From Candidatus Taylorbacteria bacterium RIFCSPLOWO2_12_FULL_43_20 (GTDB lineage: Bacteria > Patescibacteriota > Minisyncoccia > Phycocordibacterales > HO2-43-120), in contig MHSK01000021.1 of the NCBI GenBank assembly GCA_001821295.1, positions 1 to 40,905 on the forward strand: a DNA stretch of 40,905 bases, read 5' to 3'. The translations under genes and the position numbers were made by a program. Below the pieces are notes generated by a model that saw nothing but the letters and a program-made list of their open reading frames with translations, did no database searches and was not told the DNA's origin. Below are positions 1 through 40,905 of this stretch, piece by piece (position 1 is the first letter of the stretch; every line of letters begins with the position of its first letter).

Positions 1-104
1 GAGATTAAGCCTTTAATTTGTCCGACAGACATATTATGGCTTACCCGAAGGGGTTTTTCTAATTTACGAAAATTTTAGTGGGACAGTAGTGACTTTTCCC
101 CAGA

Positions 105-162
105 TTATCAACATGTTTATAAACTTTTCACAAGTTTGCCGATTTAAAGAAGAGTATATAAT
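105..162 (+). promoter_or_regulatory. dnaA promoter with DnaA box
   Basis: A -10 hexamer TATAAT lies at 157-162, with a weak -35 (TTTGCC, 135-140) 16 bases upstream. A DnaA-box-like TTATCAACA lies at 105-113, and a poorer match, CTTTTCACA, lies just downstream near 124-132. This arrangement suggests that DnaA represses its own gene. The leader would be about 28 nt, with no Shine-Dalgarno site before the ATG at 197. Bases 1-104 hold no gene; a short ACCC-GAA-GGGGT hairpin followed by T's near 43-58 may end an upstream transcript. Confidence 0.55.
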
Positions 163-196
163 AAAAAATACTAAAACATGTTAATCCAATTAAAAA

Positions 197-1537
197 ATGG
201 TTGAAGACAAAAAATTATGGGACAGGGTTCTTGTGGAGATGGAGCTTGGTATGTCAAAAGCGAACTTTACCACATGGCTCAAAGATACTTGTATCATCAA
301 GCAAGAGGACGGTGTGGTGTATCTTAGTGTCCCCAATGCCTTTGTCAAAGACTGGCTAACCAACAAATTTCATAAACCCATACTGAAAGCGTTGAGAGAT
401 TTCGGTGAAAATATTAGATCTGTTGAGTATATAGTGACAAAAGAGCTTAAAAAGAAGGATGAGGGCCTTAAAAAGCTTGCCGCCTTTAACAATGAACTGC
501 CGCTTAGCGAGCATTACATAAACAAAGAAGATAACCTGAACCAACGCTACACTTTTGACTCTTTTGTAATAGGGCCATTCAATGAAATTGCCTACGCGGC
601 GGCCCAAGCTGTCATAAAAAAGCCGGGTACCGCTTACAACCCTTTGTTTATTTACGGAAATACCGGCCATGGCAAAACTCACCTCATACAATCCATTGGG
701 AATTACATCAAAAATCACTATCCCTCCAAAAAAGTACACTATGTCACATCAGAAAAATACGTTGTTGATTATGTCGGTTCAATGCAAACAAACAAAATCA
801 ACCAGTTTAAGGATAAATATAAGAAATACGACGTGTTAATAATGGACGATATTCAGTTTCTTTCCAATAAAGAAAAAAGTCAGGAAGAATTGTTCCATTT
901 ATTCAACAACCTATACGAAGACAATAAACAAATCGTCTTTTCATCCGACAAACATCCCAACTTCATACCTAACCTTGAAGACCGCCTGAAGTCGCGATTC
1001 AGCCAGGGTATGATAGTGGATATCCCCGCCCCAGACCATGAGTCCAGGGCTGCCATCTTGAAGACAAAGGCCCGTCAAAACAATTTTCATTTGGAAGAGG
1101 ATATAATTCACTTGTTGGCTTCCGAACTGGAAAGTAATATAAGGGAACTTGAAGGAATATTGAATGCTGTCATCTGTCAGTCGCAAGTAAAAGGGAAGGA
1201 CCTCTCGGTCATGGAAATAAAAAACATAATAAAAGCAAGTGTGAAGCCAAAAAAAACGGTTTCCGCGAATGATATCATCAAAGTGGTGGCAAACTATTAC
1301 AACATTGAAGAAGATGTCATATACAACAAAACAAGAAGAAAGGAAGTGGTGAGGCCGCGCCAAATAGCTATGTATATACTGCGCGAAGACTGCAACGTCT
1401 CTTATCCATCAATCGGCCAGAAACTCGGGGGACGAGACCACACCACCGTTATCCACTCTTGTGAGAAGATTAAAGACGGCCTAAAGAACGACACATCGCT
1501 TATGGAAGACATAACTCAAATAAGATCAATGCTGTAA
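197..1537 (+). CDS. dnaA: Chromosomal replication initiator protein DnaA
   Basis: DnaA binds DnaA boxes at oriC, oligomerises with ATP and opens the duplex. The 446 residues are a normal length. Residues 1-90 form the N-terminal interaction domain. The AAA+ core starts near 115 (YTFDSFVIG), with the P-loop GNTGHGKTH near 153-161 and Walker B VLIMDDIQFL near 213. The C-terminal domain carries the DnaA signature GGRDHTTVIHSCEKI near 415-430, which reads the box. The next gene is dnaN, with an oriC-like spacer between them, and the upstream promoter contains a DnaA-box-like site. The P-loop variant GNTGHGKT, where GGVGLGKT is common, still keeps the essential Gly, Lys and Thr. Confidence 0.97.
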   Translation: MVEDKKLWDRVLVEMELGMSKANFTTWLKDTCIIKQEDGVVYLSVPNAFVKDWLTNKFHKPILKALRDFGENIRSVEYIVTKELKKKDEGLKKLAAFNNELPLSEHYINKEDNLNQRYTFDSFVIGPFNEIAYAAAQAVIKKPGTAYNPLFIYGNTGHGKTHLIQSIGNYIKNHYPSKKVHYVTSEKYVVDYVGSMQTNKINQFKDKYKKYDVLIMDDIQFLSNKEKSQEELFHLFNNLYEDNKQIVFSSDKHPNFIPNLEDRLKSRFSQGMIVDIPAPDHESRAAILKTKARQNNFHLEEDIIHLLASELESNIRELEGILNAVICQSQVKGKDLSVMEIKNIIKASVKPKKTVSANDIIKVVANYYNIEEDVIYNKTRRKEVVRPRQIAMYILREDCNVSYPSIGQKLGGRDHTTVIHSCEKIKDGLKNDTSLMEDITQIRSML

Positions 1538-1563
1538 TATGATGAGGTGTGTACACCTATAGC

Positions 1564-1636
1564 TGTCATTCCCGCGAAAGCGGGAATCTAGAGTATACGG
1601 ACAGAACCCTGGATTCCCGCTTTCGCGGGAATGACA
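1564..1636. repeat. Family A repeat: paired dRS3-like hairpins
   Basis: Two 20-bp palindromes of the form ATTCCC-N8-GGGAAT, each flanked by TGTC or GACA, stand in opposite orientation about 20 bp apart (1564-1590 and 1611-1636). The unit as a whole is an inverted repeat. The N8 core is GCGAAAGC in the first hairpin and GCTTTCGC in the second. The same structure recurs at 3094, 4921, 10861, 21474 and 27517. It lies between dnaA and the oriC-like boxes. Confidence 0.85.
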
Positions 1637-1650
1637 AACGGTGGAATGGT

Positions 1651-1853
1651 TGTGGAAAAGATACTAACAAATTGTTTATAAACCGAGTCATGTAAATAGT
1701 GGTTTGAATTTATCAACAAAACGCCAAACTAAAATACAAAATATCCACAATTAAAATCAGAAAAAAACAAGATAGTATATAACAACTCAGCACTTATACA
1801 CATATCCACATCCATAATAATAAAACTAATAAATATTTATATATAAATTAATT
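1651..1853. other. Probable oriC (DnaA boxes and AT-rich unwinding region)
   Basis: The dnaA-dnaN spacer holds a cluster of near-consensus DnaA boxes: TGTGGAAAA at 1651-1659 (reverse of TTTTCCACA), TTATCAACA at 1710-1718, ATATCCACA at 1741-1749 and ATATCCACA at 1802-1810. Bases 1811-1853 are almost pure A/T and fit a duplex-unwinding element next to the last box. Box clustering beside dnaA is the usual bacterial origin layout, so the origin call is an inference from position and motifs. A -10-like TATAAA at 1842-1847 inside the AT-rich part probably also drives dnaN. Confidence 0.7.
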
Positions 1854-2954
1854 ATGAAAATTGAATGCGTGGGGGAAAAGTTAATACAAGCGATTTCCAA
1901 ATGTGAGAAAACAAGCATGAAGCACCCAACCCTGCCTGTTTTGAAATGCATTCTTTTTGAGGCAGAAGACGGGGTTTTAACATTAAAATCTACTAATCTT
2001 GATCTTGGTATAAGAGTATCCTTGCCTGTAAAAGTGTCTAAAGGAGGCGTTGTTGCCGTACCCGGTTCGGTTGTGGGAAGTTATATCAATAACCTAAGCA
2101 GGGCCAAGAGTATTGTTTTGGAGACCGAGGGAGAGAATTTAAAAATCTCCTCCAAGGATTGCTCCGCTTTGATTAAATGCTTTCCTCATGAGGATTTTCC
2201 AAACATCCCGCTTGTAGAGGGTGGTGTTAATTTGAAGATAAACGCCAAAGATTTTGTTAATGGTATGAGGTCTGTTTGGTACAGCGCTGCGGTGTCCAGT
2301 ATGAAGCCGGAGCTTTCAAGTGTTTATATTTATTCCGAAGATGATGTTTTGATATTTGTCGCCACCGACTCTTTCAGATTGGCGGAAAAGAGAGTCAAGG
2401 TGAAAAAAATAACCGAACCAGTGAATTTAATGATACCTTTTAAAAATGTTTTGGAAATTATCAGAGTTTTGGATGAAATTGACGATGACGCCAGTGTCAG
2501 CTTCAACAAAAATCAAATTTCCTTTGCTTTTGAAGAAATATATTTAACATCGCGAATTGTGGAGGGCAACTTTCCGGATTATAAGCAAATAATTCCAAAA
2601 GAGTACAAAACAGAAGCTGTTGTGTTGAAATATGACTTTGTTAATTCCTTAAAACTGGCGAATGTTTTCTCAGATAAATTCAATCAAATTAATATAAACA
2701 TTAAACCGGGCGATAGAATATTGAGTTTGACGACATGTAATTCCGATGTGGGGGAGAATGTCACCGCGCTTGACGGCGCTCTTAGCGGTGAAGATCAGGA
2801 TGTAAACTTCAATTACAAATACATAGCTGACTGTTTCCAATCAATAAACTCAGACAGTATTTCCTTGCAGTTTAACGACAAATCAAAACCCATGGTGGTA
2901 AAAGGTGTGAACGACAGGTCTTTTATGTATTTGGTAATGCCGATGAATCGTTGA
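1854..2954 (+). CDS. dnaN: DNA polymerase III subunit beta (sliding clamp)
   Basis: This is the ring-shaped processivity clamp that holds DNA polymerase III on DNA and serves as a docking platform for repair proteins. The 366 residues match the family length, with three repeated clamp domains. Typical features are the opening MKIECVGEKLIQAISKCEKT, the centre VATDSFRLAEKRV, and the C-terminal FMYLVMPMNR, which ends the third domain and forms part of the ligand pocket. It is codirectional with dnaA across the probable origin. No ribosome-binding site precedes the ATG; a TATAAA hexamer ends 6 bases before it, pointing to a leaderless message. No recF or gyrB follows. A family B repeat begins 2 bases after the stop. 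Confidence 0.96.
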   Translation: MKIECVGEKLIQAISKCEKTSMKHPTLPVLKCILFEAEDGVLTLKSTNLDLGIRVSLPVKVSKGGVVAVPGSVVGSYINNLSRAKSIVLETEGENLKISSKDCSALIKCFPHEDFPNIPLVEGGVNLKINAKDFVNGMRSVWYSAAVSSMKPELSSVYIYSEDDVLIFVATDSFRLAEKRVKVKKITEPVNLMIPFKNVLEIIRVLDEIDDDASVSFNKNQISFAFEEIYLTSRIVEGNFPDYKQIIPKEYKTEAVVLKYDFVNSLKLANVFSDKFNQININIKPGDRILSLTTCNSDVGENVTALDGALSGEDQDVNFNYKYIADCFQSINSDSISLQFNDKSKPMVVKGVNDRSFMYLVMPMNR

Positions 2955-2956
2955 TA

Positions 2957-2995
2957 GTAGATACCGCTTAACAAAAAGCGCACACGAATGGGGAG
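2957..2995. repeat. Family B arm (GTAGATACC...GAATGGGG)
   Basis: This ~39 bp sequence begins GTAGATACCGCTTAAC and ends GCGCACACGAATGGGG. It matches the terminal arms of the larger element at 27613-27841. Here only one arm is present, directly after the dnaN stop codon, so it is a solo end or a remnant. Confidence 0.7.
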
Positions 2996-3093
2996 GATAA
3001 GAAGCTTCGCTAGCTTCCTTAGCCTCATTAGCTTGTTAAAGGAAGAGGTAGAGGGAGAAGAAATTTCTAATGGAATAGGACTTACATGTTTGA

Positions 3094-3166
3094 TGTCATT
3101 CCCACGAAGGTGGGAATCCAGAGTACGCAGATAGACCCCTAGATTCCCGCCTTCGCGGGAATGACA
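3094..3166. repeat. Family A repeat: paired dRS3-like hairpins
   Basis: Two opposed ATTCCC-N8-GGGAAT palindromes are joined by a ~24 bp spacer. The left hairpin (ATTCCCACGAAGGTGGGAAT) carries compensating changes that keep its stem paired. Apart from this and the family B arm, the dnaN-3246 interval shows no coding signal. Confidence 0.85.
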
Positions 3167-3245
3167 GAAAAAAGCGGGAATGACAGATAGAGAGTGGTTT
3201 GAAAAAGGTAAAATTCGTAAGTCCTAATATAAAACCTTTAATGCA

Positions 3246-3500
3246 ATGTTCAACATCTCAACGTTTTTGGATAAGTTCAAAACTCTAGGCATGGCCGATA
3301 TTGCCGCCAAAGAAGCTATGGTGCAAGCTGCACAAAAATGCGCGGGGGTGATTCTGCAAAAGGAAAAAATAGATTACAAAGGAGGAATTATGTATATTAA
3401 GACAGATTCATCCCAAAAAAACCAAATGTATATAAAAAAAGATTCAATAATAAATTACTTGGAGTCGGATTTTAATGTGCGCATTAAGGACATAAGGTAA
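3246..3500 (+). CDS. Small protein, possible short DciA-like (DUF721) homologue
   Basis: This 84-residue protein has no signal peptide or membrane segment. Its second half reads as alternating strands and helices, GGIMYIKTDSSQKNQMY then IINYL...VRIKDIR. That resembles the C-terminal part of DUF721/DciA proteins, where a strand ending in 'DSS' is followed by a helix and a final 'v-DIR' strand. DciA proteins assist loading of the replicative helicase and are often encoded near dnaA. The match is by eye, and the protein is shorter than typical DciA. It stands alone on the plus strand after dnaN, about 290 bp away, with repeats on both sides. It could also be an unrelated lineage-specific small protein. 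Confidence 0.6.
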   Translation: MFNISTFLDKFKTLGMADIAAKEAMVQAAQKCAGVILQKEKIDYKGGIMYIKTDSSQKNQMYIKKDSIINYLESDFNVRIKDIR

Positions 3501-3590
3501 ACTATTACCGTTACAAATTAATTTCCTCTGCATACACCATGGATTTTCATCAATCTGAAAGCCATAAATTCACAACATGCTATAGTATCA

Positions 3591-3767
3591 TGAATTACAA
3601 AACTCTTTATCTTGGCCGGACTTTAGCGGAACATTGCGTAAGACAATGTGTGCCCTCCTCTTCCCCTCTTTAGAGGGGAAGTGCCGAGGTTTCCGAGGCG
3701 ATGGGGTGCTCCCTATTTCGTTGGAGATTTTCGCAAAAGCTCTGCCTTCGACGAGTTTTGTAATTCA
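3591..3767. repeat. Family C element, diverged copy
   Basis: This copy is bounded by TGAATTACAAAACTC and GAGTTTTGTAATTCA. The ends match the terminal inverted repeats of the copies at 4471 and 9570, but the middle has diverged and is longer (177 bp). It fills most of the space before ruvC; nothing else is apparent in 3501-3853 apart from the weak ruvC promoter. Confidence 0.7.
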
Positions 3768-3853
3768 AAGTATAGTACGTTTTAACTTGTAACGGCACTA
3801 GCTAGATGTGAACAAGAGAGTTGTTGCGACACATTCAAGTATTTTAATTTTAT

Positions 3854-4342
3854 ATGAGAATAATCGCCATAGATCCGGGTTATGAAAAAGTTGGAATAGC
3901 GGTATTGGAAAAAAGAAAAAATGAAAACGTATTGCTGTACTCCGGCTGTTTTAAAACCCCGTCCAAACAAGAATTTCACAAACGACTTGTGTCAATCGGA
4001 GAGGAGGTGAAGAGGATTATTGATGTTTATAACCCGGAAATTTTAGCTATAGAAACACTTTTTTTTAACAATAACCAGAAAACCGCCATGAGGGTATCTG
4101 AGGCTAGGGGGGTAATTGTAGTGAGCTGCGCGGCCGCCGGACTTCGGGTTTTGGAATACACTCCCTTACAGGTAAAGATTGCCGTTACTAGCCACGGCAG
4201 AAGTGGGAAGGCGCAAATGACGGCCATGGTTAAGCGGCTTTTGGTGATGGAAGACAAAATCGCGGAAGATGATGAGTATGATGCCATTAGCGTGGGGCTT
4301 ACTTGTCTTGCTCACGATTCCTCGTATGGCCGTATAGAATAG
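3854..4342 (+). CDS. ruvC: Holliday junction resolvase RuvC
   Basis: RuvC is the crossover junction endodeoxyribonuclease that cuts four-way junctions moved by RuvAB. The 162 residues match the family. The acidic catalytic set is visible: Asp7 in IAIDPGYEKVG, Glu in AIETLFF near residue 67, and the C-terminal pair in EDDEYDAISVGL near 138-141. The fold is RNase H-like. It is not in an operon with ruvA (24362) or ruvB (10741), although all three are in this window. The ATG is preceded by a weak promoter (TTGTTG, N16, TTTAAT at 3843-3848) ending 5 bases upstream, again suggesting a leaderless message. Confidence 0.95.
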   Translation: MRIIAIDPGYEKVGIAVLEKRKNENVLLYSGCFKTPSKQEFHKRLVSIGEEVKRIIDVYNPEILAIETLFFNNNQKTAMRVSEARGVIVVSCAAAGLRVLEYTPLQVKIAVTSHGRSGKAQMTAMVKRLLVMEDKIAEDDEYDAISVGLTCLAHDSSYGRIE

Positions 4343-4470
4343 TACTTACGCAGTCGGCGCATTTCTTCTCTGCAAGCTCCGTTTGCTCCCGCAATGTATA
4401 AGCATACATTTTGGTCGCAATCCTCGCTTGCGCCTCGAACTGCATCCAACTGCGGAAGTCCTATAGACTT

Positions 4471-4605
4471 TGAATTACGAAACTCTTTTCTCGGCAGGGC
4501 TTTTGCGGAACACGGGTATTTTTTTGCTAAAAAATCCCTATGCTCAGCCCGTCGGCTTCCGCAATGTTCCGCAAAAGCCCTGCCTTCGACGAGTTTCGTA
4601 ATTCA
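4471..4605. repeat. Family C element (MITE-like), intact copy
   Basis: This 135 bp element has perfect 15-bp terminal inverted repeats, TGAATTACGAAACTC and GAGTTTCGTAATTCA. A second, inner inverted pair is built on GGCAGGGCTTTTGCGGAACA. It has no coding capacity of its own. A near-identical copy lies at 9570-9702. The flanks (4343-4470 and 4606-4766) show no coding signal. Confidence 0.85.
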
Positions 4606-4766
4606 CGATATAGAAGTATTAACCATGGTTTGCCACAGGTTTCGTTATCCACAGTTTTTCTTGGTAAAAATTTGCAAAAAAATATATATCTGATAATAAT
4701 ATTTCATTCGTGCTGGGCGCAACGGCGTTTACGCGCGAAATTAATTATAAATTTACTCAAACTATC

Positions 4767-4868
4767 ATGACGAATGTTCCTTTAGGTGAAGAGGAATTGA
4801 GTGAGCTAGAAGACGTTGAGGAGGAGGGTTTTGATATGGACAGCGACGAGACAGAAGAGAGTTGGTAG
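4767..4868 (+). CDS. Possible small acidic peptide
   Basis: This is an open frame of 33 codons starting ATGACGAATGTTCC and ending TGGTAG. The product, MTNVPLGEEELSELEDVEEE..., is very acidic: about half the residues are Asp or Glu, with no basic residue. The composition is unusual for a random frame in this AT-leaning DNA. An AT-rich stretch with possible -10 sequences precedes it, but no clear ribosome-binding site is seen. I do not recognise a family. It sits between a family C element and a family A element, convergent with tyrS. Confidence 0.3.
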   Translation: MTNVPLGEEELSELEDVEEEGFDMDSDETEESW

Positions 4869-4872
4869 GTAT

Positions 4873-5013
4873 CTGCTTACAAGGTCAAGTAATCTGCTAA
4901 ACGTAACACTTTTTTTCTTCTGTCATTCCCGCGAATGCGGGAACCCAGATTCAAATATGTCCTAGATTCCCGCCTTCGCGGGAATGATACCCCTCAGAGT
5001 GTGAGCAGTTACG
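4873..5013. repeat. Family A element with outer arms
   Basis: The core is a dRS3-like hairpin pair at 4921-4988. Outside it are imperfect longer arms: CTGCTTACAAGGTCAAGT on the left (4873-4890) and a matching ...GTGTGAGCAGTTACG on the right, ending at 5013. The same outer arms flank the cores at 21424-21565 and 27465-27610, so the mobile or amplified unit is about 140-146 bp. Confidence 0.75.
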
Positions 5014-5032
5014 CCGGTAGGAGTGCGCGACA

Positions 5033-6433
5033 CTATTGTTGTGTGTGTTTTAATTTTATCCTTATAAATCTTTTTTTACCTACTCTTAAACAGTGGTCGG
5101 TTGTTATTTTTACACTGGGATCAGTCAACTTCTCTTTGGTTTCTATATTTGTTATGGCGCCTTCGCTTATAAGTCGTCTGAACTCGCCTTTTGATTTAAC
5201 CAAAGAGCATTCCACCAGCAGATCCGCCAGCGAACTGTTTTTCTCGGCCGTTATTTCGGGGATGTTTTCCGGTATTTGTTCCATCTCAAAAACGTTTTTG
5301 AAACAACTTTCCGCTTCCTTGGCTTTTTCTTCACCGTAATAAATCGCTGTTATTTCTTTCGCCAATCTCATTTTTATGTTTTTCGGGCTGACGGATCCGC
5401 TTTCCATGTTTTTCTTTATATCTTTTATGTCCGCCTCCGGGGTGTAAGTGCACAAAATGAAGTAATTGATTATAGAAGAGTCAGGAATAGACATAATTTT
5501 TCCATACATATCCTCCGGTTTGTCGGTTATCGCGACGTAGTTGTTTAAACTCTTGCTCATTTTTTCCTTACCATCCAACCCTTCAAGTATTTTGATGGAC
5601 ATTACGGCCTGAGATGGTTTTTTGTTGATTTTCATTATGTCTCTGCCAAGGAGCATGTTGAAGGTTTGGTCTGTCCCTCCTATTTCCATGTCGCAGTTTC
5701 CATAAATGCTGGATATCATGTAAGAGTCTATGCCTTGAAGTACTGGATAAAGAAGCTCGTGAACGAATAATTCTTCATGTTTTTTCAATCTATCTTGGAA
5801 CATGTCTCTTTGCATCAAGCGAGATAGGGAAACGTGTTTTAATGTCCACAACAGTCCTTTTAAAGTCACGGAATAAACCTCCTTCTTTTTGAGGTGGGTT
5901 TTTTGCATGCGTGTTTTTTCATATAAGATTGCTTTACCAACGAACGATCTCGGATTGACCAGTGTTGTATTGAGAAGCATGTAAGGTACTTGTTTGGCCT
6001 CAAGGTCGGTAATGCCATAATACCACTCGGAATTTCTGATCCATGAGAACACTTTTTCGTCTGTTTTTAATATTTTTCCGACTTGGTCAATGTAAGTCTT
6101 TGCGTTACGGTCAACTTCTTTTTGTTCGGTTTCTGGCCTAACCTTACTCTTGCCGGTCGGATCTCCTATTTGGGCGGTGTAATCGCCTATAAGGAAAAGC
6201 ACTTTGCAGCCCAAATCCTGAAACTTTCTGAGTTTTCGCAAAATAACCGCGTGGCCCAAGTGTATGTCTGGACGGTTTGGATCCACACCAATTTTAATGA
6301 TAATGTCTTCAGTGTATTCGCCTCGCGCTTTTTTTAAGCATTTATCTTTGAACTTATTATCGGGATCAAAAAACTCTGCTACGCCTCGGCCGAACAGGTC
6401 GTTAACATCAAATTCATCAACATTTGTTTCCAT
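5033..6433 (-). CDS. tyrS: Tyrosine-tRNA ligase
   Basis: This class I aminoacyl-tRNA synthetase charges tRNA-Tyr. The Rossmann-fold signature is HLGH at residues 58-61 (the HIGH motif), and KMSKS lies near 290 within KEKMSKSLNN. The C-terminal ~65 residues form an S4 RNA-binding domain (LADLLVECSLVKSKGEFRRLI). At 466 residues it is somewhat longer than the usual 400-430, with the extra length in the N-terminal 35 residues and the central region. Upstream, an extended -10 (TGG-TAAATT, reverse strand of 6441-6446) ends 7 bases before the ATG, so the message is probably leaderless. It diverges from the penicillin-binding protein gene. Confidence 0.95.
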   Translation of the reverse strand: METNVDEFDVNDLFGRGVAEFFDPDNKFKDKCLKKARGEYTEDIIIKIGVDPNRPDIHLGHAVILRKLRKFQDLGCKVLFLIGDYTAQIGDPTGKSKVRPETEQKEVDRNAKTYIDQVGKILKTDEKVFSWIRNSEWYYGITDLEAKQVPYMLLNTTLVNPRSFVGKAILYEKTRMQKTHLKKKEVYSVTLKGLLWTLKHVSLSRLMQRDMFQDRLKKHEELFVHELLYPVLQGIDSYMISSIYGNCDMEIGGTDQTFNMLLGRDIMKINKKPSQAVMSIKILEGLDGKEKMSKSLNNYVAITDKPEDMYGKIMSIPDSSIINYFILCTYTPEADIKDIKKNMESGSVSPKNIKMRLAKEITAIYYGEEKAKEAESCFKNVFEMEQIPENIPEITAEKNSSLADLLVECSLVKSKGEFRRLISEGAITNIETKEKLTDPSVKITTDHCLRVGKKRFIRIKLKHTQQ

Positions 6434-6527
6434 ATTGTGTAATTTACCATAAAAAGCGCCGTGTTTCCATGTTAATAATTTTATGTAATAGAAACTTGGA
6501 CCACTCCGTGATAATATCTATTCTGAC

Positions 6528-8969
6528 ATGAATAAGTTTTATTTATCATCTGCTAAAAAAAGAATAGTCAAGGACGTGGTTATAATTTCTTTAGCGCTCG
6601 GCGCTTTGTTTTTCGGTTCCTTGGTCTTGTGGGCCACAACGTTTGAGCTGCCCGATTTGAACGCTTTTGAGCAGAGAAAGGTGGCGGAGTCAACAAAGAT
6701 TTACGACAGAACAGGCAAAGTACTCCTGTACAGCGTGCACGAAAACATCAAAAGGACGGTAGTTCCTAACGAAGAAATGTCAAAAAACATAAAAAATGCC
6801 ACAGTGGCTATTGAAGATGCCGAATTTTACCAGCATCGCGGCATAAAACCAAAATCCATTGTTCGAGCTGTATTTGCCAACTTGAAAAGTGGGAAGTTTA
6901 GTCAGGGGGGGTCCACAATAACTCAACAGGTGATAAAAAACACCTTTCTAACTTCCGAAAAAACCATATCACGAAAGGTAAAGGAGTGGGTATTGGCGCT
7001 GAGATTGGAGCGGGTGGCCACGAAAGAGCTTATACTCACCACGTACTTAAACGAAGCGCCGTACGGCGGTAATCTTTACGGAGTTGAGGAAGCAAGCCAG
7101 GCGTATTTTGGAAAAACCGCCAATGACTTAACGGTGGCCGAGGCGGCGTATCTGGCTGCTTTGCCGCAAGCTCCGACTTACTATTCTCCATATGGCAATC
7201 ACAAACAGGACCTCATAGCCAGAAAAAATCTCGTGCTTAACCAAATGAAAGAAAATAATTTTATTAGCGAAGAAGAATACAAAGAAGCTGTGGCGGAGAA
7301 GGTCAATTTCAGACTCAGGGAAGAAAGAGGAATAAAAGCGCCTCATTTTGTAATTTTTGTCAGGGAGCGTCTTGTTGAGAAATACGGAGAAAGAGCCGTG
7401 GAGGAAAACGGATATAAAGTGATAACCACTTTGGATTACGAATTGCAGAAAAAGACGGAGGAGCTGACTCGGGAATACGCTCTTAAAAACAAGAAACAGT
7501 ACGATGCTGAGAATGCCGGCGTGGTTATTATGGACCCGAAGACCGGACAAGTGCTCGGCATGGTCGGGTCAAGAGGGTATTTTGATGAGGAAATAGACGG
7601 CAATTTCAACGTTACCTTGGCGCATCGTCAGCCGGGTTCAACCTTCAAGCCTATAGTTTATGCTCAAGCTTTTAAAAAAGGGTTTGTTCCCGAGACGGTC
7701 GTGTTTGATGTGAAGACGCAGTTTTCATCCAACTGCTCACCATCCAATCTGACTAGTTCCGGAGGTTGTTATTCTCCGGACAATTACGACGAAAAATACA
7801 GAGGACCTATTTCATTGCGAAACGCGCTTGCTCAGTCAGTAAACATCGCGTCTGTCAAAGTGCTTCACTTAGCCGGTCTTAACGACTCATTGCGGCTGGC
7901 GAAAGATTTGGGTATAGAAAGTTTGGCAACCGCCTCAACTTACGGTTTGACTTTAGTTTTGGGAGGTGGGGAAGCGGCCCTCATTGACATGACGAGCGCT
8001 TACGCGGTATTTGCAAATGAAGGGCGTCGCAATCCGTACGAAGTAATTTTGAAGGTGGAGGATAGAGCGGGCAATGTTGTTGAAGAGTTTGAAAAGAAAG
8101 AAACACCCGTCCTACCCAAAGATATCGCGCTCACCGTTTCTGATATTCTTTCAGACAATGTCGCGAGGACCCCGCTTTACGGGCCAAATTCACTTTTGTA
8201 TTTTCCGGGAAAGGACGTCGCGGTAAAAACTGGAACCACCAATGATTACAAAGACGCGTGGACCATAGGGTATACCCCCACTGTGGTTGTGGGCGCGTGG
8301 GTGGGCAACAATGACAACAGGCCCATGGATAAAAAACTATCGGGTCTTTTGGTTGTCCCTCTTTGGCATGCGGTAATGGAAGAGGCGCTAAAAACCGTAC
8401 CGGAGGAAAAATTCAGCCGGCCGAGGGCTGTTGACACGTCTCGCTACAAACCTATGGTAAACGGCAATTGGCAGGGATATGTTGAAACAGCCAATTCCGG
8501 TTTCCCTCAAGTTCACAGTATTTTACATTATGTTGATGTCAACGATCCTTTGGGTCCCGCTCCTTCCAATCCGGCGCGAGACTCTCAATATGAGCGCTGG
8601 GAATACGCAGTAAGGTCTTGGTCAGGCCGCGCGGGCGGTAGCGGTACTCGTGATTATGGTTTGCCCTCCGGCGATCAGGAGATTTTCGACACTGTGGAGA
8701 GGAAAAACTACAGGATTACAATCAATAGGCCGAAAGATGGCAGAAAATACGCGCTGGACGAAATAATCAGGGTCAGGTTGGATTACCCATCCAAGTTTTC
8801 TCCAATAAAAGCAGATTTTTTCAATAATGGCGTTTATCTGGGATCCAGCGTTGAAGAACCGTTCAATTTTTCTTTTATACCATCACCCGGATTGAATGTT
8901 TTCAGGGCCGTTCTTTTGGATGCGGAAGGAAATCTTGGGGAGGATGTAAGTGAGTTTAGTGCAGAATGA
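6528..8969 (+). CDS. Class A penicillin-binding protein (transglycosylase/transpeptidase)
   Basis: This bifunctional enzyme polymerises and cross-links peptidoglycan at the outer face of the membrane. It has an N-terminal anchor at residues ~15-37. The GT51 domain carries the catalytic Glu in EDAEFYQHRG (~95) and GGSTITQQ (~126). The transpeptidase domain carries STFK (~370, catalytic Ser), SVN (~436) and KTGTT (~566). A C-terminal ~90-residue segment (NRPKDGRKYALDEIIRV...) looks like an Ig-like sandwich. The length of 813 is normal for PBP1A-type proteins. The start is supported by an extended -10 (TGA-TAATAT, to 6517) 10 bases upstream. It implies that the cell makes its own wall. Confidence 0.95.
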   Translation: MNKFYLSSAKKRIVKDVVIISLALGALFFGSLVLWATTFELPDLNAFEQRKVAESTKIYDRTGKVLLYSVHENIKRTVVPNEEMSKNIKNATVAIEDAEFYQHRGIKPKSIVRAVFANLKSGKFSQGGSTITQQVIKNTFLTSEKTISRKVKEWVLALRLERVATKELILTTYLNEAPYGGNLYGVEEASQAYFGKTANDLTVAEAAYLAALPQAPTYYSPYGNHKQDLIARKNLVLNQMKENNFISEEEYKEAVAEKVNFRLREERGIKAPHFVIFVRERLVEKYGERAVEENGYKVITTLDYELQKKTEELTREYALKNKKQYDAENAGVVIMDPKTGQVLGMVGSRGYFDEEIDGNFNVTLAHRQPGSTFKPIVYAQAFKKGFVPETVVFDVKTQFSSNCSPSNLTSSGGCYSPDNYDEKYRGPISLRNALAQSVNIASVKVLHLAGLNDSLRLAKDLGIESLATASTYGLTLVLGGGEAALIDMTSAYAVFANEGRRNPYEVILKVEDRAGNVVEEFEKKETPVLPKDIALTVSDILSDNVARTPLYGPNSLLYFPGKDVAVKTGTTNDYKDAWTIGYTPTVVVGAWVGNNDNRPMDKKLSGLLVVPLWHAVMEEALKTVPEEKFSRPRAVDTSRYKPMVNGNWQGYVETANSGFPQVHSILHYVDVNDPLGPAPSNPARDSQYERWEYAVRSWSGRAGGSGTRDYGLPSGDQEIFDTVERKNYRITINRPKDGRKYALDEIIRVRLDYPSKFSPIKADFFNNGVYLGSSVEEPFNFSFIPSPGLNVFRAVLLDAEGNLGEDVSEFSAE

Positions 8970-8991
8970 TTAAGGTGTATAGCGTGATAAT

Positions 8992-9522
8992 TTATTCCGC
9001 GTTGGTGAACACGTCCTGCACTTCCTCATTGCTTTCAAGCTCTTCCACCAAAGTGTCCAGCTTTCTCAAGTCTTCGTCCGAGAGAGAAACGGTGGAGGTG
9101 GGGAACCATTCTTCGCCTTTTTTTTCAAAAGACCACGTAACTGATCCCATGCTTCCCAAGGACGCTCCGTGCTTGGATAAAATAAATTTTATTTCTTGCG
9201 CCGCTTTGTTGCGGTTGTGTGTCAGCGCCTCTATGATAATGGCCGCTCCTCCCGGGCCGTATGATTCGTAAACAACCCGCTCCATTGCTGTTGTTTTGTC
9301 CGATATCGCTCTTTTTATCGCCTTGTCAATATTGTCGTTGGGCATGTTTGCCGCTTTTGCTCTGTCTATGGCTGTTTTGAGAGAGGGTGAGTTCAAATCA
9401 CCTCCTGATTTTTTGGCCTCCTCGGAGATTAATTTAGCAAACTTTCCAAAGATTTTACTCTTTTCCGCGTCGGTTTTGCCTTTTTGGCGTTTAATTTGTG
9501 TCCATTTGTTGTGGCCGGCCAT
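8992..9522 (-). CDS. Minimal YebC/PmpR-family protein
   Basis: YebC-family proteins bind DNA or ribosomes and act as regulators or translation factors. The family opening MAGHNKWTQIKRQKGKTD is clear, so the start is at 9522 rather than at the in-frame codon 24 bases upstream. The sequence follows the family through GSVTWSFEKKGE (~135), then jumps to VSLSDEDLRKLDTLVEELESNEEVQDVFTNAE, which normally lies about 60 residues further on. The protein is therefore only 176 residues rather than ~245 and lacks most of the inserted third domain. The join is in frame with no sign of decay. It lies downstream of ruvB, as often seen, separated by a family C element. Confidence 0.9.
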   Translation of the reverse strand: MAGHNKWTQIKRQKGKTDAEKSKIFGKFAKLISEEAKKSGGDLNSPSLKTAIDRAKAANMPNDNIDKAIKRAISDKTTAMERVVYESYGPGGAAIIIEALTHNRNKAAQEIKFILSKHGASLGSMGSVTWSFEKKGEEWFPTSTVSLSDEDLRKLDTLVEELESNEEVQDVFTNAE

Positions 9523-9569
9523 ATGTGTTAATTTACATTCTAACAAATTTTAGTTCTCTAATGTTTAGT

Positions 9570-9702
9570 GTATTACGAAACTCTTTTCTCGGCAGGGCTT
9601 TTGCGGAACACGGGTATTTTTTTGCTAAAAAATCCCTATGCTCGCCCGTCGGCTTCCGCAATGTTCCGCAAAAGCCCTGCCTGCGACGAGTTTTGTAATT
9701 CA
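9570..9702. repeat. Family C element, second intact copy
   Basis: This copy is nearly identical to 4471-4605. It has the ATTACGAAACTC and GAGTTTTGTAATTCA ends, the inner GGCAGGGCTTTTGCGGAACA arm and the same centre. It lies between ruvB and yebC. Transcripts reading from ruvB into yebC would contain it as a long hairpin. Confidence 0.85.
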
Positions 9703-9709
9703 AAATATA

Positions 9710-10741
9710 TTACCCAAGAAGTTTTTCCTGGAGATCGGAAGGAGAGGGAATGTCGAGGTGTTCGTAGCCGGTTTTTGTAATGACTCGGCCGCGGGGCGTT
9801 CTGTCAATCAGCCCTATTTGCAGCAAGTATGGCTCATTGAATTCTTCTATGGTTGCTTGCTCTTCCGATAGCGAGGCGGATAAAGTGTTTAGTCCGACGG
9901 GTCCACCAGAAAATTTGGTCGCGATACAGCGCAGTATTTCTCGATCAGAATTGGTAAGACCAAGCTTGTCTACACCAAGAAGAGACAGTGCTTCGTGTAC
10001 CGCTGTTTTTGAAAGCTTGCTCTTTTTGACTTGAGCATAATCCCGAGATCGTTTCAAGAGGTAATTGGCGGTGCGCGGCGTAAATCTGCTTCTTGCAGCT
10101 ATCTCTTTCGCCGCCTCTTCCTCAATTTCTACCCCCAGTATGACTGCGGAGCGGTTTATTATCTCTTCTATTTCCTCATTGGAATAAAATTCCAGACGAA
10201 ATACCCCTCCGGAAAAACGCGATTGCAACGGTTTGGATAAGCCGGCAATGCGGGTAGTCGCGGCAATAAGGGTAAACGCGGGCAATTCCAACTGAATTGT
10301 TCTCGCGGACGGACCTTTGCCAATTATTATGTCCAATGAGCCGGATTCCATTGCCGGGTAAAGCACTTCCTCAATGGTCTTGTTGAGCCGGTGTATCTCA
10401 TCAATGAAAAGAATGTCACCTGAGGCAAGATTTGTGAGCACGGATGCCAAATCACCCACTTTTTCAATGGCGGGGCCGGAGGTTATTTTTATTTGTGATC
10501 CGGTTTCTTTGGCGATTAAATGTGCCAATGTTGTTTTGCCGAGCCCGGGAGGGCCGTAAAAAAGTATATGTTCCGGGGGGTGTTTTCGCTCCTCAGCGGC
10601 GTCAAGAAGAATTTTCAGATTTTGTTTAATACTGTTTTGGCCAATATAATCGTCCCACCTCGAAGGGCGGAGCGTCTGGTCTAGATATACATCGTTTTCG
10701 GGTACATTGCTATCGTTTGTTGCGCGAGTTTTGTCTTCCAT
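9710..10741 (-). CDS. ruvB: Holliday junction branch migration ATPase RuvB
   Basis: RuvB is the hexameric AAA+ motor that, with RuvA, drives branch migration of Holliday junctions. At 343 residues it has normal length. The P-loop GPPGLGKT is at 63-70, Walker B is FIDEIHR near 117, and the family motif AATTRIAGLSKPLQSRF is in the middle. The C-terminal winged-helix domain ends RGRVITKTGYEHL. The ATG is preceded by TATACT (reverse of 10749-10754) at a 7-base gap, with no ribosome-binding site. Such a leaderless start fits other genes here. RuvA and RuvC are encoded elsewhere in the window. Confidence 0.96.
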   Translation of the reverse strand: MEDKTRATNDSNVPENDVYLDQTLRPSRWDDYIGQNSIKQNLKILLDAAEERKHPPEHILFYGPPGLGKTTLAHLIAKETGSQIKITSGPAIEKVGDLASVLTNLASGDILFIDEIHRLNKTIEEVLYPAMESGSLDIIIGKGPSARTIQLELPAFTLIAATTRIAGLSKPLQSRFSGGVFRLEFYSNEEIEEIINRSAVILGVEIEEEAAKEIAARSRFTPRTANYLLKRSRDYAQVKKSKLSKTAVHEALSLLGVDKLGLTNSDREILRCIATKFSGGPVGLNTLSASLSEEQATIEEFNEPYLLQIGLIDRTPRGRVITKTGYEHLDIPSPSDLQEKLLG

Positions 10742-10860
10742 GTTGGTAAGTATACAATATTTTTTACTCTATAGGACTTAGTCCTACTCTAGTAAATTCG
10801 GATCGAGAGACAACAGTATCAGGATTTATATAATTCGGTGTATTTAAACGATTTTCTATC

Positions 10861-10985
10861 TGTCATTCCCGCGAAGGCGGGAATCTAGGGTTCTATCTGA
10901 ATACTGGGGATCCCCACTCCCTGTCTTCGCGAGGACAAGTTTCGCGGGAACGACGCTACTCAGGGTTGTGAGCTGGTACAAGTTC
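10861..10985. repeat. Family A element, degenerate copy
   Basis: The left hairpin, TGTCATTCCCGCGAAGGCGG..., is intact. The right one is broken up by an insertion and substitutions (CTTCGCGAGGACAAGTTTCG). An outer-arm-like stretch, CTACTCAGGGTTGTGAGC, follows to about 10985. Confidence 0.6.
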
Positions 10986-10990
10986 AAGCA

Positions 10991-11019
10991 TTGACACAAT
11001 ATAATGTTTATGCTAAGAT
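10991..11019 (+). promoter_or_regulatory. Strong promoter upstream of candidate structured RNA
   Basis: A perfect -35 TTGACA (10991-10996), a 17-base spacer and -10 TAAGAT (11014-11019) with an upstream TG form a near-ideal housekeeping promoter. Transcription would start near 11026. No open reading frame of note follows in this direction; instead the sequence folds strongly from 11056 onward. Confidence 0.65.
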
Positions 11020-11055
11020 GCAATAGTAAAACAAAGGCCCTTTTTTAAGAGCGGT

Positions 11056-11204
11056 TCAGAATATAAATCTCTAAGCAATGACGCGCTTAGGCGCGTAGTA
11101 ACTTGCATTCGAGGACGTCCTGGTCTCGGCTGTGGCTATCCTTTGAGCAACGTTTAACTTTTGATGTCGCAGTTGAAAGTATTGCTTAGAGATTTATATC
11201 CTGA
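11056..11204 (+). ncRNA. Candidate structured RNA with four-way junction
   Basis: A 19-bp perfect closing stem pairs ATATAAATCTCTAAGCAAT (11061-11079) with 11181-11199. A further TCAG/CTGA extension (11056-11059/11201-11204) lies across a single mismatch. Inside are three hairpins in tandem: P2 ACGCGC-TTAG-GCGCGT (11081-11096); P3 11100-11106 with 11147-11154, extended by 11108-11114 with 11140-11146; and P4 11157-11162 with 11175-11180. The linkers are only 1, 3, 2 and 0 nt. The strand is chosen from the promoter at 10991. It lies in a non-coding gap between two leftward genes. It is not recognisable as tmRNA, RNase P RNA or SRP RNA. A 6S-like role or a MITE remain alternatives. A small TAGAAC-TAG-GTTCTA hairpin follows at 11205-11219, without a T-run. 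Confidence 0.5.
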
Positions 11205-11306
11205 TAGAACTAGGTTCTACCTGATTCAAAGGACATTGTTGCCATATTACCCCTATCTTTACATAAATCAATTGATAAGCGGGGGATAACGTTTTGGAAT
11301 TTTATA

Positions 11307-11366
11307 GTAGATACCGCTTAACGACTCCGACGCTTCGGTCGGAGTCCCGACCGAAGCGTCGGGGAT
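11307..11366. repeat. Family B repeat: arm plus GC-rich hairpin
   Basis: GTAGATACCGCTTAAC leads directly into a hairpin whose arms read CCGACGCTTCGGTCGG and CCGACCGAAGCGTCGG. The hairpin alone recurs at 21072, 24613, 25529 (partial), 27690 and 32152. It lies just beyond the pilB stop codon and could help end that transcript, though no T-run follows. Confidence 0.8.
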
Positions 11367-11397
11367 GGGGAACGGTTTGCGGTGCCGCTCTTAAAAT

Positions 11398-13074
11398 TTA
11401 TATATACTCCTCAAAGTCTATGACACGCTTGATTTCATCAAGAGAGGTGATTCCCAACAAGACTTTGATGACACCATCCTGGTGCATGTCTATTATGCCC
11501 TGGTGGGCGGAAGCTTCTTTGATTTCTTTATCACTTGGATAATTGACCACAATCTCTTCAATTTTGGAATCAATCAGTATTCCTTCGTAAATGCCGGTTC
11601 TGCCTTTGTAGCCGGTATTGTTGCATTGCTCGCATCCTGCGGATACCCACATTTTATGAACCGCCGGTAAAGATGACTTGTCTTGCATACTTGCGGTTAT
11701 TTTATCAATCAAAACTTTATCATCGCCTGCTATCTCGGACTCTTTTTTACAGTGCTCGCAAAGTTTTCTCACCAGTCTTTGAGCCAAAACTATATTGATG
11801 GCGGAGCCGAAAATCTTAGGGTTTATGCCAAGGTCTGCAAGGCGCGGAAAAGCGCCCGTTGCGTTGTTGGTGTGAAGCGTTGAAAATACAAGGTGTCCAG
11901 TTAAAGCGGAATTGATGGCGATTTCCGCCGTTTCTCCGTCTCTGATTTCGCCGATCATTATTACGTCGGGATCTTGCCTAAGTGCCGATCTTAGTCCGGA
12001 TAGAAAAGTATAACCGCTATCGGCGTCTGTCTGCGTTTGCACAATGCCAGGCAGGTGATATTCAATGGGATCTTCTATGGTAATGATCTTTACTCCGGGC
12101 AGGTGTATTTTCTTCAAGAAAGCGTAAAGAGTGGTTGTTTTTCCAGAACCTGTCGGGCCAGTGGTGAGTATCATGCCGTTGGGTTTGGATATCTGCTTCA
12201 AAATAACGTTCAGTAATTTTTCATTAATACCAAGGTCTTCCAACGGCACAGAAATACTCTCTGGATTCAAAACTCGGAGCACTATTGATTCGTTATAAGC
12301 TCCCGGCAAAGTGGATGTGCGTATTTCAATGTCTGTGTCGTTGATTTTGACGGAAAATCTGCCGTCTTGAGCTATGTGCCTGACGTTTAATTTCAAACCT
12401 GAAAGAAGTTTTACTCTGGATAAAATCAAAGTATATGTCTGCTTGTCAAAAGTTAAGACGTTGTTCAGCACTCCGTCCAACCGGAAGCGCAAAGTCACAT
12501 ATTCTTCTTCCGGTTCAATGTGTATATCTGATGCTTCAGTGGATATCGCGCCGGCAATTATTATTTCCAGTATTCTGGTCGTTTTATATCCCTTATGTTG
12601 ACCCAAAAGATCCTGGATGTATTTTTTTATTTGTTCTTTTGTTTTGACTTTGGCTAAGAGCTCGGTAATTTCGTCGTTGGCGATTTCCAGCGCGCCCGAT
12701 TTTGTTTCTTCCGCGAATGAAAGGTCTTTGTATTTTTCCCAAGCGTTTTTCAGTCCTTCCATTGAACAGACGTATTGCGTGACGGCGTACCCTTTGCTTT
12801 CCAGCGTGGCAACGGCTCTTTCTGTTTCATCATTCTTTGGAGCCACGACGGCCAGGTCCAAATTTTTATCAACAACGTTAAACGCGGCCATTTTACCCTC
12901 ACGCGCAAGCTTTTCAGGCACGATTCTCAAGGCATCCATGTTGATCGGAACCATGCCAAGATTTACGTATTCCAAGCCCTCTCTTTTTGCCACCAGCTCC
13001 GCCAGTTCCTCCTCCTCACGGCTTCTAGACTCCGATAGTTTTTTATTTTGTTTATCCTCATCAAACTGTATCAT
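11398..13074 (-). CDS. pilB: Type IV pilus assembly ATPase PilB (GspE/PulE family)
   Basis: This hexameric ATPase powers extension of type IV pili. It has 558 residues. Residues 1-150 form the N-terminal MshEN/T2SSE_N region. The P-loop GPTGSGKTTT is near 303-312, Walker B IMIGEIRDGETAEIA follows, and the His-box TGHLVFSTLHTNNA comes next. A tetracysteine zinc site is formed by CEHC near 439 and CEQC near 479, followed by GYKGRTGIYE, typical of PilB/GspE and absent from PilT. No other pilus gene is in the window. TATACT (reverse of 13081-13086) ends 6 bases before the ATG, so the message is likely leaderless. A family B hairpin lies beyond the stop. Confidence 0.94.
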   Translation of the reverse strand: MIQFDEDKQNKKLSESRSREEEELAELVAKREGLEYVNLGMVPINMDALRIVPEKLAREGKMAAFNVVDKNLDLAVVAPKNDETERAVATLESKGYAVTQYVCSMEGLKNAWEKYKDLSFAEETKSGALEIANDEITELLAKVKTKEQIKKYIQDLLGQHKGYKTTRILEIIIAGAISTEASDIHIEPEEEYVTLRFRLDGVLNNVLTFDKQTYTLILSRVKLLSGLKLNVRHIAQDGRFSVKINDTDIEIRTSTLPGAYNESIVLRVLNPESISVPLEDLGINEKLLNVILKQISKPNGMILTTGPTGSGKTTTLYAFLKKIHLPGVKIITIEDPIEYHLPGIVQTQTDADSGYTFLSGLRSALRQDPDVIMIGEIRDGETAEIAINSALTGHLVFSTLHTNNATGAFPRLADLGINPKIFGSAINIVLAQRLVRKLCEHCKKESEIAGDDKVLIDKITASMQDKSSLPAVHKMWVSAGCEQCNNTGYKGRTGIYEGILIDSKIEEIVVNYPSDKEIKEASAHQGIIDMHQDGVIKVLLGITSLDEIKRVIDFEEYI

Positions 13075-13122
13075 GCTTAAAGTATAGAACAGATGACGGG
13101 AATTTTCTAATTTTTTATTACT

Positions 13123-13560
13123 TTAATATTTTTGCCAGAAATTCTCGCTTTTGGCCGCTAAGTGGATGACGTTTTTCGCTCGTTCCACCACTGTTTGCCT
13201 ATCATTATTTTTATTCGGTTTCAGATATATGAATTTTGTGCCTCGCACGTAGCATCCTTTGACTGTGCCATACTCCCCGGCAAACGACGCGTCAACTCGA
13301 GCGTCTCCGGACATACAGTTTTTCTCTCCAATGTCTTTTACATATTTGCAAACCATGGCGTATGAACTGGGATCTGATCTTTTGATATATCTCAGAGCTT
13401 CTTTTATTGTTGATCTGTTGCCGGAGAGAGGTTGTTGGTGAATTTTGATCCTGCAAAAACTGAGCGGATCAAAATAAGAAAAAATGTTGAGAGAAAAATA
13501 TAAAAATACCGCTAAACTTATTAGAGCAATAAAGATTTTTTTTGAGAAAAATTTATTCAT
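13123..13560 (-). CDS. Membrane-anchored protein, inactive paralogue of the adjacent zincin
   Basis: This 145-residue protein has an N-terminal hydrophobic segment (residues ~8-28). It is related along its length to the next gene upstream (13566-14021). Shared features are a Cys-rich centre, KEALRYIK versus KDSLRALK, Tyr-x-x-x-Cys and a G-x-x-IYL strand. Where the neighbour has VIVHETCHD, this one reads NVIHLAAKSENFWQKY and stops. The first His may remain, but the Glu and second His are lost along with the whole C-terminal helix. It therefore cannot be a zinc peptidase. The gene ends cleanly 48 bases before pilB. It could be a regulator or partner of its paralogue, or a decaying duplicate. 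Confidence 0.65.
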   Translation of the reverse strand: MNKFFSKKIFIALISLAVFLYFSLNIFSYFDPLSFCRIKIHQQPLSGNRSTIKEALRYIKRSDPSSYAMVCKYVKDIGEKNCMSGDARVDASFAGEYGTVKGCYVRGTKFIYLKPNKNNDRQTVVERAKNVIHLAAKSENFWQKY

Positions 13561-13565
13561 GGGAG

Positions 13566-14021
13566 TTATTTTTCCACCTCAACCAAAGCGCGGAGCGCGT
13601 CGTGGTGGGCGCTATAACATTCCGGCTCTTCCATAGGCCGTCCTTCTTTCGTCTGTATGTCATGGCAAGTCTCGTGCACGATAACCGCCGCGGTCCACCC
13701 TATGAACTCTTTGTGCGAAGTGCTTAAGTATATTTCGCCTGATTTTCCATAATGACATCCTCCTTGCCACCCTCCGCAAGATGGCGCTGAAACAATTTTG
13801 TCTATATTTTCACAAATCTTTGAGTAACCCTCAGAGTATCCAAATTTCAAAGCGCGAAGGGAGTCTTTAACATTCTTAGTGTTCCATTCAAAAATGGACG
13901 GTCTTATTGAGATGTCGCACCGATAATATTTATCAGTATAGTGAAAATAATATTTGTTTATAAAAAAAATCAGGGCAAAAATAACCCCGTATTTTATGAT
14001 AGTTTTTCCCTGAATGGTCAT
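13566..14021 (-). CDS. Membrane-anchored HExxH (zincin-like) protein
   Basis: This 151-residue protein has an N-terminal membrane segment at residues ~10-24 and an extracytoplasmic remainder. The active-site helix is AAVIVHETCHDIQ: His116, Glu117 and His120 fit HExxH, and Glu134 in EPECYSAHH, 14 residues on, could be the third zinc ligand as in gluzincins. Cysteines at 35, 70, 82, 89, 119 and 135 suggest disulfides. The substrate is unknown. It is the first gene of a two-gene unit with the inactive paralogue 5 bases downstream. A TATAAT (reverse of 14028-14033) ends 6 bases before the ATG, so the message is probably leaderless. It diverges from the proline-rich gene at 14167. Confidence 0.7.
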   Translation of the reverse strand: MTIQGKTIIKYGVIFALIFFINKYYFHYTDKYYRCDISIRPSIFEWNTKNVKDSLRALKFGYSEGYSKICENIDKIVSAPSCGGWQGGCHYGKSGEIYLSTSHKEFIGWTAAVIVHETCHDIQTKEGRPMEEPECYSAHHDALRALVEVEK

Positions 14022-14070
14022 TGGTACATTATAAATGAAATAATATGCTCAGCAATTTTTTTCTTAGGTA

Positions 14071-14099
14071 TTGACAATGACGCAAATACTTGTTATGCT
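14071..14099 (+). promoter_or_regulatory. Strong promoter of the proline-rich gene
   Basis: TTGACA (14071-14076), a 17-base spacer and TATGCT (14094-14099) give a near-consensus promoter with a start near 14106. It lies back to back with the TATAAT at 14028-14033 that serves the leftward zincin gene. Its position also shows that the in-frame TTG at 14071 is not a start codon. Confidence 0.7.
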
Positions 14100-14166
14100 A
14101 GAAAAAGAGTGCAGAGTGGAAAAATGGAACCGTGGGAAAAGCGGTTCACAACGGAAAGGATGTTCA

Positions 14167-15456
14167 ATGAAAAAGAGTTTTACAATCGTGTGGGACAAAT
14201 ACAGGATGAAGATCATTATAACGGTTGCGGTTTTGTTGGTTATTACAACTGTCGTTATTTCGTTATGTTTCATACCGGACGGGAAAGACGCGGCGTTTGA
14301 AAATGCGCCGAAGCTGTCTTCGTCTCCACCGGGATTTGAGACGGCAACATCAACAGTTGACCAAACACAGTCGGTGCCTCAAAGCCGGACAAGCACGCCG
14401 GTGTTTGTCCCGAGCAGGGAAACACTGCCGCAGTCATCAACAGCTGCGCCGGCAGAGGCCGTGCCGGAACTTCCGAAGCTGCCACCGGCTCCGCCGCCTA
14501 TGGTTTTGGAGCCACCTCCACGGTCCGAACGAGCGGGTGAAGAACCAGCGAGAGTTGAGACTGATTCTGTTTCGCCGCCTCCTCAAATTCTCCCACCTCC
14601 TTCTATAGAACCGGTTACGGGGAGTAGTAGGGAAAGGGATGAGCCGGAGTCTCGTTCTGTCCAACCTGCGGTTGAAACAGAAGATGCCCCTCGCCCTTCG
14701 GACGGCAAGTTGAGGATACATCCTCTGCTGGCCTGCGTAAGCGGCGATACATCCGTAATCTCAACGGAGGGTTTACCGGTGGAAAAAAGGGGGCAGAAAG
14801 TCACTGTCACCGTAAAAGGCGGGGGCAAGTCGCCCTTACCGATTGTGGTACAGCAGAGCGGTGGAAAAGAACCGCAGGACGTTAGGGTTAACATTGACCT
14901 CACGGCAATGGATGAACCGCCGCCCGTTGTGATAACAAACACTGTTGTCACGAACGAAGTTACGATAACAAACATTGTCGTACTGACGAATGCTGTTCCA
15001 GCTATTCCACCGCCTCCGCCTTCCGTTTGCTCAACGCAAACGGTTTCCAAGACGATGTTGCACGGTGTTCCCGTGTACATTGTTGAGGAACTGTGGACCG
15101 ATCCGGCTGATTACGTATACGACCAAGGTGTGTATACGAAAACCGTGGAGCATCCTGAACCGGGTACCGTAAGGTATCCTGGAGGAGTACACCCGGATGA
15201 TGAGGTGGGGAAATGGTCCCCAGTAAACCCGTTTGGTTACACAGTTGGGAAGCAGGGATTGATACCTCCACCGGACAATCTGTATATGGGCGAAACCGCC
15301 CATGAGTACAAACAGCTCCAGAGAGAAGTCGCTATAGCCGTGCACAAAAATATCGTGCGGCGACTGGAGCAGCGGCATGGACACGGCTCAGATCCGCGGT
15401 ATCCCAATCGCACATACTACAGACGCCAAACCCACAACGTGCACTGGCGTCGGTAA
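14167..15456 (+). CDS. Proline-rich membrane-anchored protein, unknown function
   Basis: The start at 14167 is chosen because AAAGGA lies 6 bases upstream, a rare clear ribosome-binding site in this window, and the promoter lies at 14071-14099. The 429-residue product has a short cytoplasmic N-terminus, one membrane segment (residues ~14-36), and a long Pro/Ser/Glu-rich stretch to about 190. After that come a more ordered region (LRIHPLLACVSGD...), a short repeated pattern of the type VITNTVVTNEVTITN, and a Tyr/Arg/His-rich tail ending NVHWRR. No family is recognised. Codon choice appears more GC-rich than the neighbours, hinting at transfer. It forms its own unit with a strong terminator at 15459-15495. 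A surface or envelope-spanning spacer role is possible. Confidence 0.7.
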   Translation: MKKSFTIVWDKYRMKIIITVAVLLVITTVVISLCFIPDGKDAAFENAPKLSSSPPGFETATSTVDQTQSVPQSRTSTPVFVPSRETLPQSSTAAPAEAVPELPKLPPAPPPMVLEPPPRSERAGEEPARVETDSVSPPPQILPPPSIEPVTGSSRERDEPESRSVQPAVETEDAPRPSDGKLRIHPLLACVSGDTSVISTEGLPVEKRGQKVTVTVKGGGKSPLPIVVQQSGGKEPQDVRVNIDLTAMDEPPPVVITNTVVTNEVTITNIVVLTNAVPAIPPPPPSVCSTQTVSKTMLHGVPVYIVEELWTDPADYVYDQGVYTKTVEHPEPGTVRYPGGVHPDDEVGKWSPVNPFGYTVGKQGLIPPPDNLYMGETAHEYKQLQREVAIAVHKNIVRRLEQRHGHGSDPRYPNRTYYRRQTHNVHWRR

Positions 15457-15458
15457 CA

Positions 15459-15495
15459 GCTCCCGAGAGTCCTTTTTGGACCTCGGGGCTTTTTT
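15459..15495 (+). terminator. Rho-independent terminator
   Basis: The stem GCTCCCGAGAGTCC pairs with GGACCTCGGGGC (one bulge), with a TTTTT loop and a run of six T's. It begins 2 bases after the stop codon of the proline-rich gene. Confidence 0.85.
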
Positions 15496-15536
15496 ATGTA
15501 GAGCTTCGGCGGAGCAAGAGAGGGGAAGAGGGGGGT

Positions 15537-15597
15537 CACCCGTCGACTTCAGCAATGTTCCGCAAAAAACCTCACTCGACGAGTTTTGTAATACAAA
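15537..15597. repeat. Family C element, 3' half only
   Basis: Only the right half of the family C sequence is present: CCCGTCGACTTCAGCAATG, TTCCGCAAAA and CGACGAGTTTTGTAAT. It lies immediately upstream of tsaE. The left part is degenerate. Confidence 0.65.
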
Positions 15598-15607
15598 GTA
15601 GAGTAAT

Positions 15608-16075
15608 ATGATGCGAGCAGAAACAATTGTAAGAAATAACGAAGAGATGAGAAGGTTTGCCGGAGAGTTTTTGTCGTCTCTGGATCAAAGCGCGGAAAGA
15701 GCAACTGTGATTTGCTTGAACGGAGAGCTTGGGTCCGGCAAAACAACGTTTGTGAAAGCTTGCGCGAAAATTTTAGGCGTGGCAGAAAATGTAATTAGCC
15801 CGACGTTTCTCATACTTAAAACCTTCGCGACTAAACATAAAAAATATAAACTTTTACATCACATTGACGCCTACCGGCTCATCAGCGAAAAAGAGCTTGA
15901 GGCATTGGGTTGGCGAGAAATGCTTGATGACTCGCGCAATTTGATATTCGTAGAATGGGCGAGCGAGGTACGGAAAATAATGCCGGAAGAATCCATAGAG
16001 CTTAATTTCAAATTTATTGATGAAGAGACAAGAAGCATTGAAGAAATTTCTCCTTCGAGTTCCTCAGGATGGTGA
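15608..16075 (+). CDS. tsaE: tRNA threonylcarbamoyladenosine biosynthesis ATPase TsaE
   Basis: TsaE is the P-loop ATPase that works with TsaB and TsaD in making t6A37 in ANN-decoding tRNAs. The P-loop is GELGSGKTT near residue 40. SPTFLILK and HIDAYRL follow, and IFVEWA is the late family motif. The length of 155 fits the family. The last ~11 residues, EEISPSSSSGW, and the stop codon are encoded by a family D repeat (16041-16099), so the original C-terminus has been replaced or extended by repeat DNA. The ATG at 15608 is followed by a second ATG at 15611, and either could serve. tsaB and tsaD are not in this window. Confidence 0.9.
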   Translation: MMRAETIVRNNEEMRRFAGEFLSSLDQSAERATVICLNGELGSGKTTFVKACAKILGVAENVISPTFLILKTFATKHKKYKLLHHIDAYRLISEKELEALGWREMLDDSRNLIFVEWASEVRKIMPEESIELNFKFIDEETRSIEEISPSSSSGW

Positions 16076-16099
16076 AGCACTTGAACCATAATTTCTAAT
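16041..16099. repeat. Family D repeat, overlapping the end of tsaE
   Basis: This 59 bp sequence starts AAGAAATTTCTCCTTCGAG and ends ACCATAATTTCTAAT. It differs by one base from 32391-32449. Its core also occurs inverted at 24509-24541. The reading frame of tsaE runs into it and stops at its TGA. Confidence 0.85.
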
Positions 16100-16146
16100 G
16101 GGAGAGGAGGAAGGAGAAGTTTATTGGTGAACTGGTGAACGAGTCC

Positions 16147-16175
16147 TTACCCAATGTTTCAATGGGGAGTATAAT
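16147..16175 (+). promoter_or_regulatory. polA promoter
   Basis: TATAAT (16170-16175) has a weak -35 TTACCC (16147-16152) at 17 bases. The predicted start is near 16182, only about 5 nt before the ATG at 16188, so the leader is too short for a ribosome-binding site. Confidence 0.5.
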
Positions 16176-16187
16176 ACTGGCAAAGCT

Positions 16188-18590
16188 ATGGTGAGTGAAA
16201 AATCAAAAAAAAGACTGGTGCTCTTTGACGCTCACGCGATATTACATAGGGCGTACCACGCTTTGCCGGAGTTCGCGTCCTCCAAAGGTGAGCCGACGGG
16301 CGGCCTTTACGGTCTTTGCGCAATGATTTTGAAAATTATTGAAGAGTTAAAACCGGACTATTTGGCTGCCTGTTTTGACAGGCCGGAGAAGACATACAGG
16401 CACGAGGCGTATGATGGTTATAAAGCGGGAAGAAAAAAGGCCGATGACGCGTTAGTCAGCCAGATCATACGTTCAAGGGACGTGTTTGGCGCTTTCGGAA
16501 TACCTATGTATGAAAAAGCCGGATATGAAGCGGATGATCTTCTCGGCACCATAGTAAAACAGTTGGAGGATGATAAAAACACAGAAATTGTAATTGCTTC
16601 GGGAGACATGGATACACTCCAGCTGGTAAAAGGAAAAAAGACCCGCGTCTATACTCTGAAGAAAGGCATCAGCGACACGATTTTATACGACGAGGATAAG
16701 GTCAAAGAAAGGTATGGATTTGCTCCGAAGCTCTTACCGGACTACAAAGGCCTGAGAGGCGATCCGTCCGACAATATTATTGGAGTAAAAGGTATCGGCG
16801 ACAAGACCGCGACATCGCTCGTAAAAGAATTCGGAACTCTGGAGAATATTTACAAAGAAATAAAGAAATCGGATGAGAAATTCAAGGCGATAGGTATTAC
16901 GCCAAGGGTTATTGAATTGCTGAAAGAAGGCGAAGATGAAGCGAGGTTTTCCAAAATTTTGGCGGAAATAAAAAAAGACGTGCCTGTTACGTTTGATCTT
17001 CCGCAAGAGTTTAGAAAAGCCATAGATATTTCAAAAGCCGCGGAGTTGTTTTCCGAGCTTGAATTCAGGACTATGAAAGAGCGGGTGGTGAAAGTGTTCG
17101 GCTTGCGTGAAATAAAAAAAGAAGAGGCGCCGGCAAGCAGGGAAGAGGTAAATCCCCGCGAATTAAAAAAGATATCCATAGCATTATGGCTTTTGGATTC
17201 CAATCTCTCCAACCCGAACATGGAAGATGTTTTAAGATATGCCAGGACGACGGAGTTTAAAAAAGCCGGCGAAACGATATTGGCGGATATAAAAAAGAAC
17301 AATCTGTCTTTCGTCTATGAAGAAATAGAGTTGCCTCTTATAGACGTGGTGGAAAAAATGGACAAGAGGGGGGTCTTGATAGATAAAGATCGTCTGAAGG
17401 ATTTGTCAGTCAAATATCACGAAGAGTTGGATCGTCTGGAAAAAGAAATATTCTCGCTTTCAGGCAACAAGTTTAACATCAACTCGCCAAAACAGCTGGC
17501 GGAAATTCTTTTTGACAAGATGGGATTGGAGACGAAGGGTTTGAAGAAAACAGAAGGTGGATCAAGGTCTACGAGGGAATCGGAGCTCGTTAAATTGGAA
17601 TCAAGATACCCTATCATTCGCATTTTGCTTTCCTACAGAGAACTCCAAAAACTCCTGTCCACGTATATAGATAATATTCCCGCGCTTCTGGATGATAAAA
17701 ATCGTTTGCATACCACACTGCTTCAAGCAGGCACGACCACGGGTCGCATGGCTTCGCAGAACCCCAATCTTCAAAACATACCGATAAAAAATCCTCTTGG
17801 TAGAGAGATAAGAAAATCTTTTATCGCGGACAAAGGATATAAAATAGTGACGTTTGATTATTCCCAAATAGAACTCCGCATTGCCGCTTTTCTTTCAAAA
17901 GACGAGCGTTTGCTGGAAATATTTAAAAAAGGCGAAGACGTTCACACCGCCGTGGCCTCGGAAGTCTTCGGTGTCCCTCTCGATGGCGTGGATAAAGAAA
18001 TGAGAAGAAGGGCTAAGGTTATTAATTTCGGCATAATGTACGGAATGGGTGTCAACGCCCTAAGGACAAATCTCGCGGCGGATAATCGTGACGGCGCCGA
18101 CACTATAGGTCGAGCTGAAGCTCAGAAGTTTTACGACGATTATTTCAATAAATTCAGATCACTCGCGGATTATTTGGATAAGGTAAAAAAAGAAACGGCG
18201 GAGCGCGGATACACGGAGACTCTGTTCGGAAGGCGAAGATATTTTGAAGGGCTAAGGTCTTCTATTCCATACATAAGGGCGGCCGCGGAACGTATGGCGA
18301 TAAACGCTCCGATACAAGGAACGGAAGCGGATATTATAAAGCTGGCGATGGTAAGGGTGGACGAGTACGTGCGCGATCGGATCGCCGGCGATGGCGTCCA
18401 CCCTTTGTTACAGGTTCACGACGAACTCGTGTACGAAATAAAAGAAGATCTTGTTTCTAAAGTTGTTCCTCGCATTAAACATATTATGGAGAACGTGGTG
18501 GGTATGGATAAGACCGAAGGTGTTGCCATAATAACCGAAGCGTATGCAGGCGACAATTGGGGAGAGCTTAAAAAACTGGATTTAAAATGA
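16188..18590 (+). CDS. polA: DNA polymerase I without a proofreading domain
   Basis: This is the repair and Okazaki-fragment polymerase. Residues 1-290 form the 5'-3' exonuclease (FEN-like) domain, with DAHAILHRAYHALP, GYEADDLLGT and GLRGDPSDNIIGVKGIGDKTA. The polymerase domain carries motif A VTFDYSQIELR, motif B RRRAKVINFGIMYGM and motif C VHDELVYE. Between them, only ~70-80 residues separate the exonuclease end from the thumb, and the DxE-type 3'-5' exonuclease motifs are not seen. The length of 800 (versus 928 in E. coli) fits loss of that domain. holA overlaps its stop by 4 bases. Confidence 0.96.
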   Translation: MVSEKSKKRLVLFDAHAILHRAYHALPEFASSKGEPTGGLYGLCAMILKIIEELKPDYLAACFDRPEKTYRHEAYDGYKAGRKKADDALVSQIIRSRDVFGAFGIPMYEKAGYEADDLLGTIVKQLEDDKNTEIVIASGDMDTLQLVKGKKTRVYTLKKGISDTILYDEDKVKERYGFAPKLLPDYKGLRGDPSDNIIGVKGIGDKTATSLVKEFGTLENIYKEIKKSDEKFKAIGITPRVIELLKEGEDEARFSKILAEIKKDVPVTFDLPQEFRKAIDISKAAELFSELEFRTMKERVVKVFGLREIKKEEAPASREEVNPRELKKISIALWLLDSNLSNPNMEDVLRYARTTEFKKAGETILADIKKNNLSFVYEEIELPLIDVVEKMDKRGVLIDKDRLKDLSVKYHEELDRLEKEIFSLSGNKFNINSPKQLAEILFDKMGLETKGLKKTEGGSRSTRESELVKLESRYPIIRILLSYRELQKLLSTYIDNIPALLDDKNRLHTTLLQAGTTTGRMASQNPNLQNIPIKNPLGREIRKSFIADKGYKIVTFDYSQIELRIAAFLSKDERLLEIFKKGEDVHTAVASEVFGVPLDGVDKEMRRRAKVINFGIMYGMGVNALRTNLAADNRDGADTIGRAEAQKFYDDYFNKFRSLADYLDKVKKETAERGYTETLFGRRRYFEGLRSSIPYIRAAAERMAINAPIQGTEADIIKLAMVRVDEYVRDRIAGDGVHPLLQVHDELVYEIKEDLVSKVVPRIKHIMENVVGMDKTEGVAIITEAYAGDNWGELKKLDLK

Positions 18591-19306
18591 TTTACTTATT
18601 GCATGGAGAAAACAAGGAGGCAGCTGGCAAGAAGGCGCGCGAGATAATTGACGGCCTTATTCAAAGAAAGCCGGACGCGGCCTTTTTCAAAATAAACGAA
18701 GACAACTGGAGCGAGGCGGCGATGGACGAATATGTCTCCGGGATGGGACTTTTTTCGGCGAAGTATATCGTGCTTTTGGACTCTTTGTTGGGAAATAGGG
18801 AAATCAAAGATATCATTGTCAGCAAAGTAAAAAAAATTAATGAGTCTGAAAATGTATTTGTAATACTGGACGGAGCGTTGGATAAAACAACATTAAGCAA
18901 GCTGTCTAAAAACTCCCATAAAGTTCAGGAATTTCAATCCCGCGTTGCAAAAAAGAAGAATACCGCATTCAATATTTTTACGTTATCTGACGCGCTGGGA
19001 CGCAGGGACAAGAAAACATTATGGGTGCTTTTCACTCGGGCGAAAAAGGAAGGGTTTGAAGATGAGCAGATTCATGGCACTTTATTCTGGGCGATCAAGA
19101 ATATGATCGTCGCAAGTTCTTCCGCAAACGCTAAGGATGCCGGTATGAACCCTTTCGTTTTCAGCAAAGCCAAGGATTTCGTTATAAACTACAGTCCTTT
19201 GGAATTGAAACGGACCGCAAAAAAACTGGTGGTTATTTATCATGAATCTAGAAGGGGAAAGCGCGATCTACGATCCGCGATAGAGAGATTTATTTTAGAG
19301 ATTTAG
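18587..19306 (+). CDS. holA: DNA polymerase III delta subunit-like (clamp loader, HolA)
   Basis: Delta opens the sliding clamp as part of the clamp loader. The protein starts with the family-like MIYLLHGENKEAAGKKAREI. It has a degenerate P-loop-less AAA+ fold typical of delta, then SGMGLFSAKYIVLLDSLL, and a C-terminal helical collar region (WAIKNMIVA, LKRTAKKLVVIYHESRRGKRDLRSAIERFIL). At 239 residues it is shorter than E. coli delta (343). It is translationally coupled to polA: the ATG at 18587 overlaps the polA TGA. Identification is by overall pattern, as this family is divergent. Confidence 0.8.
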   Translation: MIYLLHGENKEAAGKKAREIIDGLIQRKPDAAFFKINEDNWSEAAMDEYVSGMGLFSAKYIVLLDSLLGNREIKDIIVSKVKKINESENVFVILDGALDKTTLSKLSKNSHKVQEFQSRVAKKKNTAFNIFTLSDALGRRDKKTLWVLFTRAKKEGFEDEQIHGTLFWAIKNMIVASSSANAKDAGMNPFVFSKAKDFVINYSPLELKRTAKKLVVIYHESRRGKRDLRSAIERFILEI

Positions 19307-19308
19307 CC

Positions 19309-19327
19309 ATCAAGGTTAAACCTTGAT
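19309..19327 (+). terminator. Hairpin after holA, possible terminator
   Basis: The 19-bp sequence ATCAAGGTTAAACCTTGAT is a near-perfect palindrome 2 bases after the holA stop. Only a short T-containing stretch (ATATTTGT) follows, so terminator function is uncertain. Confidence 0.35.
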
Positions 19328-19350
19328 ATTTGTAAATAACCAGATTTTGC

Positions 19351-19379
19351 TTGCTATTGTGGGGATTTTATCATAAAAT
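19351..19379 (+). promoter_or_regulatory. Promoter of tRNA-Lys
   Basis: TTGCTA (19351-19356), a 17-base spacer and TAAAAT (19374-19379) predict a start near 19386, about 32 nt before the mature tRNA end. Confidence 0.5.
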
Positions 19380-19417
19380 GTTTTCTTAATAAGTGTTTTG
19401 GTGAAAGTTCAATTTTT

Positions 19418-19490
19418 GCGCCCATAGCTCAGTTGGTAGAGCACCTGCCTTTTAAGCAGAGGGTCGCAGGTTCGATTCCTGCTGGGCGCA
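19418..19490 (+). tRNA. tRNA-Lys (UUU)
   Basis: A cloverleaf is readable: acceptor GCGCCCA with TGGGCGC, D-arm GCTCAGTTGGTAGAGC, anticodon loop CTTTTAA with anticodon TTT, and T-arm CGCAGGTTCGATTCCTGC(T). The discriminator is A. CCA is not encoded (ACCG follows), so it must be added. The first anticodon-stem pair is a C-A mismatch. The 3' 17 nt are duplicated downstream at 19602. A 7-bp hairpin at 19500-19519 (AAAGTTC-TCTGCT-GAACTTT) may end the transcript. Confidence 0.95.
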
Positions 19491-19637
19491 CCGACCAAGA
19501 AAGTTCTCTGCTGAACTTTCGAGCTGGAATCGAAAAGTTTGAGTATGTCGCGCGGAGCTTTGCGAGTACGACGCGAAAACTGTACTGTTCATGTAATGAA
19601 AGATTCCTGCTGGGCGCACCGACCAAGAAAGTTCTCT
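19474..19637 (+). repeat. 36-bp direct repeat at the tRNA-Lys 3' end
   Basis: The 36 bp starting GATTCCTGCTGGGCGCACCG are present exactly twice, at 19474-19509 and 19602-19637. The first 17 bases are the 3' end of tRNA-Lys, and the remaining 19 are flanking DNA. The copies are 128 bp apart, enclosing ~92 bp with no clear gene. This resembles the attL/attR footprint of an element that targets a tRNA 3' end, now almost fully deleted, or a slipped duplication. Confidence 0.8.
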
Positions 19638-19741
19638 AAGGATTTAGCGATACCGTTTTGGATAAAAATATTTTAAACACCCGTGCTATAATAATTGTGA
19701 AAAGTTGGTCTACTTTTTCACTTAAATCTAACTTATTAATT

Positions 19742-20275
19742 ATGAAACAACTTGATCCAAGAGCAGTCTGGTTATTCTTTATTGGTTTTGTTTTGCGTTG
19801 GTTCCTGGTAATTATCTTTTTAAGTATTTGGGGTTCTGCATTCTTGGGAGGTCTTTCCGACACTCTAGATGAAGGTGGTGAATTATCGTTTGCTTTTCTC
19901 AACTGGTTGTGGGTTATTATTCCGTCTTTTCTCATTTTGTGTTTCGTCTGGGCAAAACTTACTTATCACTTTTACCGCTATGAACTCACCGATGCCGGTT
20001 TCCGCAAGGAGCTTGGAGTTATCTATAAAAAGTATGTAACTATTCCTTACGACCGGATTCAGAATGTTGATATCTATCGCGGCATCTTGGCTCGCGTATT
20101 TGGATTATCTGACCTTAATATCCAAACAGCCGGAATGAGTGCGACGGTTGGACGTTATGGAGTATCTGGCGGTGGCTCTGAAGGAAGGTTGCCGGCACTT
20201 TCTAAAGAAGATGCCGAGCGACTGCGTGATGAACTTATCCAACGAGCGCGCCAAAACAAGAATCAAGGACTTTAA
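19742..20275 (+). CDS. Bacterial PH-domain (YdbS/DUF304-like) membrane protein
   Basis: This 177-residue protein has two membrane segments (roughly residues 10-35 and 50-75) followed by a bacterial pleckstrin-homology domain. The family pattern is clear in YRYELTDAGFRKELGVIYKK and YDRIQNVDIYRGILARVFGL, which match bPH_2/YdbS. The function in the family is unknown, possibly membrane-surface organisation. The ATG at 19742 is chosen because the upstream in-frame extension is not protein-like and overlaps an extended -10 (TGC-TATAAT, 19687-19692), giving a ~43 nt leader. The protein ends in a charged tail. Bases 20276-20544 after it hold no recognisable feature. Confidence 0.8.
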   Translation: MKQLDPRAVWLFFIGFVLRWFLVIIFLSIWGSAFLGGLSDTLDEGGELSFAFLNWLWVIIPSFLILCFVWAKLTYHFYRYELTDAGFRKELGVIYKKYVTIPYDRIQNVDIYRGILARVFGLSDLNIQTAGMSATVGRYGVSGGGSEGRLPALSKEDAERLRDELIQRARQNKNQGL

Positions 20276-20544
20276 TTTTTTAAAGAATTTGCCGACGAAG
20301 AGCAAAATCATATGTGATTTTGTGAGTTTGCTTTTGTCAAACTAAAAACTGGAAATTATCATTGATTCGTCATACTTCGACTTGGTTCGGCTATACTCAC
20401 CACAAGTCGCTCAGTACAAGGAGTCTTGTTTTCAGAATCTTTTCTCGGGGATTTCCTTGTTGCCTGCCATGGCGAAATGCGGTCCGACTAATTCAAGAAT
20501 ACTGTACAACATACGGAAACTTACTATCATATTTTAAATTTTTT

Positions 20545-21036
20545 ATGTCATCCGGAGCGTCAGCGTCGAAGGAACTTTCACTTATCCTCCACAACATAAG
20601 GAGCGCGCATAATGTCGGTTCAATTTTCAGGACGGCGGACGCCGCGGGTGTATTTCATATCTATCTGGCAGGCTATACGCCGGCGCCCGTTGACCGGTTT
20701 AATAGAGAAAATTCTAAAATATCAAAGGTGGCGCTGGGAGCAGAAAAGAACGTTCCTTGGTCGTGTCATGAAAAGACAGAAGGACTGATCGCGGAGCTCG
20801 AAAAGGAAGGATATTTCATTATCGCGCTAGAACAGGATAAAAACTCTAAAGATTATAAAAAAGTTACGCTAAAAAGGAAAAATGTTTTAATTTTGGGCGA
20901 GGAAACGAGCGGCATAGAAAGAAATATATTGGATAGTTGCGATCTTATCGCTGAGATTCCAATGATAGGAGCGAAGGAGTCATTGAACGTCTCGGTCGCC
21001 GCGGGTATCGCGGTATTTAGGATGATTGATGGTTAG
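20545..21036 (+). CDS. SpoU/TrmH-family RNA 2'-O-methyltransferase
   Basis: This SPOUT-class enzyme transfers methyl from S-adenosylmethionine to a ribose 2'-OH in tRNA or rRNA. The three family motifs are NIRSAHNVGSIFRTADA (motif 1), LILGEETSGI (motif 2) and IPMIGAKESLNVSVAAGIAVF (motif 3), which form the trefoil-knot cofactor site. At 163 residues it is a bare catalytic domain without an N-terminal substrate-binding domain, similar in size to TrmL. The substrate cannot be told from sequence. The start at ATG 20545 is chosen because the family begins just after it; the 61-codon upstream extension looks non-coding. Confidence 0.88.
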   Translation: MSSGASASKELSLILHNIRSAHNVGSIFRTADAAGVFHIYLAGYTPAPVDRFNRENSKISKVALGAEKNVPWSCHEKTEGLIAELEKEGYFIIALEQDKNSKDYKKVTLKRKNVLILGEETSGIERNILDSCDLIAEIPMIGAKESLNVSVAAGIAVFRMIDG

Positions 21037-21071
21037 TAGCTGTTAGCTTGCTGGTATAAAACACAAATCAA

Positions 21072-21117
21072 CGACTCCGACGCTTCGGTCGGAGCCCCGA
21101 CCGAAGCGTCGGGGATG
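21072..21117. repeat. Family B hairpin
   Basis: This hairpin has arms CCGACGCTTCGGTCGG and CCGACCGAAGCGTCGG around a short GAGCC-type centre. It is followed by GGATGAAGACGAATG, as at 32152. No outer GTAGATACC arm is present here. Confidence 0.8.
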
Positions 21118-21338
21118 AAGACGAATGCTACAAATGGGGAAGCTTGACTGACATGAACAATGTTCAAGCTATGGAACATAGTTGACAGGAAGAGGGAGAA
21201 ATCCTCCGGCCAAAGGCCACCTCCTTTGCCCCTTCGCTAAAGCTACGGCGGCACGCGGTATGAAAGGAGGAAGAAGAGAAGAGTGGAAGAGGAAGAGGGG
21301 AGAAATCATCCAGCCTCCAGCCGTCGCATTACGAATGA

Positions 21339-21372
21339 ATCATATGATTAATCAGGTGATTAATCATATGAT
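21339..21372. repeat. 34-bp perfect inverted repeat
   Basis: The arms ATCATATGATTAATCA and TGATTAATCATATGAT are separated only by GG. Each arm is itself two 10-bp palindromes, ATCATATGAT and TGATTAATCA. It lies in a gene-poor stretch (21037-21579) and could be a double operator, a cruciform or a transposon end. It is not part of the other repeat families. Confidence 0.7.
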
Positions 21373-21423
21373 TTTAAATTTATCCGGCATGCGTGGATGG
21401 GCTCTTAGCCGCGCGCTGAGGTA

Positions 21424-21565
21424 TCTGCTCACAAGGCCGAGTAACCCGCTAACTGTAACACTTTTCTCCTTCCGTCATTCCCGCGAAGGCGGGAATCCAG
21501 ATTCAAATTCGGCCTAGATTCCCGCTTTCGCGGGAATGACACCTATCAGGGTGTGAGTGGTTACG
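21424..21565. repeat. Family A element with outer arms
   Basis: A dRS3-like hairpin pair at 21474-21540 lies inside imperfect outer arms, CTGCTCACAAGGCCGAGT at the left and GGTGTGAGTGGTTACG at the right. It lies just beyond the mutM stop codon. Confidence 0.75.
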
Positions 21566-21579
21566 CGCTGAGGAATATT

Positions 21580-22491
21580 TCAGGAATATTTGATCTGATG
21601 AGTGTCGCAAAAGTGAGCTGTTCGGCCATTCATTTTGGCTGACTGGATAACACCTTTGCAATTTTTCAATTTGCATTTTGTACCGCGCAGGCGGTAGACA
21701 TTATGTTTGTTTTGAAATCGGCCCCGCTCGCCATTCACGTTGCGATAATCGGACATGGAGTCCCCGCCAAAATCAATTCCCTTCTTTAAGACTTTGATCA
21801 AACAGCTGAATAGGTTCTTGAGTTTGTTGTCCGGTATGTTTATTGAAAGAGAAGTCGGGTGTATACCCGCCAGCCACAATGATTCGTCGGAGTAAATGTT
21901 TCCCACTCCGGCGATTATACTTTGATCCATTAGTACTTGCTTAATCTTGCCTGATCTCCTATTTTTTAAACGAGATGTAAATTCTTTAAGGTTGAAATCC
22001 CGTGACAACGGATCCGGGCCTATGTGTTTCAAGTCGGCTGACTGCAGTAATCCTTTCGTATTTTCTATAGTAATTCGCGCGAACTTTCTCATATCGGAAA
22101 AGGCCAGGTGTTTTCCATTAGAAAGAGTAAAGATGACATGAATGAACCTGTTGAAAGGGTCTTTTAAAAAGCTATTTTCCGCCGGTGTCCATGCGGATCC
22201 GGTTTTTTTGTATTTGCCGTAAAGGAGATGCCCTGTCATCTTCATGTGGACGACTATTGATTTGCCGCCGGAAAGGTCAATAATCACATTTTTGCCGATT
22301 CTTCTTGAGCCGATTACCTTGTTATTGATGGAGAGTTCCTTGAATTTTTTGAAATATTCACGGTCCTTTATGTTGGATTTGCCGATATGAAACTCAGAGT
22401 AATAATCCGTCCACACGTCTTTAATTGCGAGGCCTTTGATGTGGTCGTTAAGACCTTTGACTGTAGTTTCTACTTCAGGTAATTCAGGCAT
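21580..22491 (-). CDS. mutM: Formamidopyrimidine-DNA glycosylase (Fpg/MutM)
   Basis: This base-excision repair enzyme removes 8-oxoguanine and opened purines and nicks the DNA. The catalytic N-terminus MPELPEVETT is intact (Pro and Glu after Met removal). GVGNIYSDESLWLAGIHP is the helix-two-turn-helix region. The C-terminal zinc finger is altered: CKLKNC (Cys-x4-Cys) then CDTH (Cys-x2-His), where most members have four cysteines as CxxC...CxxC. At 303 residues it is a little longer than usual (~270). It is the last gene of the ruvA-mur ligase-mutM unit, 7 bases after the ligase stop. Confidence 0.93.
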   Translation of the reverse strand: MPELPEVETTVKGLNDHIKGLAIKDVWTDYYSEFHIGKSNIKDREYFKKFKELSINNKVIGSRRIGKNVIIDLSGGKSIVVHMKMTGHLLYGKYKKTGSAWTPAENSFLKDPFNRFIHVIFTLSNGKHLAFSDMRKFARITIENTKGLLQSADLKHIGPDPLSRDFNLKEFTSRLKNRRSGKIKQVLMDQSIIAGVGNIYSDESLWLAGIHPTSLSINIPDNKLKNLFSCLIKVLKKGIDFGGDSMSDYRNVNGERGRFQNKHNVYRLRGTKCKLKNCKGVIQSAKMNGRTAHFCDTHQIKYS

Positions 22492-22498
22492 GAGGAAT

Positions 22499-23776
22499 TT
22501 ATAATCGCCTTAACTCGTCTCTCGCCGTCTTTTCATCGCTCCATGGCGTTTTTGTCCCCCCTGGCCCCATTATGTAAGGGTCCGTTCCTTTGCCAGTAAG
22601 CAGGACGACTTTCTTTGGCCCGGGAGAGTTTTTTTGCGATGACGCGATTTGAAAGGCGCGGCGTATTGCCGCCTTTCTATCCATGATTATTTCCGGTTCG
22701 ATTTTTTTAATACCCTGTAGCATGTCTTTGATAATGTCGCGCGGGTTCTCGTCGTACGGATCTTCGTTTGTAAGAATAATATAGTCGCAGTATTTATCGG
22801 CTATTTGGGCCATTACAGGACGCTTCCATGTATCCCTCCCTCCTCCAGTGTTGCCCAAAACGCATATTTTACTTTTATGAGAGAAAGTTTGATAAAGTTT
22901 TTCCAAGGAGTCAGATGTATGAGCGTAGTCAACTATTACCTCAAAATCTTGCCCCTCATCAATATTTTGAGCTCTACCTTTAATTATACTCAGTCTTTCC
23001 ACCGCTCTCTTTATTGTCGCGGGCGAGATTCCGAGTGTTTCGGCGAAAGACGCGGCGGAAAGAATATTGTACACATTGAAAACACCTTTCAATTTAGAGT
23101 GGATAGTTTCACCTCGAAACATCATATCAATACCGTCGGCGTGCGTGCGGTACAGTTTCGCTTCTTCTAAAGAATATTGAACCTTTTCTTCCGCCTGTAT
23201 ACTTAAAAACTTCGGCGATTCATTGTCGTCGGCGTTTACCGCTATGGTGCGAGGTCTCTTTTTAGAATTTTCCAGCTCTTTCGCAATGTTTAATTTTGCC
23301 TGCAAGTATTTTTCGTACGATCCGTGGGATTCAATATGCTCAGGTGAGATATTTGTAAAGATCAAAGAATTTAAGTCTACGAATTTATTTCTAAACTGTT
23401 TTGACGCTTCGGATGTTATTTCCACTATGGCGTACTCACATCGCTCGTTTACCGCCTTCCTCAGGAATTTTTGCAGAAACATTCGCCCCGGCAATGTCAT
23501 TTTGCGCAAATTGTTTTTTGAATTACCGCCTATCTTGAATCTAATGGTGCTGGCAAGCGCCGTCTTGCGGCCGGATTCTTCCAAAATAGCGTTAACTATC
23601 TCCGCCGTGGAACTTTTTCCTTTTGTGCCGGTTATTGCGATTATGTTTATCTTACGCGAAGGAAACCGGTATATACAGGCGGCCAAGAAAGCCAAAATAT
23701 AATGATAAGCCGGCTGAAGCGCGCCGTACAAATTTGCCGGTATTATTTTTTTCATTCTGTACAATAACCTGTCCAT
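22499..23776 (-). CDS. Mur ligase family protein (MurE-like), lacking the N-terminal domain
   Basis: This ATP-dependent ligase is related to UDP-MurNAc-tripeptide synthetase. The P-loop IAITGTKGKSSTAE is near residues 46-60. The central-domain pattern FTNISPEHIESHGSYEKYLQAK and the C-terminal VDYAHTSDSLEKLY and LGNTGGGRDTWKRPVMAQIA are MurE-like. The residues that read the added amino acid in MurE (DNPR for meso-DAP) correspond here to TNEDPYDEN, so the substrate amino acid is uncertain. Residues 1-45 form a short hydrophobic lead-in (YHYILAFLAACIYRF) in place of the usual ~90-residue UDP-binding domain. At 425 residues it is ~70 shorter than MurE. It sits in an operon with ruvA (4-base gap) and mutM. 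Confidence 0.85.
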   Translation of the reverse strand: MDRLLYRMKKIIPANLYGALQPAYHYILAFLAACIYRFPSRKINIIAITGTKGKSSTAEIVNAILEESGRKTALASTIRFKIGGNSKNNLRKMTLPGRMFLQKFLRKAVNERCEYAIVEITSEASKQFRNKFVDLNSLIFTNISPEHIESHGSYEKYLQAKLNIAKELENSKKRPRTIAVNADDNESPKFLSIQAEEKVQYSLEEAKLYRTHADGIDMMFRGETIHSKLKGVFNVYNILSAASFAETLGISPATIKRAVERLSIIKGRAQNIDEGQDFEVIVDYAHTSDSLEKLYQTFSHKSKICVLGNTGGGRDTWKRPVMAQIADKYCDYIILTNEDPYDENPRDIIKDMLQGIKKIEPEIIMDRKAAIRRAFQIASSQKNSPGPKKVVLLTGKGTDPYIMGPGGTKTPWSDEKTARDELRRL

Positions 23777-23780
23777 AATG

Positions 23781-24362
23781 TTACTTTCCCAAAATTTTCA
23801 GCGCGTTTTTGACAATCTCTCCCGTTCCCGAAAGGTTTTTATCAATCTTTTTTAACGCCTCTCTGGATTGTTTATCGCTATATCCCAGAGATTTTAACGC
23901 CTCCAAAGCGTCGTTTTCATCTCGCATGTTTTCGCTTCTGTCCCAGCTTTCCTCAGAAGGCGAGAGCTTGTCCTTAAGCTCCAGAACTATTTTTTCCGCC
24001 CTCTTTAGTCCCATACCGGATGATTTGGACAGCAGGTGCGGGTCACCACTTCTAATAGCTGATGACAAGCTTGAGATCGGAGAGAGATTGAGAACTGTCA
24101 AGGCGGTTTTCGGGCCTATTCCGGAGACGGTTAGAAGAAGCTCGAAGAAATCCAGCTCGGTTTTGTCAAAAAAGCCATAAAGATCTTCCGAATCTTCCCG
24201 GACCGCGTGATGTGTCCACAAGGTGATGGAATCCGGAGACACGCCTTTAATCTTTTCCAAGACGTCACTACTGGAAAAGATCTTATATCCGATTGAATTT
24301 ACCTCAACAATTATATGGTCAGTGTCTTTCCATACGACACGGCCTGTTATGCGGCTAATCAT
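23781..24362 (-). CDS. ruvA: Holliday junction branch migration protein RuvA
   Basis: RuvA is the tetrameric junction-binding partner of RuvB. Residues 1-60 form the OB fold (MISRITGRVVWKDTDHIIVEV...GYKIF). Two helix-hairpin-helix motifs follow (LLTVSGIGPKTALTVL and KSSGMGLKRAEKIVLELKDKL). The C-terminal domain, which contacts RuvB, is NDALEALKSLGYSDKQSREALKKI. At 193 residues it is a normal length. TATACT (reverse of 24372-24377) ends 9 bases before the ATG. It is the first gene of the leftward ruvA-mur-mutM unit. Confidence 0.95.
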   Translation of the reverse strand: MISRITGRVVWKDTDHIIVEVNSIGYKIFSSSDVLEKIKGVSPDSITLWTHHAVREDSEDLYGFFDKTELDFFELLLTVSGIGPKTALTVLNLSPISSLSSAIRSGDPHLLSKSSGMGLKRAEKIVLELKDKLSPSEESWDRSENMRDENDALEALKSLGYSDKQSREALKKIDKNLSGTGEIVKNALKILGK

Positions 24363-24490
24363 AATATTTTTAGTATATATTAAGGAGCCAGAAGTATAAA
24401 GGACCGTGGAGGAGACCGGGAGGAGCTTTTAGCTGTCAGCTATTAGCTATTAGCTTGGAGAAAGACACCCCATCATTATTAAAAGCACGA

Positions 24491-24541
24491 AGCACTGGTT
24501 CGACAAGCTCACCATCCTGAGGAACTCGAAGGAGAAATTCC
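24491..24541. repeat. Family D repeat, inverted partial copy
   Basis: The stretch CACCATCCTGAGGAACTCG (reverse complement of the family D core) occupies 24509-24541. It is preceded by GAAGCACTGGTTCGACAAGC. Only the core matches the copies at 16041 and 32391. Confidence 0.75.
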
Positions 24542-24597
24542 AAATTCGAAAAAATAGTAAATTCAAAAAGGAAGAAAAAAGAAGAAGAGATGAACAC

Positions 24598-24657
24598 GTA
24601 GATACCACTTAACGACTCCGACGCTTCGGTCGGAGCCCCGACCGAAGCGTCGGGGAT
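24598..24657. repeat. Family B repeat: arm plus hairpin
   Basis: GTAGATACCACTTAAC is followed directly by the GC-rich hairpin from 24613, the same layout as at 11307. The rest of 24363-24780 shows only low-complexity purine-rich DNA and a weak hairpin near 24680-24770. Confidence 0.8.
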
Positions 24658-24780
24658 AGATACGAATGGGGAATACCCCCCCTCGGAAACCCTCCCCCTT
24701 CGCTCTAAGAAGAGCTACGGCGGGACACAGTCGGCACTTCCCCTCATACGAGGGGAAGGGGAGGGCGAGGGTTTGAGATT

Positions 24781-24810
24781 TTGTAAAAATTGAGCTTGTT
24801 GTGCTATGTT
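24781..24810 (+). promoter_or_regulatory. Promoter of the 64-codon unit
   Basis: TTGTAA (24781-24786), an 18-base spacer and TATGTT (24805-24810) with an upstream TGC predict transcription from about 24817, 3 nt before the ATG. Confidence 0.5.
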
Positions 24811-24819
24811 TATAGAAGT

Positions 24820-25014
24820 ATGAAAGTCATAAATGGAACACTGGTTTCGCTTCATAGTGATCCTTTATTCATTGAGCGCGACGTTGATCAGGGTCAACCA
24901 GCCGTTCTTCCAAGGTGGACGGAAAAAACTCTTGATGTTCTGGTTTGTGCGACAAGCGTCGAGTCGTCGGATTCTGATCTGGCGTATCCTGACTTCGGTC
25001 GATTCACAAGCTAA
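24820..25014 (+). CDS. 64-residue protein in a self-contained transcription unit
   Basis: The frame MKVINGTLVSLHSDPLFIERD... ends YPDFGRFTS. It is acidic, with no membrane segment and a single Cys, and it belongs to no family I recognise. The gene has its own promoter 9 bases upstream and a perfect terminator beginning at the stop codon, so the whole unit is only about 220 nt. An alternative frame (24833-25042) overlaps it. A non-coding RNA of the same extent cannot be ruled out. It lies codirectionally upstream of rpsT but is separated from it by the terminator. Confidence 0.5.
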   Translation: MKVINGTLVSLHSDPLFIERDVDQGQPAVLPRWTEKTLDVLVCATSVESSDSDLAYPDFGRFTS

Positions 25015-25038
25015 CCACGCCCCGCGTGGTTGTTTTTT
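25013..25038 (+). terminator. Rho-independent terminator
   Basis: AACCACGC-CCC-GCGTGGTT is a perfect 8-bp stem followed by G and six T's. It overlaps the stop codon of the 64-codon frame. Confidence 0.85.
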
Positions 25039-25084
25039 ATGAATTTCTCTGTTAATATAAAAAAATCAAAATAATTTAAAAAAA

Positions 25085-25351
25085 ATGGCAATAACATCAT
25101 CGGCAAAAAAAGCGATAAGAAGTTCGGCTAGAAAGAAAAAATTTAACGATGCCAGGAAGGCGGCTTATAAGAACGCTATCAAAAAAGTCAGAAAGCTGGC
25201 TATTGGCAAGAAATTTGATGATGCGCGCGATTCGCTTAAGGAAGCGTACAAAGCTATAGATAAGGCGGCGAAGACAAAACTCATCAAAAAAAACGCGGCT
25301 TCAAGAATGAAGTCCAGGATTTCTAAGTTTGTTGGTAAGTCGGCCAAATAG
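25085..25351 (+). CDS. rpsT: 30S ribosomal protein S20
   Basis: S20 is the helical protein that binds the 5' and 3' minor domains of 16S rRNA. Its 88 very basic residues match the family: MAITSSAKKAIRSSARKKKFN and a C-terminal helix ending KNAASRMKSRISKFVG. It is a single gene with an A-rich leader from about 25060. A strong terminator follows 7 bases after the stop. No Shine-Dalgarno sequence is visible. Confidence 0.93.
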   Translation: MAITSSAKKAIRSSARKKKFNDARKAAYKNAIKKVRKLAIGKKFDDARDSLKEAYKAIDKAAKTKLIKKNAASRMKSRISKFVGKSAK

Positions 25352-25358
25352 TTGAGTG

Positions 25359-25392
25359 AAAATCCGTAGGAGTCAGACTCCTACGGATTTTT
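25359..25392 (+). terminator. rpsT terminator
   Basis: AAAATCCGTAGGAGT and ACTCCTACGGATTTTT pair perfectly around CAG, with T's at the end and A's at the start, so it can also act on leftward transcripts. Confidence 0.9.
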
Positions 25393-25472
25393 CATGGTTA
25401 TTAATATTTTTTTGTGATGGGGCGGTTGCTCCGCTTGCCGGTTTGTCTTGAGTAAGTCTTATAATCTAAATA

Positions 25473-25528
25473 TGCTCCCAGTAGGAATCGAACCTACATT
25501 TTAACTTCCGCAAAGTCATGTCCTATCC
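25473..25528 (-). pseudogene. tRNA-Arg(GCG) remnant, 5' part lost
   Basis: On the minus strand the sequence keeps GGATAGGAC (D-arm right side), an anticodon arm TGACT-TTGCGGA-AGTTA with anticodon GCG, a T-arm GTAGGTTCGATTCCTAC and the acceptor 3' strand TGGGAGC-A. It closely follows the intact tRNA at 25591-25662. Its 5' acceptor and left D-arm are missing: a family B hairpin begins within what would be the D-loop. A GCTCCGA inside that hairpin could pair 6/7 with the acceptor 3' strand, but the D-arm would then be far too long. It is most likely a dead gene. Confidence 0.65.
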
Positions 25529-25577
25529 ACTCCGACGCTCGCTGCGAGGTCGGAGCCCCGACTGAAACGTCGGGGTT
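25529..25577. repeat. Family B hairpin, diverged, joined to the tRNA remnant
   Basis: ACTCCGACGCTCGCTGCGAG and GGTCGGAGCCCCGACTGAAA correspond to the family B hairpin but with several mismatches in the arms. Its left boundary coincides with the break in the tRNA-Arg remnant. Confidence 0.7.
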
Positions 25578-25590
25578 GAACATGTTCATT

Positions 25591-25662
25591 TCCCCCCGTT
25601 AGGAATCGAACCTAAATTTTGAGATCCGCAATCTCATGTCCTATCCGTTGAACGACGGGGAG
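25591..25662 (-). tRNA. tRNA-Arg (GCG)
   Basis: Read on the minus strand: acceptor CTCCCCG with CGGGGGG (one G-T pair), D-arm GTTC-AACGGATA-GGAC, anticodon arm TGAGA-TTGCGGA-TCTCA, a 4-nt variable loop, T-arm TTAGG-TTCGATT-CCTAA, and discriminator A. The anticodon is GCG, which reads CGC and CGU for arginine. Most bacteria instead use an ACG anticodon edited to ICG. CCA is not encoded. Confidence 0.9.
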
Positions 25663-25735
25663 TTTCTATGATAATACAGAAAAAAAGCGAAATTCCAAAC
25701 ATTCTAAAATATTATTGCCCGAGAAACATTTGCTT

Positions 25736-26221
25736 TTAAAATCCCAAGTATTCCATCAGCCGCGTAAATATCGGCTCATGATGCTCTTCTTCCGGCAGAT
25801 AATAATCCAATACTTCTCTTAAATATTCCGCCGGAATTCCCTCCACTGGGATTATGATATAAGGTACGAGTTTTTTTTGTGATTTTACTATCAGCCGAGA
25901 CCTCTCATCGTCAAACTCTTCAATCCAAAAGGAATCAAGGGCGGTGTATGGATAGAAGTTTTCTCCGACATATATACCCCGACCGTCTATTTTACATTTG
26001 CTTACTCTGGGTTTTCTGTGGCCGAACAGTGTTATGGAAAATCCGGATAGAATAAGCAGAATGCCTAGTAGAACATTGCCGAAAACGATCGCTGTTACCG
26101 TAAGCGAAATGGTAATTATCCAGAGAGACCAGTACCAGTCAGCCGACCTTTTCACATGTTCATATTCCGGAGCTTCCCATGTAACGGCTCGAAGTTCTAT
26201 TTGTTCGTGTTCTTCATTCAT
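25736..26221 (-). CDS. Two-helix membrane protein of unknown function
   Basis: This 161-residue protein has a charged N-terminus ending WEAPEYEHVKRSADWYW, two adjacent membrane helices (~residues 33-70) and a ~95-residue cytoplasmic domain with strands (KCKIDGRGIYVGENFYPYTALDSFWIEE) that recalls a PH-like fold. The start at ATG 26221 is preferred over the in-frame GTG 12 bases upstream because AGGTGA lies 8-9 bases before it. The ATG overlaps the stop of the VKOR gene (ATGAATGA), implying translational coupling. It is the last gene of the dsbA-like/VKOR unit, but its role there is unknown. Confidence 0.7.
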   Translation of the reverse strand: MNEEHEQIELRAVTWEAPEYEHVKRSADWYWSLWIITISLTVTAIVFGNVLLGILLILSGFSITLFGHRKPRVSKCKIDGRGIYVGENFYPYTALDSFWIEEFDDERSRLIVKSQKKLVPYIIIPVEGIPAEYLREVLDYYLPEEEHHEPIFTRLMEYLGF

Positions 26222-26678
26222 AGTTTTTTTCACCTATAACTTCGTATTTTTTATCTCTTAATATAACGATGGCAAGAATAAACATTAATGTTGTTACGAC
26301 TGCGGAGATGACGCAATATAAGCAGATAGAGCCGAGAATAAAAATTTGTATATAAACAAGAATAATTGAAAATAAAAAACCTACTCCGGTAATGGCCGCG
26401 GCTATTTTCAAAGCGAGTTTACTGCCTGTATCAAAAACATATACGCCTAAAATAATCAAAGTTAGATAATACAAGGCGCCCAAAAGCGCAACCGGTACAG
26501 GTCCTATTTGAGAATACACGCTTGTGGTTACGGTATCGCATCCGTTGAATATGGAACAGGCGATAGGCGTGCCAATGAAGTGCTTAACCGTAAGATAAGT
26601 AGCGTCAACAAATCCGGCCACGCCAAGCAGTGCGAATAGTCCAGATAGCACTTTGAGTCGGCGTTTGGTTGGGATCAT
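26214..26678 (-). CDS. VKOR-family disulfide-generating membrane protein
   Basis: Bacterial VKOR homologues re-oxidise DsbA with quinone, replacing DsbB. The 154 residues contain four to five helices. The loop cysteine pair is Cys41 and Cys47 (ACSIFNGCDTV), and the active-site CLYC is Cys119-Cys122 in SICLYCVISA. All four family cysteines are thus present. The conserved Ser/Thr-rich segment after the first pair (TTSVYSQIGPVPVALLG) also matches. It lies 3 bases after the DsbA-like gene, so the two form an oxidative-folding pair in the envelope. Confidence 0.92.
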   Translation of the reverse strand: MIPTKRRLKVLSGLFALLGVAGFVDATYLTVKHFIGTPIACSIFNGCDTVTTSVYSQIGPVPVALLGALYYLTLIILGVYVFDTGSKLALKIAAAITGVGFLFSIILVYIQIFILGSICLYCVISAVVTTLMFILAIVILRDKKYEVIGEKNYE

Positions 26679-26681
26679 GGT

Positions 26682-27419
26682 TTAATTGTTTACGGCGCCT
26701 TCAATTGATTCCGCGATAGAACGCCTAAAGTCTTCAAAACTTTTTGGCGATAGCTTCGTATTATTGAGGTAGAAAGTCGGTGTTCCTTTAACTCCGTATT
26801 TCACGCCGCTAGTGTAATCCTCGCTAATTTTATCGCCGATTTGCCTAGATTCATAATCATTGTCGTATTTTTCCATATTCAGCCCCAATTCTTCCGCGTA
26901 TCGCCTGAAAATTTCTTTCCCGTTCGGCTTGGCTGCCCACTCTTTTTGATTGGTGTATATAAGATCGTGCATTTCAAAAAATTTACCCTGCAGGCCGGCT
27001 GCCTCCGCGGCGCGCGCCGACGGACGAGCGTTGATGTGCTGTTGAAGTGGAAAATGTCGGTATACGAATCTGATTTTATCGCCATACTCTTCTTCCAATT
27101 GTTTTATGACAGGATGATACTGCGCGCAAGCCGGACACTCAAAATCGGCGTACTCAATAAGAGTTGTCGTGGCTTCCGGGTTGCCTTTCACCCAATCTTT
27201 GGCGGTAACAGACTCCGCGATCGTGACATCCCCATCAGACCCGCCTTTTCCCACAACCATCACCATGGCGACTATCACCGCAATTATCAAAATAATTACA
27301 GAAAGCCACAGCAAGAATCTGTTTCTTGTTTCTTTATTCATGCCTTTTTCCAATCGTTCGGCCCTCTCCTTTCTTTTTTGTTCCCGTTCTTCGGCGGTCA
27401 AGTTTTGGTTGTCTTCCAT
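26682..27419 (-). CDS. DsbA-like thiol-disulfide oxidoreductase, membrane anchored
   Basis: This protein introduces disulfides into exported proteins. A charged cytoplasmic N-terminus (residues 1-33) is followed by one membrane helix (~35-56). A thioredoxin-fold domain follows with the active site Cys95-Pro-Ala-Cys98 in IEYADFECPACAQYHP, a helical insert, and the cis-Pro loop GVKGTPTFYLNN near 215-226. It belongs to the DSBA/BdbD type of 245 residues. It is the first gene of a three-gene unit with the VKOR partner. TATAAT (reverse of 27426-27431) ends 6 bases before the ATG, so the message should be leaderless. Confidence 0.92.
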   Translation of the reverse strand: MEDNQNLTAEEREQKRKERAERLEKGMNKETRNRFLLWLSVIILIIAVIVAMVMVVGKGGSDGDVTIAESVTAKDWVKGNPEATTTLIEYADFECPACAQYHPVIKQLEEEYGDKIRFVYRHFPLQQHINARPSARAAEAAGLQGKFFEMHDLIYTNQKEWAAKPNGKEIFRRYAEELGLNMEKYDNDYESRQIGDKISEDYTSGVKYGVKGTPTFYLNNTKLSPKSFEDFRRSIAESIEGAVNN

Positions 27420-27464
27420 GCTATGATTATATAATAGATGACGCTTAACGAAAAGCAGTTGATA

Positions 27465-27610
27465 CGTAACTCCTCACAAGACCGAGTAATGGCCACACCA
27501 CAGCCTTCTTTTCTTCTGTCATTCCCGTGAAAACGGGAATCCAGATCAAAATATGGCCTAGATTCCCGCCTTCGCGGGAATGACACCACTCGGTCTTGTG
27601 AGCAGTTACG
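27465..27610. repeat. Family A element, best-preserved full unit
   Basis: The outer arms at 27465-27487 and 27588-27610 pair over 23 bp with a single mismatch (CTCACAAGACCGAGT at the core of the left arm). Inside lies the dRS3-like hairpin pair 27517-27585. This copy defines the ~146 bp unit. Confidence 0.85.
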
Positions 27611-27612
27611 TT

Positions 27613-27841
27613 GATACCACATGACGAAAAGTGCACACGAATGGGGAGAAGCTTTTAGCTGTCAGTTTGTAGTAAAAAACTCAAATCAACGACTCCGACG
27701 CTTCGGTCGGAGCTCCGACCGAAGCGTCGGGGATGAATACGAATGGGAAAGAAGAAAAAAACATCCGATCGAGAGTCGGCGAGGTGATGAGGTGTTTCCC
27801 ATTCGTGTGCGCTTTTCGTTAAGTTGTTAAGCGGTATCTAC
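27613..27841. repeat. Family B composite element with terminal arms and central hairpin
   Basis: The left arm (27613-27649, GATACC...GAAAAGTGCACACGAATGG) and right arm (27797-27841, reverse of GTAGATACCGCTTAAC...GCGCACACGAATGGG) are inverted copies. The GC-rich hairpin lies in the middle at 27690-27735. It is about 229 bp and carries no gene. The solo arm at 2957 and the arm-hairpin units at 11307 and 24598 look like partial forms. Together with 27465-27610 it fills the 539-bp gap before 27959. Confidence 0.8.
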
Positions 27842-27958
27842 TATAATTTAGCAACGATCGTGGTATATTACATTTTTTAAAAATGAAAGTTTGGTATACT
27901 ATTCTAATAATAGCTGAGCGTGACAAAAGAATGATTAGCGTCTCGTTAATAAATTAAA

Positions 27959-29821
27959 ATGATCACGCGAATTTTCTCACTGACCCTTGCTTCTGTTTTT
28001 GTAACATTGTTTTTTGCATCTGTTTTAGTTTTCGCCCAAACGCTTCCGGAAGGAAGGATTGAATCCGGGGGAGGTAATAATATTGGTGATGCGTGTAACG
28101 TTGATGACTTATGGAATTACGGTCTTGTTCAGGGATATTCTTGTCTGACGGAAGCATATTGCACAGGAAACAACGGAAAACTGCGATCAGCGGCCGTAAA
28201 CGCCAGGGTTTGCGAACTTGGCGGATGCAATACCGATAGCGACGCAGATGGTTATGTTTACTGTCCTCGTTCCATCAAGGCGACAGTAATTCCGCCGGAA
28301 GACGCTTTTCCAGCGCTTGGCGTAGACTGCAATGACGGCAATCCGAAATCATGGGAAGATAGCTACCACAAGAGAGTTGAGGATATATTAGCCGTGTCTG
28401 TGGACTTTGCCAAAGATTATGTTGACAGCATAGCTCCGAGGACAATAACCATTGAAGAAAGATGGGATTCAAATTCTCAAAGGTGGATATATGATCCTTA
28501 TGATATGGTGTTGCCGGGAAGAAACTTTACCCCTCGCGCGCCATACAGTCCGTTTGACGACACAGAGATCAAAGTATATTTTGACCCATCCAATCCCGAT
28601 AGCGAAGCGTGTCCGGGCACAGTGTGGGACGTGAGAGATGAACTGGACGACATGTCTTTCCCAACTCTGTCATTCATGGATGGAGATACACCTTTCTATA
28701 CTTTCCAAATTGAAAACGGTGATCGGCCGAAGACACGCTCTGTATTGCCGACAGATCCCGTTTATCCCGGTTTAGGCGCGAAAAAGTCAAAAGAAAGCGA
28801 TGAAAACGCTTTGATCTACAGTGTTATTTTAAGAGGTTCCAAAGGGTGGATTTCTGATGATGAACAGGCGATGGAGCGACTTATTTCGGTGATAGACAGG
28901 GATGGGCGCGTCAAAATGCGTTTTGAACAAAACGGCGCGACAAAAGATTTCACTTTAGACGCCACCACGCTACATTGGTATTGGGGAGATAGGAACAACG
29001 CGAATGTTATTGTCGGTATGAGAGGGGAGTCAAGCGGAATGACGGCATCAGATCTTCTCGGCACGATTGATGGTTTCCGTTCGCAGGCGGTTAATAAAAT
29101 ACAACCGTTTGAGAAATATCAAGACAAATTTTCTTATGTTATTGATTTAGCGAACCATGATGACACAGAATTTATAAGAATATTGAATGACCCGACCTCT
29201 AGAATCGTACTTTCTCTCAAAGGTAATTCCAGGTATCTGTTCCCGGATCTAGATGCAATGTCCAGTTATAAGTTTACATCTATAAAATTTTTATTCTCAA
29301 ATTTTTATAAACCTAATGATATAGGTTGGCCACCTTATGCAATATCAGGTGGGCTTGGTTGGGGTATTTTTATTGACAGCAAAGATAATAATGAAGTTTT
29401 ACCCTTAATAATGGCACATGAATACGCGCATTCTTTTGCAGGTCTCTTTGACGAGTATGTTCAAAAAAATAGAGAGACAATAGAATCCAGGAAACTCCCC
29501 TCATTTTTGCTTAATCCTACAAATTGCAGTATTGATAGGTTAAAAGATTTTAGTTATCAAGATATATCATATGATTTTGGAAAACCATGGGGGTGTAGTG
29601 TTCTAAAAGTAGAAATTACAGATGTTCTGGGGCAAAAGGAATTCCATGATGTTTTAAGGTCTTCTGTTGAAAGTATAATGGGGTTGCCCGGAGGAGGAGA
29701 TAGAAGCAAATTTAACACAGTAAGCTGTGGTTACGTTTTAAAAAACTTACTTAGACAAAATTCCGCCCACTCATATTTCCCCGTATGCGAAGCTGAATTC
29801 GGAAACCAGCTTGCAATTTAA
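27959..29821 (+). CDS. Secreted M64-like metallopeptidase
   Basis: This 620-residue exported protein has a signal peptide ending at VFA-QTLPEG (~residue 26). The zinc motif is MAHEYAHSFAGLFDEY: His487, Glu488, His491, Asp498. It matches the HExxHxxxGLxDEY pattern of peptidase family M64 (IgA-peptidase-like). The N-terminal 100 residues are Cys-rich with a short calcium-like stretch (DSDADGYVYC...DCNDGNP). Residues ~110-450 are of unknown fold. More cysteines occur near the C-terminus, so disulfides are likely. The DNA of the last third (from about 29100) looks more AT-rich than the first part. It leads a three-gene unit of exported proteins; the next start is 12 bases downstream. Confidence 0.75.
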   Translation: MITRIFSLTLASVFVTLFFASVLVFAQTLPEGRIESGGGNNIGDACNVDDLWNYGLVQGYSCLTEAYCTGNNGKLRSAAVNARVCELGGCNTDSDADGYVYCPRSIKATVIPPEDAFPALGVDCNDGNPKSWEDSYHKRVEDILAVSVDFAKDYVDSIAPRTITIEERWDSNSQRWIYDPYDMVLPGRNFTPRAPYSPFDDTEIKVYFDPSNPDSEACPGTVWDVRDELDDMSFPTLSFMDGDTPFYTFQIENGDRPKTRSVLPTDPVYPGLGAKKSKESDENALIYSVILRGSKGWISDDEQAMERLISVIDRDGRVKMRFEQNGATKDFTLDATTLHWYWGDRNNANVIVGMRGESSGMTASDLLGTIDGFRSQAVNKIQPFEKYQDKFSYVIDLANHDDTEFIRILNDPTSRIVLSLKGNSRYLFPDLDAMSSYKFTSIKFLFSNFYKPNDIGWPPYAISGGLGWGIFIDSKDNNEVLPLIMAHEYAHSFAGLFDEYVQKNRETIESRKLPSFLLNPTNCSIDRLKDFSYQDISYDFGKPWGCSVLKVEITDVLGQKEFHDVLRSSVESIMGLPGGGDRSKFNTVSCGYVLKNLLRQNSAHSYFPVCEAEFGNQLAI

Positions 29822-29832
29822 CATAAACTCAA

Positions 29833-31269
29833 ATGAATCCTGATGAAACACAAACAAACAATAGGATGAGACCAGCCAAAGAAAAATGGATCATTGGCGC
29901 GCTGATCGTCTTAATCATTACGGCTGCATTTAACGTAGCCCGCCTCTCCGGCTTTTCTTTTGACGTCCGCGACTTCGCGGCCAGCATCGGTCTGGCAACG
30001 GATGAAAACATCCCATATCAAGGAGCATGCTATTCTGAAGTGACTCTTACTGAAACGAAGCAGGACAATGACAAAATATCCTTCACACTGGCAGGAGTAA
30101 AGTCTTTCTTTGGCAAATACGACACGCTGGTTCCCACGTATTACCCCGAAGACGGCGCTCTCTACATCGTGGAAACCGTTGATTCCAGAGGAACGGTACT
30201 GGGACAATATGAATTGAGTTCCGGAAGATATCTGAACGCCGAAACATTCGGAGAGAAGCCGGAAGGCAAGATGATAGAATTCCAATCTGCTCCGACTAAA
30301 ATCGTCCTTCCCCACAATCCCAAGATATCCAAACTACGCGTAACTGAAGGATCAGGAGGAACCGGAATCTTGTCCGAGATTCCCTTTACCAGCTCTACCG
30401 GCTGTTCTCCTAGCGTGGAGCTAAGAGTTAATGGCAATCTGAACCCCGATCCCGTCCTCTACAACACAAAAATGAAGCTTTCATACGAAGCCAAGGGAGC
30501 GGAGATACGCTATTGCCGACCGGCCGGCCATCACGTGCCTCTGGACAACGGCAAGGTTTGGACACGCCTGGGCAATATTTATGGAAACTACAATGAATAC
30601 AAATTGATAGCCAAACATGATACGAAAGGATATTCTGATCCTCTCCTTTTTGAAATCGTCTGCTACGCGACAGATGGCCAACAAGCCAGAGACACCGTTA
30701 CGGTATCAGTAGTCAAGCCCAAGCCGATACTTGCCGCCAATGTCAAATTGTTGAGCATAGAAAGCGTATCGTGGCCGGACAAGGTCTTTTCCGCAGGCGA
30801 CACAGTGAGAGTAACGATGTATATCAAGAACAATAGCGGAGAAATATACTCCGGCGTCATCTCCGCGTATGACGAGACAAGATGGGGAACGGAGCAGAAG
30901 TACACGTTTGAAGCCGGACAGACCAAAAGGATCATTCTTACCTTCACTGCAAGGAAAGAGAATACTGGCACAACCAGACACAACTTCGTAATTTCAGCCG
31001 ACGGGTATGACCGAATATCAGGAGTTATTTCCACGAAAGAAACGGCAACGGCCTTGCCTTCTCCAACACCCTCCTATACTCCTTATACTCCAAAATCTTT
31101 CAACACCTACACTCCTCAACCTAGCTATTCCGCAAGTCCCACGCCAACGTATACGCCTACTCCGACCCCGACCGTATCTTCTTCACCGACTCCGACGCCA
31201 ACTCAAACATCGACACCTTCGCCAAGCTCTAGCTCCAGTCCTAGTTACAGTCCCACGCCAACGTCGTAG
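29833..31269 (+). CDS. Surface protein with CARDB/Ig-like domain and Ser/Thr/Pro tail
   Basis: This 478-residue protein has a membrane anchor (residues ~18-36), then an extracellular region. The section KVFSAGDTVRVTMYIKNNS...RIILTFTARKENTG (~residues 318-385) has the strand pattern of CARDB/Ig-like adhesion modules. The last ~75 residues are almost wholly Pro, Ser, Thr and Tyr, with repeats of the PTPTPS/TYTP kind, typical of wall-spanning or glycosylated linkers. No catalytic motif is seen. It lies between the metallopeptidase and the DUF4105 gene and may be its scaffold or substrate. Confidence 0.7.
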   Translation: MNPDETQTNNRMRPAKEKWIIGALIVLIITAAFNVARLSGFSFDVRDFAASIGLATDENIPYQGACYSEVTLTETKQDNDKISFTLAGVKSFFGKYDTLVPTYYPEDGALYIVETVDSRGTVLGQYELSSGRYLNAETFGEKPEGKMIEFQSAPTKIVLPHNPKISKLRVTEGSGGTGILSEIPFTSSTGCSPSVELRVNGNLNPDPVLYNTKMKLSYEAKGAEIRYCRPAGHHVPLDNGKVWTRLGNIYGNYNEYKLIAKHDTKGYSDPLLFEIVCYATDGQQARDTVTVSVVKPKPILAANVKLLSIESVSWPDKVFSAGDTVRVTMYIKNNSGEIYSGVISAYDETRWGTEQKYTFEAGQTKRIILTFTARKENTGTTRHNFVISADGYDRISGVISTKETATALPSPTPSYTPYTPKSFNTYTPQPSYSASPTPTYTPTPTPTVSSSPTPTPTQTSTPSPSSSSSPSYSPTPTS

Positions 31270-31275
31270 GTGATA

Positions 31276-32097
31276 ATGAGAAAAATACTAAAATATATTC
31301 TAATCCTTCTCGCGGTATTTGTTGCTGTTTTTATATTGGCCAATTTTTTAATAAAGCCATCTAACGACAGAGACTGGGCGCCTGATCAACAGATTTTACC
31401 GCACGCTGACACAGAGGGTAGTTTGATCACCATACATAATATTAGAAACTTTTCATATACTTCCGCGACGAGCTACACGGCTGAATATTACGACAAAACT
31501 TTTGATACGGACAAAATTAAAAGAGTTTGGTATGTGGTAGAGCCGTTTTCCGGCGTGCCTGGATCGGCGCACACTTTTTTAAGTTTTGAGTTTGAAAATG
31601 ATGAGTATGTTTCAATATCTGCTGAAATAAGAAAAGAAAAAGGCGAATCATTCCATCCTTTGCGCGGCATGTTAAGACAGTACGAACTCATGTATGTAAT
31701 CGCGGACGAGAAAGATGTCATAAAGTTGAGGTCCAATTACAGGAAAGATTTGGTATATGTATACCCGATAAAAACTACGCCGGAAAAGGCGCGCGTGTTG
31801 TTCGTGGGTATGATAGAGCGAGCCAACAATTTGCGCGAGAAGCCGGAGTTTTACAACACGCTCACCAACACATGCACGACCAATATTGTGGCTCATGTTA
31901 ATGAAATAGTTCCGAAAAGAGTGCCGTTTTTCAATTTAAGAATTTTGTTTCCCGCCAATTCCGACAAGCTGGCATACGACCTCGGACTTATAGACACCGA
32001 CCTTTCTTTTGAAGAGGCGAGAAAAAAGTTTTTTATAAACGATCGGGCATTGAAGTACGCGGATGATCCGGAATTTTCCAAAAAAATTAGAAGGTAG
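31276..32097 (+). CDS. DUF4105 (Lnb N-terminal domain-like) membrane-anchored protein
   Basis: This 273-residue protein has an N-terminal membrane segment (residues ~5-25). The body shows the DUF4105 pattern: GSAHTFLSFEFENDEYVSIS, then YELMYVIADEKDVIKLR, and YNTLTNTCTTNIVAHVN, whose Cys and surrounding Asn/Thr are the family hallmark (a possible Cys-His hydrolase of the NlpC/P60-like kind). The substrate is unknown. The start at ATG 31276 is preferred over GTG 31270 because AGGTGA lies just upstream. It follows the Ser/Thr/Pro-rich gene without a gap and closes the surface operon. Confidence 0.75.
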   Translation: MRKILKYILILLAVFVAVFILANFLIKPSNDRDWAPDQQILPHADTEGSLITIHNIRNFSYTSATSYTAEYYDKTFDTDKIKRVWYVVEPFSGVPGSAHTFLSFEFENDEYVSISAEIRKEKGESFHPLRGMLRQYELMYVIADEKDVIKLRSNYRKDLVYVYPIKTTPEKARVLFVGMIERANNLREKPEFYNTLTNTCTTNIVAHVNEIVPKRVPFFNLRILFPANSDKLAYDLGLIDTDLSFEEARKKFFINDRALKYADDPEFSKKIRR

Positions 32098-32151
32098 AAG
32101 CAGTTGTTAGTCGTTAGTCAATGGTTGTTAGTAATAACAGATACCAATATA

Positions 32152-32197
32152 CGACTCCGACGCTTCGGTCGGAGCCCCGACCGAAGCGTCGGGGATG
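32152..32197. repeat. Family B hairpin
   Basis: This is the same GC-rich hairpin and GGATGAAGACGAATG flank as at 21072. A degenerate GATACC arm precedes it near 32140. It lies after the surface operon. Confidence 0.8.
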
Positions 32198-32390
32198 AAG
32201 ACGAATGCCACGAATGGGGGAAACAGAAGCTTTGGTAGCTTCCTCGTAGCTTGCTCACAAATTTTAAATTTTATAATTTTAATTTTTAAAATAATTTCAA
32301 AGTTTTTAATTATAACTAAAAGACAGGGGAGAAGAATTATTAATTTCCAATTACCAATTACCAATTTCCAATCTAAAGAGGGAGGGGGAC

Positions 32391-32449
32391 AAGAAATTTC
32401 TCCTTCGAGTTCCTCAGGATGGTGAAGCAATTGAACCATAATTTCTAAT
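32391..32449. repeat. Family D repeat, intergenic copy
   Basis: This 59 bp sequence is identical to 16041-16099 except for one base. It lies between convergent genes, in a non-coding setting, which helps show that the tsaE tail is repeat-derived. The rest of 32198-32390 is AT-rich with short direct repeats (AATTACC) and no gene. Confidence 0.85.
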
Positions 32450-32470
32450 ATCTAATTTCTTGAGAGAGTT

Positions 32471-33463
32471 TTAAAATAAATTGAAGATTTTGGCGATGAA
32501 GAGAGTATAAAGGGCAAGGTAGAAAGCTCCTTCCCAGACGTAGATTCTTCGGGATATTCCCGAGATTACGAAGAGAAGAGTGGCAAATGCCATTGCGGGA
32601 ACGCCGATGGCAAAAGTTCGGCTATCTACAACCAGATTACCGAAAAGCCCGGGAATTCCTATAACAACCAGAGAGTTGAACACATTAGAGCCGAATATGT
32701 TGCCGAGCGCCACATCAGATTTTTTCGCGAATACGGCTTTGGCAGACACGAAAAGTTCCGGCAAGGATGTGCCTATTGCCACCGCGGTGATGGCTATTAT
32801 ACCCGTCGCAATGTTGAGCGCCAAAGATAGGTGTATCAACGCCTCAACCAAATATTTCGCGCCAAGAACAAGAGCAGATATGCCGATGGCCAAGAGTACG
32901 AAATCATTTATGGAAAGCGTGGGGCGCAATCGTATTTCTGCCGCGTCTTCTTTGATAGGAGCTGGTGCGAGTTGTTCCGGCGAAATTTCGCTTAGTTCGC
33001 CGGAGTGCCCTGTCTCTTTGTGCGTGATCGTGTAAAGCAAGTAAACTCCGTATGTTATAAGCACCAAAAGTGATTCGCCAAAAGTGACTTGCTTATCCCA
33101 GATAATACCGAGGAGCAGTACCGTGCTGATTGAAAGCAGAGGCAAGTCTAAATCTATCAGACTTTTGCTGACTATAAGTTTCCTGCCGATTATTGCTGAT
33201 GTGCCGACTATTAGTAAAATGTTGGCGATGTTTGAGCCAATAACGTTTGCCGCGGCCACATCCGTCAACCCTTGTATCGTGGCGGCGAGAGATGATATGA
33301 GTTCAGGAAAAGACGTACCCATAGCCACAATGGTTACGCCCACTATAAAAGGAGAAAGACCGAAAGATAAACCGATTTTCTCCGCGCTTTGCACTAGCCA
33401 GTCCGACCCCTTCACAAGAGCGACGAGTGAAAGGATGAAGACGATTACCCAGAATAAAATCAT
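32471..33463 (-). CDS. Sodium/calcium exchanger family protein (CaCA, YrbG-like)
   Basis: This membrane antiporter exchanges Ca2+ for Na+ or H+. The 330 residues form two homologous halves of about five helices. The alpha-repeat signatures are GTSFPELISSLAATIQG...ANVIGSNIANILLIVG in the first half and GTSLPELFVSAKAVFAKKSDVALGNIFGSN (shown in two motifs) in the second, with the ion-binding acidic residues (PEL) in both. The loop between the halves is short and acidic. CATAAT (reverse of 33471-33476) ends 7 bases before the ATG, suggesting a leaderless message. It is separated from the ABC operon by a bidirectional terminator. Confidence 0.9.
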   Translation of the reverse strand: MILFWVIVFILSLVALVKGSDWLVQSAEKIGLSFGLSPFIVGVTIVAMGTSFPELISSLAATIQGLTDVAAANVIGSNIANILLIVGTSAIIGRKLIVSKSLIDLDLPLLSISTVLLLGIIWDKQVTFGESLLVLITYGVYLLYTITHKETGHSGELSEISPEQLAPAPIKEDAAEIRLRPTLSINDFVLLAIGISALVLGAKYLVEALIHLSLALNIATGIIAITAVAIGTSLPELFVSAKAVFAKKSDVALGNIFGSNVFNSLVVIGIPGLFGNLVVDSRTFAIGVPAMAFATLLFVISGISRRIYVWEGAFYLALYTLFIAKIFNLF

Positions 33464-33540
33464 AAGTGATATTATGGCACAGCTCGCAAAATTTATAAAA
33501 TTTCAGACTCTGTCAGAGTTAGTAGTGGGAAAAGAAAAAA

Positions 33541-33564
33541 GCTCGGTTTAAACCGAGCTTTTTT
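33541..33564. terminator. Bidirectional terminator of the ABC operon
   Basis: GCTCGGTTTAAACCGAGC is a perfect palindrome with an A-run before it and a T-run after it. It lies directly after the stop codon of the substrate-binding protein gene on the minus strand. Confidence 0.8.
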
Positions 33565-33565
33565 C

Positions 33566-34519
33566 TTAGTCCAAAATTATGTTTGAGGCGTTCAGATTAT
33601 TTAATTCGCCCATGGCGATAAGTTTGTCAATCAGTTTTTGCAATTTGTCGACATCGATTTCTGTAGATTTATTGTAAACCGGAGTAATCATACCTTGTAT
33701 CGATTCAGTATTATAACCGCTGTGTTTGGCCATTATTGTTAAAGATTCGGAGGGGTTGTTTCGAATAAATTCAATAGCTTTATCTGTAGCTCTAACCATC
33801 TTCTGTACGGTTTCGGGATTGTTTTTTACCAGTTTGTTTGAAACTACACTTGCGGTCAGCGAAGAACCAAAATGACGCAATGGCTCATTGTAAATTATTT
33901 TTCCTACTCCTTTGTTCACCGCAAAACTACAAGCCGGCTCTACGGTAAACAGAGCGTCTACCTGCTTAGAGTCCAACGAGGATATTTGCAGACTTGGCTC
34001 TAGCTCGATGATTGTAACTTCATCACTTGATAATTTAACAGTTTCCAGGGCTGAGTTTATCCATAATTTGGAAAATGAGCCCGGTAGCGTGGCGATTTTT
34101 GCTCCGTACAATTCAGTGAGACTGCCGATATTTGAATTTCTTTCGACCACGACGCAGGTTATGGAAGTGTTTTCGTTTACTTCCAGGGTGTTGAATAATT
34201 TTAAAGAGTTTGGAGATTTCTCTTCGATGCTTAATATCGTCGGTATATTTGCACCACCAATGGAAGCGTCTATATTGCCAGACACAATCGCACTTAACAT
34301 CTGATTGGTCGACTCCACGAGTGAAAGTTTTATGTCGAGACCTTCCTCTTCGTAAAAACCTTTCTCAATTCCGATAAACAAAGGCATGTAAGCTACGTGT
34401 TTTTTGTAGCCGATGTTTATAGTGAGCGGCTCGCTCTCAGGCTTGTCTAACCGTGATATCAATATCATTCCAGTGATAACTCCAACTATTATAACTATAT
34501 ATACGATATATTTTCTCAT
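33566..34519 (-). CDS. ABC transporter substrate-binding protein (NMT1/SsuA-like)
   Basis: This 317-residue protein has an N-terminal membrane segment (residues ~5-22), so it is anchored outside the cytoplasmic membrane. The NMT1/THI5-like fold begins INIGYKKHVAYMPLFIGIEKGFYEEEGLDIKL, with SAIVSGNIDASIGG next, the usual pattern for binding proteins of sulfonate, nitrate, taurine or pyrimidine-precursor importers. The ligand cannot be told. No lipobox Cys is visible, so it is anchored by the helix. It is the third gene of the leftward ATPase-permease-binding protein unit. Confidence 0.88.
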   Translation of the reverse strand: MRKYIVYIVIIVGVITGMILISRLDKPESEPLTINIGYKKHVAYMPLFIGIEKGFYEEEGLDIKLSLVESTNQMLSAIVSGNIDASIGGANIPTILSIEEKSPNSLKLFNTLEVNENTSITCVVVERNSNIGSLTELYGAKIATLPGSFSKLWINSALETVKLSSDEVTIIELEPSLQISSLDSKQVDALFTVEPACSFAVNKGVGKIIYNEPLRHFGSSLTASVVSNKLVKNNPETVQKMVRATDKAIEFIRNNPSESLTIMAKHSGYNTESIQGMITPVYNKSTEIDVDKLQKLIDKLIAMGELNNLNASNIILD

Positions 34520-34543
34520 AAAATTTTTTTACTAAATAATTTT

Positions 34544-35293
34544 TCACTGTTTCCAATGAAAAAATCTTTTTTCTAAAAAGATGAAACATTGGTTGAGAGA
34601 AAAGCCGATGATACCTAGGAGTATAATTACCGCATATATAACTTCCGTATCGAATGAATATTGGCTGTGGATTAAAAGTGTGCCTAAACCTGTGTTGGTT
34701 CCAACCATCATTTCGGTCACTATTACCAAGATTATTGTCAGAGATAAGGCGATCCTTAGACCGTTGAAAATATATGGTCCGGCTTCAGGCAGAGTAATTT
34801 TTCTGAGCGTTTCGATTCCAGACAGTTTATATAGTTTTGCCATTTTTACTCTTTTTTCACTTGAGTGAAGTACGCCGTATTTTGTACTGACAAGTACAAT
34901 TGGTAAGCCTATGAAAATAGCTACCAGCAGGCGTGAAGTTTCTGATATCCCAAAAAAAAGAATAAAAACCGGAAAGAGTGTGATTGAGGGGATGGATCTC
35001 AAGAAATCGACAAAAGATTCTGTCAGTTTATCTAGTAGTAAATATCGGCCTAGAAGGATCCCTAACGATATGCCTACAATGGCTGATATTGTGAAAGATG
35101 CTAATACTCGTGCTGTTGTGGAAAATATGGCAAACAGATACTCGTATTTGGTTATTATGTCCAGCAAGCTTTTAAATGTGGAAAAGGGCGAAGGTATTAT
35201 TAGGTGATCATGAATTCCCGCGGTGAAAACAACTTGCCACAAAACAAGCACAAACAAAAAGAAGGTAATGCTTAACAAGGGTTTATTTTTCAT
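34544..35293 (-). CDS. ABC transporter permease (SsuC/TauC-like)
   Basis: This is the inner-membrane channel subunit of the importer, 249 residues with about six helices. The EAA-type loop is seen in AKLYKLSGIETLRKITLPEAGPYIFNGLRIALSLT (written here as two contiguous motifs), which docks the ATPase. FVDFLRSIPSITLFPVFILFFG is typical of the SsuC/TauC/NitT permeases. The start overlaps the end of the ATPase gene by 11 bases, and the binding protein follows after 24 bases. Confidence 0.9.
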   Translation of the reverse strand: MKNKPLLSITFFLFVLVLWQVVFTAGIHDHLIIPSPFSTFKSLLDIITKYEYLFAIFSTTARVLASFTISAIVGISLGILLGRYLLLDKLTESFVDFLRSIPSITLFPVFILFFGISETSRLLVAIFIGLPIVLVSTKYGVLHSSEKRVKMAKLYKLSGIETLRKITLPEAGPYIFNGLRIALSLTIILVIVTEMMVGTNTGLGTLLIHSQYSFDTEVIYAVIILLGIIGFSLNQCFIFLEKRFFHWKQ

Positions 35294-36023
35294 AAAACGT
35301 GTTTAGTATGTCCTTTTTTATGACAAGAAATTTATCTGAGGATAAGAAACTTATATTTTTATCCTTGGTCTCTACCTTTAAATCGATAATTTTTTTTATT
35401 TTTGTCGGCTTATCGGAAAAAATCATAACTTTTTGTGATAGGAATATAGCCTCTTCAATGTCATGAGAGATTAAAATTACGGTAGGCTTATACTTGGTCC
35501 ATATATCAAGAAGGCTTTGCTGAATTCTTATGGAGATGTCAAAATCTAATGATTTGAAAGGCTCGTCCAATAAAAGCACTTCAGAATTGTGTGCCAAAGC
35601 CCGGATCATTAATGTGGCCTGTTTCATTCCTCCGGAAAGACTGCCGGGAAACTTTTTTCTACTACTTTCAAGTTTAAAATTTACAAGCAGGTTGTTTATG
35701 ATGACTTTATCGATTTGGTGTAACTTTTCCGGAAACGCTATATTTTCTTCTACGGTAAGCCAGGGTAACAACATCTCATCCGAATTCTGACCGACGTAAG
35801 CGATATTTTTAGCATTAACAGCCACAGAGCCGTGATCAGGGGAAGAGAAGCCGCTCAATATGTTCATAAGTGTGCTTTTGCCGCATCCGTTAGGGCCAAT
35901 TATGGATACAAAATCTCCTTTTCGAATGGAAAAAGTAAGGTTGTCTATTACTGGCGTTGACTCCCCAAAAGCTTTCTTTAGGTTTTTACTTGTAATTATT
36001 GGGCTGATACATACATTTACCAT
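35283..36023 (-). CDS. ABC transporter ATP-binding protein (SsuB/TauB-like)
   Basis: This is the nucleotide-binding subunit of 246 residues. It carries Walker A GPNGCGKST, the Q-loop in AYVGQNSDEMLLPWLTVEEN, the signature LSGGMKQ, Walker B VLLLDEPFKSLD and the H-loop ILISHDIEEAIFL. It is the nitrate/sulfonate/taurine importer subtype. The start at 36023 (MVNVCISP) is chosen because TATAAT (reverse of 36034-36039) ends 10 bases upstream, which rules out the longer in-frame start at 36110. It is the first gene of the importer unit and diverges from the TrmB-like regulator, with candidate operators between them. Confidence 0.92.
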   Translation of the reverse strand: MVNVCISPIITSKNLKKAFGESTPVIDNLTFSIRKGDFVSIIGPNGCGKSTLMNILSGFSSPDHGSVAVNAKNIAYVGQNSDEMLLPWLTVEENIAFPEKLHQIDKVIINNLLVNFKLESSRKKFPGSLSGGMKQATLMIRALAHNSEVLLLDEPFKSLDFDISIRIQQSLLDIWTKYKPTVILISHDIEEAIFLSQKVMIFSDKPTKIKKIIDLKVETKDKNISFLSSDKFLVIKKDILNTFYEK

Positions 36024-36122
36024 ATCACAATATATTATAGATTTTAACAAATATAACAATAAATTCGGCTTTTTTACAACATATTTGACTTTAGCCCTGT
36101 TTAAAGCCATGATATGTGATAT
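36022..36122. promoter_or_regulatory. Divergent promoters with paired ATATCACA/TGTGATAT sites
   Basis: ATATCACA at 36022-36029 and its reverse complement TGTGATAT at 36115-36122 lie at the two ends of the intergenic region. The first overlaps the importer start and is next to its TATAAT (36034-36039, minus strand). The second overlaps the predicted transcription start of the regulator, whose promoter is TTGACT-N17-CATGAT (36085-36113). These are plausible binding sites for the TrmB-like protein, allowing joint control of both units. Confidence 0.45.
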
Positions 36123-36166
36123 AAATGCCGACTATTTTTTCGGCATGTTAAAAAACATTCACACAA

Positions 36167-36922
36167 ATGCACATAAAAGTCGTTTTAAGACAGCTTGGTC
36201 TCAATGAAAGACACGCGGCAATTTACTTGGCGTGTCTTGAGTTGGGATCCGCGTCAGTGCAAAAAATTAGTGAAAAATCTGGCCTGGCACGTTCTACCTG
36301 TGAATTTGCGCTAAAGTCATTGGTGGAGAAAGGTTTTGTGACATCTTTTAAAAAGAAAAATGTAAAAAATTTTAGCCCTGAAGATCCTAAAAAACTCGTA
36401 TCCCTAGCAAAAGAAAGAGTTAAGCTGCTAGAGGAGGCTTTGCCGCAGTTTACGGTACGTTATTTTAAAGGGGGAAGTCTTCCCATGGTGCGTTTATATC
36501 AAAGCGAAATTGGTGTAAAAAATATACTTCAAGAGATTTTGGATGAAGCCACTGAATTGGTGAGTTTAGGTTCAATTGATGATATTTATGCAGTGCTCGG
36601 TCATTTTTTCCCCAAGTTTACCGCTGAAAGAGTTAAGCGAAAAATAAGACTTAGAACTATTTTGCGGCGCTCAGTATTGGCAGAAAAAAGACAAGAGACG
36701 GGGGCTCAAGAGTTGCGCGAGGTCCGTATAATTTCAGAAGAGTATGATGTTACTAGCGTTACTTTTATTTGGAACAATAAAGTAGCTATGTGTTCTTTGA
36801 GAGATGGTGTTGTTGCGTTTGTTATTGAAAGCAAAGAGCTTGCTACAATACAAAAAACCATGTTTGAACTTATTTGGAATACTTTAGGTGGTACAAAATT
36901 AAGCGTTGAAAATAATGGGTAG
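36167..36922 (+). CDS. TrmB-like transcriptional regulator
   Basis: This 251-residue protein has a winged-helix domain (residues 1-75: LRQLGLNERHAAIYLACLEL, then QKISEKSGLARSTCEFALKSLVEKGFV), a coiled linker (PKKLVSLAKERVKLLEEALP) and a C-terminal domain with VRLYQSEIGVKNILQEIL and SVTFIWNNKVAMCSL. The layout is that of TrmB-family regulators, which are most common in archaea and often sense small molecules. It is divergently placed from the ABC importer, so it probably controls that operon. The promoter TTGACT-N17-CATGAT gives a ~45 nt leader. A perfect terminator follows. Confidence 0.88.
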   Translation: MHIKVVLRQLGLNERHAAIYLACLELGSASVQKISEKSGLARSTCEFALKSLVEKGFVTSFKKKNVKNFSPEDPKKLVSLAKERVKLLEEALPQFTVRYFKGGSLPMVRLYQSEIGVKNILQEILDEATELVSLGSIDDIYAVLGHFFPKFTAERVKRKIRLRTILRRSVLAEKRQETGAQELREVRIISEEYDVTSVTFIWNNKVAMCSLRDGVVAFVIESKELATIQKTMFELIWNTLGGTKLSVENNG

Positions 36923-36939
36923 ACTTCTTGCTAAGGAAC

Positions 36940-36969
36940 AAAAGGCTCACACGTTCGTGTGAGCCTTTT
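36940..36969. terminator. Bidirectional terminator
   Basis: AAAAGGCTCACACG and CGTGTGAGCCTTTT pair perfectly around TT. It lies between the convergent regulator and MFS genes. Confidence 0.9.
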
Positions 36970-36996
36970 AAAATGGCTTAAAATATGAGGTGGAAC

Positions 36997-37641
36997 TCAC
37001 GATGCGCGCTCGACTTGTTTCCTCGGTGCAGGTTTGATATACGGTTTGATAGGCCAAAGTATTAAGGATCCGATGGTTGATAAAATAACCACAGTAAAAA
37101 TAAGCGTAGGAAACCCCTGCGTGGTTGCTAAGAATCCTCCGATGGATGCTAAGGCGGCGCTAGTCAGGTCAGTAAGTGTAAAGTACACACCCCATTCAGT
37201 GCCCTCTTTTTCTTTATCTATGTGTCGGGTAAATATGGCCATGTAAGTGGGAAACGTGAATGCTGTGAACAGACCAAGTATGAATTGAATAAGGTAGAGT
37301 TGAAGGGGAGTATTTATAACAAGATAGAAAAGTGGCAAAAGAGAAATAATAAATGTGCAGATAAACATGAGCCAAAAGTCATCTTTTTCTCCGCGTATTT
37401 TGTCGATCATGTGTGCTATGGGAATCTGAAAGACGCTTTTTGTAAAAAGAAAAATACCAGCCGCAAGACCGGCTACCGCCGCGTTGCCTCCCTGAATGAA
37501 ATCTTCAATGAATAATGCGAATATGGGGCCAAGTAAACCGGCGGCGCCGATAAAAACCGTGTCCGAAATTATTAAAAGACGAATGACGGGATTCATGTCT
37601 TTCAAAAAATAATGATTTGGCGGTATTGATCTTTTGAACAT
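36997..37641 (-). CDS. Half-length MFS transporter-like membrane protein
   Basis: This 214-residue protein has six predicted helices. It follows the N-terminal half of major-facilitator transporters: a first helix ADTV-like (IISDTVFIGAAGLLGPIFALFI), a loop 2-3 motif HMIDKIRGEKD resembling the MFS G-x-x-x-D-R-x-G-R motif, and LFTAFTFPTYMAIFTRHIDKEKEG in helix 5. It ends in a charged tail after helix 6. Full MFS proteins have 12 helices. It is either a true half-size member working as a dimer or a truncated gene; no second half is seen on either side. It has a clean stop shortly before the terminator. Confidence 0.75.
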   Translation of the reverse strand: MFKRSIPPNHYFLKDMNPVIRLLIISDTVFIGAAGLLGPIFALFIEDFIQGGNAAVAGLAAGIFLFTKSVFQIPIAHMIDKIRGEKDDFWLMFICTFIISLLPLFYLVINTPLQLYLIQFILGLFTAFTFPTYMAIFTRHIDKEKEGTEWGVYFTLTDLTSAALASIGGFLATTQGFPTLIFTVVILSTIGSLILWPIKPYIKPAPRKQVERAS

Positions 37642-37672
37642 ATTATTGGAGTAAAATAGCTGCTGATTACTT

Positions 37673-37737
37673 AGAGCTCATCCACTATCTAATGATGTCT
37701 TGCTTTATATCTAGCGGCTAGATGGCGGATGGGCTCT
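37673..37737. repeat. 65-bp imperfect inverted repeat
   Basis: AGAGCTCATCC (37673-37683) and GGATGGGCTCT (37727-37737) are inverted, with a further partial match inside (CCACTATCTA and TAGATGGCGG). GGATGGGCTCTTA also occurs at 21394, beside a family A element. It could be a terminator-like hairpin or another repeat family. Confidence 0.5.
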
Positions 37738-37760
37738 TAATACAAGTTTAGCTAATTTTT

Positions 37761-38301
37761 TTAAGCTTGCCTATAATTTGTTTGAACGCGCTTTGTTAAT
37801 CCTTGCATATAATTATCTTTGAGAATTCTGTATTGGGCGTAGTCGTCCGGATATTTTTTGTAAAGTTCTTTTTTGATGTTTGAATATTTTTCTACTTCCT
37901 CGGGATTTGAACGGAGGTAGTTTCTGAGGTTCAACATTTCGGCGTTGTGCGGGTGGCTGGCTGGAAAGAAATGGATGTTTGCAATGAGAGATGTCTTTCA
38001 TTAGTCTAAACAAACGAGAATTTGCCATGACAAATTGACCTGCATACACAAAACCAGCTTGTTCCATATCTTTAATATGTATATCTATCGACTCAAGTTG
38101 GTCCAAAATTACTAAGATATCTATACATGGTTTTCCGGACATTCCCGGCACAGAGGTGCTTCCGATATGTTCTACTTGCACATTGCCAAATATTGAACGT
38201 AAAGTTGAGGCAAATTTCTCAAATTGCACAGGCCAATCAGGATCATAGGCAACGATGTTATATTTTCTGTCTTTATAAGGATGTTTTGCAGTTTTGTTCA
38301 T
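37761..38301 (-). pseudogene. grpB family (UPF0157) gene with a frameshift
   Basis: GrpB-type proteins have a nucleotidyltransferase-like fold; their function is poorly known. The frame from ATG 38301 matches the family through VEHIGSTSVPGMSGKPCIDILV and SRLFRLMKD (about residue 105). It then becomes nonsense and stops at 37813. The shifted frame continues the family as ANIHFFPASHPHNAEMLNLR, NYLRSNPEEVEKYSNIK and so on to YRQA, stopping at 37761. The shift lies between about 37984 and 38003. A single-base error in the sequence or a true recent mutation could explain it. The gene overlaps the upstream membrane-protein gene by 4 bases. Confidence 0.85.
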
Positions 38302-38951
38302 GAAATAATGGATGATGGTTGCTCTTCCTCGCCTTTTCTCAAGACTCTGTGCTCGACTATATGCATTGCCACATCAGCAAATGTTTTAAGTAAAAGGAAA
38401 GCAATTAGGGCGGTGAAAAATGAGCTGGAAATTATAGTTAGGTGCATCGGAATTATTCTAAGGTACGGGTAGAACATTAATGAACCAATATTTTGTTTTT
38501 CAGTGTCTTTTGGTTTGTTATAAAAATAGGAAAAAAGATGATTAATGAAAAAAAGCATGGCGGTCACGACGATAAATTTTAGTCCGACAGAATCTGAAAC
38601 ACTTCCTCGTGTTTCAGCAAATTTTCCGGTTAAAAGGAAAAAGAAATAGCCGGCGTGGAAAAGTCCGTAGTGAAACAAAAAGAAAAAAGCAGTAAAAATT
38701 TTTGTCCCCTGCGTCGGCTCAGCGGGTCGGCCGTTTATTTTGAAACCTTTAGTGGAAAATTCTTTCAACTGAAGGATCCGAATAAAATTAAAAAAACCGA
38801 TAATGATACTTTGCGACCAGTATACCCACATTAGTGTCGACAAATTCCAATTCTCTGTTATCGCAAAGAAAATTACCGCGATATTTGAAAAAATTAAAAA
38901 CCATAAAGACGGGTCAGAGAATATGTTTTTTGGAGAATGGTTTGTGAACAT
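38298..38951 (-). CDS. Multi-pass membrane protein (DUF6498-like)
   Basis: This 217-residue protein has about six hydrophobic helices (near 15-32, 37-58, 85-105, 122-142, 165-185 and 188-205). An early YWSQSIIIGFFNFIRIL recalls the DUF6498 family, where a YWxE/Q motif follows the first helices; this match is from memory and tentative. The C-terminus is cytoplasmic and acidic. It starts 2 bases after the RidA stop codon and overlaps grpB, so the three genes form one unit. The role is unknown. Confidence 0.65.
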   Translation of the reverse strand: MFTNHSPKNIFSDPSLWFLIFSNIAVIFFAITENWNLSTLMWVYWSQSIIIGFFNFIRILQLKEFSTKGFKINGRPAEPTQGTKIFTAFFFLFHYGLFHAGYFFFLLTGKFAETRGSVSDSVGLKFIVVTAMLFFINHLFSYFYNKPKDTEKQNIGSLMFYPYLRIIPMHLTIISSSFFTALIAFLLLKTFADVAMHIVEHRVLRKGEEEQPSSIIS

Positions 38952-38953
38952 GC

Positions 38954-39346
38954 TTACTTTATGGCGATTACCTCAATTTCAATATCGCAACCTTCTTTAA
39001 CGGTTTTGTTTATTTCAACAAGGGTCGACGCTGGTCTTGCTTTATAAAAGTATTCGTTACGAATAGCTGAAATTTCTTTAAATTTTGAAATATCCGTAAC
39101 GTAAATTACCGCCTTGACCACATCATGAATAGAGGCGCCGCCCTCAGCAAGAATTTTTTTAATGTTTTCAAACACAAAACGTGTTTGGGCTTGGATGTCA
39201 TTTGGCGCAACAGCGTTACCATTTTTGTCCATGGCAATTTGTCCTGTGATGAAAAACATCTCTTTGTCGCCAATGGGGACTTTTATACCGTGAGAATATG
39301 AACCAAGGATTTCGGTAAAATCTTTTGGATTAAGTACTTTTTTCAT
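38954..39346 (-). CDS. RidA/YjgF family enamine/imine deaminase
   Basis: RidA hydrolyses reactive enamine and imine intermediates such as 2-aminoacrylate formed by PLP enzymes. At 130 residues it has normal length. The signature ARPASTLVEINK carries the Arg that binds the substrate carboxylate, and the C-terminal EIEVIAIK carries the Glu. FITGQIAMDKNGNAV and TRFVFENIKKILAEGGAS also match. It forms trimers in the family. It is the first gene of the RidA-membrane protein-grpB unit. Many subfamilies (RidA, Rid1-7) share these motifs. Confidence 0.92.
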   Translation of the reverse strand: MKKVLNPKDFTEILGSYSHGIKVPIGDKEMFFITGQIAMDKNGNAVAPNDIQAQTRFVFENIKKILAEGGASIHDVVKAVIYVTDISKFKEISAIRNEYFYKARPASTLVEINKTVKEGCDIEIEVIAIK

Positions 39347-39369
39347 AAGTCTGGGTTTCCATTTAGCTA

Positions 39370-39511
39370 ATGCGGTGGCGATGTCCCGAAGTTAGAACCG
39401 AAGCGGCTTGATTTCAGGAGCGTTGATAAAATCGTACGTGATTTAAGGCGAATCTACAAAGAAAATTCTGCTTTGTTTGATATTCCAGCTTTTGCTCTGA
39501 AGGTTTACTAA
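39370..39511 (+). pseudogene. Fragment of an unknown small protein (copy 1)
   Basis: Translation of the plus strand gives MRWRCPEV (from 39370) and, after a one-base shift, EPKRLDFRSVDKIVRDLRR and on to KVY with a TAA at 39509-39511. The same pattern, WRCRCPEVEPKTWLKFRDLDKNIREL, is found at 40251-40421. Similarity at both DNA and protein level shows a duplicated gene tail, broken here by a frameshift near 39393. No family is recognised. Confidence 0.5.
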
Positions 39512-39668
39512 GTGCATCTAAAATCTGCTCGACCTTCTTATTCGTGACTTTAGAGCCCTCAAGACGAACTGATGCGTCAGTAGAAACTATGAGAGTCGCG
39601 CGACGAAGCTCCGCCAGACGTTCTGATGAGATACTCATATTCTTTTTTGCGACTTTAGATTTTGTCAT
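39414..39668 (-). pseudogene. Truncated N-terminal Fic-like fragment
   Basis: The 84-residue frame begins MTKSKVAKKNMSISSERLAE. It contains IVSTDASVRLEGSKVTNKKV, close to the STRIEGSKLSDEEV motif that precedes the catalytic domain in many Fic-family AMP transferases. The resemblance ends at about residue 60. The rest is antisense to the plus-strand fragment 39370-39511. The Fic core (HPFxxGNGR) is absent. The DNA therefore looks like a Fic gene cut off by insertion or deletion. A small genuine protein is less likely. Confidence 0.45.
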
Positions 39669-39686
39669 AAATATAACTAAAATATT

Positions 39687-40115
39687 CTAACTCCAAAGCG
39701 GAAAGGTTTTTGTAAGTGAATTTATTTCGCCCGAAGGACCGTAAAAGATTGCTCCGAGGTATTCAAAATCCTTTTCATCTTTTTTAGAAATCCATTCTGA
39801 AAGCTCATCATCGTGAGAGGTATCAAGCATCTCTCTGGGAAAATCTAATACTGTGACACTTTTTATTTTTCGGGAGGTTTCGATTGCTTCTCTGATAGAG
39901 GTAATATCTCCTTTCTTGATTATAAATCCATATCGAGCGATACCATTATGATCAATGCTTGATGCGTCTTTCAAGACTGCACGCCCCATTAATTCGTTAT
40001 CTTTGTTAGCCCCAAGTCCAACAGCCAAATGCCCGACAACATTCATGGCTTGCCATGTTTCCAAGCTATCGCTAACTACACAGACTATTTTTCTTTCTTT
40101 ATATTCGTAACTCAT
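39687..40115 (-). CDS. DUF2000 family protein
   Basis: This 142-residue protein matches the DUF2000 pattern: a first strand KIVCVVSDSLETWQAMNVVGHLAVGLGA, then KDASSIDHNGIARYGFIIKKGDITSIREAIETSR and a mixed C-terminus. The family has a peptidyl-tRNA-hydrolase-2-like fold of unknown function. The start at ATG 40115 is chosen because the family begins within a few residues of it. An in-frame GTG at 40151 adds 12 residues and the frame stays open further upstream, but no start signal is seen there. Confidence 0.75.
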   Translation of the reverse strand: MSYEYKERKIVCVVSDSLETWQAMNVVGHLAVGLGANKDNELMGRAVLKDASSIDHNGIARYGFIIKKGDITSIREAIETSRKIKSVTVLDFPREMLDTSHDDELSEWISKKDEKDFEYLGAIFYGPSGEINSLTKTFPLWS

Positions 40116-40250
40116 ATTTGTCGGCTCGAATCCCTTCACCAACTTCGCCACAGGCTTCGTCGGTCCAAGAGGGTTCTTACATTTTATCAGTTTTCAGTTT
40201 TGAAATGTAGCGCAAAACAAGGATATCTTAACACTCACTTTCAAAACTAT

Positions 40251-40421
40251 TGGCGGTGTCGATGTCCGGAAGTTGAACCGAAAACATGGCTCAAATTCAG
40301 GGATCTTGATAAAAACATACGTGAATTACGGGCTATGCTCAAGCAACACCCTCAATGGTTTGAAGTACCGAAACTCAAATCAGATAAGGGGCGGAATTTC
40401 GTGGATTATTCAGTTAAGTGA
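40251..40421 (+). pseudogene. Fragment of an unknown small protein (copy 2)
   Basis: Translation gives WRCRCPEVEPKTWLKFRDLD and further to VDYSVK with a stop at 40419-40421. It is the longer relative of 39370-39511. No start codon with a protein-like N-terminus is found upstream; the frame before 40251 is not convincing. It is thus a gene tail whose head is lost, or a short gene with an unrecognised start. The paired copies flank the DUF2000 gene and may mark a past duplication or insertion. Confidence 0.45.
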
Positions 40422-40428
40422 GGCTGTT

Positions 40429-40905
40429 TTAGTAACTTTGCGCAATTGAGTTATCAAATACATGCTCATATCTTTCAGGTGAGCTAAATCCATGTTCATT
40501 GAAGTCGTCCAGCAAATCTTTAAGTGGAAACAGATTTCCACCATCTTTTCTTTTAACGATACACCTGCCACCATGTTTATTGCCAAAAGGATGCCTTTGA
40601 GGACTGACAACATTTTCTTGAAGCAGAGACTTGAAAAATATCTTTACATTAAAATAAGTGATAACTTTCCTGTGGATCAATTCCAGATAATTTTTACTGT
40701 TATCTTGTATACCAAAATACTCTCCATGAACTAATCGGTGTCTCAATCCAGAATTTGGCTGTTCTTTTGTGCCAAATAATTCCTTGACAAGATCTTCTCC
40801 TAAAATACGGGTAATTAGAACCCAATCTTTTTGACCATCTTTCTTCACTAATGCTTCAAGCGCAGAAAACATCAGAAGTAATTTTGCTGAATATCCTGAA
40901 GCATT
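40429..40905 (-). CDS. C-terminal part of a possible HEPN-type protein (runs off the window)
   Basis: The frame is open through the right edge, so the visible 159 residues are a C-terminal part. The ATG at 40872 is probably internal. The sequence SAKLLLMFSALEALVKKDGQ is followed by a helix and GLRHRLVHGEYFG, which resembles the Arg-x-x-x-x-His region of Apea-like HEPN domains (alpha-helical bundles common in defence and RNase proteins). The tail (KDLLDDFNEHGFSS...) is unassigned. The strict HEPN motif is only approximate here, so the family call is weak. Confidence 0.55.
   Translation of the reverse strand, partial: NASGYSAKLLLMFSALEALVKKDGQKDWVLITRILGEDLVKELFGTKEQPNSGLRHRLVHGEYFGIQDNSKNYLELIHRKVITYFNVKIFFKSLLQENVVSPQRHPFGNKHGGRCIVKRKDGGNLFPLKDLLDDFNEHGFSSPERYEHVFDNSIAQSY

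Follow-up and report, generated by a model that had tools for sequence, protein, structure and literature searches.

A free-standing gene beside ruvB in Patescibacteria very probably encodes a structured small RNA of a family not on record

Background

Among bacteria, the Patescibacteria make up a very large group; their genomes are tiny and few of their regulators are known. In bacteria, RNAs that are kept at one locus across a class usually belong to core machinery, and some structured RNAs, including raiA, GOLLD, ROOL and OLE, were orphans on discovery, i.e. RNAs of wide conservation and elaborate fold whose function was unknown at the time. The SRP RNA is characterised by a nearly invariant apical loop.

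In the 6S RNA of lactic acid bacteria, a closing stem is combined with a 3'-side hairpin and an apical arm that contains internal loops, and the gene is found in synteny beside rarA (PMC8414754). A large 5' central bulge is a feature of 6S RNA (PMC8414754). Ms1 of Actinobacteria is described as an RNA that is structurally related to 6S, binds the core of RNA polymerase and is present where 6S seems to be absent (PMC9130861).

In this paper, we report the computational analysis of an intergenic element in the genome of Candidatus Taylorbacteria bacterium RIFCSPLOWO2_12_FULL_43_20, for which a new structured RNA had been proposed from the sequence. It very probably encodes a structured RNA that is independent, acts in trans and belongs to an unrecorded family. 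This RNA resembles raiA, GOLLD, ROOL and OLE in being widely conserved and elaborately folded and differs from them in that it has no Rfam match to any of the four, has a structured part of about 150 nt and is restricted to Patescibacteria as far as tested. Like Ms1 (PMC9130861), it is a lineage-restricted structured RNA that can be traced by synteny and is present where 6S seems absent; the four-way junction of its fold sets it apart from Ms1, judging by the Rfam scans and by that description of Ms1.

Materials and methods

The window, i.e. the whole stretch of DNA that was analysed, comprises 40,905 nucleotides (contig MHSK01000021.1 of assembly GCA_001821295.1, forward strand) and all coordinates refer to it. 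A covariance model, R1, was built from 24 BLAST relatives of the RNA; a second covariance model, R2, was broader than R1. Covariation was tested on a sequence-only alignment of 92 homologues covering 47 pairs.

Results and discussion

The element lies in a 656-bp intergenic gap between the start of ruvB (10741) and the end of a pilB/gspE-type ATPase gene (11398), and its features are collected in Table 1. The size given for this gap in the original prediction was right. No convincing coding frame was found in it, the ORFs listed there being unconvincing, and the longest ATG frame inside the RNA has a median length of 4 aa. The proposed promoter was verified at its coordinates and is complemented by a TG extended -10 at 11011-11012, just upstream of TAAGAT. 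Transcription would start at about 11026, a position deduced from the -10 element. The distance between promoter and closing helix differs among homologues.

Table 1. Features of the RNA gene and of its neighbours in the window
Feature	Position	Strand	Remarks
ruvB	9710..10741	-	divergent neighbour of the RNA; Pfam RuvB_N/AAA_lid_4/RuvB_C
sigma-70 promoter (predicted)	10991..11019	+	TTGACA (10991-10996), N17, TAAGAT (11014-11019)
5' leader	11026..11055	+	between promoter and closing helix; length and sequence variable
P1 closing helix, 5' strand	11056..11079	+	TCAG-A-ATATAAATCTCTAAGCAAT; pairs with 11181-11204
P2 hairpin	11081..11096	+	ACGCGC-UUAG-GCGCGU
P3 arm	11100..11154	+	P3a 11100-11106/11147-11154; P3b GAGGA 11111-11115 / UCCUU 11139-11143
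P3 core	U11121-G-G11123 / C11130-U-G11132	+	tandem U.G/G.U wobble
P4 hairpin	11157..11180	+	ACUUUUGAUGUCGCAGUUGAAAGU
P1 closing helix, 3' strand	11181..11204	+	AUUGCUUAGAGAUUUAUAU-C-CUGA; pairs with 11056..11079
pilB/gspE-type ATPase	11398..13074	-	convergent neighbour of the RNA; Pfam T2SSE

The stem formed by 11061-11079 and 11181-11199 is perfect over 19 bp, and the 4-bp extension that had been described for it was also recovered: beyond one A.C mismatch, TCAG at 11056-11059 pairs with CTGA at 11201-11204, resulting in a closing helix of 23 bp. The three hairpins originally placed inside the stem coincide with P2, P3 and P4 of the evolutionary consensus fold; when the homologues were folded singly, 84 of the 92 formed a closing stem around exactly three arms. 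The folding z-score of the window RNA is -5.8 and none of 200 shuffles was equally stable. Since the fold of lowest energy predicted for the RNA of the window alone divides the middle arm in another way, the comparative structure was taken as the better guide. Covariation among the homologues shows that the RNA folds into a four-way junction, with P1 as the closing helix.

Conservation is highest in the inner half of P1 and in the UGG/CUG core of P3. In this core, G11123 and C11130 are invariant in the 92 homologues, and 21-22 of 24 sequences from across the class preserve the U.G and G.U pairs. The apical loop is variable in every arm. The unpaired nucleotides of the junction, all together, number 6 (median). 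Several relatives that belong to other orders have a short P2 or none. Among the deep homologues, several have a P3 that begins directly on P1, and several show a topology of closing stem, apical arm with internal loops and 3'-side hairpin. One homologue (L154:1531-1745) carries an insertion of about 50 nt in apical P3, consistent with tolerance of insertions in this part of the arm.

Covariation in the homologues, on whose absence the original prediction could have foundered, was strong in both the 92-sequence and the class-wide alignments. In the former, 40 of the 47 pairs had at least one double change, and 91.0% of cells were paired, vs 79.5% in shuffles and 40-50% with slid partners, the observed values being reached by 0 of 500 shuffles. 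Changes on both sides were found in 19 of the 22 aligned pairs of P1 (20/21 across the class), in all four aligned pairs of P2, in 9/12 pairs of the inner arm of P3 and in eight of the nine aligned pairs of P4, while the pairs of P3a covaried in the 24-sequence alignment. Class-wide, 30 of 34 pairs were doubly changed and 91.6% of cells were paired, part of this signal hinging on the correct choice of the deep homologues, which were found through R1 and placed by synteny. We regard the covariation evidence as decisive.

Paired positions contained 518 G-U and 110 A-C combinations, an excess that fixes the plus strand as the sense strand. An RNA from the opposite strand was ruled out by these counts together with the orientation of the promoter. 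Of 99 homologues, 88 had a TTGACA-type promoter (≤3 mismatches), often with an extended -10, in the 120 nt preceding the RNA; the figures were 17% for shuffles and 17/99 for the opposite strand. Such a promoter was also present in 15 of 16 deeply diverged homologues. Transcription of the plus strand from a promoter of its own is strongly indicated by these sequence features. The same observations bear on the reading that the conserved entity is not an RNA but a DNA element, i.e. a cruciform, a MITE or a recombination site. Such an element would account for a long inverted repeat with conserved ends, and RuvB itself acts on four-way DNA junctions; however, the strand asymmetry of G-U and A-C is expected only for RNA, the promoter is conserved on one strand only and the sequence is single-copy in its own genome, which leaves a DNA element with hardly any probability. 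A MITE or other dispersed repeat, already disfavoured in the original prediction, was rejected on the grounds of the single copy in the genome and the one fixed, syntenic locus in relatives.

The 3' end of the RNA would lie shortly past 11204. No clear terminator was found in the window, nor in most homologues; terminator-like hairpins within 90 nt downstream occurred in 16 of 99 homologues vs 2.4 expected, an enrichment that is not general. Some homologues (e.g. L030, L036 and L038) have a terminator-like GC hairpin with a T-run between promoter and P1, and such hairpins were counted within the 90 nt upstream in 14 of the 99; attenuation or a short leader product would be possible roles for them. 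Between the RNA and the end of pilB, at 11312-11377, there is a strong GC-rich palindrome (CTCCGACGCTTCGGTCGGAGTCCCGACCGAAGCGTCGG) that is separate from the RNA and to which weak permissive Rfam matches near this position are attributed.

The original suggestion that homologues be sought in other Patescibacteria was fruitful. The sequence of the one congener compared was 87% identical and BLAST against 197 genomes of the order returned conserved matches in many families. R1 found the RNA in 162 of the 197 genomes and in 117 of 140 genera, with E-values to 4e-34 that are rough owing to a short calibration; the relatives with the RNA include Candidatus Taylorbacteria, Vogelbacteria and other Parcubacteria-group genomes. 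Each genome usually gave a second R1 match at the same place on the other strand, as a result of the palindromic closing helix. Among some 360-380 genomes across the phylum, a single R1 match (G502) fell outside the order, and its position at the same locus argues for the specificity of the model. No copy of the RNA was found in viral contigs, nor in phage and plasmid records.

In 98 of 100 loci the RNA was flanked by ruvB (upstream, divergent) and the pilB/gspE ATPase gene (downstream, convergent), and this conservation of the flanks allowed diverged copies to be sought beside ruvB. Of the ruvB-anchored loci from members of the order that R1 had missed, 7 of 11 contained the RNA (L214-L219, L222). 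It was also present in 10 of 10 such loci from other orders of the class (L223-L230, L232, L233), where ruvB was the upstream neighbour in every case; nine were detected by R1 once its filters had been switched off (E 5e-9 to 5e-3), and the tenth, L224, by R2 (E 2e-5), these E-values being likewise rough. The other classes sampled yielded four weak matches (L241, L248, L252 and L260; E 2.5e-4 to 5e-3, equally approximate) that are all placed immediately upstream of ruvB, oriented as expected, and have a similar closing helix (CUGUAG.CA and its complement); these probably represent the RNA in another class. As pilB was not a neighbour at the other-class loci examined, ruvB appears to be the older companion.

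Several other observations were made on copies and repeats. A genome usually carries the RNA once. Genome G019 has a second, diverged copy of the RNA (L208:1508-1658) at a locus without ruvB or pilB. In genome G038 the RNA occurs as a tandem pair, L174:1518-1689 and 1718-1889, separated by about 28 nt, in which P3 is near-identical and P1 and P2 differ. In the window itself, a palindromic element (CATTCCCGCGAAGGCGGGAATC) occurs 11 times (0 expected), at positions 1567, 1612, 3097, 3142, 4924, 4965, 10864, 21476, 21517, 27520 and 27561. Most of these copies form inverted pairs with a distance of 41-45 bp, and one that is unpaired shares the intergenic gap with the RNA.

The Infernal/Rfam scan that had been recommended, carried out at gathering and permissive thresholds with the window, with near and deep relatives and with the isolated RNA stretches, gave no meaningful match to any family. 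This includes the known ribozyme families and the Y RNA family, for which there was no Rfam match, and a literature search, chiefly of published papers, did not find a report of the RNA. A tmRNA was rejected since neither ARAGORN (10700-11500) nor Rfam detected one. An RNase P RNA was likewise rejected, there being no match to RF00010 at the RNA and a match elsewhere in the same genome (G000 contig C7). With the motif and topology tests described below, these results agree with the initial judgement that the element is not a tmRNA, RNase P, SRP or clear 6S RNA. The proposal of a new structured RNA is thus backed by covariation, by a single syntenic locus and by the lack of an Rfam match: the RNA falls into none of the recorded families, and no known RNA that is comparably widespread has such an architecture.

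The original prediction had further read the tight junctions as a hint of a riboswitch or ribozyme, and this part did not find support. A riboswitch or cis-regulatory leader was rejected because the RNA is not followed by a gene on its own strand, the downstream pilB being encoded on the other one; an independent RNA gene is indicated instead. The broader idea that the RNA acts in cis on ruvB or pilB, be it as a leader, an antisense RNA or an attenuator, draws on its position beside ruvB across the class and probably beyond. However, the RNA is read away from ruvB, in the direction of the 3' end of pilB, and is thus the leader of neither; it stays at ruvB where pilB is inverted or not adjacent (L219, L226, L248), and the L208 copy is distant from both genes. 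Cis regulation is hence considered quite improbable. From the orientation, the extra copy at L208 and the absence of a same-strand gene downstream, we infer that the RNA acts in trans as a stable housekeeping RNA.

The closest parallel is with 6S RNA. Both are single-copy genes of short length (about 200 nt here) with a strong promoter, in both the ends are paired in a long closing stem, several deep homologues share the succession of closing stem, apical arm and 3'-side hairpin known from lactic acid bacteria, and both are in fixed synteny beside a gene for a recombination ATPase, here ruvB and in lactic acid bacteria rarA (PMC8414754). In addition, the 6S model RF00013 had no match in 10 genomes of the order. 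On this reading the RNA would be a 6S RNA after extensive divergence, which mimics an open promoter and sequesters RNA polymerase. Nevertheless, RF00013 remained unmatched at E-values up to 10 in 20 homologues, and the conserved sequence is a different one. The topology test recovered a closing stem and an apical arm, but in place of the large 5' central bulge there is a closed multi-way junction with few unpaired nucleotides, P2 sits on the side where the bulge is expected and P3 is placed directly on P1 in several deep homologues. We consider a true 6S RNA unlikely.

The bacterial SRP RNA is also unaccounted for in the group, as the models RF00169 and RF01854 found nothing in 12 and 14 genomes respectively (including G000, G001, G007, G014, G032, G050, G067, G087, G094, G142 and G165). 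Since RNase P RNA was recovered in 11 of 12 genomes, the search method works in these genomes, and the SRP RNA of the group seems to have been lost or to be very diverged. The possibility that the present RNA is an SRP RNA diverged past recognition follows from this gap, but is opposed by its homologues: neither SRP model matched them, the helix-8 core (a GGAAGCAG strand with a conserved GNRA-type tetraloop) was matched in only 1-2 of 106, and the apical loops of the arms are variable, unlike those of SRP RNA. This identity is very improbable.

The preferred reading, a trans-acting RNA of its own family, may be put as follows. A free-standing gene with its own strong sigma-70 promoter would specify a structured small non-coding RNA, transcribed on the plus strand between about 11026 and a point shortly beyond 11204. 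Pairing of its ends would form the closing helix of 23 bp, which bears the three arms in a compact four-way junction. A conserved protein or complex would recognise the RNA through the sequence-conserved inner P1 and the nearly invariant UGG/CUG core of P3, as suggested by the conservation of sequence inside helices. The leading functional candidate for this partner is RNA polymerase, in which case the RNA would be the functional equivalent of 6S or Ms1. This proposal is speculative and is drawn by analogy from the size and promoter of the RNA, its single copy, the pairing of its ends and its fixed place beside a gene for a recombination ATPase; the likelihood of the proposal includes the smaller one of a true, diverged 6S RNA. 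The chances are about even that the RNA represents an unrecorded class of housekeeping RNA that goes back to the ancestor of at least one class of Patescibacteria, and probably further, and that it fills a core role, controlling transcription or translation globally for example, by means of an architecture that differs from that of the known RNA in this role.

Conclusions

Although most of an order of which about 90 families have been sampled carries the RNA, Rfam contains no entry for it. The alignments and covariance models provide a ready basis for experimental work on it, and they open to testing the question of whether Patescibacteria possess an RNA of their own in place of 6S RNA and perhaps of SRP RNA.
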